DNA of 64,000 bases from Prochlorococcus sp. AG-418-G18 (GTDB lineage: Bacteria; Cyanobacteriota; Cyanobacteriia; PCC-6307; Cyanobiaceae): the NCBI GenBank assembly GCA_003214215.1, contig QCLX01000003.1, positions 21,360 through 85,359 on the forward strand. Reading direction: 5' to 3'. Position 1 is the first letter of the stretch. Every line of letters starts with the position of its first letter. Positions 1-64,000 of the stretch are shown one piece after another. The notes under the pieces were generated by a model that was not told the DNA's origin, made no database searches, and was given only the letters and a program-made list of their open reading frames with translations. Both the position numbers and the translations under genes were made by a program.

Positions 1-1
1 T

Positions 2-526
2 AGTAATCATGTGCGAGAGAAAGATGGACTATGGGCAGTTTTGTATTGGTTACAAGTTTTGGCTGAGAAAAAATGTTCGGTAAGTGATTTGATGCATAAT
101 CATTGGAAACAATTTGGGAGGAATTATTATTCAAGACATGATTATGAGGCAATTCCCTCAAATATTGCTAATCAAATCTTTGGTAACCTAACTTCTATGC
201 TTGAACATTTAAAAGGAAATAGTTTTGCGGGCCATTTTGTTAAAGTTGCAGATAACTTTTCATATTTAGATCCAGTTGATAATTCCACAAGTGAAAATCA
301 AGGTTTAAGATTGGTGCTTGATGATAATTCTCGAGTCATTGTTCGCCTTTCTGGAACTGGAACTAAGGGTGCAACATTAAGACTTTACTTTGAGAAATTT
401 TTTAATCCTCAACAGAATCTTTCGTTAAATCCTCAGATCGCTTTGAAACCTCTAATAAATGATTTAGATGCTTTATTAAATATTTCAAAACTTACTCAAA
501 TGGAAACTCCTACAGTAATTACATAG
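2..526 (+). CDS. pgm: phosphoglucomutase, C-terminal part (5' end outside window)
   Basis: This is the C-terminal third of an alpha-D-phosphohexomutase, most likely phosphoglucomutase, which interconverts glucose-1-phosphate and glucose-6-phosphate for glycogen and central sugar metabolism. The frame stays open to the left edge. The residues just before the ORF-track start (SNHV then REKDGLWAV) continue the family's conserved 'HVREKDG' stretch, so the true start lies upstream of the window. The phosphate-binding loop is visible near the end as RLSGTGTKGATLR. I see no frameshift in the visible part. Phosphomannomutase is the main alternative, but the long C-terminal domain and the KDGLWAV motif favour glucose-type Pgm. 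Confidence 0.9.
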   Translation, partial: SNHVREKDGLWAVLYWLQVLAEKKCSVSDLMHNHWKQFGRNYYSRHDYEAIPSNIANQIFGNLTSMLEHLKGNSFAGHFVKVADNFSYLDPVDNSTSENQGLRLVLDDNSRVIVRLSGTGTKGATLRLYFEKFFNPQQNLSLNPQIALKPLINDLDALLNISKLTQMETPTVIT

Positions 527-559
527 AATTGAAAGTAATGATTTTTTGATTTTATTTAT

Positions 560-1849
560 ATGCATTCAGAAAATTTATTTACTAATTATTCTCAAATAGA
601 AAGTAATGCACCTTTGGCAGATAAATTGAGACCAAAGAATTTGGAAGATTTTTTTGGTCAACAACCAATCTTGAATGAGAATTCGCTTTTAAGAAGTGCA
701 ATATTGAACGATAAGATTAGTAATTTTATTTTTTCTGGCCCTCCTGGCGTCGGGAAAACTACTCTAATTGAAATTATTTCTTTTAATACGCGTTCAAAAT
801 TAATTAAGTTAAATGCAGTATTATCAAGTGTTAAAGAATTAAGAAATGAAATCGCTAATGCAAAAGATAGATTAATAAATTCCAAAAGAAAAACAATTTT
901 ATTTATCGATGAGGTTCATAGATTTACATCAGTTCAGCAAGATGCTTTATTACCTTCAATAGAAAATGGAACTATAACTTTTATTGGTGCAACAACTGAA
1001 AACCCTTTCTTTGCTGTTAATAAAGCCCTTGTTAGTAGGTCTCGTATTTTTACATTACTTCCTTTGTCAGAAAATGATTTGCAGAAAATAATACAAAAAG
1101 TCATAACTCACTATTCTAAAAAAAAAGATTCAAAAAAGGTTTATTTAACTCAAGATGCTATAAGTCATTTAATTAAATTTTCTGGCGGTGATGCAAGAAC
1201 ATTAATCAATGCGCTAGAGATGGCCATAGAAACAACTGCTGAAAATGATGCTAAAGAAATCAAGATTAATCTCTCAATAGCAGAGGATGCAATTCAAAAG
1301 AAAAATATTGTTTACGATAAAAATGGTCAAAATCATTACGATGTAATAAGTGCCTTTATCAAGTCCATTAGAGGTTCTGATCCAGATGCAACTTTATTCT
1401 GGCTTGCGCATATGCTGGAGGCTGGTGAAGATCCTAATTTTATTTTTAGAAGACTACTTATATCTGCTAGTGAAGATATTGGAGTAGCTGATCCTAATGC
1501 CATAGTAGTTGTACAATCCTGTTGTGATGCTTTTGATAGAGTTGGTTTTCCAGAAGGGTTATATTTTTTAACGCAGGCTTCTTTATATTTATCTATGTCT
1601 CCAAAAAGTAATAGTACGAAAAGTATTTTTAAAGCAATTGAAACTATCAAATCTACGAATGCTTTTGATGTTCCACTTCATTTAAAAAATAATTCTAATA
1701 GTTATGTTAATCCTCATAATTATCCAGGTAATTGGGTCGCACAAGAATATCTGCCTAAATCTTTAAGAGGTTTAAAAATATGGGAACCAAATAATAATGG
1801 ATGGGAAAAAACTCAATATGAAGAACTTCTTAGAAGAAAAGAAAACTAA
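560..1849 (+). CDS. rarA: AAA ATPase, replication-associated recombination protein A (RarA/MgsA family)
   Basis: This 429-residue protein is a clamp-loader-like AAA ATPase of the RarA/MgsA/WRNIP1 family, which acts at stalled replication forks. Walker A (GPPGVGKTT) lies near residues 60-68 and Walker B (FIDEVHRF) near 115-122. A sensor-1 region FIGATTENPFF and the C-terminal RarA tetramerisation region (LEAGEDPNFIFRRLLISASEDIG) follow. The N-terminus LADKLRPKNLEDFFGQ is typical for the family. Some cyanobacterial homologues are longer C-terminal fusions, whereas this one is the plain form. It follows pgm by 33 bp on the same strand, and its last 4 bases overlap the convergent phosphopantetheinyl transferase gene. 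Confidence 0.9.
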   Translation: MHSENLFTNYSQIESNAPLADKLRPKNLEDFFGQQPILNENSLLRSAILNDKISNFIFSGPPGVGKTTLIEIISFNTRSKLIKLNAVLSSVKELRNEIANAKDRLINSKRKTILFIDEVHRFTSVQQDALLPSIENGTITFIGATTENPFFAVNKALVSRSRIFTLLPLSENDLQKIIQKVITHYSKKKDSKKVYLTQDAISHLIKFSGGDARTLINALEMAIETTAENDAKEIKINLSIAEDAIQKKNIVYDKNGQNHYDVISAFIKSIRGSDPDATLFWLAHMLEAGEDPNFIFRRLLISASEDIGVADPNAIVVVQSCCDAFDRVGFPEGLYFLTQASLYLSMSPKSNSTKSIFKAIETIKSTNAFDVPLHLKNNSNSYVNPHNYPGNWVAQEYLPKSLRGLKIWEPNNNGWEKTQYEELLRRKEN

Positions 1850-2502
1850 AAATTTTTCGAACAACAAATAATCTCAGGATTAAAAGAAGTTTTTTCTTCA
1901 TAGGCTAAAGCTATATTCCAATTATGGAAGTTAATCTGTGAATAATTTAAATGTATGTTTTTCTTCTTATGAATTAACTTTTTTGGCTTTTCAAAAAATT
2001 GCCAATGGTTAATGTCTTGAGCTAATTTTCCATGATCCCATTTTATAGCCGCTTCAACAGCACACCATTGATTTAATATCATATTTTTTGTCAAATAATT
2101 ATTATGGATTGATTTATTGGTATGAAAAAAATATTTTTCTGCAAATTTTAAATAGTTAAAATCTCTATCTTTTCTCTCAATATCTATCCCTATTTTGCCT
2201 TTATTCCAGACTATAGTAATTGCATCTTTACAATGACTTAAACTGATATTTCCCATTCCAGAGGGTAAACTTGGAGGCTCTCCAGGATGAGCATTAATTG
2301 GAATTTCTAGAGGGTCTAAATTAAAAAGTGTTGAAAGTGATTGTCGCAAATAAGCTCTTGTTTCTAGGAAAATCTTTGATCTTGAATTTGTTAGGTTTTT
2401 TGCAATTTTAATTTCTTCTACAGTTGCGACATCTTGCACACCTTTAATCTCATAAAACCAAATTTTTGGTATTTTATATTCATACTCATTTAATAATTTC
2501 AA
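1846..2502 (-). CDS. 4'-phosphopantetheinyl transferase, Sfp/HetI type
   Basis: This is a probable Sfp-type 4'-phosphopantetheinyl transferase, which would move phosphopantetheine from CoA onto acyl carrier proteins. The magnesium-binding signature is seen as GIDIERKDR near residue 105, and the second signature is VEAAIKWDHGKL (the WxxKEAxxK region). An N-terminal basic stretch plus SLSHCKDA matches the HCK..A motif of the fold. The 218-aa length is normal. The longest frame begins with a TTG at the base where the divergent bcp gene begins, so the start is uncertain and no in-frame ATG lies nearby. It is probably the activator of the FAS acyl carrier protein. Confidence 0.8.
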   Translation of the reverse strand: MKLLNEYEYKIPKIWFYEIKGVQDVATVEEIKIAKNLTNSRSKIFLETRAYLRQSLSTLFNLDPLEIPINAHPGEPPSLPSGMGNISLSHCKDAITIVWNKGKIGIDIERKDRDFNYLKFAEKYFFHTNKSIHNNYLTKNMILNQWCAVEAAIKWDHGKLAQDINHWQFFEKPKKLIHKKKNIHLNYSQINFHNWNIALAYEEKTSFNPEIICCSKNF

Positions 2503-2969
2503 TGGCTCTTAAGGTTGGCGACAAAGCACCAGAATTTAAATTAAAAGATTCTTTCGAGAAAGAAGTTTCTCTTAGTGATTTTCAAGGTAAAAGAATAATA
2601 CTATATTTTTATCCAAAAGATAATACTCCTGGATGTACTAAAGAAGCATGTAACTTTAAAGAGAATTGGGATTTACTCCAAAAAAATAATATTGTTGTGC
2701 TTGGTATTAGTAAAGATAATGCATCCTCTCATCAGAAGTTTATAGATAAATTTAATTTACCTTTTATTCTTTTAACTGATCCTGAACCTTTCAAAGTTTC
2801 TTCTGATTACGATAGCTATGGACTGAAAAAATTCATGGGAAAAGAATATATGGGAATGATGAGAAATACTTTTTTAATTGATACTGAAGGTAACATCGAA
2901 AAAATTTACTTAAAGGTAAAAGCAGCAATAATGGCTGATCATATAATTGCAGACCTTGGGTTAAGCTAA
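2502..2969 (+). CDS. bcp: thioredoxin-dependent peroxiredoxin, Bcp/PrxQ type
   Basis: This peroxiredoxin of the AhpC/TSA superfamily reduces hydrogen and alkyl peroxides using thioredoxin. The start is set at ATG 2502 (MALKVGDKAPEF) rather than the longer ORF-track start, because homologues begin there. That gives 155 aa, the usual Bcp length. The peroxidatic Cys45 sits in DNTPGCTKEAC, with the resolving Cys at position 50 as in atypical 2-Cys PrxQ. The first base of its ATG is also the first base of the divergent TTG start of the Sfp-like gene. Its 3' end overlaps coaX by 9 bp tail to tail. It probably detoxifies photosynthetic peroxides. Confidence 0.92.
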   Translation: MALKVGDKAPEFKLKDSFEKEVSLSDFQGKRIILYFYPKDNTPGCTKEACNFKENWDLLQKNNIVVLGISKDNASSHQKFIDKFNLPFILLTDPEPFKVSSDYDSYGLKKFMGKEYMGMMRNTFLIDTEGNIEKIYLKVKAAIMADHIIADLGLS

Positions 2970-3656
2970 TTTTTTTATGGATAGGTGGTGAATAATCATC
3001 CCCTCCATAACTAAATTAGGAGCATTGATAATATTTTCTTTGTGAGTCTTTAGAGATTTTGTTAGTAATTGAGAGTCTCCTCCACAGATTATTAAAATAT
3101 CCTTTTCTGGATTAAATAAACTATTAATCACGCCAGTAAGAGAGTTGATTACTCCTTTTAAAATTGCTTCTTCTGTATTAATTAAAAAATCTTTGATCGG
3201 AATATCATATTTTTGGGGAACTTTAAGATTTTTTGTATTTTGTTCCATTGATTTTAATTGTGTTAGAAAACCTGGAAGAAGTTGACCTCCAATAATAGAT
3301 CCATTCGAATTCAATTTTGTTATTGATAATATTGTTCCAAAATCTGCAATTAGCAAATCTTTTTTGAAAGGGTTTTCAATAATTTTTAAAGCGGCAATAC
3401 AGGCAAGAGCTCTATCAATTCCAAAGTAATCAGGAAGATTTGATAATTGGATATCTTTAGTTTTTATTTCATTTTCTTTTTTCAGCAAAAAATTTGGTAG
3501 TTTTCCTACAGAAGCCCAAATTAATTGATCAAGATCTATATTTTCGGGAACTTTTTGCTCTTTTTTAGTATGGAAGAATTTAGATTGATCTTTAGAATAT
3601 TTTGCCCAATGAAGCCTACTATTGCCTACTAATAAAAAATTTATATCTGAGACCAT
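2961..3656 (-). CDS. coaX: type III pantothenate kinase
   Basis: This 231-aa protein belongs to the ASKHA-fold CoaX family (Bvg accessory factor), which phosphorylates pantothenate in the first step of CoA synthesis. Recognisable elements are the N-terminal LLVGNSRLHWAK (a variant of the DxGNT motif), a phosphate-binding DFGTILSITKL near residue 105, then GGQLLPGF, and a C-terminal LIICGGDSQLL. Position 1 of the usual D-x-G-N-T motif is V here (LVGNS), a deviation common in divergent picocyanobacterial copies, so the exact catalytic residue set deserves checking. It lies 15 bp downstream of cysH on the same strand. Confidence 0.82.
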   Translation of the reverse strand: MVSDINFLLVGNSRLHWAKYSKDQSKFFHTKKEQKVPENIDLDQLIWASVGKLPNFLLKKENEIKTKDIQLSNLPDYFGIDRALACIAALKIIENPFKKDLLIADFGTILSITKLNSNGSIIGGQLLPGFLTQLKSMEQNTKNLKVPQKYDIPIKDFLINTEEAILKGVINSLTGVINSLFNPEKDILIICGGDSQLLTKSLKTHKENIINAPNLVMEGMIIHHLSIKKLA

Positions 3657-3671
3657 TGTTCTATGATCAAT

Positions 3672-4394
3672 TTAATTATTAGTGTGGATTCCACATTCTT
3701 GTTTAATCCCTCCAAATCTTGTATTTCTGCCCTTTGTTTTAATACCATCGGGACTGCTTGAATGCCAATCTCCTACAGAAGAATAACCTTTGCTAAAAAG
3801 TGGATGGGCAGGTAAATTATTCTCTTCCATATAATAAAAAATATCTTTGTTTGTCCAATTTAATAAAGGTCTTAAAGAGAGTCTTTGACGAATTAGGTCA
3901 ATGAATTTCATTTTGTTTCTATTCTCTGTTTGACTTGATCTAACACCGCTTGCCCAGCAGAAAATATCATATTTTTTTAGACCATTTTCTAAAGGTTTAA
4001 TCTTTCTCAATTCATGATACTTATCTAAATCACTCTCTTTTTTTGTTTCCCAAAGTTTTCCGTATTTGGCCTCCATTCTTGCTGGAGATAATTCACTTTG
4101 CAGAACTTCAACTTCTAAGGATAAATTATCAATAAGCTTTTCAGCGTAATGGTATGTTTCTGGAGGAAGGTAACCTGTATCTATCCAAAATATTTTGATT
4201 TTTTTTTGGAGAGATAATTTACTGACCATATCTAAAAGGACTGATGACTGTATACCAAAACTTGTTGTAATAGCAAATTGACTATCAAACTTTTCATAAC
4301 CCCATGAAAGCATTCCTAGAGGCTTCATATCTAAAAGCTCTTGATTATATTTCCTCAAGTTAGTTTGAATATCTTTGTGGATTTTTTCAATCAT
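3672..4394 (-). CDS. cysH: phosphoadenosine phosphosulfate (PAPS) reductase
   Basis: CysH reduces activated sulfate to sulfite in assimilatory sulfate reduction, using thioredoxin. The 240-aa sequence shows the PP-loop-like ITTSFGIQSSVLLDM near residue 42 and the C-terminal redox motif ECGIHTN carrying the catalytic Cys. The Cys-Cys plus CxxC set that binds a [4Fe-4S] cluster in APS reductases is not visible, which points to PAPS rather than APS as substrate. It is cotranscribed with coaX (15-bp gap). A DASS-type anion transporter 1.3 kb away may bring in sulfate, and cysK is elsewhere in the window. Confidence 0.9.
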   Translation of the reverse strand: MIEKIHKDIQTNLRKYNQELLDMKPLGMLSWGYEKFDSQFAITTSFGIQSSVLLDMVSKLSLQKKIKIFWIDTGYLPPETYHYAEKLIDNLSLEVEVLQSELSPARMEAKYGKLWETKKESDLDKYHELRKIKPLENGLKKYDIFCWASGVRSSQTENRNKMKFIDLIRQRLSLRPLLNWTNKDIFYYMEENNLPAHPLFSKGYSSVGDWHSSSPDGIKTKGRNTRFGGIKQECGIHTNN

Positions 4395-4489
4395 TCTTCA
4401 GTTTGATTATGAGTTTAATTTTATTTCGCTCAATTTAAAAATTATTCGTATAGTTTAATAATACATTTACGCATAACAATATTTCTCTA

Positions 4490-5683
4490 ATGAAATCAAT
4501 ACAAAAACCAATAGTAATAGTTGGAGCAGGTTTTGCAGGTATGACATTTGCTTTGAATTTAAAGAACCTTAATCCTTCTTTACCTATTCTTGTGGTTGAT
4601 TCTGAAACTAACTTTATATTTAAACCTTTAATGTACGAAGTTTTAAGTAAAGAAATAAGAAGTTGGGAAGCTACCCCGAAATTTGCAAATATTTTTTCCG
4701 ATGCGGGTATAACTTTTTTAAGAAATTGTTTAACAAAGATTTCCTTCAAAGAAAATATTCTTGAATTTAGTGACGAATTAAAATTAAGTTATCAGTATCT
4801 CGTTATCTGTACAGGATCTATTCCTAATAGTTTTTTTATAAAAGGAGTAGATGAAAATTGTTATTTTTTTAATGATGTTCATGATTTAAATAAATTAAAT
4901 TCTTTTTTAAAAAAATCACAAGATACTGCGTTGCATAAAAAGTTATTCATAGTTGGTGGTGGTCCCTCTGGCATCGAGTTAGCATGCAAAATTAAAGATA
5001 TATTTACAGACCAATTTGAAATTAATGTAATAGAAAAATCAAACGAAATCCTCAATAAAAACAAAATTTTTAATAGAGAACAAGCAGAGAAGGCATTAGA
5101 AAAAAGAAAAATCAACGTTCTTTTGAATTCCACAGTTAAAGAAGTTTCAGAAACCAAGATTAGTATTTCGAGTGAGGTTGGAATAACTTCCTTGGATAAA
5201 GATATTGTTATTTGGACAGCAGGTGTTAAACCTAATTTGTCTTACTTAGAAACTGATCAAATAACAAAAAAATTTGGACGAATTTTAGTTAATAATAATT
5301 CGCAAATAGAAAACCATAAAAACTGTTTTGCTATTGGTGATATTTCAGTTATTGAAGGAATGGAGGATTTACCCATTACTGCTCAGGTCGCTATGCAGGA
5401 AGGAAATCATCTTGCTATTAATTTAGAACGTTTAATTCAAGGAAAAGATCCTTTACCCTTTGAATTTAAAGACAACGGTGAAATGATTAGCTTAGGAATA
5501 GGCGAAGCTTCAATGTCTGGGCTTGGGGTTACTTTATCTGGGAAATTGGCTTTCGAGGCAAGAAGACTTATATATGCTTCCAAGTTGCCTGATATTACAG
5601 AAAGCTTAAAATCTGCATCTTCATGGATATTCCAAAAAAAATCTATTTTTAAGAAGTTTCTTAAAAAAGATTATTCGAATTAA
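4490..5683 (+). CDS. type II NAD(P)H dehydrogenase (NDH-2), FAD-dependent
   Basis: This 397-aa flavoprotein of the pyridine nucleotide-disulfide reductase family resembles single-subunit NDH-2 enzymes that oxidise NAD(P)H with quinone. The FAD-binding Rossmann motif VIVGAGFAGMTFAL is at residues 9-22, the NAD(P)-binding motif LFIVGGGPSGIELA is near 153, and the closing FAD motif NCFAIGDIS is near 283. It is divergent from cysH, separated by 95 bp. The next genes are the DASS and Trk transporters on the same strand with a 49-bp gap. A regulatory or redox-sensing role, as proposed for cyanobacterial Ndb proteins, cannot be excluded. Confidence 0.82.
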   Translation: MKSIQKPIVIVGAGFAGMTFALNLKNLNPSLPILVVDSETNFIFKPLMYEVLSKEIRSWEATPKFANIFSDAGITFLRNCLTKISFKENILEFSDELKLSYQYLVICTGSIPNSFFIKGVDENCYFFNDVHDLNKLNSFLKKSQDTALHKKLFIVGGGPSGIELACKIKDIFTDQFEINVIEKSNEILNKNKIFNREQAEKALEKRKINVLLNSTVKEVSETKISISSEVGITSLDKDIVIWTAGVKPNLSYLETDQITKKFGRILVNNNSQIENHKNCFAIGDISVIEGMEDLPITAQVAMQEGNHLAINLERLIQGKDPLPFEFKDNGEMISLGIGEASMSGLGVTLSGKLAFEARRLIYASKLPDITESLKSASSWIFQKKSIFKKFLKKDYSN

Positions 5684-5732
5684 ACTTTTTTGAAATATTG
5701 TTTTTGGGTATATTGGGTTAAATAAGTTTTGT

Positions 5733-7541
5733 ATGAATTTAATTGCAGTAGTTAGTAATAATTTTGATGCGTTTATAACGGTAGTTGTTTTAATAATGTC
5801 AATAATTTTGTTTATTAGAAATACTATTGCACCAGAATTGACTGGTTTGTTATGTGTCGGAATATTTATATCTACTGGGGTTCTTTCTCCTGAAAAAGCT
5901 TTAGCTGGATTTGGTAGCCCTTCTTTAATTACCCTTATGGGTTTATTTGCAGTTTCCTCAGCATTATTTAAAAGTGGTGCCTTAGACAGAGTAAGAGAAT
6001 TGATTTCTTCTGAAAGTATTCGAACTCCAAGGAAATTAATTTCTTTAATAGCTTTTTTGATTGCTCCAATATCTGGAATTGTACCTAATACGCCAGTAGT
6101 AGCATCTTTGTTACCTTTAATTGAAAATTGGTGCGAGCGAAGAAATATATCACCATCAAAAGTTTTATTACCTCTTTCTTTTGCTACTTTACTCGGTGGA
6201 ACTCTGACATTATTAGGTAGTTCAGTAAATCTTCTTGTAAGTGATATTAGTCAACAATTAGGTTATGGAGGTTTGGAATTATTTAGTTTGACTTCAATAG
6301 GAATTCCTGTGTGGCTTATAGGTACAACTTATATGATTCTAGTTTCTGACATTCTTTTGCCAGATAGAGGGAGAGATAAGGAGTTTATTAAAAATGGAGA
6401 TATGAATATATATTTTACCGAAGTTACTATTCCCTCTACTTCAGAATTAGTTGGACAATCTGTCAGAAATAGTAGATTGCAAAGACGATTTGATGTTGAT
6501 GTTCTGGAATTGCAACGAAATGGAAAAGTTATTCTTCCTCCTTTGGCTGATAGAAAGATTGAACCGGATGATAGATTAATAATCCGTGTTACAAGGGCAG
6601 ACTTATTTAGGCTGCAGCAGGAGCATACTATTCTTTTAGGAGAAAACAAAACATCTTTTGATGGGGCTAATTTTTTCTCAGATGATGAAGGCACTAAGAC
6701 TTTTGAAGCCTTGTTACCAGCTGGTTCAACTTTAGCCGGTGCAAGTTTGAGAGAATTAAGATTTAGGCAGCGTCATAATGCAACAGTTTTAGCATTAAGA
6801 AGAGGTCAACAAACTGTTCAGGAGAGATTAGGTCAAGCTGTTTTAAGGGCTGGAGATGTTTTATTATTGCAAGCACCGCTAGATTCAATAAGAGGTTTGC
6901 AAGCTAGTAATGATTTGCTTATTTTAGATCAATTCGAAGATGACTTACCTTCTTTGATAAAAAAACCTATATCGATTGCAATTGCAATAGGAATGTTGGT
7001 TTTACCTTCAGTTTCTAATATTCCATTAGTAGGTTCAGTTCTTTTGGCAGTGATTGCAATGGTTGCTTGTGGATGTTTAAGACCTGCAGAGATACAAAAA
7101 TCAATTAGGTTAGACGTCATTTTATTGCTGGGATCTTTATCGTGTTTTAGTGTGGCTATGCAGATAACTGGATTAGCAGATGTAATTGCAGTTAATCTAA
7201 ACTTTGTCCTTAACGGAATGCCTCTTTATTTTGCACTAGTCGTAATTTTTGTATCCACAGTTATTCTTACGCAATTTATAAGTAATGCTGCTTCGGTTGC
7301 TTTAATTTTGCCTGTTGCTATTGAATTCTCAAATGTTTTAGAAATTTCACCAAGCGCTTTAATAATGCTTGTTTTATTCGGTGCAAGTCAATCTTTCTTG
7401 ACTCCAATGGGTTATCAAACAAATTTAATGGTTTATGGTCCTGGAAGATATAGATTTTTTGATATCGCAAAATACGGAGCTGGATTAACACTTATAATGT
7501 CATTTAGTGTGCCAGCATTGATAATTTTAAATTACGGGTAA
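5733..7541 (+). CDS. DASS-family sodium/anion (sulfate) symporter with two TrkA-C domains
   Basis: This 602-aa inner-membrane transporter belongs to the divalent anion:Na+ symporter superfamily. Membrane helices fill residues 1-210 and 400-602. Between them lies a cytoplasmic insert with two RCK_C/TrkA-C repeats, roughly residues 225-295 (SELVGQSVRNSRLQRRFDVDV) and 325-390 (STLAGASLRELRFRQRHNATV). That architecture is typical of SAC1-like low-affinity sulfate transporters. The conserved SNAASVALILPVA and GASQSFLTPMGYQTN motifs near the C-terminus are DASS signatures. It heads a tight group with the TrkH-like and KtrA-like genes (4- and 18-bp gaps). The substrate could be sulfate, a dicarboxylate or another anion; sulfate is inferred. 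Confidence 0.8.
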   Translation: MNLIAVVSNNFDAFITVVVLIMSIILFIRNTIAPELTGLLCVGIFISTGVLSPEKALAGFGSPSLITLMGLFAVSSALFKSGALDRVRELISSESIRTPRKLISLIAFLIAPISGIVPNTPVVASLLPLIENWCERRNISPSKVLLPLSFATLLGGTLTLLGSSVNLLVSDISQQLGYGGLELFSLTSIGIPVWLIGTTYMILVSDILLPDRGRDKEFIKNGDMNIYFTEVTIPSTSELVGQSVRNSRLQRRFDVDVLELQRNGKVILPPLADRKIEPDDRLIIRVTRADLFRLQQEHTILLGENKTSFDGANFFSDDEGTKTFEALLPAGSTLAGASLRELRFRQRHNATVLALRRGQQTVQERLGQAVLRAGDVLLLQAPLDSIRGLQASNDLLILDQFEDDLPSLIKKPISIAIAIGMLVLPSVSNIPLVGSVLLAVIAMVACGCLRPAEIQKSIRLDVILLLGSLSCFSVAMQITGLADVIAVNLNFVLNGMPLYFALVVIFVSTVILTQFISNAASVALILPVAIEFSNVLEISPSALIMLVLFGASQSFLTPMGYQTNLMVYGPGRYRFFDIAKYGAGLTLIMSFSVPALIILNYG

Positions 7542-7545
7542 TATC

Positions 7546-8949
7546 GTGAAATTTACAAGTAATGTTTATAAGTTAAAAGATGCTTACAAAAAGCTATCCG
7601 TTCCTCAATTTACTATTGTTACAGGCTTGTTTATTATTTGCCTTGGAACTTTAATTTTGAGCTCTCCATTATGTTCATCTTCAAAGGTTGGTTTGTGGGA
7701 AGCATTTTTTACATCTACTTCTGCAATAACCGTTACTGGCTTAACCATAATAGATATTGGTGTTGATTTAAATTTCTTTGGCCAAGTTTTCTTAGCTTTT
7801 ATGCTTTTATCAGGTGGTCTAGGATTAATGGCCATTACAACATTTTTACAAGGTTTTGTTGTAAAGGGGACAAAGCTAAGAACTAGATTAGATAAAGGAA
7901 AGACTTTAGATGAATTTGGAGTTGGAGGAATTGGTCGAACTTTTCAAAGCATTGCTATTACTGCGATAAGTATCATATCCTTGGGTGCAATTGTCTTATA
8001 TTCTTTTGGATTTGTAGACATTCAAAATAATTGGGAAAGACTATGGTCCTCGATTTTTCACAGCATTTCTGCATATAACAATGCAGGATTTTCATTAATG
8101 TCAAATAGTCTTCAAGACTATAGAACAAATTATTTGGTTAATAGTGTTTTTGTTTTTCTCATTGTTATGGGTGGATTGGGTTGGCGGGTTATTGATGACA
8201 TTTGGAGTCATAAAAAAAATCTTTCTTATAAGAAATTAAGCCTTCATTCCAGACTAGTTATTAGGACAAGTTTGTCTCTAATATTGTTCGGATCACTAGG
8301 ATTTTTTATCACTGAATCATTGCTAAATAGTCAATTTTTTAATGATTTAAATTTGTTTGAACGATTAATGTCATCTATCTTCGAAACAGTTAGTGCAAGA
8401 ACTGCAGGCTTTACAAATTTTCCGATTTCTTTGAACTCTATCTCAGATACGGGCCTCTTATTATTAATGACTCTTATGTTTATTGGAGCAAGTACAGGAG
8501 GTACTGGTGGAGGCATAAAAACAACTACTTTTATTGCTTTAATGGCTGCAACTAGATCAACTTTAAGAGGTCAGAAAGATGTAATTATTAGCAATAGATT
8601 AATTTCAGATAAAGTTATTTTAAAGGCAGTTGGAATCACAGTTGGATCTTTGCTTTTTGTTCTTTTAATGGCAATGTTGCTTAGTACAACTAATACTTTT
8701 GTTAAAAAAGAATCATTCACATTCCTTGAAATTCTGTTCACTTGCATATCTGCATTTGCAACAGTTGGTTTTGATATTGGTTTAACCGCAAAATTAAATC
8801 ATTTTGGTCAATTTATTCTTATTGTGGGTATGTTTGTGGGCAGACTTGGGATCCTTTTGCTTTTAAGTGCACTTTGGCAGGCTCTTTATAAGAGTAGAAT
8901 AGATAGACAAAAGAGAATCGGCTATCCTAGGGCTGATCTATATGTTTAG
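7546..8949 (+). CDS. TrkH/KtrB-type potassium (or sodium) uptake channel subunit
   Basis: This 467-aa polytopic membrane protein of the TrkH/KtrB superfamily forms the ion-translocating subunit of a Na+-coupled K+ uptake system. The repeated P-loop regions can be seen: TSTSAITVTGL, SISAYNNAGFSL, TVSARTAGF and CISAFATVGF. The glycine-rich gate loop STGGTGGGIKTTT lies near residue 315. The start is GTG, 4 bp after the DASS stop, which implies translational coupling. Its partner KtrA-like subunit follows by 18 bp. The paired arrangement supports a two-component Ktr system regulated by nucleotide binding. Confidence 0.88.
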   Translation: MKFTSNVYKLKDAYKKLSVPQFTIVTGLFIICLGTLILSSPLCSSSKVGLWEAFFTSTSAITVTGLTIIDIGVDLNFFGQVFLAFMLLSGGLGLMAITTFLQGFVVKGTKLRTRLDKGKTLDEFGVGGIGRTFQSIAITAISIISLGAIVLYSFGFVDIQNNWERLWSSIFHSISAYNNAGFSLMSNSLQDYRTNYLVNSVFVFLIVMGGLGWRVIDDIWSHKKNLSYKKLSLHSRLVIRTSLSLILFGSLGFFITESLLNSQFFNDLNLFERLMSSIFETVSARTAGFTNFPISLNSISDTGLLLLMTLMFIGASTGGTGGGIKTTTFIALMAATRSTLRGQKDVIISNRLISDKVILKAVGITVGSLLFVLLMAMLLSTTNTFVKKESFTFLEILFTCISAFATVGFDIGLTAKLNHFGQFILIVGMFVGRLGILLLLSALWQALYKSRIDRQKRIGYPRADLYV

Positions 8950-8967
8950 CATTGACTGAGTTTTATT

Positions 8968-9672
8968 ATGGCTGATTGGTGGCAGTGGTCTCAAAAGAGA
9001 GAAAATGAAGCACTCACTTTTGCAGTTGTCGGCGTTGGAAGATTTGGAACCGCAGTTTGCAGAGAACTTATTAGTAATGGTGCTGATGTTTTGGCCGCAG
9101 ATTATTCTGAAAAAGCTATTGATGATTTAAGGCAATTAGAACCTTCGATAGAAGCGAGAGTTGTAGATTGTACTGATGAAGAGTCTATGAAGGAATCGGG
9201 AATTCTTGAAATGAATACTGTTGTAGTGGGTATTAGTGAACCTATTGAAGCAAGTATAACTACAACTCTTATTGCTAAGGATAGTGAAGGTAGCAAAGTG
9301 AAAAGAGTAATAGCGAGAGCTACCAGTGACTTGCACGAAAAAATGTTAAAAAGAGTAGGTGCAGATAAAGTTGTTTTCCCATCTAGGATGCAAGGAGAAA
9401 GATTAGGTTTAGAACTAGTAAGACCAAACCTGATCGAAAGATTGGAACTAGATAATCAAACTGGTATAGATGAAATAACTGTTCCAGAGGAATTTATTGG
9501 AAGATCTTTAAGAGATTTAAATTTGAGGAAAAATTATTTAGTAAATGTTCTTGCTGCAGGACCTGCTGAAGAGTTAACAGTTAATCCTCCAGCAAAATAT
9601 ATTTTGGAAAGAGGAAATATTTTGGTAGTCATGGGTAAAACTGTAGATTTACAGAAATTGCCTCAAAATTAA
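8968..9672 (+). CDS. KtrA/TrkA-type nucleotide-binding regulatory subunit
   Basis: This 234-aa peripheral subunit of the Ktr/Trk potassium system has an N-terminal RCK domain. Its Rossmann motif FAVVGVGRFGTAVCREL is near residues 18-34. A C-terminal TrkA-C domain (EEFIGRSLRDLNLRKNYLVNV) follows from about residue 165. It presumably binds ATP, ADP or NAD(H) and gates the membrane subunit encoded immediately upstream. The length is typical of KtrA (about 220 aa) and much shorter than enterobacterial TrkA. It is the last gene of the three-gene transporter group, and a convergent gene begins 6 bp past its stop. Confidence 0.9.
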   Translation: MADWWQWSQKRENEALTFAVVGVGRFGTAVCRELISNGADVLAADYSEKAIDDLRQLEPSIEARVVDCTDEESMKESGILEMNTVVVGISEPIEASITTTLIAKDSEGSKVKRVIARATSDLHEKMLKRVGADKVVFPSRMQGERLGLELVRPNLIERLELDNQTGIDEITVPEEFIGRSLRDLNLRKNYLVNVLAAGPAEELTVNPPAKYILERGNILVVMGKTVDLQKLPQN

Positions 9673-9678
9673 TTATTT

Positions 9679-9981
9679 TTAATCAGATTTTTTATAGTAT
9701 CTAATCCTTTGAGGAGCTCTTTTTAATCTTCTTACGGTTTGTTTTTCAAGTTCATCTCTAAATTTATCAGTATTTAAATTATTTTCTGAAACAGGTGATT
9801 TAGTTTCTTTTTCGAAATATTTTTTTATACCCTCTTGTATTAACACTTTTGCCATATTACTTACTGTTCTAGATTCATTATCGGCCAAAATAGTTAATTG
9901 CTCACATATTAATTCTGGAAGAACCACTTGAATTCTAGGGGATTTAGGCTTGCCATTAGTTGAGTTTTGGCGGGTAGCCAT
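9679..9981 (-). CDS. small ribbon-helix-helix-like putative DNA-binding protein
   Basis: I do not recognise a named family for this 100-aa protein. The central segment PRIQVVLPELICEQLTILA followed by ESRTVSNMAKVLIQEGIKKYF has the strand-helix-helix pattern of CopG/Arc-type RHH repressors. The N-terminus is basic and Ser/Asn-rich, and the C-terminal 30 residues are charged and probably disordered. It is transcribed divergently from a small + strand gene, and the 100-bp spacer holds an imperfect inverted repeat. That arrangement suggests autoregulation, though this is inference. No antitoxin-type partner is visible next to it. Confidence 0.65.
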   Translation of the reverse strand: MATRQNSTNGKPKSPRIQVVLPELICEQLTILADNESRTVSNMAKVLIQEGIKKYFEKETKSPVSENNLNTDKFRDELEKQTVRRLKRAPQRIRYYKKSD

Positions 9982-10000
9982 GAGTCAAAGTTGATAACTG

Positions 10001-10059
10001 TTACTTATTAGTATACACTGTTAGTCAAGGATACTATCTTTGTGTATATTATTAGTAAG
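10001..10059. promoter_or_regulatory. imperfect inverted repeat in divergent intergenic region
   Basis: Two 18-bp arms face each other here. The left arm is TTACTTATTAGTATACAC and the right arm is GTGTATATTATTAGTAAG; the right arm differs from the exact reverse complement of the left at a few positions only. They flank a 23-bp spacer between the divergently transcribed RHH-like gene and the 112-aa gene. Each arm contains a TATAxT-like hexamer pointing toward its own gene, so the arms could be paired -10 regions, operator half-sites, or both. Confidence 0.4.
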
Positions 10060-10098
10060 GAAATTTATGTCCGTATCAATTAATTGTTTTATTGTCCC

Positions 10099-10437
10099 AT
10101 GAAAAATTCAAGAAAAATTGATTCTCCTAAAAGGTCGATAATTGATAAACCGAAAAAAAGATTAGTCAATTCTGATTCTCACGATAACGAAAATAGTGAT
10201 GTTTTGGTATCAGCTGTAATTAGTCCATATTTATTAACTCATCTTCACCATATTCTTCAGCAGTCTGAGTATTATGCCCAAAAAGATGGTAGAAAATCTC
10301 ACGCAGCTAACTTTGCGAAACTAAGAAAAGTTTTATGTCTAGACGCAAGAAGTATGGCGGATGCCTCTGCAAAAGAGATAAAAGATGTGGATAATGATTT
10401 ATCTAATAATAAATATAATGAACAAAATGTAGCTTGA
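10099..10437 (+). CDS. conserved hypothetical protein, 112 aa
   Basis: I do not recognise this protein. The ORF-track frame opens at a TTG, but the ATG five codons in (MKNSRKIDSPKR) is the more natural start and is used here. The first 35 residues are very basic and Ser-rich. The middle (SAVISPYLLTHLHHILQQSEYYAQKDG) looks like one amphipathic helix, and the tail is acidic and Asn-rich. There is no signal peptide or membrane segment. It is divergent from the RHH-like gene and 34 bp upstream of the Nif11-like gene on the same strand. Confidence 0.6.
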   Translation: MKNSRKIDSPKRSIIDKPKKRLVNSDSHDNENSDVLVSAVISPYLLTHLHHILQQSEYYAQKDGRKSHAANFAKLRKVLCLDARSMADASAKEIKDVDNDLSNNKYNEQNVA

Positions 10438-10443
10438 AGTAAT

Positions 10444-10463
10444 AATCTATTTATAAATAGATT
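10444..10463. repeat. perfect 20-bp palindrome between two small genes
   Basis: AATCTATTTA is followed directly by its reverse complement TAAATAGATT, and then by TTAAAA. The site lies 7 bp after the stop of the 112-aa gene and 9 bp before the ATG of the Nif11-like gene. It could be an attenuator-type hairpin or an operator. The T-run is too short for a convincing terminator. Confidence 0.5.
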
Positions 10464-10471
10464 TTAAAACC

Positions 10472-10702
10472 ATGTCCAGTAATGCTGAAAAGCTCTATAA
10501 GTTAATAGCCAACGATTCCAAAAAGAAACAAATTCTGTTTATGACAGCCTTAACTAATCCCAAAAAAGCCCTAGATAAAATATGCGAAATTGGTAACGAC
10601 TTAAATATGTCTGTGACTAAAGAAGAGGTTATTGAATATTTGAGTACTATTGATGATGAGGCAACTAAAATGTGGTTAATCAAGGCTCGAGGAGGTCTTT
10701 AG
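10472..10702 (+). CDS. Nif11-like small protein / leader-peptide domain
   Basis: This 76-aa protein resembles the Nif11 domain seen in leader regions of cyanobacterial peptide natural products and in stand-alone nitrogen-fixation-associated proteins. Characteristic are a helical N-terminus with YKLIANDSKKKQILF, the NPKKALDKICEIGNDLNMS segment, and the VTKEEVIEYL helix. The sequence ends ARGGL, so a double glycine sits one residue before the stop with no core peptide after it. No lanthionine synthetase, radical-SAM maturase or peptidase-transporter is nearby. The last 23 bp overlap a small opposite-strand gene. Its function is unknown, and assignment to Nif11 is by pattern only. Confidence 0.6.
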   Translation: MSSNAEKLYKLIANDSKKKQILFMTALTNPKKALDKICEIGNDLNMSVTKEEVIEYLSTIDDEATKMWLIKARGGL

Positions 10703-10856
10703 GAAAAGGTTTCGAATAATTATCATTTTGATTAGGAATAGGTTTTATTCTTTTGTTGTAGCCACCTCCACCAGCCAAAGTCCAAAAAAACCAATAACTT
10801 GGAATTGCAAGAGCTGCAGCTATGAAAATCACTACAATTTGTTCTATTCTTTTCAT
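10680..10856 (-). CDS. small single-pass membrane protein, 58 aa (not in ORF track)
   Basis: Reading the minus strand from the ATG at 10856 gives MKRIEQIVVIFIAAALAIPS, then a hydrophobic YWFFWTLAGGGG, then a polar Pro/Asn-rich tail ending DLLEP. The start plus a hydrophobic helix at about residues 7-29 and a positively charged N-terminus indicate a small inner-membrane protein. I do not know a function. Its 3' end overlaps the convergent Nif11-like gene by 23 bp. The frame is fully open over 59 codons in AT-rich DNA and the composition is protein-like, which supports it as real. Confidence 0.6.
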   Translation of the reverse strand: MKRIEQIVVIFIAAALAIPSYWFFWTLAGGGGYNKRIKPIPNQNDNYSKPFPKDLLEP

Positions 10857-10928
10857 AATTTAATATTATTCCACAAAATATTTTTTAGTAAATAAGCCAC
10901 AGATTTTGTAAATTCTATTTTTAAAACA

Positions 10929-12554
10929 GTGATTAGATTTGAAGGTGTAAGCAAAATTTATTCTACAGATGTTGTTTTAAAAAATATTAGTTGGGAAATT
11001 AAGAAAGGAGAAAAAGTTGGCTTAGTTGGTTCTAATGGTGCAGGTAAATCAACCCAATTTAAGATTTTAATTGGAGAGGAAGAGCAAACAAGTGGAACGA
11101 TTATTAAAGAGGGAAATCCTAAAATTGCCCATTTAAAGCAAGAGTTTGATTGTAATTTGAATTTTTCAGTAAGACAGGAATTAGAAAGTTCTTTTAAAGA
11201 TATACAAATTGTTGCCATTAAACTTTTAGAAATTGAGAATAAAATGAAATCGTTGGATATAAAAAAAAATTCCGATGAACTTGAAATATTTGTAAATCAA
11301 CTCGCAAAATATCAAGCAAAATTTGAAGCTTTAGGTGGTTATAAAATGCAATCTGATGTAGAAAAAATATTACCAAAATTAGGCTTTTCTATAGAAGATG
11401 CTGATAAATTAGTTGGCAATTTCTCAGGTGGATGGCAGATGAAAGTTGCACTTGGAAAAATAATCTTACAAAAACCTGATTTACTTTTACTGGATGAACC
11501 AACCAATCATTTAGATTTAGAAACTATTTTTTGGTTGGAAGAATATCTATTATCGCTTAAAATTGCTGTTGTTATAATCAGCCATGATAGATATTTCTTA
11601 GATAAATTATGTAAAAAAATAATTTTTGTAGATAGAGGAACATCTGAAACATATAATGGGAACTATTCTTTTTTTATCGAACAGAAATCTTTGAATGAAG
11701 AATCACAAAATAAGTCATATCAATTACAACAAAAAGAAATTGACTTACAGAAGAGGTATATAGATAGATTTAGAGCTAGTGCAACTAGAAGTTCTCAAGC
11801 AAAGAGTAGAGAAAAACAATTAAAAAAGATTTCTAAAATTGAGGCTCCCATAGCAAAATCAAAAAGTCCTGTTTTTAATTTTCCAGAGTGCCCTCGCTCA
11901 GGAAAATTAGTTCTAAATATCAAAAATTTGTCTCATAGTTTCGAGGATAAAATTCTTTTTTTAGATATTAATTTAAAGATTTCTTCTGGGGAGAAAATAG
12001 CAATATTGGGACCTAATGGCTCCGGCAAATCTACATTGCTTAAAATTATTATGAAAAAAATATCTCCTGAAATTGGAGAAATTAATCTTGGTAAACATAA
12101 TATAATTACTAGCTATTATGAACAGAATCAGGCTGAAGCACTTTCACTTGACGAAAGGGTTATTGATTTAATATGTAATGAGTCTCCAGAATGGTCCCAA
12201 AAAAAAGTTAGAACATTTTTAGGGGGTTTTGGCTTTCAAAATGAAACTGTTTTTAAATATATTAAACAACTCAGTGGGGGAGAAAAGGCAAGATTAGCAT
12301 TGGCGCTCATGATTATTAATCCTAGTAATTTCCTTCTTTTGGACGAACCAACTAATCATTTGGATCTGCAATCTAAAGAAAACTTAGAATTAGCAATTAA
12401 AAATTATAAAGGTTCATTATTAATCATTTCTCATGATCGGTATTTTATTTCAAAGGTTGCAAATAGAATTATTGAAATTAAAGATTCAAAGTTGTTTTCA
12501 TATGATGGTAATTATGAATATTTTTTAGAAAAAACTCGAAGCCAAAAAATTTGA
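10929..12554 (+). CDS. ABC-F family ATPase (Uup/EttA-like translation factor)
   Basis: This 541-aa soluble protein has two ABC ATPase domains and no membrane segment. The first domain has Walker A GSNGAGKST near residue 36, signature FSGGWQMK and Walker B LLLLDEPTNHLDL. The second has GPNGSGKST near 363, signature LSGGEKAR and LLLDEPTNHLDL. A charged linker around residues 245-310 corresponds to the ABC-F P-site tRNA interaction motif. Family members act on the ribosome, not in transport. The start is GTG. It stands as a single gene divergent from the 58-aa membrane protein, with 72 bp between them. Confidence 0.92.
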   Translation: MIRFEGVSKIYSTDVVLKNISWEIKKGEKVGLVGSNGAGKSTQFKILIGEEEQTSGTIIKEGNPKIAHLKQEFDCNLNFSVRQELESSFKDIQIVAIKLLEIENKMKSLDIKKNSDELEIFVNQLAKYQAKFEALGGYKMQSDVEKILPKLGFSIEDADKLVGNFSGGWQMKVALGKIILQKPDLLLLDEPTNHLDLETIFWLEEYLLSLKIAVVIISHDRYFLDKLCKKIIFVDRGTSETYNGNYSFFIEQKSLNEESQNKSYQLQQKEIDLQKRYIDRFRASATRSSQAKSREKQLKKISKIEAPIAKSKSPVFNFPECPRSGKLVLNIKNLSHSFEDKILFLDINLKISSGEKIAILGPNGSGKSTLLKIIMKKISPEIGEINLGKHNIITSYYEQNQAEALSLDERVIDLICNESPEWSQKKVRTFLGGFGFQNETVFKYIKQLSGGEKARLALALMIINPSNFLLLDEPTNHLDLQSKENLELAIKNYKGSLLIISHDRYFISKVANRIIEIKDSKLFSYDGNYEYFLEKTRSQKI

Positions 12555-12665
12555 TTACTTTTAATAAAATTTACAATTGGCTAAGTAAGATCACTCATTT
12601 ATCTTTACATAGTTTACCGTCCTTGATTAATCTTAAAAATACAAAAACAGGTTTTAATAATTGAA

Positions 12666-12809
12666 ATGAAAAATTACGATTTCCAAGAAAAACATTTTCA
12701 AATTTCTGATCCTATTGAAAGTTATTTTGAATGTATTACTTCCTGCGATATAAGGGATGGTATTTGTATTTCTAGGTGTGTGGAATTACTTAAAGAGAAT
12801 AATGATTGA
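12666..12809 (+). CDS. 47-aa Cys-containing small protein (not in ORF track)
   Basis: An open frame from ATG 12666 to TGA 12809 encodes MKNYDFQEKHFQISDPIESY followed by a segment with four cysteines (FECITSCDIRDGICISRC). The cysteine spacing CxxxC...CxxxC suggests a metal-binding or disulfide helical hairpin. The remainder is charged. I do not recognise the family, although small proteins of this pattern are common in picocyanobacteria. It lies alone in a 260-bp gap, convergent with the HtrA-like protease gene and 5 bp from its stop. No strong Shine-Dalgarno is visible, as is common in this organism. Confidence 0.6.
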   Translation: MKNYDFQEKHFQISDPIESYFECITSCDIRDGICISRCVELLKENND

Positions 12810-12814
12810 AACTT

Positions 12815-13969
12815 TTAGTAATTTTGTAAATTTGTGATATCAGTTGGTTTTAAACTTAATTTAATAAATTTATTTCTACGCTTTAATAATATATTTATTT
12901 GTTTTTTAATACCATTTTTACTTATTTGGTTAATAACGTCTGAAGCGGTTTCAATATCTTTATTACCAACTTTTATGATGATGTCATTTACTGTAATTCC
13001 ACTCTTTTCAGCTGGACTATTAGGTACAACAGAACCAACTTTTACGATTTTTTTATTTGTTTCAAAATTAGTTTCATCTATTAAGCTTATCCCAATCATA
13101 GGATGTATTGCTTTTCCGTAATTTATTAGTTGATAAGCAATTTCTTTAGCTTTATTTATTGGGATTGCGAAACTTAGACCCGCTCCTGGACCTGATCTGA
13201 TTAAGGTATTAATGCCAATTACTTCTCCATTGACATTCAAGAGTGGACCTCCAGAATTTCCAGGATTAATGGCAGCATCTGTTTGAATCAGTTCAAGTTT
13301 TTTATCGTATATTCCTAATTGAGTGACATTTCTTTTTAGATTGCTAATAATGCCAAGTGTAACTGTGTTTTCAAGTCCGAATGGATTCCCAACTGCAATT
13401 GCCCAATCACCAACTTTAATTTTTGATGAATCGCCAAATGGTGCTTTTGGCCAAGGTCCTTTTCCTTCAATTTTAAGAACAGCTAAATCAGTAAAAACGT
13501 CTTGACCTATTAGTTTTGCTTTTAATTTTTTGCCGTTGGTTAAACCAACAATTACATTATCCGATCCACTCACCACATGAGCGTTAGTCATTACAAGTCC
13601 GTCTGCAAAAATAAATCCACTTCCTTGGTTTTGCTCAATCCTTGGTTGATTTTCGTTGTATAAATCTAGACCAAAAAATCTTTCAAAATATGGGTCTAGA
13701 AATAGTTGAGAATTTCTTGGTAATTTTCTTTTTTTTATATATCTTTGTGTATCAATTGTTACTACAGAAGAACCAGTTCGTTCTACAGCTTTAGTTATAA
13801 AAGATTTATTTGAATAAAGATTAACTTGATTAAATTTTGTTTTAGTTAATGGCTGGGAAATTATATTTGCTGGGCAAAATAAACCAATAGTAATTGCTGA
13901 AGAGAATAATAATTGGTTGTATTTTTTCAATTTTGTTTGTCTTATGTTCTTCCAATACATTAAATACAT
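12815..13969 (-). CDS. HtrA/Deg-type periplasmic serine protease with PDZ domain
   Basis: This 384-aa trypsin-like protease of the DegP/DegQ/HhoA family degrades misfolded envelope or lumenal proteins. A signal anchor spans about residues 18-38. The catalytic triad is visible as His131 (TNAHVV), Asp161 (TDLAVLK) and Ser239 (GNSGGP). A single PDZ domain follows at about residues 285-375 (VPNSPAEKSGITVNDIIIKVG). One PDZ is the cyanobacterial Hho pattern rather than the two of E. coli DegP. A second ATG three codons downstream of the first is an equally plausible start. It is divergent from the DUF2973 gene across 132 bp. Confidence 0.92.
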   Translation of the reverse strand: MYLMYWKNIRQTKLKKYNQLLFSSAITIGLFCPANIISQPLTKTKFNQVNLYSNKSFITKAVERTGSSVVTIDTQRYIKKRKLPRNSQLFLDPYFERFFGLDLYNENQPRIEQNQGSGFIFADGLVMTNAHVVSGSDNVIVGLTNGKKLKAKLIGQDVFTDLAVLKIEGKGPWPKAPFGDSSKIKVGDWAIAVGNPFGLENTVTLGIISNLKRNVTQLGIYDKKLELIQTDAAINPGNSGGPLLNVNGEVIGINTLIRSGPGAGLSFAIPINKAKEIAYQLINYGKAIHPMIGISLIDETNFETNKKIVKVGSVVPNSPAEKSGITVNDIIIKVGNKDIETASDVINQISKNGIKKQINILLKRRNKFIKLSLKPTDITNLQNY

Positions 13970-14101
13970 ATCTTCAATGTACTTTTAATATAACTACTAA
14001 AAAAATAAATTTATCCTAAAGAGTATTTATAAACTTAAAATAGCTAATTTTCTTTTTTTCGGGCTATGATAATAAATATATCTTTTTGATTTATAAGTGT
14101 A

Positions 14102-14365
14102 ATGTCATTACTATTTCCAATTTTATACTCTGCAGCATTAACATATCTAGTCTGGAAAGCTTTTAAAGTTATGTCTAATGGTTGGAATATATCTGGTTCA
14201 GAAAGAAAACGTTACAGTAATTATAGTTTTAAACAAAAAAACTACACAATACATCCAGAACTTTTAGATAAATCAGGCAACATAACAGAAGAGGAGTTAT
14301 TAACAGTAAGATTTTCAAATGATAATGACTCTTCCCTTGAAGAAAAGGGTTCAACTACTGATTAA
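14102..14365 (+). CDS. DUF2973-type small membrane protein
   Basis: This 87-aa protein has one N-terminal transmembrane helix (LLFPILYSAALTYLVWKAFKV), a polar middle and the segment HPELLDKSGNITEEELLTVRF. It matches my memory of the cyanobacterial DUF2973 family. The function is unknown. It begins a run of small + strand genes, with the 127-aa conserved protein following after 25 bp and an HLI protein after that. It may be a thylakoid or cytoplasmic-membrane accessory protein, which is inference from the helix alone. Confidence 0.6.
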   Translation: MSLLFPILYSAALTYLVWKAFKVMSNGWNISGSERKRYSNYSFKQKNYTIHPELLDKSGNITEEELLTVRFSNDNDSSLEEKGSTTD

Positions 14366-14390
14366 TCGAATCAAATTTTAAGGAAGAAAA

Positions 14391-14774
14391 TTGGAATTAA
14401 GAACTAAAATTGTCTCAGCGGTCATAAGATCTCTTAAGTTACCACCAAGGTTTCGTTTAAAAATGGTTAAGGAAGATCCTGTTAGGCTTGAACTAAGTCT
14501 TACTCCTTCTTACGGTAAAAATCCAGTTATTGTTGGTTTAGTAGAGTCTTTAGACCTAGTTGCGCGAAGAGATCGAGAGGGCAGATTACCCAGAGACCTA
14601 CAAGGAACTTGGGATTGGACAGTAAGGCATGGTAAGGTCACTACTGGAGGATGGAATCCTATGCTAAAAGAAGCATTGCAAACAATGTTTGATACAGGAT
14701 TGCCAGCTATTGTATATGAGGAATTAACTGGAGATGAATATCGACCAGTAGATGGTGTTAGACATATTAAATAA
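14391..14774 (+). CDS. conserved cyanobacterial hypothetical protein, 127 aa
   Basis: I recognise this only as a conserved picocyanobacterial protein without a named function. It starts with TTG (LELRTKIVSAVIRSLKLPP). It is rich in conserved-looking Gly, Pro, Trp and Arg, for example DLVARRDREGRLPRDLQGTW and TGLPAIVYEELTGDEYRP, and this unusually low-Asn composition implies strong purifying selection. There is no membrane helix. It is cotranscribed with the DUF2973 gene (25-bp gap). A perfect hairpin lies immediately after its stop. Confidence 0.65.
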   Translation: MELRTKIVSAVIRSLKLPPRFRLKMVKEDPVRLELSLTPSYGKNPVIVGLVESLDLVARRDREGRLPRDLQGTWDWTVRHGKVTTGGWNPMLKEALQTMFDTGLPAIVYEELTGDEYRPVDGVRHIK

Positions 14775-14776
14775 AT

Positions 14777-14798
14777 AATTTATGATTTATCATAAATT
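14777..14798. repeat. 10-bp perfect hairpin downstream of 127-aa gene, upstream of HLI gene
   Basis: AATTTATGAT, a TT loop and ATCATAAATT form a perfect stem 2 bp after the upstream stop codon and 45 bp before the HLI start. Only CTTCCTT follows, so it is a weak candidate terminator. It could instead mark a processing site or operator ahead of the stress-inducible hli gene. Confidence 0.4.
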
Positions 14799-14843
14799 CT
14801 TCCTTAAAACGTTAAAATAAATTGATAGATAATTTAGCTAATT

Positions 14844-14990
14844 ATGAATGATGAAAATCAACAAAGATTTGGCTTTGTAAATTTTGCTGAAACCTGGAAT
14901 GGTCGTATGGCTATGATGGGTATTTTGATTGGTCTTGGCACTGAATTAATTACTGGACAAAGTATTCTTCGACAAATTGGAATAGGTTAA
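14844..14990 (+). CDS. hli: high-light-inducible protein (HLI/SCP/Hlip), 48 aa (not in ORF track)
   Basis: The open frame from ATG 14844 to TAA 14990 encodes a one-helix chlorophyll a/b-binding-like protein. The family signature ExxNGRxAMxG is exact: ETWNGRMAMMG at residues 16-26, followed by hydrophobic ILIGLGTELITG. Such proteins bind chlorophyll and carotenoid in thylakoids, protect photosystem II assembly and quench energy under high light. The 48-aa length fits the short picocyanobacterial Hli class. It ends 4 bp before the convergent zinc-ribbon gene. Many hli copies in this group are phage-borne, but this one sits among core genes. Confidence 0.93.
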   Translation: MNDENQQRFGFVNFAETWNGRMAMMGILIGLGTELITGQSILRQIGIG

Positions 14991-14994
14991 ATTT

Positions 14995-15336
14995 TTATTT
15001 TACTTCTTCAGCCTTTACTTCAATGGTACTCTCGCTAGGCTTTTTATCTGATTGATTTTTTTTATTAATACCCTCTAAGTCTGCTCCACAGTTGATGCAG
15101 GTGGCATTTTCACCAAAAGATAATGCACCACAACTACTACATGTATTAATTTTCGACTTGTAAGAATTAAAACCTATATATATTAAAAGTAATAATAAAA
15201 GAGGAATTAGAAATAAGAGCAGTATGATATTGCCAAGAAAGCTTATGATAAAGTTAATTCCAAAAATTGGAATAACCAACAGCATTATTAATAAATAAGT
15301 AATCAAATTTTTATTAGCTTTAAGAAAATAGTACAT
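14995..15336 (-). CDS. membrane protein with C-terminal zinc ribbon
   Basis: This 113-aa protein has two N-terminal hydrophobic helices at about residues 10-55 (LITYLLIMLLVIPIFG and NIILLLFLIPLLLLLLIY). A rubredoxin-like zinc ribbon follows with two CxxC pairs, TCSSCGALSFGENATCINCGA at about residues 64-84. The tail is acidic and Lys/Glu-rich. The function is unknown, and similar zinc-ribbon membrane proteins occur next to BrkB proteins. It lies 8 bp downstream of the YihY/BrkB gene, so the two are probably cotranscribed. Confidence 0.65.
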   Translation of the reverse strand: MYYFLKANKNLITYLLIMLLVIPIFGINFIISFLGNIILLLFLIPLLLLLLIYIGFNSYKSKINTCSSCGALSFGENATCINCGADLEGINKKNQSDKKPSESTIEVKAEEVK

Positions 15337-15344
15337 TGAAGTTT

Positions 15345-16277
15345 TTAAAATCTCTTTTGTCTTTTCTTATTTACTAAGGACATACTAGCAATGACAACGC
15401 TCCAACACTGTCCAAAATATAGAATAACTCCTAGCAGCCAAACCCATAAAGTGAGGACAAGAAAACCTCCAATAAAGCCATATGCTTGAAACCTTGTACC
15501 AAGTGAGAGAATACTTTTACTAACTGCCAAGTTCAATGTAGTTAGGCCAATTCCGATAAGAAAAGATCCAGGTAAAAGTGGTCTCAAAGGAACTTTTCTA
15601 CTAGGTAAAAGGGCTTGTAATAAAAGAGCCATTAGAGAAAATCCAATTAATGGTATTGCAAATTGACCAACTTGTAATAGGGGCAACTTTAGCAATAAAT
15701 CAGAAATTAAATTATTTGATTCTGAAAGATTTTCTAATACATTGCTTGGGATCATTCTAAGATTTGCACTAATTTGATCTAATACCATTAAAAATCCTAT
15801 GAAGAATACTATTAAAAAAGCTTCAACTCGATTTCGCAGGAACCTTGAAGCTTGCTCTCGCCAAGCAGCATTAGCTTTTTTAGAAGGCAGTTCGTCTTCC
15901 CATAGTCTATCTGCACCTCTTTGGAGAGATAAATATGCATTTCCTGCTGTAAATAGCAAAAACATAGCTCCTAGAATTCCTGCTCCAAAACCTTGATCAA
16001 TTAAATTAAATAATGTAGTTTCTACTAATTCAACTACTGAAGGAGGCAAAACTTGAGCCGCAATAGAAATTATTTGTTGATCTAATCCCTCTTGTTTTCC
16101 TAGGAACCATGATGCTATTGAAAGAGAAATTAGAAGAATAGGAAAAAATGATTGTAGTGTGTAGTAAGCAAATGCAGCACTTAAGTCGATACAATCAGAT
16201 CTGCTCCATCTTTCGCAAGCTCCCCATAAACTTTTCAGTATCCATGTTGAGCTGCGCTGCATATTTATTTTCTTCAA
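15345..16277 (-). CDS. YihY/virulence factor BrkB family membrane protein
   Basis: This 310-aa polytopic protein has about six transmembrane segments. The family hallmark AAFAYYTLQSFFPILLISLS is at residues 35-54, and GNAYLSLQRGADRLW is near 110. A long amphipathic DRL/NAAW linker precedes the C-terminal helices. Family members have been proposed as tRNA-processing 'RNase BN' in error, and as transporters of lipids or solutes; the real function remains unsettled. It is the first gene of a two-gene unit with the zinc-ribbon protein. Confidence 0.85.
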   Translation of the reverse strand: MKKINMQRSSTWILKSLWGACERWSRSDCIDLSAAFAYYTLQSFFPILLISLSIASWFLGKQEGLDQQIISIAAQVLPPSVVELVETTLFNLIDQGFGAGILGAMFLLFTAGNAYLSLQRGADRLWEDELPSKKANAAWREQASRFLRNRVEAFLIVFFIGFLMVLDQISANLRMIPSNVLENLSESNNLISDLLLKLPLLQVGQFAIPLIGFSLMALLLQALLPSRKVPLRPLLPGSFLIGIGLTTLNLAVSKSILSLGTRFQAYGFIGGFLVLTLWVWLLGVILYFGQCWSVVIASMSLVNKKRQKRF

Positions 16278-16351
16278 ATATTTGTCTTAATGTATTTTTT
16301 TATTGTATCTAATTAAGAAATTTTTCAAGCAATTATTTCTTTATGATGCAA

Positions 16352-17167
16352 CTATTTCTCCAATATTAAATTACCCCATGGCTTTAATATTTCTTTTTTT
16401 TCTAGAGATCTACCAGCAATTAATGGGAAATTAACATCGCTCAAGTTTTGACCTGATACTAAATTCAAAGGATTTGTTTCTAACCATTCTATACAACAAT
16501 TGAGTTCTTCTAGTAGCAGCCATGCTGCTGCAATATCCCATATCTTAGGGGTTGATTCTATTGCTCCGAAAGTTTGTCCCATAGCTACACTAGTAAGATT
16601 TAAACTCGATACACCTAAGAGTCTGATTTTTCCAGGAAATACTGAGTTTGGTTTTTTTTGTAAAATTTTTATTGATCTACTACACAAAGAAACGCATTCA
16701 CTTTGATGATTATTATGGCTAGGATCTATTTTCTGGTTATTTAACCAAACCCCTTTACCTTTAATGGATACAAACTTTTTTTTCAATGTAGGAATTATTA
16801 AAAAAGAGGATTGCGGTTTACCATAAACGAACCTTGCTACTGATATAGACCAGTAAGGAATACCTGCAGCAAAATTTGTTGTCCCATCGAGTGGATCGAC
16901 GACCCAATAAGCTTTTGAGTTTGGAATTAACTTTTGCCCTTCTTCACTAAGGACGCCCTCACCTGGAGCTATTGAAGCTAAGCCATCTACGATTGTTTTG
17001 TCACTCCATAAATCACAACTTGTTAATAATGATCCATCTGCTTTATTGCTGGCATTAATATTTCCAAAATCTTCTTTTTGACGTTTACTTACTAATTCAA
17101 ATAAAGAATCTAATTCACTTAGTTGCTTATTAGTTAAATTTGGTGGATTCATCTTGGGATATTGCAA
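16352..17167 (-). CDS. inositol monophosphatase-family phosphatase
   Basis: This 271-aa metal-dependent phosphatase belongs to the IMPase/FBPase/CysQ superfamily. The metal-binding motif DPLDGTTNF is near residue 92, a GEGVLSEEGQ motif is at about 73, and the second signature WDIAAAWLLLEE is near 209. Possible substrates include inositol phosphate, histidinol phosphate or PAP, and the sequence alone does not decide. Its start overlaps the 3' end of the TolC-like gene by 19 bp on the same strand, implying cotranscription. Confidence 0.85.
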   Translation of the reverse strand: MQYPKMNPPNLTNKQLSELDSLFELVSKRQKEDFGNINASNKADGSLLTSCDLWSDKTIVDGLASIAPGEGVLSEEGQKLIPNSKAYWVVDPLDGTTNFAAGIPYWSISVARFVYGKPQSSFLIIPTLKKKFVSIKGKGVWLNNQKIDPSHNNHQSECVSLCSRSIKILQKKPNSVFPGKIRLLGVSSLNLTSVAMGQTFGAIESTPKIWDIAAAWLLLEELNCCIEWLETNPLNLVSGQNLSDVNFPLIAGRSLEKKEILKPWGNLILEK

Positions 17168-18585
17168 ATAGATTCTGTTTGCTTAATCGTATTATCGTTA
17201 TCTAAACAGTTATTACTTATTTCAAGAAAAGTTAATCTTTCTAATTCATCTAAATTCAAATTGTAATTATAAATTGCATTGATATTTTTCGATTTTGCAT
17301 CACTTAATTCTTTTTGTCTCACTAATATATCCTTTAAAGTTGATATTCCAACATCGTATCTCAGTCTTGCTAGCCTCAAAGACTCTTGTGTAGATAATAT
17401 TTCTTTTGAAGTTGATAAGATTTTTTCTTCATTTAATTTTAAATTTAAGTAAGCTTTAGTGATATTTGTTTTTAGAACTCTTTTAAGATTGTTAAAAGAA
17501 TATTCTTCGCCTTTTGCTTGAGATTTTCTTGATTTGTATGATTTTTTGTTTTGACCACCATTAAAAATATTCCATGATAAATTTAAGCTTATTGTATTTG
17601 AATAAGAGGAACCATATTCGTTAGGATCTATTTCAATTGCCAGAGAATCACCTTTGGTGAATGCACTTGATAATGAGTTACTGATATATATACTTGGCTT
17701 ATTTGAATTCAGGAAACTACTTCCCTCATTATCTTTTATTGATTTTTGAAGAGAAATGTTTTTTAAGGAGAGGTTGCTTTCAAGACCATTTTTTATATTT
17801 TTATTTAATTTATGATTCCAATAACCCAATAATTTTTGTTCTTTTTTAATTTCGAAATCTTTTTTGAGATTAAGAATTTCTTTAAGTGATATTTTGTCCA
17901 TTTGATGTTCAATTTTTTTCTCGTAAAGTGCTTGCTTGTCTCTCGACAGTTGAGCATCGGCTTCAAGTACTTCAAATTTTGTTCCGATACCAGCATCTAA
18001 TTTAGCTTGAGCATTTTCTAGACTTGTCCTAGATAAATCAAGAGCTGATTTCTTATTGACAATATCCTGAGATGACTTCTGGTATTTATGGTATCTAGTA
18101 CTAGCTTCTTGTATTAAGTCTTTTCTTTTAATCTCATAATTATTTTCTGCAATTTTTAAGTTCTCTCTGGCTATTTTGATTTCTGGACCTCTCAGCGGAT
18201 CGATTAAATCCCATCTGATATTAAGTGAGGGGTTAACGGAAAATTGAGAAGTTTTTGTAGTATTTGAATTACTATTATAATTTCGACCAGCAATATATTT
18301 CGGCAATCCATTCGCTTGTAAATCTATTGAAGGGTACCTCTTAGCAATTTTGCTTGAAAGATTAAAACTCGAAGCATCTATTAATTCCTTTAAAGATTTA
18401 AGTTCATCATTATTATTGATAATGATATTCTTTATTTCCCGATGATCTATGAATATTTTATCTTCATTAATTCGTATAATTTCATCAATAAAATTATTGT
18501 TTTCGCTTAGTAGGGATTGTTGAAAAGTAACAAAGAAACTTAATGGTAGAAATAAAGTTGTATTTATTATCTTTCTAATCATCAT
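17149..18585 (-). CDS. TolC-family outer-membrane efflux protein
   Basis: This 478-aa protein has an N-terminal signal sequence (TLFLPLSFFVTFQQSLL) and two tandem outer-membrane-efflux repeats with long coiled-coil helices, as expected for a TolC trimer subunit. The two repeats carry ARENLKIAENNYEIKRKDLI and LRLARLRYDVGISTLKDIL respectively, the latter being the classic TolC helix motif. It would form the outer-membrane tunnel for a type I secretion or multidrug system. No membrane-fusion protein or inner-membrane pump is next to it. It overlaps the IMPase gene and follows the DUF512 gene directly. Confidence 0.87.
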   Translation of the reverse strand: MMIRKIINTTLFLPLSFFVTFQQSLLSENNNFIDEIIRINEDKIFIDHREIKNIIINNNDELKSLKELIDASSFNLSSKIAKRYPSIDLQANGLPKYIAGRNYNSNSNTTKTSQFSVNPSLNIRWDLIDPLRGPEIKIARENLKIAENNYEIKRKDLIQEASTRYHKYQKSSQDIVNKKSALDLSRTSLENAQAKLDAGIGTKFEVLEADAQLSRDKQALYEKKIEHQMDKISLKEILNLKKDFEIKKEQKLLGYWNHKLNKNIKNGLESNLSLKNISLQKSIKDNEGSSFLNSNKPSIYISNSLSSAFTKGDSLAIEIDPNEYGSSYSNTISLNLSWNIFNGGQNKKSYKSRKSQAKGEEYSFNNLKRVLKTNITKAYLNLKLNEEKILSTSKEILSTQESLRLARLRYDVGISTLKDILVRQKELSDAKSKNINAIYNYNLNLDELERLTFLEISNNCLDNDNTIKQTESICNIPR

Positions 18586-19986
18586 TTAGAATTTTTTACT
18601 GCTGGTTATCCCAATTAGATTATTAATAATATCATTTGAATCATCTAGAACGTGAATTTTGGTATTTAATTGCTTTGCTACCTCTTTAATATTTTTGTCA
18701 TCTAAAAATAAATCAGTATTAAGTTTTAACATAATAGATGGTATGTAAACAGCTTCTCCTAAATCCTTATTTTTCAGCCCTTGAATTAGATCTTCTCCAG
18801 TAAGGAGACCTGTAACAACTTGATCTTGACCCCAATAAATACTTGGTAAACCATATAAATTAATTGTTAATCCATCAATTAAGTTTAATTTCTTAACTGT
18901 AGGAATAAGGGCTTCATAAACTAATTTACCAACAATCCAACTAACTTTTTTTGGCTTTTTTACTTTTTTGGGTAGGTTTTGAGTCTTCTCTCTTAATGTT
19001 TCTAGAAAGTTTCTAATAGTCCCAACTCCATTAGATTCTTGTGGCATATTTTCGTAGGTTTTGTAACTAGGTAAATTTGTACCAGCAATTAAGTACCATT
19101 CGTCTGCTAGCCAACAAAAACGAGTCCCAAGAGTATTTTGTAGAGAGGCTTGAATTCTCTCTACTTGTTTAATAGTTTTTTCTGCGTATTCTGGGCTTAT
19201 TGATTTCAATCCATCATTTTCAGGTCTAAATTTTGTAAGTCCTACAGGAACTATTGCAACTGAAAGTACTGTCTGAGAAGTTTTTTTGTAGAATTTAGCA
19301 AGTTCCAAAATTGATTTCTCAAGAATATCCCCATCATTTATATCTGGACAAACAACAATTTGAGCATGTATTTGAATAGAGTTTTTTTCAAACCACGAAA
19401 TTTGATCAAGTATCACGCCTGCTTTTTTATTTTTTAATAATTTTTCTCTTGTGGCGGGATCGGTAGCATGTACTGAAATAAAAAGTGGGGATAGTTTTTG
19501 CATAGCAATTCTTTCCCAGTCTTCTTTTTTTAAATTAGTAAGAGTTAGATAAGAGCCATATAGGAAACTTAATCTATAATCATCATCTTTTATATAAAGA
19601 CTTTTTCTTTTGCCACTTGGCTGTTGATCAATAAAACAAAATGGACATCTATTATTACATTGCTTGATTGAATCAAATAATGCATCTTTAAAATTTATAC
19701 CTAAATTAACGTCTTGATCTTTTTCAATATTTATATTGTGAATTTCATGATTTTTATCTAAAACTGATATGTCTAAAATTTCTTCACTAATTAGAATGTG
19801 ATAATCAATTAAATCTCTTGGTTTTTTCCCATTAATACTAATAATTGAATCACCTGATTCAAATCCTATTTCTTGAGCAATGGAATTAGCTTCAATACTT
19901 TCAATTTCTGCAGGGTTAATTCTATAAGTAATATTAGGAACCAAAAGATCATTGGGATCTTCTGTGTAATTAATTTCTTGCCACAC
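18586..19986 (-). CDS. radical-SAM protein with PDZ-like N-terminus and DUF512
   Basis: This 466-aa protein combines an N-terminal PDZ-like domain (IAQEIGFESGDSIISINGKKP at about residues 36-56), a radical-SAM core and a C-terminal DUF512 region. The [4Fe-4S]/SAM motif appears as CNNRCPFCFIDQ near residue 110. It corresponds to the cyanobacterial putative FeS oxidoreductase family I remember as TIGR03279. The reaction is unknown. It directly abuts the TolC-like gene with no gap. The 178-bp divergent spacer on its 5' side carries no recognisable gene. Confidence 0.82.
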   Translation of the reverse strand: MWQEINYTEDPNDLLVPNITYRINPAEIESIEANSIAQEIGFESGDSIISINGKKPRDLIDYHILISEEILDISVLDKNHEIHNINIEKDQDVNLGINFKDALFDSIKQCNNRCPFCFIDQQPSGKRKSLYIKDDDYRLSFLYGSYLTLTNLKKEDWERIAMQKLSPLFISVHATDPATREKLLKNKKAGVILDQISWFEKNSIQIHAQIVVCPDINDGDILEKSILELAKFYKKTSQTVLSVAIVPVGLTKFRPENDGLKSISPEYAEKTIKQVERIQASLQNTLGTRFCWLADEWYLIAGTNLPSYKTYENMPQESNGVGTIRNFLETLREKTQNLPKKVKKPKKVSWIVGKLVYEALIPTVKKLNLIDGLTINLYGLPSIYWGQDQVVTGLLTGEDLIQGLKNKDLGEAVYIPSIMLKLNTDLFLDDKNIKEVAKQLNTKIHVLDDSNDIINNLIGITSSKKF

Positions 19987-20164
19987 AATTTAAGACCAAA
20001 TACTCTTATTTATATTTATTCTAAACTTATATATGACTCAAAGTGTATTAAATACTTTTAAAAAACTAAATATAGGTATGAAATTATGGGCCTTTAATTT
20101 ATTAAAATATGGCATTCGCAGTTTTCTAAAACACTATTTAGATTAATTAAAATAAACTTTTTCA

Positions 20165-20932
20165 TTGAAAGAATTAATTACAAAAAATTTAGAAGTAAAA
20201 GATAAATTCAACTATGAATCTCATAAGAAAGTTGATTCATACGAAAATAGTTTTTTATCAAACCCTATATCTTTAAGATTGTGGTCTTCTTTTTTTGTAA
20301 TTTTACCTATTTTTGTTCAAGCCCCTTGGGTGAGATTTGAACCAATAAGTGCTCTTTGTTTTACTTTTGTTATTATCTTAGTTGCAATTGTTTTGAATCA
20401 GAAAGGATCAAATAAGTTTTTTATTGTAAGTTCATTATTACTTGGTGTATCAGGTAGTTGGCTCGGTGGATGTTTGTTCTGGGGATGGTTAAGCCCATTT
20501 CCTATCCTACACATACCTGTTGAAGCTGTAGTTCTCCCATTAGCTTTCGTTGGATTTGGTACTAAGTGGAAAATAGGTTCAAGTTTTTATATCTCTTCTT
20601 TATTTGGAACTGCAGTTACTGATATTACAATATTTTTAATCGGAATCATGGATCAATGGAGACAGGTTATTACAGCAGATTCTGAAACTGCACCCCAAAT
20701 TCTCCAAAAAACCTCAGAGAATCTTATCCAAATAAAGTCACTATCTATTATTATTTTTGTTGCTCTTATACTTTGGTTTATTTCAAAAGAAATTTTAGAT
20801 TCTGCCACAATTAATACTACTAATGGCAAAGCACTTTTAGTTTCTAGTTATGTAATTCAAACGACATTGATTGTTGATGGTATTTTTATTGTTTTAGCAA
20901 TTCTGCAACCAACTTTTAGTGGATTGGTTTAA
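20165..20932 (+). CDS. DUF3120-type integral membrane protein
   Basis: This 255-aa protein has at least six hydrophobic helices, beginning with LWSSFFVILPIFVQAPWVRFEP at about residue 39. Conserved-looking loops rich in Trp/Gly/Pro include SWLGGCLFWGWLSPFPILHIPVEA. I associate it with the cyanobacterial DUF3120 family. The start is TTG, and the first 30 residues look cytoplasmic and charged. Its TAA shares one base with the nadB ATG, so the two are translationally coupled, but a role in NAD synthesis would be speculation. Confidence 0.6.
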   Translation: MKELITKNLEVKDKFNYESHKKVDSYENSFLSNPISLRLWSSFFVILPIFVQAPWVRFEPISALCFTFVIILVAIVLNQKGSNKFFIVSSLLLGVSGSWLGGCLFWGWLSPFPILHIPVEAVVLPLAFVGFGTKWKIGSSFYISSLFGTAVTDITIFLIGIMDQWRQVITADSETAPQILQKTSENLIQIKSLSIIIFVALILWFISKEILDSATINTTNGKALLVSSYVIQTTLIVDGIFIVLAILQPTFSGLV

Positions 20933-22599
20933 TGTTAAGGCCTCCATTTTCGCAAGAACTAATTCCATTAAATAATTGGGATGTAATCGTTATAGGCGCT
21001 GGAGCTGCTGGCCTTATGACTTGTCTTGAATTACCTGCAAATTTAAAAGTTCTGCTTTTAAATAGGAATACTAGCAAGATATCTTCTAGTAGATGGGCTC
21101 AAGGAGGCATCGCATCTGTTGTTAGACCAGATGATTCATTCGATCTTCACGCAGATGATACTTTAAAAGCAGGTGATGGACTATGTGATTTCAAAGCTGT
21201 AGAAATGCTGGTTAAAGATGCTCCAGGTTGTGTAGAAAGGTTGCAGAATTTAGGGATGATTTTTGATCAAAGTTCTGATCAATTAGCTACTACCTTGGAA
21301 GCAGCCCATTCACGAAGAAGAGTCTTACATGTTAAAGATCGTACTGGACGAGCATTAGTTGAAGTTTTAGAAGATCATATCGAAAATAAAACAAATATTC
21401 TTCACTGCAGGGGTGTAAGAGTAACTGAACTTCTAATTGAAAATGAAGAATGCAGAGGAGTTCAGGTTCTTGATGGAGCAAATTTATATTGGATTCAATC
21501 TAGAGCTGTTGTTTTGGCTACAGGTGGTGGTGGTCACTTATTTACTAATACAACAAATCCTGCTCAATCCTCTGGTGAAGGGATTGCTCTTGCATGGAAA
21601 GCAGGCGCTGCTATCGAAGATTTAGAGTTTGTGCAATTTCATCCAACCGCTTTAAAATTTTATGGTGCACCTTGCTTCTTAATATCTGAGGCACTTAGAG
21701 GGGAAGGGGCGATTTTAGTTGATAAAAATGGTCAAAGTCCAGTTAACAATCTTGAAAATCGTGATCTAGCTACTAGAGATCAGGTAAGTAGAGCAATTAT
21801 GAAAAATATGCATGAAAATAATGTAGATCACGTTGGCTTAGATCTTCGGTATATTGACCCTGAAAAAATTGTAGAGCGCTTCCCTACGATCTTAAGTCGA
21901 TGTCAGGATTACGGGGTTAACCCTTTAAATGAGGTTATTCCTGTAGCCCCTGCAGCTCATTATTGGATGGGAGGTGTAAAAACCGATTTAAATGCTTCTT
22001 CTACACTTAAAGGTTTATATGCCGTTGGAGAAGTTGCATCTACTGGCGTGCATGGTGCTAATAGATTGGCAAGTAATTCACTGATGGAGTGTCTTGTTTT
22101 CGCAAGAAAAATGTCTTCAATTGTTTTGAATGAACCTTGTAAATTTGAAAAATTTGATAGATCATTCCAAGAGTTTGATATTCAAGATCCAAAAGAAAAT
22201 CAAATTTCTAGAATTGCTGAAAAAATTGATGAACTAAGAAAACTATGTTGGTTAAATTTAGGAGTATCTCGAAATAAGGTAAATATGAGTAAATTTTTAA
22301 ATTACATTCAAAATGATATAGATAAATTACATAAAAATGATTTACTAAATAGTCTTGAAAAAATAAAATTTGATCAAAAAATAAAACTTAGTGAACGGAA
22401 TAGAAGAACATTAAATCTTTTACTTGATTTAAAGAATAGACAAACAACTACAATAACTTTATTAAAAGCTTGTCTATTTAGAGAAGAAAGTAGAGGAGGG
22501 CATTACAGAGATGATTTCCCTGATAAAGAGAAAAATTGGGAATGCCATACTAGACAACAGTTAGATCAAAAAATTAAAAAAAGATTTATTAAAAATTAA
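20932..22599 (+). CDS. nadB: L-aspartate oxidase
   Basis: NadB oxidises L-aspartate to iminoaspartate, the first step of de novo NAD synthesis. The 555-aa flavoprotein has the FAD motif VIVIGAGAAGLMTCLEL at about residues 18-34 and the SSRWAQGGIASV segment. Active-site motifs HPTAL (near residue 237) and SEALRGEGA belong to the succinate dehydrogenase/fumarate reductase flavoprotein family. The GVHGANRLASNSLMECLVF motif near residue 375 is characteristic of NadB. Its 3' end overlaps the convergent VKOR gene by 11 bp. Confidence 0.95.
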   Translation: MLRPPFSQELIPLNNWDVIVIGAGAAGLMTCLELPANLKVLLLNRNTSKISSSRWAQGGIASVVRPDDSFDLHADDTLKAGDGLCDFKAVEMLVKDAPGCVERLQNLGMIFDQSSDQLATTLEAAHSRRRVLHVKDRTGRALVEVLEDHIENKTNILHCRGVRVTELLIENEECRGVQVLDGANLYWIQSRAVVLATGGGGHLFTNTTNPAQSSGEGIALAWKAGAAIEDLEFVQFHPTALKFYGAPCFLISEALRGEGAILVDKNGQSPVNNLENRDLATRDQVSRAIMKNMHENNVDHVGLDLRYIDPEKIVERFPTILSRCQDYGVNPLNEVIPVAPAAHYWMGGVKTDLNASSTLKGLYAVGEVASTGVHGANRLASNSLMECLVFARKMSSIVLNEPCKFEKFDRSFQEFDIQDPKENQISRIAEKIDELRKLCWLNLGVSRNKVNMSKFLNYIQNDIDKLHKNDLLNSLEKIKFDQKIKLSERNRRTLNLLLDLKNRQTTTITLLKACLFREESRGGHYRDDFPDKEKNWECHTRQQLDQKIKKRFIKN

Positions 22600-23524
22600 G
22601 ATCTCCCTGATAGTCGGTTTTTGTTGCTAATTCATTCAAGTCATGTGTACCACTAATTATTTCTCCATTTATTTCCCAAGAAGGAAATCCACTGATTCCT
22701 TTCGTTTGGCATAGCTCATACTCATTATCTTTACCATCTTTAGCACATTCAACTACTTTTAATTCTTTCACTGCTTCCTTACCAAATAATTGTTTCTGAT
22801 CGTGGCAATGCGGGCACCAGTATGCACTATACATAACAATATTGTTTTCACTTAAAAATTTTGCAAACTTTACCTTTTGGGGAGAGCTTGAAGTGGTAAT
22901 TATTGGCGACACATTTTCAGTAGGGCCTGCAACATCAATAGCATTAGAGGGGTCAATGTTTGTTGACCAAATTAGGCCTCCTAGCAGGACACTAATGGCT
23001 ACAATGAAACCTCTAAAAAGCATGGGTTCTCTACTTTCAAACTTTGCTCCAATCATAGAAATTATAAAGATAGAAAACGACAAAATTGCTGAAAGTATAC
23101 AAAAAAAGCAATATGCTTGAATCTTAAAAAACATTATATTTATCAATAAAAAGCTAAATGTTGATGACGCACAAGAAATTAGAAATACTAACCACCACAA
23201 AAACTTATTTAATTTTTCTTTTGGGGAAATTAAATTAAGCGAAAGTATTATTGTGATAACTAATATTGATAAATACGTTATAAATCCAGCTAATGAGAGA
23301 GGTATATTAACTTGATTATTTTCAAATAAAGTACCCCAAGGACTATTTAAAACTGTTTCACAACCATTTTCTATCCCTGGGCATGAAAGCGAAGTAAATA
23401 ATCCCCAGTTTTTTAAAGTAATCGAACCTGTATCAACTATGCCTATAGTGCTGAGAATTGCGATTATGATTTTTGGCCATTTCAAATCTTTTTTATTTTT
23501 TCTGTTTAAAGTTTTAAGGGCCAT
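22589..23524 (-). CDS. VKOR-family disulfide-forming membrane protein fused to thioredoxin-like domain
   Basis: This 311-aa fusion has a vitamin K epoxide reductase-like bundle of about five helices in residues 15-190. The VKOR redox motif YCFFC and the loop cysteines SCPGIENGCETV are visible. A thioredoxin-like domain follows with YWCPHCHDQKQLFG near residue 235 and a cis-Pro region GISGFPSWEI. Cyanobacterial and plant VKOR-Trx fusions oxidise lumenal or periplasmic protein thiols and pass electrons to quinone, replacing DsbA/DsbB. Its 105-bp upstream spacer is shared with the divergent rimO gene. Confidence 0.92.
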   Translation of the reverse strand: MALKTLNRKNKKDLKWPKIIIAILSTIGIVDTGSITLKNWGLFTSLSCPGIENGCETVLNSPWGTLFENNQVNIPLSLAGFITYLSILVITIILSLNLISPKEKLNKFLWWLVFLISCASSTFSFLLINIMFFKIQAYCFFCILSAILSFSIFIISMIGAKFESREPMLFRGFIVAISVLLGGLIWSTNIDPSNAIDVAGPTENVSPIITTSSSPQKVKFAKFLSENNIVMYSAYWCPHCHDQKQLFGKEAVKELKVVECAKDGKDNEYELCQTKGISGFPSWEINGEIISGTHDLNELATKTDYQGDLNF

Positions 23525-23629
23525 ACAAAATGAAAGTTTGTTATTTACATTATCTATCCTAATATTATCTTGGCATGAGAGTTATATACGAAATGCTTTT
23601 TAAATCTTTTAATTCTTACTTTTCAAGTT

Positions 23630-24994
23630 GTGAAACAAAATAGTCTCAATGTAAAAGAAAAAACACTATCTAAGATTGCATTCAGTCATGTTGGTTGTGA
23701 GAAAAATCTTGTTGATACTGAACATATGCAAGGCTTATTAGAGAAAGAGGGTTATGAAGTTGACAGCAATATAAATGATGCAAATGTTGTAGTTGTAAAT
23801 ACTTGCAGTTTTATTGAAACAGCTAGAGAAGAATCTATTAGAAAAATTCTAGAATATACCAATCAAGGAAAGGAAGTAATTGTTACAGGCTGTATGGCTC
23901 AGCATTTTAAAGATGAACTTCTAAAAGAAATACCTGAAATAAAAGCTTTGGTTGGAACAGGAGATTATCAAAAGATAGCTAAGGTTTTGAATAGAGTGGA
24001 AAAAGGAGAAATCGTTAATGAAGTTTCAAAAATACCGGAATTTATTGCTGATGAGGAAATACCTCGTTATGTAGATAAAAAAAAGTTTGTTGCTTATCTT
24101 CGTATTGCTGAGGGTTGTGATTATAAATGTGCTTTTTGCATTATTCCTAAGTTGAGAGGTCCTCAAAGAAGTAGAACAATAGAATCTATAGTTTCAGAAG
24201 CTAAAAGTCTTGCAAGACAGGGTATTCAAGAAATCATATTAATTAGTCAAATAACAACTAATTATGGTCAAGATATTTATGGAAAACCATCATTAGCCAA
24301 ACTTTTGGATGAGCTTTCTAAAGTTCCAATTCCTTGGATAAGGATACATTATGCTTATCCAACTGGTTTAACTGATGAAGTTATTAGTGCTTTTAGAAAT
24401 TCAAAGAATATTGTGCCTTACTTTGATTTGCCACTTCAGCATAGTCATCCAGATGTGTTGAAGAGTATGAATAGACCTTGGCAGGCTTCTTTGAATGAAT
24501 CAATTTTGGAGAAAATTAGAGAAGAAATTCCATCTGCTGTATTAAGAACTAGTCTCATTGTTGGTTTTCCAGGAGAAAAAAAAGAACATTTTGAACATCT
24601 TCTAGAATTTTTGGATAGACACAAATTTGATCATGTGGGAGTGTTTATTTTTTCTCCTGAGGAAGGAACTACAGCTTTTCATTTGCCAAATAAAGTATCC
24701 CCAGAGGTCGCAGAGGCAAGAAAAGATAACGTTATTTCAGTTCAACAAAATATCTCTAAAGTTAAAAATCAGACATATGTTGGTTCAAAAATGAAGATTT
24801 TGATAGAAAAAATATCAGATAATAACGAACTAATAGGTCGGTCCTTCAATTTCGCACCTGAAATTGACGGAAATGTAATTTTATCTGTTAAAGATAAAAT
24901 TGATTTGAAAAATTATATTGGTAAATTTGTTGAAGCAAATATTGCTTTTGCGGATGAATATGATTTGTATGGAAAGTATATAAAAATTTTGTAG
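23630..24994 (+). CDS. rimO: ribosomal protein S12 methylthiotransferase RimO
   Basis: This 454-aa radical-SAM methylthiotransferase modifies the conserved Asp of ribosomal protein S12. The N-terminal UPF0004 domain carries three Fe-S cysteines, in [21 protein letters not shown] and GCMAQ. The radical-SAM cluster motif is [17 protein letters not shown] near residue 160. A C-terminal TRAM domain covers about residues 375-454. The CDYKCAFC and VDTEHM details favour RimO over MiaB. The start is GTG at 23630, in a 105-bp divergent spacer. Confidence 0.93.
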
Positions 24995-24999
24995 TTTTT

Positions 25000-25092
25000 T
25001 TAAATTAATTTAACTGCTCTTAAGAGCTTATCTAATGCGAAAGCAGCTCCAAAACCAAAACCAATAAATGCTAAATAAAAAATGATGTTCAT
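25000..25092 (-). CDS. petL: 30-aa single-helix peptide, candidate cytochrome b6f subunit PetL (not in ORF track)
   Basis: The minus strand from the ATG at 25092 encodes MNIIFYLAFIGFGFGAAFAL followed by DKLLRAVKLI. A single hydrophobic helix with a short positively charged C-terminal tail ending LRAVKLI resembles cyanobacterial PetL, which often ends with a similar LR-x-x-K-hydrophobic stretch. PetL is a small peripheral subunit that stabilises the cytochrome b6f complex. PetG, PetN and PetM have different sequences. Because the protein is only 30 aa, the assignment rests on length, helix and tail pattern. A different small thylakoid peptide is possible. Confidence 0.5.
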   Translation of the reverse strand: MNIIFYLAFIGFGFGAAFALDKLLRAVKLI

Positions 25093-25156
25093 TAATTTTT
25101 TTACTTTTATTTAATTTAACATCAGATGAAAAGATTAGATTTTTTCGTTTAATTTC

Positions 25157-25543
25157 TTAATCTTGGATATATGGTAATCTTTTGAATAAACATTCTTCTG
25201 CTTTTTGTAGTTCCCGGCCTAAATATAGGGCATGGTCAAATCTGGTTATTAAGTCATTTCTTTTTTCAGTGATCATTATTCCAAGTTGTTTCGCACTAAT
25301 ACCTTTAAAAACTTCATTACTAACTCTTGTATTTTGAGAGTCGCATTTAATTGGTTCATTTGTTTCTGGATCAAGCGCATATCCGTCATCATTAATATTA
25401 TTTAGAAAGTGCTCTAAAATTATTTTATTTTCTTCTAAATCTACTTTGATAATAAAATAACCGTTTGGATCTAAATCTATATAACGGTTAGATAGGTTAT
25501 TATCAATCATTGTTTTTTCATCGAAACTTTTCTTAGAATCCAT
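25157..25543 (-). CDS. DUF4346-type conserved protein
   Basis: This 128-aa soluble protein has the conserved segment DPNGYFIIKVDLEENKIILEHF at about residues 25-46 and TRFDHALYLGRELQKAEECL near the end. The pattern matches what I recall of DUF4346, a domain found alone in picocyanobacteria and elsewhere attached to dihydropteroate-synthase-like proteins. No catalytic residues can be named. It is the last gene of a minus-strand series that includes the GNAT, RibD-C and PTPS genes, though 62 bp separates it from the GNAT gene. Confidence 0.6.
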   Translation of the reverse strand: MDSKKSFDEKTMIDNNLSNRYIDLDPNGYFIIKVDLEENKIILEHFLNNINDDGYALDPETNEPIKCDSQNTRVSNEVFKGISAKQLGIMITEKRNDLITRFDHALYLGRELQKAEECLFKRLPYIQD

Positions 25544-25605
25544 TCTTAGAAGTTAATAAAAAACTATATTACTAATATAATCTTTGGTAAACCCGAATAA
25601 TTTTT

Positions 25606-26760
25606 TTATTTAAAGGGTATAGATTTATTTTCAAAATCAATTTCCATCTCGGTTTGTTTATTCACTTCATTTAGCCAAGGATAAATTATATTTTCCATAT
25701 TTTTGTCAAACCACTTATGCATACTAACGGTGCTTTTTGCAAAAAAACCTCTCCGTCTTTTATGTTTACCACCCGCTCCAGGATCAAACAAATGGATACT
25801 ATTTTTTATTGCCCATTCAATTGGCTGGTAATAGCATAATTCAAAATGTAAATTAGATATTTCTTCTTGACTACCCCAATATCTACCCCATAAGTTGTTT
25901 TGATTTTTAACGCACATCGACATAGCAAAAATTTCATTTGAATCATGTTTTGATGCAGTAAAAAGTAAAAGATTTTTTTTATTATCAACCAGTGTTTCGA
26001 AAAATGTAGATGTTAGATATTTACTTCCCCAAACTCCCCACCTCGAACAATGCTGTTCATAAAAATTATGCATTTTTTTGAGGATTTCTTGGTTGATATC
26101 ATCTTCATTAAAAATTTCTACTTTAATGTCTTGTTTAGTAATTGATTTCCTCTCTTTTTTAATATTTTTTCTCTGATTAGAGTTAAATCTAGATAGAAAA
26201 TCGTCGAATGTTTTTTCTCCATTACTCCTCCATTCACTGCTGGAGTTTATCCATTCATAGTATCCCAAAGATTTAAGATGGTTGCCCCAGCTTTCATCAA
26301 TATATAAAAAATTACAACTTAGGATTTTGTTTGTAATCGCAAAGCTTTCGATATGGTTTATAAGTAAATTTGTAATTTCTTTCTTGTCTTTATTTTTTTT
26401 ATAAAGAAATTGATATCCATTTACAGGACTATAAGGACTCATTCCAATTAATTTAGGATAATAATTTAAATTCAGCTCTTGAGCCAATCTTGCAAATGAT
26501 TGGTCAAAAATGAATTCTCCATAGCTATGATTTTTTAAAAAAAGTGGGGCAATTCCTAGTATTTCTTCATTTTTATAAGCAACAAAATATAGAGGCTGCC
26601 AACCAGTTTCTCTTGAAACACTTTTAGAAATCTCAAGGTTTTTAATCCAAGTCCATTCATAAAATGGATTATTAATTTCATTTGCTAATTCATTCCATAT
26701 CTCCTTGGAGATTTCCTTAATTGACAGTTTGACTTCAACTTTATGTATTTTTTGGTTCAT
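25606..26760 (-). CDS. GNAT/FemAB-like acyltransferase (DUF482 family)
   Basis: This 384-aa protein has the architecture of COG3146-type proteins, which resemble GNAT or FemAB aminoacyl/acyltransferases. Recognisable segments are NPFYEWTWIKNLE, the GMSPYSPVNGYQFLY region near residue 105, and the C-terminal hallmark FDPGAGGKHKRRRGF near residue 335. The middle SRFNSNQRKNIKKER segment is a typical basic stretch. No substrate can be inferred. It is 17 bp downstream of the RibD-C gene on the same strand. Confidence 0.75.
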   Translation of the reverse strand: MNQKIHKVEVKLSIKEISKEIWNELANEINNPFYEWTWIKNLEISKSVSRETGWQPLYFVAYKNEEILGIAPLFLKNHSYGEFIFDQSFARLAQELNLNYYPKLIGMSPYSPVNGYQFLYKKNKDKKEITNLLINHIESFAITNKILSCNFLYIDESWGNHLKSLGYYEWINSSSEWRSNGEKTFDDFLSRFNSNQRKNIKKERKSITKQDIKVEIFNEDDINQEILKKMHNFYEQHCSRWGVWGSKYLTSTFFETLVDNKKNLLLFTASKHDSNEIFAMSMCVKNQNNLWGRYWGSQEEISNLHFELCYYQPIEWAIKNSIHLFDPGAGGKHKRRRGFFAKSTVSMHKWFDKNMENIIYPWLNEVNKQTEMEIDFENKSIPFK

Positions 26761-26777
26761 TTATTATTGAAACTATT

Positions 26778-27428
26778 TCAAATCTTTTTGTAATGAATAT
26801 GGATTTCATTATTCATTAAATTTTTAATTGATTTTATTTTCCATAGCCTTTTGAGATTAAAAATCGCATTTGTTTGTTCTGGAGGGATCCATGTATATCT
26901 ACCTCCAATAATTCGTGGAATTATTGTAATTTTTATATCTGTTATTAGATCCTCTTTTATAAATGAATTGATAAGTTTTGCACCTCCTAAAAGAGCTAAA
27001 TCATTTATCCCTTGTTTTTTAAGTGAAATTAAAGTTTTTTTCCATGAATCTTCGAAAAAGAGTTCTTTCTCGAATTCATTATTCGACGAATTATCAACTT
27101 TACTTGAGCTTATTAGCCATCTTCTAATTGGTTGACCAAAGTATTTCCAATTACTGTTAAATTTTTTGCTATTTGAAGCAACTATAGAAATTGGCTGGCT
27201 TTTTGATATATTTACTTCGTCATTATCAGTGAGATTTTTAACTAGGTAGGTTGATTGATGAGCTATTAAAGTACCTAAACCAAAAATGGTGGCGTCAACC
27301 ATTGATAAGTTTTGATTTAATATTTTCTTATCTTCATCGCTTCCAAGATGCGATTCTCCACCTCCAGGAAATGCAATTCTCCCATCAAGACTTGATGCTA
27401 TAACAATTGTTACTCTTGGGATATTCAA
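26778..27428 (-). CDS. RibD C-terminal-domain reductase (DHFR-like)
   Basis: This 216-aa stand-alone RibD_C domain has the dihydrofolate-reductase fold used in riboflavin synthesis and related reductases. It begins PRVTIVIASSLDGRIAFPGG, the nucleotide/substrate-binding start of the fold. It contains DLALLGGAKLINSFIKEDLITDIKIT near residue 150, the NADPH-binding helix motif. The deaminase half of RibD is absent. The stop side is 17 bp from the GNAT gene, and its start overlaps the tandem PTPS gene by 4 bp. That coupling suggests a pterin or deazapurine substrate. Confidence 0.8.
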   Translation of the reverse strand: MNIPRVTIVIASSLDGRIAFPGGGESHLGSDEDKKILNQNLSMVDATIFGLGTLIAHQSTYLVKNLTDNDEVNISKSQPISIVASNSKKFNSNWKYFGQPIRRWLISSSKVDNSSNNEFEKELFFEDSWKKTLISLKKQGINDLALLGGAKLINSFIKEDLITDIKITIIPRIIGGRYTWIPPEQTNAIFNLKRLWKIKSIKNLMNNEIHIHYKKI

Positions 27429-28351
27429 GTTTGCGTGACTAAACTATTTTCCAATTTCAACTTCAAAGAATTGGTTAACTTTTGATCAACATAAATTTCT
27501 GCAGCATTATTTGGACTCTCCTGGAGTCTTATTTTGTGTAATGTTGCACCAAGATTATGTATTGGTTTTTTAAGAATATCAGAAATATATAAAGCTATAT
27601 TTTCAGCAGTTGGAACACAATTATGGAAAAATTCGATGTCTTTATTAAGAAAAGTATGATCTAGTTGTTCAACAACTAAATCGTCAATTATCTCTTGGAG
27701 GGCAGATAAGTCGCAAACCATTCCTGTTCTTTTATCAATGTCTCCTTTTACAGTTATATCGACAAGATAGTTATGACCATGTCCATTAACTCTGGCACAT
27801 TTCCCATAGATTTTTTTATTTTCATCAAAGGATATCTCTTCTTTTGCAAGTCTATGAGCGGCTGCAAAATGAGTTTGTACTGTTAAAAATGCTTCCATGT
27901 TTTTTCCAAAATAATCTGCCCATAAATTTGGGTTTTCATAAAGTCTTAGACTTGTGAGAGGTAAATCATCCTTCAGACGACTCCAAATGACCTTTACTAA
28001 TGCTTCAGTTGTGGGAAGTATACCCTCTTGATCATTAACATTAAATTCAGGCCAGACTTCATTTAAAAAACGAAAATCTAATTGTCCAGTAACCTTATCT
28101 TTAATAGAGTGTTTTACATCAGAGAGATTAAGTACCATTCCATCAGAGTCTAGTTCACCACCCATTGAAACAATAAGTTCATAATTATGACCATGACCTG
28201 GTGCAATACTGCACTTTCCAAAAAGAGATAAATTTTCTTCTGGGCTTTTTTCAGGAAGCCAATAACGGTGACTAGAACTAAAGCAGGCACGTCGAGTTAT
28301 GACGCATTCACGTCCTTTTCCATGAGATGGTTTGGATTGTGTAGAAGTCAT
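27425..28351 (-). CDS. tandem 6-pyruvoyl-tetrahydropterin synthase / QueD-like protein
   Basis: This 308-aa protein consists of two consecutive PTPS/QueD domains, at about residues 15-150 and 155-290. Each domain has the zinc histidines and catalytic cysteine: SSHRYW with GKCSIAPGHGHNYE in the first, and AAHRL with GKCARVNGHGHNYL in the second. Each also has a GMVxxLSxxK/Q segment and a LDxxFLN motif. Single-domain relatives make 6-carboxytetrahydropterin for queuosine or 6-pyruvoyl-tetrahydropterin for pterins. Both halves look catalytically complete. It is translationally coupled to the RibD-C reductase and divergent from aroK. Confidence 0.85.
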   Translation of the reverse strand: MTSTQSKPSHGKGRECVITRRACFSSSHRYWLPEKSPEENLSLFGKCSIAPGHGHNYELIVSMGGELDSDGMVLNLSDVKHSIKDKVTGQLDFRFLNEVWPEFNVNDQEGILPTTEALVKVIWSRLKDDLPLTSLRLYENPNLWADYFGKNMEAFLTVQTHFAAAHRLAKEEISFDENKKIYGKCARVNGHGHNYLVDITVKGDIDKRTGMVCDLSALQEIIDDLVVEQLDHTFLNKDIEFFHNCVPTAENIALYISDILKKPIHNLGATLHKIRLQESPNNAAEIYVDQKLTNSLKLKLENSLVTQT

Positions 28352-28401
28352 ACCTGTCTGCGATAATACTATCTTAAGGTTTTAAATACGCTTTTGTCTT
28401 T

Positions 28402-28959
28402 ATGGAACAATCCATTATCGAAAAAACAGTTCATGCTATTAAGGGCAGAAGCATATTTTTAATAGGAATGATGGGTTCTGGTAAGTCACAAACTGGTTTG
28501 AAGCTGGCTGAATTATTGAAGTATAAATATATTGATTTAGATTCATTAATAGAGAAGTTGGCAAAAAAATCTATCAATCAAATTTTTAAGGATGAAGGAG
28601 AAGATAATTTCCGCGAATTAGAAGCAAACTGCCTTAAGGAAACTATCAAAATTCCTTCATTAGTAATCTCAACCGGGGGAGGAATAGTTACCAAATCGGA
28701 AAACTGGGGAATCTTAAGACAGGGAATAATTGCTTGGATAGATCTCGACAAAGATATAGCAATTGAAAGATTGAAAAATGAAATTGAAAATAGGCCACTT
28801 CTTCAGGGAAAGAATCTAAATGAACTATATATGAGCATTTTTCAATCTAGAGAAAATTTTTATTCTCAAGCAGATTTAAGAATTCAAGTAAAAAAAGAAA
28901 ATATTGAAGAAGTTGCTTTGAAAATAATTAATGCTATTCATAAAGAAATAATCAGTTAA
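28402..28959 (+). CDS. aroK: shikimate kinase
   Basis: This 185-aa P-loop kinase phosphorylates shikimate in aromatic amino acid and quinone precursor synthesis. Walker A is GMMGSGKSQTG near residue 22. The shikimate-binding DLDSLIE is near 45, FRELEANCL near 70, and STGGGIV near 93. The lid region ENRPLLQGK is near 132. Its length is normal. Its 3' end overlaps the convergent CRR7-like gene by 4 bp, and it is divergent from the tandem PTPS gene across 50 bp. Confidence 0.95.
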   Translation: MEQSIIEKTVHAIKGRSIFLIGMMGSGKSQTGLKLAELLKYKYIDLDSLIEKLAKKSINQIFKDEGEDNFRELEANCLKETIKIPSLVISTGGGIVTKSENWGILRQGIIAWIDLDKDIAIERLKNEIENRPLLQGKNLNELYMSIFQSRENFYSQADLRIQVKKENIEEVALKIINAIHKEIIS

Positions 28960-29213
28960 TCTGGTTCAATTCTTACTGCAAACCATTTGATAACGTATCC
29001 TAATTTTATTTCTAATTCATAAGTGCTTTCCAATAATTCTTCAAAAAATTCCTGATCAGGATCTTCTATATTTTGATATATTGTTTGTGTTTCTGTCTTA
29101 CTAAGCCAATTCTTCAACCATAAAATTGCTTCTTGCTTTGATACAATTTTTTCCTTTGAATCTGGCTCTAATAATACATAATGATCTGATGCTCTTATTA
29201 GTGGATTTGACAT
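28956..29213 (-). CDS. CRR7-like (chlororespiratory reduction 7) small protein
   Basis: This 85-aa acidic soluble protein has DHYVLLEPDSKEKIVSKQEAILWLK near the start and EDPDQEFFEELLESTYELEI in the second half. It matches the layout I recall for the cyanobacterial and plastid CRR7 family, which in plants is needed for assembly of the NDH-1-like complex. The assignment is from memory of the family pattern and is moderate. It is divergent from the DUF6816-like gene with one base between the start codons, an extremely compact divergent arrangement. Confidence 0.55.
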   Translation of the reverse strand: MSNPLIRASDHYVLLEPDSKEKIVSKQEAILWLKNWLSKTETQTIYQNIEDPDQEFFEELLESTYELEIKLGYVIKWFAVRIEPD

Positions 29214-29214
29214 A

Positions 29215-29922
29215 ATGAAAATTCTTCTTGGATTAATTCTTTGCTTGATTTTTCAAGGAATTTTTTTAGAAAGTTCTTTTGCTCTAGTAGATTCTAACGT
29301 ACGAGAGTTTTTGGAAAATCGTGTAAATCAATGGCCAGAATTATATTTGCCAAATTTTAAAGTATCTGATACATCTAAGGATTTAATTTATCCCAAATGG
29401 TTTGAGGGGAATTGGCTTGTTACTTCTCAAGATATAGTTAATGATTCAGAAGAGCCAGTTATTTATAAAGTGAATTTCATTAAGAATGATTCAGATTTAA
29501 TTGTTGGTAATCGTGCAAAAAATTCTGAATCTATTGGAAAAGCAATATTTGGTGACACCTTAATCAAGGTTGTAAATGATCCTCAATCTATTAATAATCA
29601 AATTACATATTTAAAAGATGATTTTTATATTGAATCAAGAATTACAGGGAGAAATCAGATCCAAGATGATGATATTTTTTTCGCAGATGAGCTAGTTATA
29701 CAAACAGCGCATAAGCCAGGTGCTTCAAGGATTAATCAGGTAGAGACCATTAGTAAATTTCAAAAATGTTCCGAAGAAACGTTCGAAGTTGATAATTCAA
29801 TCAAACCATCAATTTGTGGAGTGCAATATGTTGCTTCTTATGGTTCAAAGGTTGGTGATTATTCTATTCATGCTATAAAAACAAATAAATATAAATTGAC
29901 CTTTGAATTTATTGAGAGTTAG
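29215..29922 (+). CDS. exported conserved protein, DUF6816-like
   Basis: This 235-aa protein has a clear signal peptide (KILLGLILCLIFQGIFLESSFA) predicting export to the lumen or periplasm. The mature part has conserved-looking YPKWFEGNWLVTSQ, IGKAIFGDTLIKV and EVDNSIKPSICG segments, a lipocalin-like strand-rich pattern. It resembles the cyanobacterial/plant DUF6816 family (thylakoid lumen proteins), with moderate certainty. Two cysteines late in the protein (QKC and SIC) could form a disulfide. Its 3' end overlaps the convergent GST gene by 14 bp. Confidence 0.6.
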   Translation: MKILLGLILCLIFQGIFLESSFALVDSNVREFLENRVNQWPELYLPNFKVSDTSKDLIYPKWFEGNWLVTSQDIVNDSEEPVIYKVNFIKNDSDLIVGNRAKNSESIGKAIFGDTLIKVVNDPQSINNQITYLKDDFYIESRITGRNQIQDDDIFFADELVIQTAHKPGASRINQVETISKFQKCSEETFEVDNSIKPSICGVQYVASYGSKVGDYSIHAIKTNKYKLTFEFIES

Positions 29923-30634
29923 CACTAAAAAGATATTCTTCTAAGTTGTTCCTCCACATGAAAAGATTTTCTAAATAAGGGTTGTTTATGTATTCTTGGC
30001 TCCCTTCTCCTGAAAGAATTGGTCCTGCAGACTTTGGAAATTTAAGAAGGGATAATTGAGCAGCAATTGAAATATCTGCAATTGATAAATTATCTCCAAC
30101 TAAATATTTTTTGTTAATCAAGGATTTTGATAAAGCTTCCAGTAATTTTTGGAGTTCTAAATTATCTTTAGAAGATAAAACTACATTAGAAATTTTACTA
30201 AGATTTTCAAAAGGTAATTTATCAACAATACTTTTAACTGAAGAAGGTATTTCATCTGGAAGTAATGCAGTTCTTAGCTGTGGATTTTCTATTGCAGATT
30301 TTATTAAAGCTTTTCTACAAGTTGTAGCCATTGTAGTATCTGCCCAGTCTTCAATAAGTTTGCATTGTGCAAATAATATTGGGTCCTCAGGAAAGAGTGG
30401 ATTGTTATCATTTTTTTTATCTAAATATTCGCAAATAGTTGAAGAGTCATTAATAACTTGATCGTTACTATCGACTATTACAGGTACTTGTTTTTGACCT
30501 GATAATTTAAAGATTTCAAATTGGCCTATTCCAGGTGTTACTTCTTCAACTCGATATTGTAGTTTTTTTGCATGAAGAGCCATTCTTGTTTTTAAACAAA
30601 AAGCACTATGCCTAAATTGATATAATGTAATCAT
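29909..30634 (-). CDS. glutathione S-transferase-like protein
   Basis: This 241-aa protein has an N-terminal thioredoxin-fold GST domain (ITLYQFRHSAFCLKTRMALH) with a Ser/Cys active-site region and the GSH-binding QKQVPVIVDSNDQVINDSSTI stretch, where cis-Pro and Ser-Ser contact glutathione. The C-terminal all-helical domain carries YLVGDNLSIADISIAAQL near residue 180, the conserved N-capping box. The substrate is unknown; possible roles include peroxide or xenobiotic detoxification, or chlorophyll/heme intermediate handling. Confidence 0.87.
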   Translation of the reverse strand: MITLYQFRHSAFCLKTRMALHAKKLQYRVEEVTPGIGQFEIFKLSGQKQVPVIVDSNDQVINDSSTICEYLDKKNDNNPLFPEDPILFAQCKLIEDWADTTMATTCRKALIKSAIENPQLRTALLPDEIPSSVKSIVDKLPFENLSKISNVVLSSKDNLELQKLLEALSKSLINKKYLVGDNLSIADISIAAQLSLLKFPKSAGPILSGEGSQEYINNPYLENLFMWRNNLEEYLFSANSQ

Positions 30635-30685
30635 GCTGTTTAATGTTTGTTAAAACTTAGCTAAAAAAATCTATTTGTGGAGCTA

Positions 30686-30895
30686 ATGGGCGAATTTTTC
30701 TCTAATGTTGCAAGATATCCAAAGTATTTGATATCCATCATTGTTGGAGGCCTTGTTGCTTTGCTTGAACCTTTATTCAAGAATAGATCTAATCCACTCA
30801 CAATAGTAGGTTTGATATCTTCTGTCTTCAGTGCTTTCATAACTGTTTTTTTTGTCCTGCAAGCGATGACAAACCCAATTAATTTACAACCATAA
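30686..30895 (+). CDS. DUF751-type small membrane protein (Ycf33-like)
   Basis: The start is placed at ATG 30686 (MGEFFSNVARYPKYLIS); the ORF track begins three codons earlier at a GTG. The 69-aa protein has two transmembrane segments, KYLISIIVGGLVALLEPLF and IVGLISSVFSAFITVFFVL. This fits the cyanobacterial DUF751 family. The function is unknown. Its TAA shares a base with the ATG of rbfA, and hemD follows, so this gene heads a three-gene overlapping operon. Confidence 0.72.
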   Translation: MGEFFSNVARYPKYLISIIVGGLVALLEPLFKNRSNPLTIVGLISSVFSAFITVFFVLQAMTNPINLQP

Positions 30896-31290
30896 TGCCA
30901 AATAATTACCGTCTTGCAAAAGTTTCCTCTCTTTTAAAGAAAGAGATAACCCTTATTTTGCAGAATGATTTGGAAAATGATTTGATTAGAGATCATTTTG
31001 TCAATATTTCTAAGATTGATTTATCAGGTGATTTGCAACACTGTAAAATTTATATAACTTCAACTGCTCAAGAAAAAGTGAGGAGTGAGATTGTAGAAAA
31101 CTTGAATACTGCTAAAAGCTCTATAAGGCATAGTTTAGGAAAAAGAATTGAGATGAGAAGAGTTCCAGAGATAATTTTTAAAGATGATGTTGTTCTTGAT
31201 AAAGGATTATCAGTCTTGAAACTTCTCGATGAATTAAAAAATAAAAATCAAAATAATAATAATGTTGAGGAAAAGGATGCCAATAGTTGA
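30895..31290 (+). CDS. rbfA: ribosome-binding factor A
   Basis: This 131-aa KH-fold ribosome maturation factor assists late 30S assembly and cold adaptation. It begins PNNYRLAKVSSLLKKEITLIL. The core has VNISKIDLSGDLQHCKIYITS and the RbfA signature LGKRIEMRRVPEIIFKDD near residue 82. Length and signatures are standard. It overlaps the upstream DUF751 gene by one base and the downstream hemD frame by 14-29 bp, depending on the hemD start. Confidence 0.95.
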   Translation: MPNNYRLAKVSSLLKKEITLILQNDLENDLIRDHFVNISKIDLSGDLQHCKIYITSTAQEKVRSEIVENLNTAKSSIRHSLGKRIEMRRVPEIIFKDDVVLDKGLSVLKLLDELKNKNQNNNNVEEKDANS

Positions 31291-32074
31291 TCTACCTCTT
31301 GATCAAAGAAATATAATTATTACTCGATCAAAAGAAGGGATATTGGATATCAAAAGGATATTCACAAGCAAGGGAGCTAATGTATTTGATTTGCCTGCAA
31401 TAAGTATTGCTGATCCTGATGATTTGAATCCTCTCGATGAAGCATTAAATCAAATAAATGATTTTCATTGGATTATTTTTTCCAGTAGTAATGGGATTAA
31501 ATTTGTGGATAAAAGACTTAGACACTTTAATAGTTCATTAAAAGAATGTTCTAAAAAAACAAAAATCGCCGTAGTCGGAGAAAAAACCTCAAAAACTCTT
31601 GATGATTTTGGGATTAAGGCTGATTTCATACCTCCAGAATTCGTTGCTGAAAGTTTAATTGATAATTTCCCAGTATCTGGTTATGGACTTCGAGTCTTTG
31701 TACCAAGAGTTCAAACAGGTGGTAGGGATCTAATTGCAGATAAATTTAGAAAGTCTGGTTCCCGTGTATTTGAGGTTGCTGCATATGAAACTAGATGTCC
31801 TAAATCAATTCCCGAAGAAACAATTGATATTATTTCTAATCGAAAAGTAGACGCAATTATTTTCTCAAGCGGTAAAACCGTCGTAAATTCTGCTTTTTTA
31901 CTAGAAAAAAAATTTGGTAAACAATGGTTAGAATATTTTGATCAAATTAAGTTGTTAACTATTGGACCTCAGACAACAAAAATATGTAACAAGATTTTTG
32001 GAAGAGTTGATAGTCAGGCACAAAAATATACTTTTGAAGGACTGCTAGATCTGGCAATAAATATTTTTAGTTAG
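31277..32074 (+). CDS. hemD: uroporphyrinogen-III synthase
   Basis: HemD cyclises hydroxymethylbilane to uroporphyrinogen III for heme and chlorophyll synthesis. The protein is about 265 aa, with two flavodoxin-like lobes: NIIITRSKEGILDIKRIF opens lobe one, and the poorly conserved but recognisable VPRVQTGGRDLIADKFRKSG is in the inter-lobe region. IIFSSGKTVVNSAFLLEK and LLTIGPQTTKIC follow. The start is set at the ATG 31277 (MPIVDLPL); an ATG five codons upstream is possible. It is the last gene of the DUF751-rbfA-hemD operon and overlaps the SRPBCC gene convergently by 8 bp. Confidence 0.87.
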   Translation: MPIVDLPLDQRNIIITRSKEGILDIKRIFTSKGANVFDLPAISIADPDDLNPLDEALNQINDFHWIIFSSSNGIKFVDKRLRHFNSSLKECSKKTKIAVVGEKTSKTLDDFGIKADFIPPEFVAESLIDNFPVSGYGLRVFVPRVQTGGRDLIADKFRKSGSRVFEVAAYETRCPKSIPEETIDIISNRKVDAIIFSSGKTVVNSAFLLEKKFGKQWLEYFDQIKLLTIGPQTTKICNKIFGRVDSQAQKYTFEGLLDLAINIFS

Positions 32075-32537
32075 GAAATTTTTTTGCATAGTTCTTTTCA
32101 ACTAAATCTTTGAACCTATCAATATTGGCCTGTAATTCATTTGTAACCATTTTGCCTAAGATATTTTCTTCCATAAAACGCGCAATCATTTTAGGTAGCT
32201 CATAAGTTATTGCTAAATTTACTGTTGTGATTTGATCACTTTTACTTTCGAAAACTACTGATCCCTCAGTTGGTAAACCTCCTATAGATTTCCATTTAAG
32301 TTTGCTTCTTTCGACCCTTTCTGTAATTTGAGCTTTCCATTTAAATCTAAAGCCATTTGCAGCCAAAGTCCATTCTGTTAAATCTGGTAATGTACTAGTC
32401 TCTTCATCAATTGTTTTTACAGATTCAATCCAGCTCATCCAAAGTGACATTGAGTCTAAATCGCTCCATGTATTCCAAACATTTTCGAGAGGCGCATTAA
32501 CGACTGTTATTACGTCATGCTTTAGCCAAGTACCCAT
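32067..32537 (-). CDS. SRPBCC (polyketide cyclase/START-like) protein
   Basis: This 156-aa protein has the SRPBCC helix-grip fold signature. It starts TWLKHDVITVVNAPLENVWN, with WSDLDSMSLWMSWIESV near residue 25, as in COG2867/polyketide-cyclase proteins. The deep pocket of this fold usually holds hydrophobic ligands. It lies 3 bp downstream of zeta-carotene desaturase on the same strand, so a carotenoid- or lipid-binding role is attractive, but this is inferred from context only. Confidence 0.8.
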   Translation of the reverse strand: MGTWLKHDVITVVNAPLENVWNTWSDLDSMSLWMSWIESVKTIDEETSTLPDLTEWTLAANGFRFKWKAQITERVERSKLKWKSIGGLPTEGSVVFESKSDQITTVNLAITYELPKMIARFMEENILGKMVTNELQANIDRFKDLVEKNYAKKFPN

Positions 32538-32540
32538 GAA

Positions 32541-33995
32541 TCAACTTACTGCAAGATTTTTTGCTAATTCTGCTTTTTTCTCTAAGATTGCAGCAGCAGC
32601 CAAATGACCACTCATTGTAGCTCCCTCCATAGAGTCTATGTAATCTTGTTTTGTATAACTACCAGCCATGAAGAAATTAGGTATGGATGTTTTTTGATTA
32701 GGTCTGAAAGGTTCCATACCGGGTGACTCTCTATAGAGTGATTGTGGAATTTGTACTACATTACTCCAAAGCAATTTAAGGTTTTTTGAGGATGGAAATA
32801 GACGGCGAACCTCTTTATCTATTTCTTTTGTAATTCTTTCTGTAGATCTTCCCATCCATCTATCGCCAGGAGTTAAAACACATTGGAGAAGTGACCCCAT
32901 ATCTTTTTTTCTATAATCTGCTGGACTTGCTAGTGCCAAATCAGCAAAACAACTGAAAGAGGCATCAGCAGAATAAAGAAGATTATCTAGTCCAATTGGT
33001 TCATTTCCAGTATTATCTTTTTGCAATTCAGTAACCCAACCGTCATATCTTAATTGAATTGTGGCAACAGCAACAGCTCTAAGTTTTTTTAAACCTTCAA
33101 ATTCTTTAAATTGATACCATTCTTTTGGAATTATTTTTTTTATTCCAGGAACATCACAGGCAGCTAGAAATTTATCTGCAAACACTGCCTTGATTCCTTC
33201 AGGATAAGATATTTTTAATTGATTAACTAAATAAGAGGAAGATTCCTTTTCATAAATGATTTCTTCTACCCTATGGTTAAGATGTATTTTTGCTCCTTTG
33301 TTTGTGATGTAGTCGACAATAGGTTGAGTTAACCACTTATGTGGAGAACCTTTTAAAAGATTCAGTTTTGAAGCTTCTGTTTTTGAAGCAAACATCATGA
33401 AGATAGTTAGCATACATCTTGCTGAAATATCATTGCAATTAATGAAACCTAAAGCATATGCGATAGGATCCCACATTCTTTCTAAGCTTTTTTCACTTCC
33501 ACCATGGTTTAAAAACCATTCTTTAAAACTAATTCTATCTAGATCTCTAATTATTTTCATTGCGCCTTCGTAGTCTATCAATCCTCTAACTATTGGGCTT
33601 GTACCTAAAGCTAGAGCATTTCTAAACTTATCTACCCAACTAAGTTGTTCGGTGGTAAAAAAAGCTTTAAGTCCGTTAAATGGAGCACCTAAAGGGAATC
33701 TGAAGTCTAACGATTTTAAATTACCACCATTATTGATAAATAGATGAGTATGATCTTTCGGGAGTAAATTGTCTAGAGCTCCCACTTTTTTCATTAATTT
33801 AAAAAGATTTGCATAATTGTAAAAAAATACATGTAAACCCATTTCTATGTGGTTGCCATCCTTATCTTCCCAACTTCCTACTTTACCTCCCCAAAATGAT
33901 CTGCTCTCATAAATTTCTACTTCATGGCCTTCATCAACTAAATTGACTGCTGCTGTAAGTCCAGCTAATCCAGAACCAACTATTGCAATTTTCAC
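32541..33995 (-). CDS. crtQ: zeta-carotene desaturase (plant type)
   Basis: This 484-aa FAD-dependent desaturase converts zeta-carotene via neurosporene to (pro)lycopene. The N-terminal dinucleotide motif [17 protein letters not shown] is followed by [20 protein letters not shown] and [15 protein letters not shown], both typical of CrtQ/ZDS. The C-terminal FAD motif is [23 protein letters not shown], with its residues near 450. Compared with phytoene desaturase elsewhere in this window, the FYNY and WGGKVGSW variants mark ZDS. It is the first gene of a pair with the SRPBCC protein. Confidence 0.93.
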
Positions 33996-34094
33996 TTTTT
34001 CTTAGAATTATAACAAATCAAGTTTGGATAACGTTTGTTCTATGCATCCTATCGATTAAGTTTTTATATTATAAATAGTAGAAATCCCTTGTTT

Positions 34095-34487
34095 ATGGAA
34101 AATGTAGAAGTTAAACAGGAAATTAAAAATTCTGATGATGGCAAAGGTATCTTAATTACGAATGATGCTATAGAACAAATTTCAAATTTATTGAAGGGAC
34201 AAAGTGATAAAAAAGCACTTAGGGTAGGGGTAAGATCTGGCGGTTGTAGTGGGATGAGTTATACGATGGATTTTATAGGAACTGATGAAATAAATCCCGA
34301 TGATAAAGTTTATGATTATTCATTAAAAGCAGATCAAATCTTTCAAGTTGTTTGTGATCCCAAAAGTCTTTTATATATTTATGGAATGCAGTTAGATTTT
34401 AGTAAGGAATTAATTGGAGGCGGCTTTAATTTTGTAAATCCTAATGCCTCTCAAACTTGCGGTTGTGGAAGCTCTTTTGCAGTTTAA
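34095..34487 (+). CDS. A-type Fe-S cluster carrier (SufA/IscA/HesB family)
   Basis: The start is set at ATG 34095 (MENVEVKQ); the ORF-track extension of 20 residues has no family counterpart. The 131-aa protein contains the A-type carrier core with LRVGVRSGGCSGMSY and the C-terminal pair CGCGSSF, giving the three Fe-S ligating cysteines. It delivers [2Fe-2S] or [4Fe-4S] clusters to apoproteins. It is divergent from zeta-carotene desaturase. A TPR gene follows after 6 bp, then the LpxB-like gene. Confidence 0.92.
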   Translation: MENVEVKQEIKNSDDGKGILITNDAIEQISNLLKGQSDKKALRVGVRSGGCSGMSYTMDFIGTDEINPDDKVYDYSLKADQIFQVVCDPKSLLYIYGMQLDFSKELIGGGFNFVNPNASQTCGCGSSFAV

Positions 34488-34493
34488 TAAATA

Positions 34494-34922
34494 ATGAATA
34501 ACGAAATTAATCCCATCGAAGAGGATTTTAATGCAGCTTTATCAAGATATAAAGCAGGGCAAGATTTAATTCCAATCGTTCAAGATTTTCAAAAAATTAT
34601 ACAGCAAATTCCAAATCATTTTGCTGCTTGGACTTGTTTATCATGGCTTCAATTACTTTTGAAAAACAATGAAGAAGCTTTGTCAGCTGCAAGACAAGCT
34701 GTTCGATTAAATCAGCAAGATCCACAAGCAAGAATGAATTTGTCTTTAGCTCTTTTGGCTACCAATAATAAAGGTGTTAGGGATCATATTGAGTTAATAA
34801 AAAAAATGTCTACGATGATGCCAGATGTGAAAAGTGAGTTGAAAGAATCTGTTGAAGACGGATTAAGTAGATATCCAGATTGGCCTGAGTTAACCAAAGT
34901 AAAAAAATGGTTGGAATTTTAA
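34494..34922 (+). CDS. TPR-repeat protein
   Basis: This 142-aa protein contains about three tetratricopeptide repeats. Its helices read FAAWTCLSWLQLLLKNNEEALSAA, then RQAVRLNQQDPQARMNLSLALLA. It is probably a scaffold or chaperone for protein interactions, and partners are unknown. It is cotranscribed with the Fe-S carrier (6-bp gap) and the LpxB-like gene (1-bp gap). No signal peptide is visible, so it is cytoplasmic. Confidence 0.8.
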   Translation: MNNEINPIEEDFNAALSRYKAGQDLIPIVQDFQKIIQQIPNHFAAWTCLSWLQLLLKNNEEALSAARQAVRLNQQDPQARMNLSLALLATNNKGVRDHIELIKKMSTMMPDVKSELKESVEDGLSRYPDWPELTKVKKWLEF

Positions 34923-34923
34923 A

Positions 34924-36126
34924 TTGTTTAAGATTTTAATTTTAAGTAATGGGCATGGAGAAGATCTATCTGGCAGTCTAATAGCTAAACAATTCGTAAA
35001 AAGTGGTTATTCTGTTGATGCTTTGCCAATTGTTGGTATGGGAAACCATTACGAAAAAGAAAAAATTAAGATTATCGGTAAAACTAAGGAATTTAGAACT
35101 GGAGGAATTGGTTATAATTCTTTTAAGGGAAGACTTACTGAGATATTAGGAGGAGAAATATTTTATCTTCTAAAAAGATTATATTTAACTTTTAAAATAA
35201 GAAAAAAATATGATTATTTTTTTGTAGTTGGAGATATTGTGCCAGTTTTTTTTGCATGGGTTTGTAATAAAGATTTTTTTACATATCTAGTTGCTTATTC
35301 CAGCCATTATGAAGGGAAGTTGAAATTACCATGGCCTTCTAAATTTTTCTTGCTCTCACAAAAAGCAAAAAAAATATATACGAGAGATTCCCTTACAGCT
35401 AATGATTTAACATTGCAATTAAAAAAGAAAGTGTCTTTTTTAGGTAACCCATTTATGGATAAGTTTTTTCCTAGAAATAAAGAATTAAATAAAGATGAAT
35501 TTAGTATTGGATTATTTCCAGGAAGTAGATTCCCCGAGATTTTAGATAATTTTGTGTTGATTTTAGAGGTATTAGAGGCATTGTCAGATTTTAGATATTT
35601 TCAAAAAATTCAGTTTAATTTTGCAATAGTTAATGCTCTATCTTCATCAAAAATAAAGGAGATATTTCAAAAAAGAGGATGGTTAAAAATAGAAAATATA
35701 AAAGATAATAATCTCTTGAAATTCCAATATAAATTTTTAGAAGTGAATATATATTGGAATAATTTTGACAAAATATTATTGAAAAGTAGATGCTGTATTA
35801 GCATGGCAGGAACAGCAGCAGAGCAAGCGATTGGATTAGGAAAACCAGTTATTCAGATTGAAGGTAAAGGTCCGCAATTTACAAAAACTTTTGCAGAAGC
35901 GCAAAGACGTTTGCTTGGAAAATATGTTTTTTGTGCCAGTAATTTTAAAGACAAAAATGATCAAATCAATCAGACAATGAAATTGATCATAAAAATAATA
36001 TATCTTATACAGCTAAATAAGAAGTTTATGATCTCATGTCATGAAAATGCTAAAAAAAGACTTGGTGAAAACAAAGCTTGTTTAAAAATGGTTGATGATA
36101 TGAATATTGTTATAAAAAATGACTAA
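34924..36126 (+). CDS. lipid-A-disaccharide synthase-related protein (TIGR03492-like glycosyltransferase)
   Basis: This 400-aa protein resembles LpxB-type GT-B glycosyltransferases of the cyanobacterial family I recall as TIGR03492. It starts with TTG, giving LFKILILSNGHGEDLSGSLIA, the family's characteristic N-terminus. FFVVGDIVPVFFAWV is near residue 98, GLFPGSRFPEILDNF near 197, and the donor-binding SMAGTAAEQAIGLGKPVIQIEG near 296. True LpxB makes lipid A; whether this enzyme glycosylates a lipid is undetermined. It is one base after the TPR gene and overlaps the small membrane protein by 8 bp. Confidence 0.8.
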   Translation: MFKILILSNGHGEDLSGSLIAKQFVKSGYSVDALPIVGMGNHYEKEKIKIIGKTKEFRTGGIGYNSFKGRLTEILGGEIFYLLKRLYLTFKIRKKYDYFFVVGDIVPVFFAWVCNKDFFTYLVAYSSHYEGKLKLPWPSKFFLLSQKAKKIYTRDSLTANDLTLQLKKKVSFLGNPFMDKFFPRNKELNKDEFSIGLFPGSRFPEILDNFVLILEVLEALSDFRYFQKIQFNFAIVNALSSSKIKEIFQKRGWLKIENIKDNNLLKFQYKFLEVNIYWNNFDKILLKSRCCISMAGTAAEQAIGLGKPVIQIEGKGPQFTKTFAEAQRRLLGKYVFCASNFKDKNDQINQTMKLIIKIIYLIQLNKKFMISCHENAKKRLGENKACLKMVDDMNIVIKND

Positions 36127-36388
36127 GGAAAATAATCAAAATAAGTTAAAACAAATTATCGATAATTTGTTATTAATAAATTTATTTACAGTCATTTTTT
36201 TTGCAATATTTTTTATTTTTGCAATCATCATGCAATTTAATGGGATATTTATTTTTATTAATTTTATTCAAATAGTTTGGAATCCTCTTGTAGTTCCATT
36301 GATAACAATTCTTATTATTGGTGCTTTAGTAAACGGTATTAATTCTTGGTGGAGGCGTAAATTGCTTTCTCAAGAAGAGGATATTTAA
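36119..36388 (+). CDS. small two-helix membrane protein, 89 aa
   Basis: This 89-aa protein has two long hydrophobic segments, LFTVIFFAIFFIFAIIMQF and WNPLVVPLITILIIGALVNGI, then a basic WWRRKL tail. The hairpin topology suggests a small inner-membrane protein. I do not recognise the family. Its ATG lies inside the last codons of the LpxB-like gene (8-bp overlap), so it is translationally coupled. Its 3' end overlaps the convergent epimerase gene by 50 bp, which is large for this genome. Confidence 0.65.
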   Translation: MTKENNQNKLKQIIDNLLLINLFTVIFFAIFFIFAIIMQFNGIFIFINFIQIVWNPLVVPLITILIIGALVNGINSWWRRKLLSQEEDI

Positions 36389-37265
36389 AATTATAATTTT
36401 TGATTTTACTGCTAATTACTTTTTGTCCTTCTAAAACAACTTTCGCTCCATCTCCTAACAATATTTTTAAAACCGCTCCAGGCACTGGAAGTAAATTAGG
36501 TCTATTCAGACATTTGCCTAAAGTCTGAGAAAATTCTCTCATTAATACTGGATTTGGTGCAACAGCATTAAATACTCCCGAATACTTTTTATCAACTAAT
36601 GCTTGAATAATTAATGCACATAAATCAGTTCTATGAATCCAACTCATCCATTGTTTACCATCTCCAATTGGTCCACCTAATCCAACTTTAAATATAGGGA
36701 GCATTTTTCCTAATGCTCCTCCGTCTTTTTCTAGAACAATTCCAATTCTAAAAATAACTAACCTTGAGAAAAATGGTTTTTCAGCGGCGACCGCTTCCCA
36801 TCTTTTGCAAAGATTAGATAAAAAGTCATTCCCTCCAAGACTATTTTCATTGAATTCAGTAGACAAACTTGTACCGTAATAACCTATAGCTGATCCATTT
36901 ATAATGACTTTTGGGTTTATTTTTAAATTTTTAAGGGTCTTCATCATAAATTTCGTGGTGTTAATACGACTATTTTCAATCTCCTGTTTTTGTTCAGCAG
37001 TCCATTTTTTTTCTGCTATGGGTTCTCCCATCAAGTTAATAATTCCATCTGTCTCTCTTAAAATATTTAGAAGATTTTCGTTATTCCAGTTTTTTTCTTT
37101 TGATAAATCTATTTGAAAAAATTTAAACTTATTGAAATCTAAAGCAAGCTTTAATTTACTAATGGGTTTTCTACTTACAATGTATATTTCGTGATTTGCA
37201 TTGAGTAGTGATGGTACTAATTCTTTACCAATAAATCCAGTGCAGCCAAGTAGTAAAAGACGCAT
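36339..37265 (-). CDS. TIGR01777-type NAD-dependent epimerase/dehydratase (SulA/YfcH-like)
   Basis: This 308-aa extended short-chain dehydrogenase has the Rossmann motif LLLGCTGFIGKELVPSLL at the N-terminus. It has NLMGEPIAEKKWTAEQKQEIENSR near residue 95, which is diagnostic of the TIGR01777 subfamily. SAIGYYGTSLSTEFNE is near 124 and WMSWIHRTDL near 208. The usual YxxxK catalytic pair is less conserved in this family. In cyanobacteria and plants the family has been linked to cell division (GC1/SulA-like), but its reaction is unknown. The 3' end overlaps the convergent membrane protein by 50 bp. Confidence 0.85.
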   Translation of the reverse strand: MRLLLLGCTGFIGKELVPSLLNANHEIYIVSRKPISKLKLALDFNKFKFFQIDLSKEKNWNNENLLNILRETDGIINLMGEPIAEKKWTAEQKQEIENSRINTTKFMMKTLKNLKINPKVIINGSAIGYYGTSLSTEFNENSLGGNDFLSNLCKRWEAVAAEKPFFSRLVIFRIGIVLEKDGGALGKMLPIFKVGLGGPIGDGKQWMSWIHRTDLCALIIQALVDKKYSGVFNAVAPNPVLMREFSQTLGKCLNRPNLLPVPGAVLKILLGDGAKVVLEGQKVISSKIKNYNFKYPLLEKAIYASTKN

Positions 37266-37401
37266 ATCTTATAGATGTTTATTATTTAAGGCTATTAAAT
37301 TTTTTAGACGTTTGTAATTATTATTCCGTTTTAAATTTTTTTCAATAGTTTTCAAACAAGTTTTTGTATAATGAATCTCAAATAACTTTCTTGAATTTAT
37401 T

Positions 37402-37638
37402 ATGACAGATTCTATTCCAAAGAAACCTCTCAAGAAAGGAAGCTTAGTTTTTGTCGATAGAGAAAATTATATAAAAAGTATCGAAGCGCTAGCCAGTGAT
37501 GATGATCTACCTAATTATGTCTTTGAAGGTCCTGGAGAGATTCTTTCAGTAAAAGACGAATATGCTCAGGTTCGATGGCGCAGACCTGTTCCAGATGTTT
37601 GGTTGAAATTAGATCAACTTAAAGAATATACTCAATAA
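37402..37638 (+). CDS. ndhO: NAD(P)H-quinone oxidoreductase subunit O
   Basis: NdhO is a small peripheral subunit of the cyanobacterial NDH-1 complex that runs cyclic electron flow and respiration. The 78-aa sequence has KKGSLVFVDRENYIKS, FEGPGEILSVKDEYAQVRWR and PVPDVWLKLDQLKEY, which are the conserved NdhO blocks (an SH3-like barrel). Length matches the family. It is a single gene between the divergent epimerase (136-bp spacer) and a convergent DnaJ-domain gene. Confidence 0.95.
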   Translation: MTDSIPKKPLKKGSLVFVDRENYIKSIEALASDDDLPNYVFEGPGEILSVKDEYAQVRWRRPVPDVWLKLDQLKEYTQ

Positions 37639-37649
37639 AATTTTTATAT

Positions 37650-38327
37650 CTAAAAGTTTTTATTTTTTTTATCTATAGACATCTTTGATTGTATTCTTTT
37701 TGCTTCTTTGATCATTTCTTTGCCATCAAATAAGTAATTATCAACGTATCCTTGTGTGTATCTATCAAATTCTGATAGCGCGTCTTTAACTTGTGAAAAA
37801 CAATGATAAAGATCGAGGCCTAAAACTGTAATAGACTTTGGAACTATTTGTTTGTTATAAATTTTTTCAACTTTCTCTATTTTCTTTTGTGAAAGAATAA
37901 TATAACTGCAAAAATTTTCCATTAGTTCGTCATCATATGGATCCGCAGATAGTTCTTTTATTTCGTTATTCAATGGTTTAATGATTTGACTAATTAATCT
38001 ATTTATCGGACTATAAATTTCTTTAATCCATGTTTCAACTTCTTGGTCCTTAATTGAAGAATTATGTTTTTTTGAATTAAATTTCTCTTCCCAATTTTCG
38101 TTTAATGAATCAAATGATGAGCTGGAAAAGGAAAAACTGCTATCGTATTGTTTCTTTTTGATAGGGTCATTTAGAGTTTCCCAGGCATTTTGTATTGCAA
38201 GAAATCGTTCTTTCTTGCCACCTGCATCTGGATGATGTTGCTTAACTAAAGAGCGATATGAAGATTTAATTTCACTTCTGGTTGCATTTTGTTTGAGACC
38301 TAATTCTTCATATAAATTTTTTTCCAT
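37650..38327 (-). CDS. DnaJ-domain protein
   Basis: This 225-aa protein has an N-terminal J-domain (LYEELGLKQNATRSEIKSSYR through the HPD motif QHHPDAGGKKERFLAIQNAW) at residues 4-60. This would stimulate an Hsp70. No Gly/Phe-rich, zinc-finger or type II C-terminal domain follows. Instead there are 160 residues of charged helical sequence with no recognised domain, making it a type III J-protein. It sits 16 bp downstream of cysK on the same strand. Confidence 0.85.
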   Translation of the reverse strand: MEKNLYEELGLKQNATRSEIKSSYRSLVKQHHPDAGGKKERFLAIQNAWETLNDPIKKKQYDSSFSFSSSSFDSLNENWEEKFNSKKHNSSIKDQEVETWIKEIYSPINRLISQIIKPLNNEIKELSADPYDDELMENFCSYIILSQKKIEKVEKIYNKQIVPKSITVLGLDLYHCFSQVKDALSEFDRYTQGYVDNYLFDGKEMIKEAKRIQSKMSIDKKNKNF

Positions 38328-38343
38328 TTTTATGAATTATGCA

Positions 38344-39312
38344 TTAAAGATAACCATCTTTCCTTGCTTCAATTGAAGAATTCGATTCAAACATTGCCGT
38401 TGATAAATATCTTTCACCAAAACTTGGAAGAATTACTATCAATCTTTTATTCATCAGTTCTTTCCTTTCTCCGATTTTTATAGTTGCTGCTAATGCTGCA
38501 CCACTGCTTATGCCCGACAAAAGACCTTCCAATCGAGCTAATAGACGCCCATAATAAAAAGCTTCATCGTCATCTATTTTTATAATTTCATCTATTAACT
38601 TTGTATTCAGAACTTTCGGAACAAAACCTGCTCCTATTCCTTGGATTGAATGAGATCCTGCTATTTCTCCAGAAATTACAGCACTTTTTTTGGGCTCTAC
38701 AGCATAAATTTTGCAATTTGGATTAACTTTTTTTAAAAAACGTGCGCAACCAGTAATTGTTCCTCCTGTGCCAACTCCTGTAACTAGTCCATCTAAATTA
38801 TTATTAGATTGGGCCCATATCTCTTGTGCTGTTGTTCTTTCGTGGATATCGGGATTAGCGAAGTTTTCAAATTGATTAAATTGATAGCTATTGGATATGC
38901 TTGAAGAAAGCTCATTAGCTAAATCTAAAGCTCCTTTCATTCCTTCTTTACCAGGAGTTAGCTGTAATTCAGCTCCATATGCTCTCAACATTGCCCTTCT
39001 TTCAATACTCATTGTATCAGGCATAGTTAATATTAATTTATAGCCTTTTGCTGCAGCAACCATTGCTAATGCGATGCCAGTATTTCCACTTGTTGCTTCA
39101 ATTAATGTTGTTTGATTTGGTCTTATCAATCCTTCTTCTTCAGCTTTGCATAACATTGAATAAGCAATTCGATCTTTAACTGAGGCCGAAGGATTGAAGC
39201 TTTCAAGTTTGGCTATTATCTCTGGATAACAATTAAAGTACTTTTTGATTCGATTTAATTTGACTAATGGGGTATTTCCAACTAGAGAAGTGATATCATT
39301 TGCTATTTCCAT
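38344..39312 (-). CDS. cysK: cysteine synthase (O-acetylserine sulfhydrylase)
   Basis: This 322-aa PLP-dependent enzyme joins sulfide to O-acetylserine. The PLP lysine is Lys46 in NPSASVKDRIA. The substrate loop TSGNTGIALA is near residue 70 and the phosphate-binding GTGGTITG near 180. GISSGAALAA near 266 is the PLP-ring Ser region. The sequence is closest to CysK by pattern; CysM is the alternative. It is upstream of the DnaJ-domain gene in one unit. Sulfide could come from the CysH pathway elsewhere in the window. Confidence 0.93.
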   Translation of the reverse strand: MEIANDITSLVGNTPLVKLNRIKKYFNCYPEIIAKLESFNPSASVKDRIAYSMLCKAEEEGLIRPNQTTLIEATSGNTGIALAMVAAAKGYKLILTMPDTMSIERRAMLRAYGAELQLTPGKEGMKGALDLANELSSSISNSYQFNQFENFANPDIHERTTAQEIWAQSNNNLDGLVTGVGTGGTITGCARFLKKVNPNCKIYAVEPKKSAVISGEIAGSHSIQGIGAGFVPKVLNTKLIDEIIKIDDDEAFYYGRLLARLEGLLSGISSGAALAATIKIGERKELMNKRLIVILPSFGERYLSTAMFESNSSIEARKDGYL

Positions 39313-39466
39313 GAAATGATTATTTAAATTGCAAAATTTAATCTCCTTCTTTTATACTAATTGTATTTCAAGATCTTTTATATAATTTTCTCAAAATAAT
39401 TTAATTTTAAAAAACTTTTTGTAAGAGAATATTTACTATTATAGAAGGAAGTTTTGATAAATTTTT

Positions 39467-39739
39467 ATGTATTCGCTGGAACTAAGTCTAAGATATTCAC
39501 CTTTTCCACTTTCAATTCAGAAGAAAGAATTCGAAGATGTTAAAAGAATTTATGATGAAATAAAAAATTCTATGAATCAGGCTTTAGAAACTTCAAACTT
39601 GATTGAATTAAGGTGCGATAAAGTGCGAGATAAATTAATTGCTGTCAGAGCTCAAGAAATTATTTCTGTGCAGATATATGAAAAATCATCAGTAGCAGGA
39701 GGCGCTAAAAGACCAGGATTCTCCCTAAACATGGATTGA
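39467..39739 (+). CDS. UPF0367 family protein
   Basis: This 90-aa protein matches the cyanobacterial UPF0367 family. It has YSLELSLRYSPFPLSIQKKE at the start, ELRCDKVRDKLIAVRAQEI in the middle, and the characteristic end VYEKS-type SVAGGAKRPGFS. The function is unknown. It overlaps the ORF-track start of the downstream ABC ATPase by 4 bp, though the more likely ATG of that gene is 8 bp after its stop. The two are probably cotranscribed. Confidence 0.85.
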   Translation: MYSLELSLRYSPFPLSIQKKEFEDVKRIYDEIKNSMNQALETSNLIELRCDKVRDKLIAVRAQEIISVQIYEKSSVAGGAKRPGFSLNMD

Positions 39740-39747
39740 TAGAATTT

Positions 39748-40422
39748 ATGAGCGATGCTTTTGAAAATGAAATACCTTATATTCATTTCAAAGATGTTTA
39801 TTTTTCATACCCAGAGGAAAAAGAAAATTTAATTTTTAAATGTAATTTCTCAATAAAAACTCCTGGATTTTGGATGATAGTTGGTAAAAATGGGACTGGA
39901 AAAAGCACTCTCTTAAAATTAATTAATGGAATAATTAAACCCACACATGGAATCGTTAATTCTAAAGCAAATATTGGTATGGTATTTCAAAACCCTGATC
40001 ATCAAATATTGATGCCAAACTGCAGAAGCGAACTTTTGATCAATATCAATCAAAATATTAGTGACTATGAAATTAATAAAAAAATTGAATATGTCCTAGA
40101 TCAGGTCGGACTGAATGGGTTTGAAAAAAGGCCAGTTCATACATTAAGCGGTGGTCAAAAACAACGATTAACTATTGCATGTGTTCTTTTAAGTAATAGA
40201 AATTTTATTCTTTTGGATGAGCCTACAGCATTACTTGATCGAACCAGCCAATTAAAAGTTTTAAAAACCATTAAAAATCTTACAAGTGACCATAAAAAAC
40301 CATTATCAGCTTTGTGGATAACTCACCGTTATGAAGAATTAACTTATGCTGATGCAGTAGCAGAGTTGAAAAATGGTTTCTTATCTACCTGGCAAGAACC
40401 GTCAAAATTTCAATATAATTAA
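39748..40422 (+). CDS. ABC transporter ATP-binding protein, energy-coupling (CbiO-like)
   Basis: This single ABC ATPase domain is placed at ATG 39748 (MSDAFENEIPYIHF), 224 aa; the ORF track begins four codons earlier at TTG. Walker A GKNGTGKSTLLKLI is near residue 50. The Q-loop VFQNPDHQILMP is of the ECF/CbiO type, the signature is LSGGQKQR, and Walker B is FILLDEPT. The QNPDHQ motif points to energy-coupling factor ATPases for cobalt, nickel or vitamins. No EcfT or S-component gene is adjacent, so its transmembrane partners must be elsewhere. Confidence 0.87.
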   Translation: MSDAFENEIPYIHFKDVYFSYPEEKENLIFKCNFSIKTPGFWMIVGKNGTGKSTLLKLINGIIKPTHGIVNSKANIGMVFQNPDHQILMPNCRSELLININQNISDYEINKKIEYVLDQVGLNGFEKRPVHTLSGGQKQRLTIACVLLSNRNFILLDEPTALLDRTSQLKVLKTIKNLTSDHKKPLSALWITHRYEELTYADAVAELKNGFLSTWQEPSKFQYN

Positions 40423-40431
40423 CTTTTTTAC

Positions 40432-40460
40432 TTGTCATAAGGTACTTAGAAGAGCTAAAT
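40432..40460 (+). promoter_or_regulatory. candidate promoter of tRNA-Asn
   Basis: TTGTCA (-35-like) is separated by exactly 17 bp from CTAAAT (-10-like), 11 bp before the mature tRNA 5' end. Spacing and position fit a sigma-70-type promoter. The -10 is only a partial match to TATAAT. Confidence 0.4.
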
Positions 40461-40471
40461 TCATTTTATAT

Positions 40472-40543
<72 letters not shown>

Positions 40544-40568
40544 TTCCTCAATAAATTCAAGAATAATC

Positions 40569-40595
40569 AAGAGACCTCATAAGTCTCTTTTTTTG
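40569..40595 (+). terminator. Rho-independent terminator after tRNA-Asn
   Basis: AAGAGAC, a 7-nt loop and GTCTCTT form a 7-bp stem immediately followed by a run of T residues, about 25 bp after the tRNA 3' end. This is the clearest intrinsic terminator in the window. Confidence 0.85.
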
Positions 40596-40688
40596 TTTCT
40601 ATAACTGGAGTTAGAAAAGAAATAGATATTCAGTACATTCCAATAATAACTACTATATTTGGTATTAAATAAATAAATTTTTTAAAAA

Positions 40689-40731
40689 AGTTAGTGTAAA
40701 GTTAGTGTAATTTAAGAAATAGTTAGTGGAA
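40689..40731 (+). repeat. iteron-like 11-bp direct repeats at the start of the 288-aa gene
   Basis: AGTTAGTGTAA occurs twice in perfect tandem (40689-40699 and 40700-40710). A third degenerate copy, AGTTAGTGGAA, runs into the ATG at 40731. The 11-bp period is about one helical turn, so a protein could bind all copies on one face. Promoter operator or iteron are both possible. Confidence 0.6.
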
Positions 40732-41597
40732 TGATTAAACATGTTCAATTAAAAACTATTCAACTTAAGAATCATCAGATTTTAAATGAAAGGTGGTTAC
40801 AAGACATAATTGCTGATGATCCATCAATAATTGGTATAGGTGATGTCATCCTTAAAGATAAAGAAAGGATTCATCATGGTGCAGGAAGATTAGATCTCCT
40901 TCTTCAAGATGCAGATGGGAATGATAGATATGAGGTAGAAATTCAATTAGGGGCAACTGATGAATCTCATATTATTAGAACAATTGAATATTGGGATATT
41001 GAGAGAAAAAGATATCCCCAATACAATCACACCGCAATAATCATTGCGGAAGATATTACCAGTCGTTTTTTAAATGTTATTAGTTTATTTAATGGTTCTA
41101 TTCCATTAATGGCAATTCAAGTGAGTGCAATAGAAACTGGAGATGGGGTAGGTCTTCATTTCACAAAAGTTTTAGATGTGCAACCACTCGGTTTAGTAGA
41201 TGAAGATGAAGAGGTCGCTGAAATTACAGATAGGGATTATTGGTTGAAACGAGGTTCACCAAAAACAGTTTCTATGGCAGATAAACTTTTATCTTTTGTC
41301 ATTGAGTTTGATCCAACTGCTGAATTGAACTACAACAAATTTTATGTAGGTTTAAAAATAGATGGGAGAGCAAAAAATTATGCAATTATTAGACCTAAAA
41401 AAGATTTCTTAGGTTTATCTATAAAAATCCCAGAAACAGAAGAAAATGATTCTTTAATAAATTCAGCAGAATTAATTACATATGAATATGACAGAAGATG
41501 GGGTGCATATAGATTGAAAATCAAGGAGAATGATCTGAAGGAAAAAGCAGATACGATAAAAAAATTACTCCTTGATGCTAAAGAACGGTTTGGGTAA
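40731..41597 (+). CDS. uncharacterised protein with PD-(D/E)XK-nuclease-like N-terminal domain
   Basis: I do not recognise a named family for this 288-aa soluble protein. Residues 45-90 read as a restriction-endonuclease-like core: RLDLLLQDADGNDRYEVEIQ, then DESHIIRTIEYWDIERKRYP. That gives a D-x(n)-ExE arrangement in which the usual catalytic Lys position is Gln. A middle strand region (IIIAEDITSRFLNVISLF) and a charged C-terminal helix follow. It lies just downstream of tRNA-Asn with a repeat-rich promoter. Similar proteins occur scattered in bacterial accessory regions, to my recollection. No methyltransferase partner is present, so a DNA-defence role is only a hypothesis. Confidence 0.55.
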   Translation: MIKHVQLKTIQLKNHQILNERWLQDIIADDPSIIGIGDVILKDKERIHHGAGRLDLLLQDADGNDRYEVEIQLGATDESHIIRTIEYWDIERKRYPQYNHTAIIIAEDITSRFLNVISLFNGSIPLMAIQVSAIETGDGVGLHFTKVLDVQPLGLVDEDEEVAEITDRDYWLKRGSPKTVSMADKLLSFVIEFDPTAELNYNKFYVGLKIDGRAKNYAIIRPKKDFLGLSIKIPETEENDSLINSAELITYEYDRRWGAYRLKIKENDLKEKADTIKKLLLDAKERFG

Positions 41598-41654
41598 TTA
41601 AAGGATTTTCTTTTAAAAACCATTATTTTATTGTTATTGTCACTTGTTTATTTG

Positions 41655-42044
41655 ATGAATGAAAGAGAATTTATAAAGTTAATTATTCATCATGGACAAG
41701 TTGATAGTGATATATTTCATGAATCTTTTTTTGTCGAGGATTCTTTCAGGATTCAAGAAGTTTTTAGAATTCTTCAGGAGATAGATAGTACTGTACATAT
41801 GTATTTTTTTCCAATGGAATTGGACTTTTTAAAAATTCATGAAATGAAAGACAAAAATAATAAAAAAAGTATATTTTCTGCAAATTCATATTCTGAAATT
41901 ATGATTGCAAAGAAATATACAATGACTAAATTGTATAAATTTTTTGAAAAGATCAGATTTGATCCTATTGAAGATCAAATTTTAAAAATGGCGACAAGAT
42001 TATTCATTAGGAATTTTGTTAATGAAAAGATTAAAAAGTTTTGA
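41655..42044 (+). CDS. orphan hypothetical protein, 129 aa
   Basis: I do not recognise this protein. The ORF track opens at a TTG, but ATG 41655 (MNEREFIKLIIHHGQVD) is preferred. The 129 residues are rich in Phe, Ile, Lys and Glu, with alternating helices such as FRIQEVFRILQEID and KLYKFFEKIRFDPIEDQILKMA. There is no membrane segment, signal peptide or Cys motif. It follows the nuclease-like gene by 57 bp on the same strand and may be cotranscribed with it. It belongs to the accessory strip after tRNA-Asn. Confidence 0.5.
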   Translation: MNEREFIKLIIHHGQVDSDIFHESFFVEDSFRIQEVFRILQEIDSTVHMYFFPMELDFLKIHEMKDKNNKKSIFSANSYSEIMIAKKYTMTKLYKFFEKIRFDPIEDQILKMATRLFIRNFVNEKIKKF

Positions 42045-42056
42045 AAGAATTGTTTT

Positions 42057-42347
42057 TTATACTCTTTCTGAAATGATTTCACTTTGATTGGTACATATAT
42101 TTACTTTGAAAATATTTAATAAAGATGAGTAAGTCTTTAATTTAACTTCAGCATTACATTTGTCTTCAAAATTCATACTATAGCCTTCATAAAAATCTCT
42201 ATTCATTATGTCTACATTATGTTTATCAAAGATTAATTCAACTAACTTTAAATACTTATCTGAATACTGCTCTCTAATGGTGGGAGTCGCATGTGATGAG
42301 AAGGAAAAAGAAAAAATAAGAATAAGTAAAAACTTTAATGAAGACAT
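42057..42347 (-). CDS. small exported hypothetical protein, 96 aa
   Basis: I do not recognise this protein. A Sec signal peptide is clear (SSLKFLLILIFSFSFSSHAT, cleavage probably after SHA), giving a mature protein of about 76 residues. Two cysteines in the mature part (DKCNAE and NICTNQ) could form one disulfide. It would be periplasmic or secreted. It lies convergent with the 129-aa gene, 12 bp apart, and is part of the accessory strip. Confidence 0.55.
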   Translation of the reverse strand: MSSLKFLLILIFSFSFSSHATPTIREQYSDKYLKLVELIFDKHNVDIMNRDFYEGYSMNFEDKCNAEVKLKTYSSLLNIFKVNICTNQSEIISERV

Positions 42348-42413
42348 TGAAAATATGGAGAAATGATTATTAAATATAATTTTTTTAAATAATACCTTCT
42401 TTTATATTTATTC

Positions 42414-42598
42414 TCATCTTGAATTTATCCATTCTTCTATTTCCTGTTTCATAAAAACCATTCTTCTTGGCGATATTTTTACTTTTGAGGGAAAGTCTCC
42501 TTTTTTTTGACCAAGCGATTGATCGTTGATACAGATAGTCCAATTAACTTTGAAACCTCTTTTATTGTTAAAAAAGGTCTATTTTCTAAATTAGTCAT
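42414..42598 (-). pseudogene. AlpA/excisionase-like HTH protein, frameshifted at an A8 tract
   Basis: On the minus strand the frame from ATG 42598 gives MTNLENRPFLTIKEVSKLIG and then LSVSTINRLVKKK, an unmistakable MerR/AlpA-type HTH_17 start, but it then meets a stop (KETFPQK-stop). Adding one A to the run of eight restores GDFPSKVKISPRRMVFMKQE and then IEEWINSR-stop, the canonical AlpA C-terminus ending at 42414. The region length is one base short of a multiple of three. AlpA-like proteins regulate or direct excision of prophages and islands. The gene is broken, has a sequencing error, or is expressed through slippage on the homopolymer. A second ATG lies two codons upstream. Confidence 0.75.
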
Positions 42599-42604
42599 GG
42601 TCAT

Positions 42605-43115
42605 GAAATAGACGTGAAATATATCTGTTTCTTCGATTTCTTACATCAGCTTCTGTCAGGTACTATCAAGAGAGGTCTCCCTGACTTTAACCCGTTTAGT
42701 TTAATAAAACCTCTAATAACTTCCACAGAATTTATAAGTCTCTTTATTATTCTTTAGCAAATCGCCTTAATCTTTTAATGCTGCTTTAGCAGGAAAACCT
42801 TGATGTAAGAAAAGAACAAGGATTTAATCTAAATAATAAAATGACTGACAAAAAAGTAAAGTTCAATACTTAGGAAAGTATGAATTTATATGTTCTAGTT
42901 AGTATAGTTATTAGAACATAGCAAAATTATATAAAGAATAGTAAAAAAGATTTTTTAAAGCTAAAAGTATTAGGTTTTAGGAACAGTATCTAGATCATTT
43001 ATATCTACAATCTTTTAGTTATAAAAAAATCTTTTCATTAATTGATTTTTAAAGTTTTAAATAGCGAAAATTCATCTTCTATTTATTTGATCTTAATTAT
43101 TTTGTTCGGGAAGTT
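42605..43115. other. 511-bp stretch without a recognisable gene
   Basis: Neither strand shows an ORF above about 20 codons with protein-like composition. It holds a 6-bp stem pair GTCAGG/CCTGAC (42655-42685), a small CTGC-TTTA-GCAG hairpin near 42780, and the long inverted repeat listed separately at 42889. A regulatory RNA or remnant of deleted genes would fit; nothing decides between them. Confidence 0.5.
42889..42920. repeat. 9-bp perfect inverted repeat with 14-nt spacer
   Basis: TATGTTCTA and TAGAACATA are exact reverse complements separated by GTTAGTATAGTTAT. The arms contain a TGTTCT/AGAACA dyad. It sits in the gene-free part of the accessory strip. A DNA-binding site for a recombinase or repressor, or an RNA hairpin, are possible. 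Confidence 0.5.
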
Positions 43116-43475
43116 TTAGTCATCCCACATATCTTTTTTTTCTTGATTTGAATTATTCCTTTCAAGTAATTCTAATCTTTGCTTTTGAGGATCTATTTCT
43201 TGGTCAATTAAGTTTTGATCATCAATATATTTTGATTGTATTTCTAGGATAATTATTTCAAATTGATCACCGAAAAAATCTGACATTTCTCTCCATGCTT
43301 CCATTTCTTCTTCTTTGTCAATAGTATCGTTTATTTGATGAGAGATAATTTCTAGTACATATTGTTTAAGTTCTTGATGACTCATAGAATCAACTTTTTT
43401 TTGAATATAAAATTCTTTAAGATTTTCTAGTTGTTTTTTTGATAAATCCGAATAGGTAGATGATTTTTTTTTCAT
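43116..43475 (-). CDS. hypothetical acidic helical protein, 119 aa
   Basis: I do not recognise a named family. The 119-aa protein is highly charged and nearly all helical. It has DSMSHQELKQYVLEIISHQIN at about residues 30-50, a helix pattern resembling small proteins common to marine cyanobacteria and their phages (memory-based, uncertain). MEAWREMSDFFGDQFEIIIL follows, then a Gln/Glu-rich tail ending DMWDD. There is no membrane segment. It lies between the gene-free stretch and the long rpaA leader, at the far end of the accessory strip. Confidence 0.5.
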   Translation of the reverse strand: MKKKSSTYSDLSKKQLENLKEFYIQKKVDSMSHQELKQYVLEIISHQINDTIDKEEEMEAWREMSDFFGDQFEIIILEIQSKYIDDQNLIDQEIDPQKQRLELLERNNSNQEKKDMWDD

Positions 43476-43877
43476 AAATACTTAAATTTTTATTAATATA
43501 GACATATTTCTTGCCTTAAACACTAAAAAAAAATCTAAAACTAAAAGTTTAGTTTAAGTTTTCTTGAACATTGAGAGTGATCATTTAATTCATTTTTGAG
43601 TTTATCTACTATGACAACTTTCATTCGAATTTCTCTCAAATTAAATCTCTATTTATTTTGAATTTTCTTCTGATTATTAAGAAATAGTTAATGAAAACGA
43701 AAGAAATTGTAAAATTTAATTTTTTTAAAAATTTCTTATTTCTTTCAAATCTCAGTTTATTACTGATTTATTTGATAAATCTTATTGATAAAATTGTTTA
43801 CAATAGTTCAGCAATCTTTATAAATTATTGAGAGAATCGTATTACAAAATTTAATTTTAATTTAATAGTCTATAAAT
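43476..43877. other. 402-bp intergenic region upstream of rpaA
   Basis: No gene is visible here. The stretch has an 8-bp inverted repeat AAACTAAA-AG-TTTAGTTT (43538-43555), poly-A and poly-T runs, and a GTTTACAA element (around 43797) that only faintly resembles one half of an HLR1-type site. It is much longer than the typical spacer in this genome, so it is probably the divergent control region of rpaA, perhaps with a long 5' leader. Confidence 0.45.
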
Positions 43878-44660
43878 ATGAAAATTTCAATCCTTTTAAT
43901 TGAAGACGATCGCGATATGCGTGATTTGGTGGCAAGGCATTTAGAACATTCTGGTTTCGATGTTCTAAAAGCCGAAGATGGTATTAAAGGGCAAGCAATA
44001 GCTCTTCAATACTCACCAGATTTAATACTCTTAGATTTAATGTTACCAAATGTCGATGGGTTAACCTTATGCCAGCGACTTAGAAGAGATGAAAGAACTT
44101 CAAATATCCCAATATTGATGATAACAGCATTGGGTGGAGTTAAAGATAAAGTTACTGGTTTTAATTCTGGAGCTGATGACTATATTACAAAACCATTTGA
44201 TTTAGAAGAATTACATGTACGCATCAAAGCTTTATTAAGGAGAACCAATAGAGCACAGTTGAATTCGAGTAATCAGCAAGAAATTTTAAATTATGGTCCT
44301 CTCACTCTTGTTCCGGAAAGATTTGAAGCTATATGGTTTGAATCTCCTGTTAGATTAACGCATCTTGAATTTGAATTGCTTCATTGTCTCTTACAAAGGC
44401 ATGGTCAAACTGTATCACCAGCATTGATTCTTAAAGAAGTTTGGGGATATGAACCAGACGATGATATTGAGACAATAAGAGTTCATATCAGACACTTACG
44501 AACAAAGCTAGAACCTGATCCACGTAAGCCTATATATATAAAAACTGTATATGGAGCTGGATATTGTCTTGAGTTGCCTATTGGCTCTCAAATTCAAACT
44601 GCCAAACAAGAGCTAATTCAAGCAAGAAATCCAGATTTAATAAACTCTGCAATTGATTAG
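43878..44660 (+). CDS. rpaA: RpaA-type OmpR-family response regulator
   Basis: This 260-aa response regulator has an N-terminal receiver domain with acidic pair EDD near residue 9, phosphoacceptor Asp53 in [11 protein letters not shown], and [10 protein letters not shown] winged-helix DNA-binding domain follows, with [21 protein letters not shown] and [24 protein letters not shown]. The segment [18 protein letters not shown] between the domains is a hallmark of RpaA, the circadian output and day/night regulator. It is a lone gene with a 402-bp leader, convergent with holB. Confidence 0.92.
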
Positions 44661-44663
44661 ATT

Positions 44664-45626
44664 TTATATATCTTCCATTGAAATTTTTAAAAAAGTAATT
44701 TCCCATGCCAACCTTGGTTGAATTTTTTTTCTTAAGAAAAATTTTAATTTCTCAAGTTTTTTTATTAATTTAACCTTTTTTGTCTTTCTCCACCAAATAA
44801 TTTGAATAAGATTGATTAAACAAATCTGTTGATAAATTTCTAACTCTTCAGATATTACTTTACAAACTTCTAATATTTCTAGACTATTTTTTATTGGAGC
44901 ATCTAATTGACTTTTAATTTCATCCGACAATTTATTCCAAATTTCAATATTTTTAAATAATTGACCGGGAGATCCATTTGCACTTGTTATTAAATCTTCA
45001 AATTTTAATTTTGCATTAATATTAAATTTTGAGGGATCCAAATAATCTTTTAAAAGATTATTTATTTGTTTGTAAGAAAAGGAACGAAACCTGATTATTT
45101 GACATCTCGATATGATTGTATCTAAAAGAAGATTTAATTTTGATGTTAATAAAATAAAAATGCCATTACTTGGTTCCTCCAAGGTTTTTAAAAGGCAATT
45201 TGAGGCTGCCTCATTTAGGAGGTGTGCATCAATAATTAAAATAATTTTTTTTTCTGAGTTTATTGATTTTTGACCTAGAAAAGTTTTGATATTACGTATT
45301 TGAGCAATTTTAATAATCTCAGATTCATTATTTGTTGTTTTTTCAAGATCGAAACTTTTAGAATTCTTATCTTCCAAAGGAGAACTAGGTTCGATAATTA
45401 GAAAGTCAGGATGATTTTTGTTGGTAATTTTCTGTTCAATATTTTCGCTTGGAGAAGATTGTTTGAAAATTTCTTTTATAAATCGGAGAGCAGTTTGTTT
45501 TTTTCCCAATCCTTCAGCACCATAAAATATATAACCATTAGCAAATGATTTTTTTTTAATTATGTTGTCAAGACATGTATTGACTTCTTCGTTAAATAAG
45601 AAATTAATTTTTTCTATTCCAAACAT
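44664..45626 (-). CDS. holB: DNA polymerase III delta' subunit
   Basis: This 320-aa clamp-loader subunit belongs to the HolB/DnaX ATPase family. It has a P-loop-like [15 protein letters not shown] near residue 36 and the sensor region [26 protein letters not shown] at about 140-165, diagnostic for delta'. ISRCQIIRF follows. The Walker motif is degenerate, as expected for delta' that does not hydrolyse ATP. The usual zinc-binding cysteines are largely absent, typical for cyanobacterial copies. Its start overlaps tmk by 13 bp, forming a tmk-holB operon downstream of the copper ATPase gene. Confidence 0.87.
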
Positions 45627-46261
45627 TTGTTATTAGGAAAATTTTTTAATATAGTTTCTTTAATTTGATTAGAAATAGTTTTAATATTTTGTGAGGCAGA
45701 TATTACTTTCCAGTTTTTTTCTTTGGCTATTTGTTTGAAGCCTTCATTCACGTTTTTTAAAAATTTGATACCTTCTGATTCTATTCTATCTGGTATTTCA
45801 TTTTTTCTTCGCAATATACTCTCTTCTGGAGAAATTTCTAAAAAGAAAGTTAGGTCTGGACATTCTCCTTGACACACAATAGATTCTATATTTTTAATTA
45901 TTTCTAAATTTATGTTTCTTCCATAACCTTGATAAGCAAGGGTTGAATCCGAAAATCTATCACTAATTACCCAATCATTGTTATTTAAAGCAGGTGAAAT
46001 AATTTTTGAGACATGTTCAGCTCTATCAGCTGAATAAAGCAATAATTCCGCAAGCGATGAAGGCTTGTTATTTTCATTATTATCAAGAATTATTCCTCTA
46101 AGTTTTTTTCCAAGCATACTGCCTCCTGGCTCTCTAGTTGTTATTAATTTTGATCCTTTTTTCATTAGACCACTATTAGGAAGCCATTTGGATAGTTCAT
46201 CAATTTGGGTAGTCTTACCACATCCATCAATACCTTCAATAACAATAAATTTTCCTTTCAT
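45614..46261 (-). CDS. tmk: thymidylate kinase
   Basis: This 215-aa P-loop kinase phosphorylates dTMP to dTDP. It begins [20 protein letters not shown] with the Walker A motif. The dTMP-binding [15 protein letters not shown] is near residue 42. The DR-motif [13 protein letters not shown] is near 103. The lid region DRIESEG is present near 156. It overlaps holB by 13 bp and starts directly after the copper ATPase stop (46262 abuts), a compact minus-strand operon. Confidence 0.94.
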
Positions 46262-48559
46262 TTAATCCAAAGATAAAGCATTAATTACAACTGTAATAGA
46301 GCTGGAAGCCATTAATAATGCTGCTATGGAGGGAGTAAGAAGAATGCCGTATTTAGGGAATAAAATTCCTGCGGCTATCGGTATAGCTAGTAAGTTATAA
46401 CCAAAAGCCCATATTAGATTTTGCTTTATTTTTCGTATTGTTTTTTTCGCAAGATTTAATGCGTAGGGTAATCCATTTAGTTGATCTCCCATCAATACAA
46501 CATCTGCATTTGCTTTGGCTATTTGAGTCCCTGATCCTACTGCAATGCCTAAGTCTGAGGATGCTAAAGCTGGGACATCATTAATTCCATCACCGATCAT
46601 TGCTATTTTATTCTTAATTTTTAAATTTTCTATAATCTTAAGTTTCATTTGAGGAAGAAGATCCCATTTTACTTCCGTTTCTTTACAACCAATTTTTTTT
46701 GCTAAAGCTAGAACTGTTTGTTTTCTATCTCCACTTAAAATGTTAATTTTAAATTTTTTTTCTCTCAAATTTTGAACAGTTTGAATTGAATCATCTCTGA
46801 GTAAATCTCCAAACAAGATAAAGCCTAATATCTTATCTTTTATACTAACTCCAATGATTGTATTCGTTTGAGAATCTTTATTTTCAATGATTTTTTTTGC
46901 ATTACTATCCATAATTATTCCTTTGCTTAATAGCCACTCAATATTTCCAATATTGATAAGTCCATCAATTGAATCAAGTTCTCCAGAAATTCCTCTTCCT
47001 GAGTGGGTGACAATTTTTTTTATTGGAAATAAATTTAAGTTTTGTTTTTGGGCTTCTTGAATTAAGGCATTTGCGATTGGATGTCTGCTTTCCTTTTCTA
47101 AACTGGCAGCTATTCTTAATAAAAATGAATTATCATTGCTATTTTTATAATCAACAATGAAAGGCTGACCTTTCGTTAAAGTACCTGTCTTATCAAAAAT
47201 AATATGATTAATTTTTGATGCCATTTCTATTTTATCTCCTCCCTTAAATAAAACCCCTTTTTTTGCAGCCTTACCAGAAGCGACAGTTATTACTGTAGGT
47301 GTGGCTAAACCTAATGCACAAGGACAAGCTATCACTAAAACAGCAATTGACAATTGAATTGCTAAACTAAGGAAATTCTCAGCATTACTGCCAAGCGAAT
47401 TATGAAGTGTGTGGCTTGAGTTTATTATAAATTGATGATTGTTATGACTTAATAAATCAGGCCAAATGTGTTCTGCCCACTTCCACCAAAAAAAGAAGCT
47501 TAAAGTGGCAAATATAAGTACAAAATAAGTAAACTTGCCTGCAATCTTATCAGCAATTCTTTGAATGGGAGGTTTATTAGCGTTTACGGATTCAATAAGA
47601 CTTACTAGTTTTGCTAGAGAAGAATCTCCTCCAACCTTTTGTACTTTTAGTCTGAGAGTTGAATTAAGATTTAAAGATCCGCTGGATAAATTTTCGCCTT
47701 CTTTTATTTCGATAGGTTTTGATTCTCCAGTAATATGTGAAACATCAACATATGAATGACCTTGAGTAACAATGCAGTCAGCGGGTACTCTATCTCCTGC
47801 TAAAACTTGAATCTCTTGATCAGGTTTTAGGGTGTTTACTCTTATTGCCTTTATTTGATTATTCTCTGCGTAGATATTTGCCATTTCCGGTTGAAGATCT
47901 AATAACTCGCTTATGGATGAACCAGTTTGATATCTTGCTCTTTCTTCTAAGAAACGTCCAATTAGTATAAAGCCTAATAACATAACTGGTTCATTAAAAA
48001 AACATGGAAAACCACTAGTAGGGAAAATTAAGGATAGAAGACTTGTTATGTACGCGCTAGTTACTCCGAGAGCTACTAAAGAATCCATATCAGGACGGTT
48101 CTTTATAAATGATTTAAATCCATTAATAATTATTCCTCTTCCAGGAAATAATAAAGCTAATGTTGCTAATGAAGCGTGAAAAAATATATTACCTAATATT
48201 GGAAAATTTAAATATTTTCCTTCTGCTAGATGACCCAAACCTGAAAATAATAAAAGCAATAAAGCAAAAGTTAGTTTTTTCCATTGATTATTCCATTTCT
48301 TTTTTTTTTCTAATTCTGCTTGATTAATTTTTTTTGAAAAGTCATTTATGTAAATCTTTGATGGGAAACCATTTTCTTTGAGATTTTCGAGAATTGAATC
48401 TATTTCTATATGTTTATGGCTAGTTTCAAAATATGCACTTTCGGTTAGTAAGTTGACAGAAACATTTTCAATACCATCCGAATTATTTAATATTTTTTCA
48501 ACAGTATTTACGCAACCTCCGCACTTCATTCCTGTAATGCTTAATTGAATGCTTTTCAT
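46262..48559 (-). CDS. copper-transporting P1B-type ATPase
   Basis: This 765-aa heavy-metal P-type ATPase, probably CtaA- or PacS-like, moves Cu(I) for cytosol export or for plastocyanin and oxidase metalation. An N-terminal HMA domain carries GMKCGGCVNTVEKIL. The metal-binding helix motif is CPCALG in VLVIACPCALGLATPTV near residue 413. The phosphorylation site IIFDKTGTLTKG is near 455, and GDGINDVPALASSDLGIAVG near 660 completes the P-domain. The CPC motif makes it a Cu/Ag pump, not Zn/Cd. It leads the minus-strand copper ATPase-tmk-holB group. Confidence 0.92.
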   Translation of the reverse strand: MKSIQLSITGMKCGGCVNTVEKILNNSDGIENVSVNLLTESAYFETSHKHIEIDSILENLKENGFPSKIYINDFSKKINQAELEKKKKWNNQWKKLTFALLLLLFSGLGHLAEGKYLNFPILGNIFFHASLATLALLFPGRGIIINGFKSFIKNRPDMDSLVALGVTSAYITSLLSLIFPTSGFPCFFNEPVMLLGFILIGRFLEERARYQTGSSISELLDLQPEMANIYAENNQIKAIRVNTLKPDQEIQVLAGDRVPADCIVTQGHSYVDVSHITGESKPIEIKEGENLSSGSLNLNSTLRLKVQKVGGDSSLAKLVSLIESVNANKPPIQRIADKIAGKFTYFVLIFATLSFFFWWKWAEHIWPDLLSHNNHQFIINSSHTLHNSLGSNAENFLSLAIQLSIAVLVIACPCALGLATPTVITVASGKAAKKGVLFKGGDKIEMASKINHIIFDKTGTLTKGQPFIVDYKNSNDNSFLLRIAASLEKESRHPIANALIQEAQKQNLNLFPIKKIVTHSGRGISGELDSIDGLINIGNIEWLLSKGIIMDSNAKKIIENKDSQTNTIIGVSIKDKILGFILFGDLLRDDSIQTVQNLREKKFKINILSGDRKQTVLALAKKIGCKETEVKWDLLPQMKLKIIENLKIKNKIAMIGDGINDVPALASSDLGIAVGSGTQIAKANADVVLMGDQLNGLPYALNLAKKTIRKIKQNLIWAFGYNLLAIPIAAGILFPKYGILLTPSIAALLMASSSITVVINALSLD

Positions 48560-48679
48560 ATTTTTACCATAGAAGCAAATTAATGCTTGACTTCATTTTT
48601 AACTATAATAATAAATGTAATAGACTTTTTAAATAGTTATTTTTTAAATTACTATATTAATTTTATTAGTTTTAAAGCA

Positions 48680-49201
48680 GTGCCTAGTAATCAAAACAGA
48701 GACAATTTTATTGATAAAGCTTTTACTGTAATTGCTGAATCTATAGTGAAAATAATGCCTATTGCTGAGAAGGAAAAAAAAGCTTATATCTACTACAGAG
48801 ATGGCCTCGCGGCCCAAAATAATGGGGATTATTCCGAAGCATTGGAGTATTACAAAGAGAGTTTACTGCTTGAAGAAAATAAAATTGATAGGGGTGAGAC
48901 TTTGAAAAATATGGCAATAATATATATGAGTAATGGTGAAGAAGATTTGGCTATTGAAACTTATGAAAAAGCATTAGTAGAAAATCCTAAACAGCCATCA
49001 TGTCTTAAAAATATAGGTTTAATTTATGAAAAAAGGGGAAGATATGCCGAACAAAGTGGTGATTTAGATCAGAGAGATATTTGGTTTGATAAAGCTGCCG
49101 AAGTTTGGTCTAAAGCAGTGAGGTTATATCCCGGTGGGTATCTTGATATTGAGAATTGGCTTAAAAACTCAGGAAGAAGTTCAATCGATATGTATCTCTA
49201 A
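48680..49201 (+). CDS. ycf3: photosystem I assembly protein Ycf3
   Basis: The start is placed at GTG 48680 ([15 protein letters not shown]), giving 173 aa, the canonical Ycf3 length; the ORF-track extension of 31 hydrophobic residues is not part of the family. Ycf3 is a TPR chaperone that helps PSI subunits assemble. Three TPRs are visible, including [50 protein letters not shown]-type helices and [19 protein letters not shown]. The segment [19 protein letters not shown] is highly characteristic. It is divergent from the copper ATPase. Confidence 0.95.
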
Positions 49202-49207
49202 TATTTT

Positions 49208-50560
49208 TTATTCTGATAAAGAATAGTCAACTGCTTCTTTAATATTGGAAATCTCTTTAATATTTATTAAATTTTGAAAATTATTATTTAGATCTTCCTC
49301 TAATTTTGGCACTATAATATTTTTGATTCCAAGTCTTGCAGCCTCTTCTATCTTTGTTCGAAGGTTATTAGATTTTCTAACCTGACCGCTTAAACCCAAT
49401 TCACCAATGAATGAGCTGCTAGCCAAAGGAGGAATATTTTTTAAACTAGATAAAATTGATATTGCTACACCCAAGTCTGAAGAAGGATCATTAATTTCAA
49501 AACCACCCCCAGTAGCTACATAACAATCAAATTCCGATAATTTAATTCCTACGTGTTTTTCAATAACAGCTAGAATCTGATGTAATCTGTTAATGCTAAT
49601 TCCAGTTGTAGTTCGTCTTGGATTACTATAAAAAGTCTTATTCACCAGTGCTTGTATATCAACTGCAAATGGTCGGGTCCCTTCATTTGTAATCGTAGTT
49701 GTTACACCTGATATATTTTCTTTATTTGTAAAGATTGAACTTGGGTTTCTTATCTCTTTTAAGCCCTTTTCAAACATTTCAAAAATTCCAATTTCAAAGG
49801 TTGATCCAAATCGATTTTTTATACTCCTTAGTAATCTATGCGAGGAAATATTATCTCCTTCAAAGTTTATTACTACATCAACTAAATGCTCCAGAGTTTT
49901 GGGACCAGCTAAAGCTCCATCTTTTGTAACATGACCAACTATTAATAGAGCAATATTATTGTCTTTTGCGAGATTTTGCAATTCAGATGAACATGCTCTT
50001 ACTTGAGAAACTGATCCTGGCGCACTTTCCATCGCATGATTATGGATGGCTTGAATACTATCAATAATTGCGAAACTTGGATTTACCCTTTTGATCTCTT
50101 CAATTATTAAAGATAAATCTGTTTCTGCAAAAATTTTTAAATCAATACTATTTTGATTTAATCTTTCCCATCTGATTTTTACTTGTTCTAAAGATTCTTC
50201 TGCAGTTATATATAAGACTCTTTCATTGAGAGATATTTTTCCTGCTGATTGAAGAACTATTGTGCTTTTGCCTATACCTGGCTCTCCTCCAAGTAAAACA
50301 ACAGATCCAGGGACTATCCCACCTCCCAGAACTCGATCAAATTCTCTAAAACCACTGGTAAATCTTGATATTTTTTTAGATGAAATTTCATTAAAAGGGA
50401 TAGATTTCTTATCATTTTTTATATCTTGATATTTTGATCTCTTGCTCTTAATTTCTTCAACAATGGAATTCCAAGAGTTGCAATTAAGGCATTTCCCAAA
50501 GTATTGAGAGGTTTCAGTTCCGCAATTTTGACAAATAAAAGTCGACAATTTGCTAGACAT
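49208..50560 (-). CDS. radA: DNA repair protein RadA
   Basis: This 450-aa RecA-like ATPase migrates branched DNA. The N-terminal zinc finger is FICQNCGTETSQYFGKCLNC (CxxC...CxxC). Walker A is GGEPGIGKST near residue 92. The RadA-specific KNRFG motif is in RSIKNRFGSTFEIG near 255. A Lon-like C-terminal domain contains GGGFEINDPSSDLGVAIS and IGELGLSGQVR. All canonical motifs are intact. It is convergent with ycf3 (6 bp) and divergent from rpaB (107 bp). Confidence 0.95.
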   Translation of the reverse strand: MSSKLSTFICQNCGTETSQYFGKCLNCNSWNSIVEEIKSKRSKYQDIKNDKKSIPFNEISSKKISRFTSGFREFDRVLGGGIVPGSVVLLGGEPGIGKSTIVLQSAGKISLNERVLYITAEESLEQVKIRWERLNQNSIDLKIFAETDLSLIIEEIKRVNPSFAIIDSIQAIHNHAMESAPGSVSQVRACSSELQNLAKDNNIALLIVGHVTKDGALAGPKTLEHLVDVVINFEGDNISSHRLLRSIKNRFGSTFEIGIFEMFEKGLKEIRNPSSIFTNKENISGVTTTITNEGTRPFAVDIQALVNKTFYSNPRRTTTGISINRLHQILAVIEKHVGIKLSEFDCYVATGGGFEINDPSSDLGVAISILSSLKNIPPLASSSFIGELGLSGQVRKSNNLRTKIEEAARLGIKNIIVPKLEEDLNNNFQNLINIKEISNIKEAVDYSLSE

Positions 50561-50667
50561 TTAGTTTTTTAATAAAGTAATTGAACTAGAATGTTTGGGA
50601 TATTGCCCCTCTACAAGTTAGATTAGGATAATAATTAATTCTCTTACTGATTAGCTAATAGAAACAA

Positions 50668-51414
50668 ATGGCTCTATCTAGTCAAACTAAAGAAACAATT
50701 CTTGTCGCAGATGATGAGGCAAGTATTAGAAGAATTCTTGAGACACGCCTCTCCATGATTGGGTACAAAGTTGTAACTGCATGTGATGGTAAAGAAGCAC
50801 TAAAGTTATTTAAAGATTATGAGCCTGATTTAGTAGTACTTGACGTCATGATGCCAAAGTTAGATGGCTATGGAGTTTGTCAAGAATTAAGGAAAGATTC
50901 TGATGTCCCGATTGTTATGTTAACTGCATTGGGAGACGTTGCAGATAGGATAACAGGTTTAGAATTAGGGGCCGATGATTATGTTGTTAAACCATTTAGT
51001 CCAAAGGAATTAGAAGCTAGAATTAGGTGTGTTCTTAGAAGAATAGATAAAGAACAAATTCCTGGAATGCCTAATTCAGGACTAATTTTGGTTACAGATA
51101 TTAAAATTGATACAAACCGAAGGCAAGTTTTTAAAAGTGATGAGAGAATTAGATTAACTGGTATGGAATTTAGTCTCTTAGAGCTTTTGGTTAGTAGGTC
51201 AGGTGAGCCATTTAGTAGAGGAGAGATTTTAAAAGAGGTTTGGGGATATACCCCCGAGAGACATGTAGATACAAGAGTAGTCGACGTTCATATATCAAGA
51301 TTAAGATCAAAATTAGAGGCTGATCCAGCGAATCCTGAATTGATATTAACAGCTAGGGGTACAGGATATCTTTTCCAAAGGATTGTTGATATCGCCCCTT
51401 TTGATGGTAAATAA
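50668..51414 (+). CDS. rpaB: RpaB-type OmpR-family response regulator
   Basis: This 248-aa response regulator controls high-light and photosynthesis genes through HLR1 elements. The receiver domain has VADDEASIRRILETRLSMIG at the start, phosphoacceptor Asp59 in VVLDVMMPKLDGYG, and VVKPFSPKELEARIRCVLRR. The winged helix carries RLTGMEFSLLELLVSRSGE and RHVDTRVVDVHISRLRSKLE. The very conserved N-terminal block identifies RpaB. Its stop is immediately followed by the plsX ATG with no gap, so it heads a lipid-synthesis operon. Confidence 0.94.
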   Translation: MALSSQTKETILVADDEASIRRILETRLSMIGYKVVTACDGKEALKLFKDYEPDLVVLDVMMPKLDGYGVCQELRKDSDVPIVMLTALGDVADRITGLELGADDYVVKPFSPKELEARIRCVLRRIDKEQIPGMPNSGLILVTDIKIDTNRRQVFKSDERIRLTGMEFSLLELLVSRSGEPFSRGEILKEVWGYTPERHVDTRVVDVHISRLRSKLEADPANPELILTARGTGYLFQRIVDIAPFDGK

Positions 51415-52833
51415 ATGGGGAAAGAAAATTTAAATAAAGTTAATAAGCCTAGAGCTATCAGAAGATTAGTTATTTGGTATAAAAGAAATTCTGCTGTCAC
51501 TTCAATTGTAGATACTGCTGCTAGTTCTGCAGTAACGGCAGGTAATGTAGCTGGTAACGTAGTTTCTGGTGCTGGTTCTGTCGTAAGTACAGCTAGTAAT
51601 GTTGCCAGTAATGTTGCAGGTAATGTAGCTGGTAACGTAGTTTCAAGTGCTGAATCTGTTGTGAATACTGCTAGCAGTGTAGTTTCAAATGCTAGTTCCT
51701 TGGCTAAAAATACATTACAGCCATTAGTTTTTGACCCATTAAAAAGATTACAAAATAGCGATAATATTTTAGATAAGAGTGAGGATACAAAATCTAAAAG
51801 AATTTGGATCGCAGTTGATGGTATGGGAGGAGATCATGCTCCTGGGCCAATTCTCGAAGGTTGCCTTGACGCAATAAGTAGATTTCCAATAAACATAAAG
51901 TTTGTTGGCAAAATTGAAAAGGTTAAAAATATAGCGGAAAAATGCGGTTTAGCAGAATTATTAGAAAAAGAAGTAAATAATAATCGTCTTGAATTAATTG
52001 ATAGTGGAGATCCTATCGGTATGAATGAAGAAGCTACTGCTGTTAGAAAAAGGAAAAATGCGAGCATAAATGTAGCAATGGATTTAGTAAGAAATAGTAA
52101 GGCTCAAGCTGTTTACTCAGCTGGTAATTCCGGAGCTATGATGGCTTCTGCAATATTTAGAATTGGTAGATTGAAAGGGATTGAACGACCAGCTATAGGT
52201 GCATTATTTCCAACAAGGGACCAAACTCGCCCTGTATTGGTTTTAGATGTTGGTGCAAATACTGATTGTAAACCTTCATATTTGCATCAGTTTGCACTTC
52301 TGGGCAATATTTATGCAAAAGATGTTTTACAGGTGAAAAAACCAAGAATTGGTCTTTTAAATATCGGAGAAGAAGAATGCAAAGGTAATGATTTATCTCT
52401 AAAAACATTTGCATTACTCTCTAGTGAAAAAAGTTTTGATTTTGGAGGAAATTGTGAAGGTAGAGATGTTTTATCGGGTAGTTTTGATGTGGTGGTATGT
52501 GATGGATTTACGGGTAATATACTATTGAAATTTCTTGAGTCTGTGGGAGGTGTGTTATTAGATATTTTGAGATCGGAGCTTCCAAGAGGGAGAAGGGGGA
52601 AAGTTGGTTCGGCATTTTTAAAAAGTAATTTACTCAGAATTAAAAAAAGGTTGGATCATGCCGAACATGGTGGGGCCTTATTACTTGGGGTAAATGGCAT
52701 TTGTGTGATTGGTCATGGAAGCAGTAAGTCTTTATCTGTAGTTAGCGCTCTTCGCTTGGCTCACTCGGCAGTCAATCATGACGTGATGGAAAATTTAAAT
52801 CAGCTTCAAAAGCTTCAAGTTTTAAATTCATAA
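51415..52833 (+). CDS. plsX: phosphate acyltransferase PlsX with repetitive N-terminal extension
   Basis: PlsX makes acyl-phosphate from acyl-ACP at the start of phospholipid synthesis. The catalytic part begins around residue 129 (RIWIAVDGMGGDHAPGPIL) and runs to the end, with standard motifs such as AVYSAGNSGAMMASAIF and DGFTGNILLK. Residues 1-27 are basic. Residues 30-100 are an Ala/Val/Ser/Asn/Gly repeat (VAGNVVSGAG, VASNVAGNVAGNVVSS and similar) expected to form a long amphipathic helix. Ordinary PlsX is about 330-350 aa. The extension may tether the enzyme to membrane. It abuts rpaB, with fabH following after 53 bp. Confidence 0.93.
   Translation: MGKENLNKVNKPRAIRRLVIWYKRNSAVTSIVDTAASSAVTAGNVAGNVVSGAGSVVSTASNVASNVAGNVAGNVVSSAESVVNTASSVVSNASSLAKNTLQPLVFDPLKRLQNSDNILDKSEDTKSKRIWIAVDGMGGDHAPGPILEGCLDAISRFPINIKFVGKIEKVKNIAEKCGLAELLEKEVNNNRLELIDSGDPIGMNEEATAVRKRKNASINVAMDLVRNSKAQAVYSAGNSGAMMASAIFRIGRLKGIERPAIGALFPTRDQTRPVLVLDVGANTDCKPSYLHQFALLGNIYAKDVLQVKKPRIGLLNIGEEECKGNDLSLKTFALLSSEKSFDFGGNCEGRDVLSGSFDVVVCDGFTGNILLKFLESVGGVLLDILRSELPRGRRGKVGSAFLKSNLLRIKKRLDHAEHGGALLLGVNGICVIGHGSSKSLSVVSALRLAHSAVNHDVMENLNQLQKLQVLNS
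51538..51644 (+). repeat. 29-bp direct repeat inside plsX
   Basis: The same 29-bp sequence beginning GCAGGTAATGTAGCTGG occurs at 51538-51566 and 51616-51644, 78 bp (26 codons) apart and in the same reading frame. Shorter related AGTAATGTTGC-type units lie between. This indicates an in-frame tandem duplication within the amphipathic N-terminal extension. Confidence 0.85.
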
Positions 52834-52886
52834 AACATATTTTGTCAAATTTATGTTTGACTTATATAAGTAACTAAGAAATTCTT

Positions 52887-53894
52887 TTGGAAGGAATAAA
52901 GTTTAATCAGATTGGTGTCTCATTTAAAGGAAGTGGAAGTTATGTACCCGATCAAATACTTACTAATCAAAAAATTAGTCAAAAGGTAGATACAAGTGAT
53001 GAATGGATAAAATCTAGAACTGGCATTTCTGAGAGAAGAATTTCTAGCAGTGGAGATAATGTCGCTGAGATGGGTTATAAGGCAGCATTAACTGCCATTG
53101 AAATGGCAGATTGGGACATTAAAACAATTGATTTGATTATTTTAGCTACTTCTACTCCGCATGATTTATTTGGTTCAGCTCCATCTATTCAAGCTAAATT
53201 GGGGGCCGATAATGCCGTAGCTTTTGATTTAACTGCTGCATGTAGTGGTTTTTTATTCGCTTTAATAACAGCCTCACAATTTTTAAAAAGTGGTAGTTTT
53301 AAAAGGGCTATTATTATTGGAGCGGATCAATTATCAAGTTTTGTTGATTGGAATGATAGAAGAAGCTGTATTCTCTTTGGCGATGGTGCGGGTGCATTAG
53401 CAATTGAAGCAACAAATGAATTTGATAATTTAATTGGTTTTGATATGAGAACTGATGGGCAAAGGGGTTCTTTTCTTAATCTTCCATCAAAAAATAATGA
53501 GGATTCAATAATTGATAATATTGATTTTCTAAGTGGAGGTTTTGCTCCAATTGAGATGAATGGGCAGGAAGTTTATAAATTTGCAGTTAGAGAAGTTCCC
53601 ATAATCCTTGACAAGTTGTTTAGAAAAACAAACTATAGTTCTGATGAAGTTGATTGGCTTGTATTGCATCAAGCTAATCAAAGAATATTAGATTCTGTAG
53701 GGGACAGGTTAAAAATTCCCAGAGAAAAAATTCTTAGCAATTTAGAAAAATATGGTAATACTTCAGCCGCAACAATTCCACTAATGATGGATCAGGCCAT
53801 TAGAAATAATAGAATTAAACAAAATGATATTATTGCATCAAGTGGATTTGGTGCTGGGCTAAGTTGGGGGGCAGCCCTCATTAAATGGGGTTAA
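52887..53894 (+). CDS. fabH: beta-ketoacyl-ACP synthase III
   Basis: FabH condenses acetyl-CoA with malonyl-ACP to initiate fatty-acid synthesis. The 335-aa sequence has the catalytic Cys119 in DLTAACSGFLFAL, His in WLVLHQANQRI near 265, and Asn in LEKYGNTSAATIP near 295. The N-terminal DTSDEWIKSRTGISERR is typical. The start is TTG at 52887 (LEGIKFNQIG), with no better ATG nearby. It is 53 bp after plsX and 18 bp before fabD, in the rpaB-plsX-fabH-fabD-plsC series. Confidence 0.95.
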   Translation: MEGIKFNQIGVSFKGSGSYVPDQILTNQKISQKVDTSDEWIKSRTGISERRISSSGDNVAEMGYKAALTAIEMADWDIKTIDLIILATSTPHDLFGSAPSIQAKLGADNAVAFDLTAACSGFLFALITASQFLKSGSFKRAIIIGADQLSSFVDWNDRRSCILFGDGAGALAIEATNEFDNLIGFDMRTDGQRGSFLNLPSKNNEDSIIDNIDFLSGGFAPIEMNGQEVYKFAVREVPIILDKLFRKTNYSSDEVDWLVLHQANQRILDSVGDRLKIPREKILSNLEKYGNTSAATIPLMMDQAIRNNRIKQNDIIASSGFGAGLSWGAALIKWG

Positions 53895-53912
53895 AAACTT
53901 AATAGGAAAATT

Positions 53913-54809
53913 ATGACAGTTGCATGGGTATTCCCCGGACAGGGGTCGCAAAAAATTGGAATGGTAAAAAAAATTGAAGATTTGCCAAATACTAAGAAGA
54001 GGTTTAATTATGCTTCTGAGATATTTGATAGAAATTTATTTGAAATTTGTGAGTTAAATTCTGAACCAACAGATCCTTTGGATGATTTGAATAATACAAG
54101 AAATACACAAATTTGTCTTTTTTTAGTTGAATCAGTTTTATTAGATGCTTTAAAGGAAAATAATTTCAAACCAAATTATGTCGCTGGACATAGTCTTGGA
54201 GAAATTACAGCACTATATTGTGCGGATGTTTTTTCATTCGAAGATTGTGTGTCACTTATAAAAGAGAGATCTCAATTAATGATCAATGCTGGGAAAGGAT
54301 CTATGGCAGCAGTAATTGGTTTTGATAGAAATCAACTTGATTTATTAGTTCAAAAAACTGATGATATTGTAATTGCAAATGATAATAGCTCTTCCCAAGT
54401 TGTCTTATCAGGTTCTCATGAAGCATTAGATAAGTTATCGAGAGAAATTTCTTGTAAAAGATTCTTGAAATTAAATGTTTCAGGTGCGTTTCATTCACCA
54501 TTTATGAATGAGCCTTCAGTAAAATTTTCTGAATATTTAAAACAGATTCAATTTAAAAATCCTTCTTTCCCAGTCATAAGTAATTGTGAACCTTCACTTT
54601 GTAGCGATCCAAATGAGCTTAAAATTAGATTGGAAAATCAAATGTGTAATGGAGTGAGGTGGAGAGAAACTATGGATTTAATGGCAAAAGATAGTGATCT
54701 TCATATTGTTGAAATTGGTCCATCAAATGTACTTAGCGGTTTAGGAAAAAGACATTTGAAGGATGTAAAAATTTCTCAAGTTTCATCTTCTGATCAAATA
54801 CTTTATTAA
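53913..54809 (+). CDS. fabD: malonyl-CoA:ACP transacylase
   Basis: FabD charges ACP with malonyl groups for fatty-acid elongation. The 298-aa protein shows VAWVFPGQGSQKIGM at the N-terminus, and the catalytic Ser94 in VAGHSLGEITALYCA. The active-site His is in LNVSGAFHSPFMN near residue 192. IEIGPSNVLSGL-type sequence follows near the end. All essential residues are present. It is 18 bp after fabH and 5 bp before plsC. Confidence 0.95.
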   Translation: MTVAWVFPGQGSQKIGMVKKIEDLPNTKKRFNYASEIFDRNLFEICELNSEPTDPLDDLNNTRNTQICLFLVESVLLDALKENNFKPNYVAGHSLGEITALYCADVFSFEDCVSLIKERSQLMINAGKGSMAAVIGFDRNQLDLLVQKTDDIVIANDNSSSQVVLSGSHEALDKLSREISCKRFLKLNVSGAFHSPFMNEPSVKFSEYLKQIQFKNPSFPVISNCEPSLCSDPNELKIRLENQMCNGVRWRETMDLMAKDSDLHIVEIGPSNVLSGLGKRHLKDVKISQVSSSDQILY

Positions 54810-54814
54810 TTCCA

Positions 54815-55435
54815 ATGACAAAAGATATTTTTCAAAAATTAATATATCAATTAGTTAGCAAACTTTTTGTATTACCCATTTATAAATTTGTATTTAAAGG
54901 TCATTTAATAGGTCGAGAGAATATTCCTCAAAAAGATTCTTTTATAATGGTTTCCAATCATGGTTCTTTACTTGATCCTCCTTTGTTAGGCCATGCTCTT
55001 GGACGCAATATTTCTTTTATGGCCAAGGCAGAGCTTTTTAAAATACCTTTCCTTGGCTTCATTATTAAGGCTTGTGGAGCATATCCTGTAAAAAGGGGAA
55101 TTGCTGATAAAAATACTATTAAAACAGCATGTAAAAAATTATCCAATAACAATTGTATTGGAATTTTTATTGACGGCACTCGTCAAAAAAATGGGAGAGT
55201 TAATAAGCCAAAACAAGGCGCTGCATTATTAGCTTTTAAAAATCAAAAATTATTATTACCTGTTGCAATAGTTAATTCACATAAACTCATAAGATTTAAA
55301 TTCTGCATTCCTTTCTTTTCAAAAATACTTATTAAAGTGGGTAAACCTGTTCAACCTCCACTAAGCTCATCAAGAGATGATCTGAATTCTTTAACTAAGT
55401 ACCTTCAAAATAATATTAATAGTTTGATTGGATAA
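54815..55435 (+). CDS. plsC: 1-acyl-sn-glycerol-3-phosphate acyltransferase (PlsC-like)
   Basis: This 206-aa membrane-associated acyltransferase completes phosphatidic acid synthesis. The catalytic HX4D motif is in MVSNHGSLLDPPLLG near residue 49. The second motif appears as FIDGTRQKNGRVNKPKQGAA near 117, a variant of FPEGTR. A hydrophobic N-terminal segment (SKLFVLPIYKFVFKG) probably binds the membrane. It completes the lipid-initiation operon, 5 bp after fabD, and is convergent with tsaB. Confidence 0.9.
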   Translation: MTKDIFQKLIYQLVSKLFVLPIYKFVFKGHLIGRENIPQKDSFIMVSNHGSLLDPPLLGHALGRNISFMAKAELFKIPFLGFIIKACGAYPVKRGIADKNTIKTACKKLSNNNCIGIFIDGTRQKNGRVNKPKQGAALLAFKNQKLLLPVAIVNSHKLIRFKFCIPFFSKILIKVGKPVQPPLSSSRDDLNSLTKYLQNNINSLIG

Positions 55436-55439
55436 ATAA

Positions 55440-56093
55440 TTAGTTAATTGGAGAAACAAGGTAAAGTGGCAAAACTTTTTGCCATGAATTTGAATTTAAA
55501 TTCAATAAATTTTTATTTGATAAATTTAATAATTCTTTCAAGTCTTTTTCATCTTCATAATTAGCCTCAAAAAAAAGTTCTTTACACTCCAATACTTTTA
55601 TAACTTTTGGTAGAACAATTTCTCGAATGATTATATCCTCTTTTTTTTGTCCGCAATTACTGATCTCATACTTTCCTGCGATGAATCCATACCTTTTTAA
55701 TTTTTTGTAAATCCAGAATGATTGTTTGTCTATAAATAAATTATTTTTTAATGCAATTCTTTTTGCCATAATCTCAAATGCACTAAAACTACCTAAAGCA
55801 CAATTTATTTGTTGTGAGATAGTTCTTGCTAAAACTACAATAAGTCTTGAAGCATTAAAATTTGCCGGCCCTACACTAACAGATATTTGATTTACTTTTT
55901 GTAAATTTTCTTTGGAAATGAATTTGTTAAATTCAACGATCAAGTTGTTGCACAAGTCATTATTAAATTTTTTTATAAATAATTTATCAGAATCGATTTT
56001 ATTGTTTTTTCTATATCCAAATCCAAAAGAATTGTCTGTACTATGTATTACTAATGTATTGTAATTTTGGATCTGTTTGAGAGAATGAGTCAT
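55440..56093 (-). CDS. tsaB: TsaB-like (YeaZ) tRNA t6A synthesis protein
   Basis: This 217-aa protein resembles TsaB, the non-catalytic ASKHA-fold partner of TsaD for N6-threonylcarbamoyladenosine formation in tRNA. It starts YNTLVIHSTDNSFGFGYRK, a diverged form of the 'ILAIDTST' N-terminus. It has QISVSVGPANFNASRLIVVL near residue 74, the family's 'GPGSFTGLRIG' position in variant form. The C-terminal half is Lys/Asn-rich and weakly conserved. It is 9 bp downstream of ycf34 on the same strand. Confidence 0.8.
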   Translation of the reverse strand: MTHSLKQIQNYNTLVIHSTDNSFGFGYRKNNKIDSDKLFIKKFNNDLCNNLIVEFNKFISKENLQKVNQISVSVGPANFNASRLIVVLARTISQQINCALGSFSAFEIMAKRIALKNNLFIDKQSFWIYKKLKRYGFIAGKYEISNCGQKKEDIIIREIVLPKVIKVLECKELFFEANYEDEKDLKELLNLSNKNLLNLNSNSWQKVLPLYLVSPIN

Positions 56094-56102
56094 CTATTAC
56101 CT

Positions 56103-56354
56103 TTAAACAGGTAATTCTAAACCAGGATTTATTTTAGACCACTTACCATAATCTTCTATAAAACTTCCGCAAGATTGAACATCCCAATCTGTTTTGTAAT
56201 CATCATTATTATCTTTTACTATAGATACATGTATGTATGGATTAAGTGCTTTAAAATTAGGTGCATCGCAAATATTATCAACATCATGATTATTTTCGAC
56301 ATCATGATATGTAATACATTTATCAACCCATTTACAGTTAATGCAAATGCACAT
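56103..56354 (-). CDS. ycf34: Ycf34 iron-sulfur protein
   Basis: This 83-aa protein has the Ycf34 N-terminus MCICINCKWVDKCITYHDVE with its conserved cysteines (C2, C4, C7, C13). Later elements DAPNFKALNPYIHVSI and DWDVQSCGSFIEDYGKW complete the family pattern. In cyanobacteria Ycf34 binds an Fe-S cluster and affects photosynthetic electron flow. A local His/Asp/Asn-rich insert (HDVENNHDVDNICD) is somewhat expanded. It is upstream of tsaB and divergent from the CCA-adding enzyme across 30 bp. Confidence 0.92.
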   Translation of the reverse strand: MCICINCKWVDKCITYHDVENNHDVDNICDAPNFKALNPYIHVSIVKDNNDDYKTDWDVQSCGSFIEDYGKWSKINPGLELPV

Positions 56355-56384
56355 AATTAATAATTAACTTTAAAAACAAAAGAT

Positions 56385-57590
56385 ATGTACTACGATCATA
56401 CACTAATAATTAAACAATTAGAAAGAAGTATAAAATTTAATAATTGGAATTTTATCTTATCTTTCTTACCTCAAGGATCGTATTTAGTTGGTGGTTATAT
56501 AAGGGATACTATTTTAGGAAGAGTAACTGAAGAGATGGATATTGATATTGTAGTACCGTTAAATGCGATTGAAATTGGGAAAAAAATTTCAGATAATATT
56601 GAATCTAAATTTATAATCTTAGATAAAAAAAGAGAAGTAGTAAGAATTATTTTTAATCATATTTCGATTGATATTGCTAATCAGGTTTCATCCACCATCG
56701 AAGGAGATTTGAGTGCTAGGGACTTTACGATTAATTCAATTGCTTTTTTATTTGATAAGAAGTGTTTGTTTGATCCTCTAAATGGCATTAAAGATCTAGA
56801 ATTTTCTTTACTTAGAACGCATTCGGAAATCAATTTGATAAATGATCCTCTGCGAATATTAAGATGTTTTAGATTTGTTTCAGAATTGAATTTTAAAATT
56901 GATATTAAGTTAGTTTCTTTTATAAAAAAAAATAAAAGTAGTTTATATCTTGTTGCTAAAGAGAGGGTTAATTATGAAATACAGAAAATAGTAAATGGGG
57001 CAAATGCCCTAGATGCGGTGATATTGATAAAAAAATTAAACATATTTGGTTCTGAAAAATTATATAAAGATTCTTTTTTTTTGGATTTAAAGAAAATTAA
57101 TTATGATGGACTTAATCAGGAAGAAAAAGAGAAATTTTTACCATTATTTTTTATTTCCCAGATATTAGATGTTGTATCTCAAGAGAGACTTAAATTTAGT
57201 AAAGCCGAAATTGCAAAAACAAATTTATTGCGAAAATGGCACTTCTTTTTGAATAACAAAAATATCTCTCAGTTAAATGAATTAGAAAGATTTAAATTAC
57301 ATAAAGAATTAGAGATGTTTCTTCCATCTTTTATTTTTTATTTACCTCAAAATTTACGCATTGATTGGCTAAAAAGGTGGCGTGACAAGGACGACAAATT
57401 ATTTCATCCCTCAAATTTATTAAATGGTGATTTAATAAAAAAACATTTGCAAATAGAAGATGGACCTACCTTAGGAGAGCTTTTAGAGTATCTTTCAAAG
57501 GAGCTTGCGTATAAAAGATTGAATAATTTTGATGAAGCTATTTATAAAGCAAAGCAATGGATTAAACAAAATGCGCCAAAATGTGATTAA
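56385..57590 (+). CDS. CCA-adding / poly(A) polymerase-family tRNA nucleotidyltransferase
   Basis: This 401-aa class II nucleotidyltransferase has QGSYLVGGYIRDTILGRVTE near residue 30 and the catalytic acidic motif EMDIDIVVP near 52. The ribose-selecting RDFTINSIAF is near 108. The head-domain NDPLRILRCFRFVSEL motif is near 150. It maintains the tRNA 3' CCA end, which is needed because the tRNA-Asn gene in this window does not encode CCA. A poly(A)-polymerase role is the alternative. It precedes the RRM gene. Confidence 0.92.
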   Translation: MYYDHTLIIKQLERSIKFNNWNFILSFLPQGSYLVGGYIRDTILGRVTEEMDIDIVVPLNAIEIGKKISDNIESKFIILDKKREVVRIIFNHISIDIANQVSSTIEGDLSARDFTINSIAFLFDKKCLFDPLNGIKDLEFSLLRTHSEINLINDPLRILRCFRFVSELNFKIDIKLVSFIKKNKSSLYLVAKERVNYEIQKIVNGANALDAVILIKKLNIFGSEKLYKDSFFLDLKKINYDGLNQEEKEKFLPLFFISQILDVVSQERLKFSKAEIAKTNLLRKWHFFLNNKNISQLNELERFKLHKELEMFLPSFIFYLPQNLRIDWLKRWRDKDDKLFHPSNLLNGDLIKKHLQIEDGPTLGELLEYLSKELAYKRLNNFDEAIYKAKQWIKQNAPKCD

Positions 57591-57648
57591 ATACACATAG
57601 CTTAGTTTTGTTTAGAAGTTCAGACTTCAAAATCATTTTTAAAAATTT

Positions 57649-58068
57649 ATGAGTATTCGCATTTACATTGGCAACTTACCACAAGGATTTAATCCAAAAG
57701 AATTCGATAAGATTTTAAAATCAGTTTCTGATTCTATTAGATTTAAACCAGTTTTAGATAAAGAAACTAAAGAATGCAGAGGTTTTGGTTTCGCGACAAC
57801 AAACAATGAAGAGAATGCTAATTTATTAATTCAAAAATTAAATGGTTTTGAATTTAATGGTTCTAAATTAAGAGTAGAGTTATCTGAAAAGAAAGACTCT
57901 GCTTCAAATAAAAGAAACAGCGGAAATTTAAACAAAAACAAAAAAAGGAAAGATTTTAAGAAAATTGTTCATAGTGACGCTCCTAATCTTGAAGCACCTG
58001 ATCCACGATGGGCTGGGGAATTATCCAAATTAAAGGATTTGTTAGCTAACCAAAAAACACCAGCTTAG
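57649..58068 (+). CDS. RRM-type RNA-binding protein
   Basis: This 139-aa protein has one RNA recognition motif at residues 1-82. RNP2 is visible as RIYIGNLP and RNP1 as CRGFGFATT. The C-terminus is Lys/Asn-rich (NKRNSGNLNKNKKRKDFKKI) and ends APNLEAPDPRWAGELSKLK. In cyanobacteria such Rbp proteins respond to cold or light and bind photosynthetic mRNAs. This one has a longer tail than Synechocystis Rbp1. It is convergent with phytoene synthase, abutting with no gap. Confidence 0.88.
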   Translation: MSIRIYIGNLPQGFNPKEFDKILKSVSDSIRFKPVLDKETKECRGFGFATTNNEENANLLIQKLNGFEFNGSKLRVELSEKKDSASNKRNSGNLNKNKKRKDFKKIVHSDAPNLEAPDPRWAGELSKLKDLLANQKTPA

Positions 58069-58977
58069 TTATTTGATTCGAGAAATTAAAAAAGATATTG
58101 GAATTTCAAAAGCTTTAACTGAATTTTTTACAAAAGCTCTGTTATTAAAAACATCATAGTCTAATCTTTCAATAGAATCTAATATCCCTCTATAAAGACG
58201 TAAAGATGTCCAAACTGGCCACCTTGCGTCAGAAGATAACCACTTAATCCCATCTTCAGACCGTTGGAACCAATCGCGAGCCCTTTTTAACTGAAAGTTC
58301 ATCAGAGCCTTCCACTGATTATTAATCACCCCTTTTAATAGCTCTTCTTCAGAATAATTAAATTTTTCAATATCCTCTTGTGGGAGATAAATCCTTCCTC
58401 TTTGTCTGTCTTCTCCGACATCCCTCAATATATTTGTTAGTTGATTTGCTATACCTAGTGCTATAGCTGCTTCAGAGGGGTCAGGCTTATCACTCCATGG
58501 CGCGGAGGTATAAGCGCTATCAATCCCCATGACATTCTGAGTCATTAAACCAACAGTCCCTGCGACTCTATAACAATAGAGTTTTAATTCATCAAAGTCT
58601 TTGTATCTGAATTTATTAAGATCCATTCTCTGACCTTCTATCATATCTAGGTAGGGTTGAATACTTTGTGGATATTTTTCGATGGTATCTAATAGAACCG
58701 AATCTAATTCAGATTTAATGTTTCCTTTAAATACATTCTTTGTATTTTCTTCCCATTCATCTAAATTGTTTGAAAGCTCATCTTCTGATTTAGTTGAAGC
58801 TTCTAAACTATCCATTATTTCATCTGTTCTTCTACACCAAACATAAATAGCCCAAATAGCTTTTCTTTTTTCTAGTGGTAGTAGAAGAGTTCCCAAATAA
58901 AAGGTTTTGGCCCATTCTTGGGTTTCTTTTCGGCATATCTCGTATGCTTTATCTAGTTGAGAAATGGAATTTTTCAA
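58069..58977 (-). CDS. crtB: phytoene synthase
   Basis: This 302-aa prenyltransferase condenses two geranylgeranyl-PP to phytoene. Both acidic active-site motifs can be seen: YVWCRRTDEIMD near residue 45 (DXXXD) and NILRDVGEDRQRGRIYLPQE near 185 (the DELYE-type second site). Other PSY segments include FYLGTLLLP and SDKPDPSEAAIALG. It lies 36 bp downstream of phytoene desaturase on the same strand, making a pds-crtB operon. Confidence 0.95.
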   Translation of the reverse strand: MKNSISQLDKAYEICRKETQEWAKTFYLGTLLLPLEKRKAIWAIYVWCRRTDEIMDSLEASTKSEDELSNNLDEWEENTKNVFKGNIKSELDSVLLDTIEKYPQSIQPYLDMIEGQRMDLNKFRYKDFDELKLYCYRVAGTVGLMTQNVMGIDSAYTSAPWSDKPDPSEAAIALGIANQLTNILRDVGEDRQRGRIYLPQEDIEKFNYSEEELLKGVINNQWKALMNFQLKRARDWFQRSEDGIKWLSSDARWPVWTSLRLYRGILDSIERLDYDVFNNRAFVKNSVKAFEIPISFLISRIK

Positions 58978-59013
58978 AAAGTTTTAGCTGAATCAGGAAA
59001 TTTTTAAGTGTTA

Positions 59014-60453
<1,440 letters not shown>

Positions 60454-60501
60454 TTAAAGTTATAACATTATTGTTTTTTTCGTTGATTATTTCGCAAAAT
60501 T

Positions 60502-60849
60502 ATGGAAAAAATGCTTTTAAAATCAACTACTCGACATGTAAGAATTTTTACTGCTGAAGTTGTTGATAAAGAATTAAAGTTTCATCCCAACAAATTGACT
60601 CTTGATTTAGATCCCGATAACGAGTTTATTTGGAACGAAGATTCTTTGAAAAAAATAAATGAGAAATTTAATGGCTTAATTAAAGAGAGATCAGGAAAGG
60701 ATTTAGATGATTATGAACTTCGAAAAATAGGATCAGAAATCGAAGGTTTAATTCAATTTTTACTCCAAAATGGTGAATTAAGTTATAACCCTGAGTGTAG
60801 GGTTATGAACTATTCAATGGGTTTACCAAAAACAAATAAAGCACTGTGA
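60502..60849 (+). CDS. ndhM: NAD(P)H-quinone oxidoreductase subunit M
   Basis: NdhM is a stromal/cytosolic subunit of the NDH-1 complex. The 115-aa sequence has LKSTTRHVRIFTAEVVDKEL, FHPNKLTLDLDPDNEFIW and the C-terminal SYNPECRVMNYSMGLPKT, characteristic of NdhM. Length is standard. The last 4 bases overlap the GTG start of the DUF3172 gene, so the two are coupled. It is divergent from phytoene desaturase. Confidence 0.93.
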   Translation: MEKMLLKSTTRHVRIFTAEVVDKELKFHPNKLTLDLDPDNEFIWNEDSLKKINEKFNGLIKERSGKDLDDYELRKIGSEIEGLIQFLLQNGELSYNPECRVMNYSMGLPKTNKAL

Positions 60850-61472
60850 ATAGACCACCCTCAAATAGAAGGCCAAGGAGAGGCTCAAATAGAAGATATT
60901 ATTCTTCAAATGCAGGAGATAGGGATTCTTATGGAACAAGGAATACTAGATTGCCTGCTTCTAATTCTGAAGAAAAGATTAATTTCAGTACAGGAACCAT
61001 CGCTGTTCTTGCGGGGGTATTAATTCTAGGAGTTGGTATTGGGAGCGCTATTACAAGTACAACAGATGGTGGTCAGGGAAATATAGCTAGTCAACAACAA
61101 TTGGATATGGCTGTTCCAGATCCTGAATTTTGTAGACAATGGGGTGCAAGCGCCTTTGTAATTGATGTTGAAATGTACACTACACTTAATCCGTCTACAA
61201 GTTTTGTAACGCAACCAGCTCTTCAGCCAGGTTGTGTAATTAGAAGAGAAAATTGGACAGTTTTACAAAAACAAGGAGCAATTAGCAATGAAGATGTAAG
61301 AGAATGTAAGCAAAGAATGAATACGTTTGCTTATATTGGTTCAATAAGAGACAAACCAATAGTTAAGTGCGTTTATCAGACTGATGTAAACGAAAATAAA
61401 TTCATAATAAAAGGAGATGGACAAGCTGAAGACGGAGGAGTTGGAATTAATAAAGAAGCAATCCAGTTCTAA
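60846..61472 (+). CDS. DUF3172-type membrane-anchored protein
   Basis: This 208-aa protein begins with GTG within the ndhM stop region. The first 45 residues are Arg/Ser/Asn-rich and probably disordered, with RPRRGSNRRYYSS. One transmembrane helix follows at about residues 52-70 (TIAVLAGVLILGVGIGSAIT). The extracytoplasmic domain has FCRQWGASAFVIDVEMYTTLN and KCVYQTDVNENKFI, fitting DUF3172. Several conserved cysteines suggest disulfides. The function is unknown; cotranscription with ndhM is the only context clue. Confidence 0.75.
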   Translation: MNRPPSNRRPRRGSNRRYYSSNAGDRDSYGTRNTRLPASNSEEKINFSTGTIAVLAGVLILGVGIGSAITSTTDGGQGNIASQQQLDMAVPDPEFCRQWGASAFVIDVEMYTTLNPSTSFVTQPALQPGCVIRRENWTVLQKQGAISNEDVRECKQRMNTFAYIGSIRDKPIVKCVYQTDVNENKFIIKGDGQAEDGGVGINKEAIQF

Positions 61473-62423
61473 TCAAATTTCTATATGTCTCAATGGGCTT
61501 TCTAAGCTAGCAAATTGAGGCAATATATTCTTCTTAAACACTTCGGAAGCTTTTGAGGTATATCTTGATGGATTAGTAATTAATTTCAGTTCTCTTTTAA
61601 CCTCTAAATCAGCAATTGAAACTTTGTTTATTGTTCCAGCATCTAATTCTCTTTCAATTGAAACAACAGGTAAGAAAGAAGCGCCTAGTCCTGATTGAAC
61701 AGCATTCTTGATCGCTTCAAGAGAATTTAGTTCCATTTCAATTTTTAATCTTTGAATATCAAGGCCAGAATCTTTAAGAAGCTTGTCAACAACTTTTCTT
61801 GTTGTAGATTGAGAGTCTAATGTTACGAAATTTAATTTGTATAAGTCTTCTTTTAAAAGCTCTTTCTTGTTAGAAAGGGGGTGCTTTGCTGGTAAAACTA
61901 ATGCTAATTCATCTGTGGCATATGGAATAACTTGTAACAAATTTTCTAAATCTCCTGGTAATTGTCCGCCAATAATGGCTAAGTCAATTTGTCCATTGGC
62001 AACGCTCCATCCAGTTCTTCTAGTACTATGAACTTGAAGTTGAACTGATACTTCAGGATATTTTTGTCTGAAAAGTCCTATCATTCTGGGCATTAAATAT
62101 GTTCCCGTTGTTTGACTTGCTCCAATGACAAGAGTCCCACCTTTTAAACTATTTAAATCTTCGATAGCTTTACATGCTTCGTCGCATTGATTCAGAATTC
62201 TTTCACAATATTCAAGTAGTAGTGTTCCTGCTTCAGTTAAAAGGGCTTTTCTACCACCTCTATCGAAAATTGTAATTTCAAGTTGTTTTTCAAGATTTTG
62301 AATTTGTAAACTTACAGCAGGTTGGGTTACATATAAGATATCTGCAGCTTTTTTAAAACTTCCTTGAGCTGCGATAGCTTTTAGTATTCTTAATTGGTCG
62401 AGCGTAAATGGTAATTCTGGCAT
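61473..62423 (-). CDS. rbcR: LysR-type transcriptional regulator, RbcR/Ycf30-like
   Basis: This 316-aa LysR regulator has the N-terminal [45 protein letters not shown], and a co-inducer-binding domain from about residue 90. The sequence context ([31 protein letters not shown]) matches the RbcR/Ycf30 or NdhR type that controls RuBisCO and ndh genes in response to carbon metabolites. It lies divergent from the Z-ISO-like gene and just upstream of ndhF, which NdhR-type regulators often control. CcmR/NdhR is the alternative name. Confidence 0.85.
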
Positions 62424-62506
62424 CTATTATGCCTACAATTACTTATAATTCTAATGCCTAGAATCATTCTTGTTAAGAACAAAAATTATTTGAATAACTA
62501 AAATTT

Positions 62507-63235
62507 ATGGAGATTCATAAAACTTCTATCGTAATTTTATTTTTGATTTTGATTTTTGCTGTAATTCATAGTGGAGGAGCTGCTTTAAGAATCAAAGCAG
62601 AATCTATGATGGGGCCAAGATTATGGAGGTTATGTTTTGTTTTTTTTAGTTTGCCATCTGCAATTTTATTAATTAGTTATTTTTTGGCTCATAGATATGA
62701 CGGAATCAGATTATGGAATTTTCAAGGCAATAATTTTGTTTTTTTGTTGGTTTGGTTTTTAACTGCAATAAGTTTTTTATTTTTATATCCCGCTACTTAT
62801 AACTTACTGGAAATTCCTTCAGTTTTAAAACCGAAAGTGCGAATTTACGGTACAGGTATAATGAGAATCACAAGACATCCACAAGCATTTGGTCAGATAA
62901 TTTGGTGTTTTGCACATACTCTATGGATTGGTACATCATTCACATTAATAACTTCTATTGGCTTAATATTGCATCATCTTTTTGCAATCTGGCACGGTGA
63001 TAAAAGATTATCCAACAGATTTGGCGAAGAATTTGATAATTTTAAAAAAAATACATCCATAATCCCATTTATGGCAATCATTGAAGGAAGGCAAGAATTT
63101 AAAATTAAAGAATTTTTTAGGTTATCTCAACTTGGAATATTGATTGCAATAGGTTTACTCTGGTGGTCCCATAAATATATAAATATTGCCGTTAAAACAT
63201 TTAATTCATCATTTTTGTCGGAATTTTTCTATTGA
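62507..63235 (+). CDS. NnrU-family membrane protein, probable 15-cis-zeta-carotene isomerase (Z-ISO)
   Basis: This 242-aa integral membrane protein of the NnrU family has six predicted helices, for example TSIVILFLILIFAVIHSGGA at the N-terminus. Near residue 120 is GTGIMRITRHPQAFGQIIWC, with conserved His typical of heme-binding Z-ISO. Z-ISO isomerises the 15-cis bond of zeta-carotene so that ZDS can use it; plant Z-ISO evolved from an NnrU-like ancestor. Phytoene desaturase and synthase lie 3.5 kb away and ZDS is in the same window, which supports this role. The general NnrU annotation alone would leave the substrate open. Confidence 0.75.
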   Translation: MEIHKTSIVILFLILIFAVIHSGGAALRIKAESMMGPRLWRLCFVFFSLPSAILLISYFLAHRYDGIRLWNFQGNNFVFLLVWFLTAISFLFLYPATYNLLEIPSVLKPKVRIYGTGIMRITRHPQAFGQIIWCFAHTLWIGTSFTLITSIGLILHHLFAIWHGDKRLSNRFGEEFDNFKKNTSIIPFMAIIEGRQEFKIKEFFRLSQLGILIAIGLLWWSHKYINIAVKTFNSSFLSEFFY

Positions 63236-63268
63236 CAGTTTAAAATCAAAATATCAGTTTTTTAAAAC

Positions 63269-64000
63269 ATGCCTCAAGCTTCAGAAATTGCCTGGTTAAT
63301 TCCTGTTTTTCCACTTATCGGAGCAGTGCTTTCTGGTTTAGGACTAATAAGTATTAACAAGAAAATTAATAATTCTAGGGAAATTGTTTCTGTAAGTCTT
63401 ATTTCGTTTGTTGGTGTTTCTGCGGTAATTAGTTATAAAGCTTTGATTGAACAAGTTAATGGTTATCAATCTGTAGAAAAATTATTTGTATGGGCTAATG
63501 CTGGGGATTTCACAATCCCAATGGGCTTTGTCTTGGATCCTTTGGGTAGCGTAATGCTCGCTTTAGTAACCACAATTACATTGCTTGTAATGATTTACTC
63601 TCATGGTTATATGGCGCATGATAAAGGTTATGTCAGATTTTTTACATATTTAGCATTATTTAGTAGTTCAATGATGGGATTAATAGTTAGTCCAAATTTA
63701 TTAGAAATTTACGTTTTTTGGGAATTAGTTGGTATGTGTTCTTACTTATTGGTTGGTTTTTGGTATGACAGAGATGGTGCTGCCCACGCTGCACAAAAAG
63801 CATTTGTTGTTAATAGAGTAGGAGACTTTGGATTATTACTAGGCATTCTTGGTTTATTTTGGGCAACAAATAGTTTTGATTTTAATGAAATAGCTATTGG
63901 AATTTCGCAATCAGTATCAGATAATTCATTACCCATTTGGGCTGCCTTGCTCCTTTGTTTTTTGGTCTTTTTAGGGCCGATGGCAAAATCTGCCCAGTTT
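63269..64000 (+). CDS. ndhF: NAD(P)H-quinone oxidoreductase subunit 5 (5' part, truncated by window end)
   Basis: This frame is open from ATG 63269 to the window edge (244 codons) and is missing from the ORF track because it lacks a stop. It starts MPQASEIAWLIPVFPLIGAV and contains typical NdhF/NuoL stretches: MIYSHGYMAHDKGYVRFFTY near 110 and FWELVGMCSYLLVGFWYDRD near 150. AAQKAFVVNRVGDFGLLLG near 173 follows. NdhF is the proton-pumping antiporter-like NDH-1 subunit for respiration or CO2 uptake. Which NdhF form it is cannot be told from the fragment. It is 33 bp after the NnrU gene. Confidence 0.95.
   Translation, partial: MPQASEIAWLIPVFPLIGAVLSGLGLISINKKINNSREIVSVSLISFVGVSAVISYKALIEQVNGYQSVEKLFVWANAGDFTIPMGFVLDPLGSVMLALVTTITLLVMIYSHGYMAHDKGYVRFFTYLALFSSSMMGLIVSPNLLEIYVFWELVGMCSYLLVGFWYDRDGAAHAAQKAFVVNRVGDFGLLLGILGLFWATNSFDFNEIAIGISQSVSDNSLPIWAALLLCFLVFLGPMAKSAQF

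Follow-up and report, generated by a model that had tools for sequence, protein, structure and literature searches.

The window, the 64-kb stretch of DNA that was analysed, contains a plsX gene; among named genomes, those nearest to its source are Prochlorococcus. PlsX commits fatty acids to membrane lipids. The original prediction described a repeat-like extension in front of a standard PlsX domain, and such an extension is present: 131 residues containing repeats of Val, Ala, Ser, Asn and Gly lie N-terminal to the domain. The range proposed for it, 51415-51790, was nearly right, except that its DNA ends at about 51807. The genes and the domain concerned are as follows.

50668..51414, + strand: response regulator gene, presumably rpaB-like, upstream of plsX (open reading frame)
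51415..52833, + strand: plsX, phosphate acyltransferase with an N-terminal extension, 472 aa (open reading frame; Pfam and NCBIfam matches)
51808..52830, + strand: PlsX catalytic domain, residues 132-472 (profile matches and structure model)

Residues 132-459 match the PlsX family of Pfam (PF02504, E 3.4e-103, 345.6 bits against a cutoff of 29.1), and the domain is a member of NCBIfam TIGR00182 (365.7 bits, curated cutoff 243.4). The whole 472-residue protein is a member of NCBIfam NF010419/PRK13845 (882.8 bits, cutoff 729), the start of which is matched by the extension alone with E 7.8e-44.

The ATG of plsX abuts the stop codon of the rpaB-like gene, an arrangement found in all 48 Prochlorococcus sequences. 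In 41 sequences of the Prochlorococcus family, L048, L060 and L064 among them, plsX was assigned a start that lies within the rpaB-like gene, giving a 20-base overlap at the end of the latter; this suggests that translation of the two genes may be coupled. The start codon in the overlap cases listed, such as these three, is TTG. Positions 50668-55435 hold a row of genes on one strand, rpaB-like, plsX, fabH-like, fabD-like and plsC-like (the last three named from the sequence only), that makes up a lipid-synthesis cluster headed by a response regulator.

Constraint on the parts of the extension

The extension is divided into the following parts, and a DNA repeat lies within it.

51415..51450, + strand: variable N tail, residues 1-12, dN/dS 0.23
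51451..51513, + strand: head, residues 13-33, RAIRRLVIWYKRNSAVTSIVD, dN/dS 0.015, the most constrained part
51514..51708, + strand: amphipathic repeat of variable length, residues 34-98, with an A/V apolar face, an S/N/T/G polar face and a period of 100 degrees
51709..51753, + strand: second conserved segment, residues 99-113, NTLQPLVFDPLKRLQ, dN/dS 0.029
51754..51798, + strand: variable linker, residues 114-128, dN/dS 0.33
51538..51602, + strand: DNA repeat copy 1, 65 nt, opening with a 29-nt exact match
51616..51680, + strand: DNA repeat copy 2, 65 nt, 85% identical to copy 1 at a spacing of 78

The variable stretch of A, V, S, N and G is thus flanked by two motifs that hardly vary and that the original prediction did not mention, the head (RAIRRLVIWYKRN) and the LQPLVFDPLKRLQ segment. 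When dN/dS was computed by the NG86 method for all pairs of 48 Prochlorococcus sequences, the repeat (0.081) came near the catalytic domain (0.061), and both the head and the second segment were lower than that domain. Across 105 aligned sequences that carry the extension, the most frequent residue at a position accounts on average for 92% of sequences in the second segment (residues 101-113) and 90% in the head (residues 13-33), followed by 85% in the catalytic domain, 62% in the repeat and 43% in the linker; R16, R17, L18, V19, W21, Y22, R24, V28, V32 and A35 are conserved in every sequence.

Some strains have in-frame GTG and TTG codons inside the extension, the one observation in favour of a mis-called start with the true one near residue 129, as the original prediction had considered. 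The chance of this is negligible: L009, L039 and L121 have no ATG, GTG or TTG from the first codon of the extension to the catalytic domain, the upstream frame is strongly conserved, and the head is the segment with the lowest dN/dS. Because dN/dS is low and some relatives offer no internal start codon, the extension is a real, translated and selected part of PlsX.

Repeat length and helical periodicity

The 29-nt exact repeat GCAGGTAATGTAGCTGGTAACGTAGTTTC, in frame and with a period of 78, was found as predicted, and it lies inside the 65-nt pair. The expectation that length would vary between strains was also borne out: the extension measures 107-149 aa (mostly 127 or 131) in the 48 Prochlorococcus sequences and changes in steps of 4 and 18 aa. 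The distance from the head to the second segment takes 16 distinct lengths, from 24 to 93 residues, and these preserve the phase of the helix (R=0.80 at 100 degrees, with the optimum at 99); none of 20,000 random length sets was as coherent, lengths made of shared repeat units not being independent in this comparison. The DNA repeats and the stepwise lengths are what a neutral, low-complexity expansion by repeat slippage would produce, but such an expansion is highly improbable given the dN/dS of the repeat, the preservation of helical phase across lineages, and the lack of any phase-breaking or frame-breaking allele among the aligned sequences. Slippage likely supplies the length changes and selection filters them.

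The predicted amphipathic pattern was also seen in diverged relatives. The hydrophobicity spectrum of the repeat has its maximum at 100 degrees, and when angles from 60 to 180 degrees were scanned in 33 diverged representatives (one per cluster, with catalytic domains less than 85% identical), all 33 peaked at 99-103 degrees per residue, each with P<0.01 when compared with shuffled versions of itself. On the helical wheel, Ala and Val make up 91% and 97% of the two bins at the apolar centre; up to 60 degrees from that centre, Asn, Asp and Glu account for 0%, Gly for 2% and Ser for 6%. The polar side is mostly S, N, T and G, and D, E, K and R together make up about 4% of the repeat stretch. For coherent helical hydrophobicity, the repeat supplies the top six of the 2,823 60-residue windows in the 64 kb. 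Its moment over 18-residue windows is about 0.3, bulky hydrophobic residues are nearly absent, and its Heliquest-type D score is about 0.3. The usual lipid-binding cut of this score is 0.68; the repeat falls below it and the basic head above it.

Insertion of the extension as a transmembrane or hairpin helix is very unlikely. Helices of A, V, G and S with small-xxx-small spacing do occur in membranes, as is generally known, but the best 19-residue Kyte-Doolittle mean here is 0.99 (windows every 3 residues) against the usual 1.6, and Asn, Ser and Thr fill the full polar side. In the AlphaFold model of the full protein, pLDDT is mostly over 80-90 in the catalytic domain and 28-44 in the extension, which has no fixed fold; with the extension modelled alone, helices are predicted at residues 11-48 and 67-96 with pLDDT mostly 50-75. 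Both models lean to helix without a fixed domain, as would be expected of a conditionally folded helix.

The head does not continue this pattern, since its residues 13-27 are out of phase with the apolar face of the repeat. The invariant V28, V32 and A35, the conserved A39, A42 and A46, and also V50 lie on that face; the head therefore seems to be an element of its own, and the helix of the repeat appears to begin near residue 28. An out-of-phase head is one reason to consider that the extension is a protein-protein module, in which a partner would be bound by the head together with the LQPLVFDPLKRLQ segment (PlsY, acyl carrier protein and other enzymes of lipid synthesis being candidates), with the repeat as a helical spacer or packed on another helix. 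The dN/dS values of the head and the second segment, when set against that of the catalytic domain, likewise indicate constraint tighter than pure lipid binding requires, and the head is retained in relatives that have no repeat. A heptad coiled coil was rejected, as it needs 102.9 degrees, whereas the spectrum of long repeats has its maximum at 99.5 degrees and has dropped by 102-104 (to 0.05 at 104); short repeats peak at 100.5 degrees, at poorer resolution. This counts against a standard coiled coil but not against other contacts, and a protein-protein module is possible, though hardly the expected outcome.

Distribution among cyanobacteria and the stem tip

Sampling covered 37 genera of the Prochlorococcus family, in which every sequence with a complete upstream region has some extension, the repeat not being in all of them. 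L100, L110, L126, L128, L129 and L132 keep the head and have no repeat; they form one clade (support 100/100) that lost or never had it, so the repeat is not essential to the PlsX enzyme. The seven sequences of genus g7 (L137-L143) lack the repeat and carry an arginine-rich RRRAIRRIRRIRRLSR where the head would be. The PlsX branch of this genus is long (1.55), indicating fast evolution. A form similar to the RRRAIRRIRRIRRLSR type, with a broken frame, occurs in G130 of genus g30, whose plsX (L144) is split: matches to catalytic-query residues 1-71 and 78-334 stand in separate frames about 65 bases apart, possibly through a frameshift or an assembly error. An otherwise intact plsX match at G033:C14:15349-16371 contains a single TAA. 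The tree labels "headonly" (L065, L115) and "none" (L058, at a contig edge) are labelling artefacts.

Among 17 plsX genes of cyanobacteria outside the family that were read whole, none has the extension, and the start lies a few residues before the domain (L077 has at most a short unrelated lead); other members of the class have open frames of 341-396 aa, which by length alone agree with its absence. In a phylum-wide set, the extension profile matched all 13 genomes of the family and gave, in 181 genomes outside it, one weak and chance-like match (G314, E 0.0084, with a stop inside). Relatives were found in named genomes in 381 cases, and among the matches listed (80) all are from Prochlorococcus or uncultured Synechococcaceae. 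The extension is therefore restricted to a lineage as originally supposed, but that lineage is the whole Prochlorococcus family rather than a handful of strains; the long form already has a curated NCBI subfamily model. No kin of the extension were found elsewhere in the genome, and solved structures gave chance matches only (E 1.5 or worse). Matches to PHROGs tape-measure proteins (E 4e-4) and to Pfam Serine_rich (E 0.014) were read as compositional. Phage (11) and plasmid (54) records also match, none covering 80% of the query, and among the matches listed these run from about residue 96 onward.

A further difference between the family and other cyanobacteria lies in the enzyme itself.

Residues 388-402 of the plsX product, within the catalytic domain: stem tip, ELPRGRRGKVGSAFL

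The PlsX of B. subtilis is a peripheral membrane enzyme placed by a nine-residue amphipathic peptide at the stem tip, a peptide that the authors of that work describe as poorly conserved between genera (PMC6702220). The tip reads mostly ELPQG[L/I/W]xGQIG in cyanobacteria outside the family and ELPRGRRGK within it, with the outsider L077 intermediate (ELPRGMRGK). Nearly every family member has Arg at the contact point instead of a hydrophobic residue, one having Tyr, and this change occurred in the same lineage as the extension. The coincidence suggests that the extension may compensate for the changed tip; as a single correlated change on one branch, it is suggestive rather than proof.

Possible role and comparison with known systems

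The preferred reading, to which a probability of about 0.6 is given, is that the extension combines a distinct basic-aromatic head with a membrane-binding helix that lies on the surface and folds conditionally. In most of the Prochlorococcus family, the module would have three parts: the basic-aromatic head, the long helix and the second conserved segment. The helix would probably be unfolded in water and fold on the membrane with its Ala/Val stripe inward and its Ser, Asn, Thr and Gly residues outward; the second segment, whose prolines are predicted to terminate it, would end the helix, and a flexible linker would lead to the enzyme. Spread over 24-93 residues and doubled in the PlsX dimer, numerous weak contacts would keep the enzyme on the membrane, perhaps at sites of loose lipid packing, and acyl-phosphate would thereby be passed to the membrane enzyme PlsY. 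In this scheme, we infer the contact with the membrane, the folding upon it and the role of the head.

A membrane tether is plausible, but the tether to lipid droplets that was first suggested is unsupported, as PlsX works at the membrane. Several points weigh against the membrane-binding reading. The repeat is nearly free of bulky hydrophobic residues and scores below the lipid-binding cut, and one clade does without it. Many family members have a repeat of only 24-57 residues, and two repeats of perilipin 4 (66 aa) are cytosolic in human cells (PMC5889406). Other cyanobacterial PlsX reaches membranes without an extension, that of Synechocystis having been mapped to thylakoids (PMC6878006). 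Since these enzymes lack the extension, it is probably unneeded for membrane contact as such and more likely tunes the place, strength or regulation of that contact.

Cyanobacterial membranes consist mainly of galactolipids, and the helix of CTP:phosphocholine cytidylyltransferase is charged and lipid-sensing. The uncharged Ala/Val helix of adjustable length might be a bacterial counterpart of the latter in action, sensing lipid packing so as to switch PlsX on galactolipid-rich membranes or place it there, and might have replaced the stem-tip peptide in this family, although this more specific proposal is rather unlikely. The uncharged polar face of ALPS motifs (amphipathic lipid packing sensors) suits membranes with few charged lipids (PMC4569407), and that of the repeat would suit such poorly charged membranes.

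The protein form is already catalogued as NF010419/PRK13845, and its amphipathic pattern with conserved brackets appears to be undescribed; a literature search combining PlsX, cyanobacteria and N-terminal extension, carried out mostly outside subscription journals, found no paper. A family of very abundant marine cyanobacteria has added a strongly conserved, membrane-type module to PlsX, and the tip known for membrane contact shows a corresponding change; the placing of lipid synthesis in membranes dominated by galactolipids and sulfolipid thus becomes testable. The natural series of helix lengths, which includes repeat-less relatives, would be useful for the study of weak amphipathic helices.

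Several known systems invite comparison. NF010419/PRK13845 is a 440-aa model for a putative glycerol-3-phosphate acyltransferase PlsX, and its name is silent on the function of the extension. In sequence character, the repeat resembles perilipin 4 or ALPS motifs. ALPS motifs carry bulky hydrophobic residues, whereas the apolar centre of the repeat is Ala/Val. Their likeness to the repeat lies in the few charges and the Gly/Ser/Thr polar face (PMC4569407). The perilipin 4 repeat is likewise long, repetitive, weakly hydrophobic, rich in V, A and T, without bulky residues and low in moment (PMC5889406, PMC8064757); the moment of the PlsX repeat is comparable with the values for perilipin 4 (0.257) and perilipin 3 (0.35), and the helix of perilipin 4, which binds through many weak contacts, is not folded in solution (PMC5889406). 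However, the helix of perilipin 4 is of the 3-11 type, built of 33-mers that include charged residues, and the protein coats lipid droplets, whereas the PlsX extension has units of 4, 7, 11 and 18, is almost uncharged and is fused to an enzyme. The kinship to perilipins or LEA proteins once proposed was not upheld, as no such family matched the plsX product in Pfam or NCBIfam scans, and no homology to perilipin 4 was found. The PlsX of B. subtilis (6A1K, PMC6702220) is the same enzyme and is also placed at the membrane by an amphipathic element, but that element consists of nine residues at a mid-protein stem tip, whereas here it would be N-terminal and up to 93 residues long, and the stem tip is basic. 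CTP:phosphocholine cytidylyltransferase, a different enzyme and alike by description, is a lipid-synthesis enzyme with an 11-mer amphipathic helix (PMC5889406).
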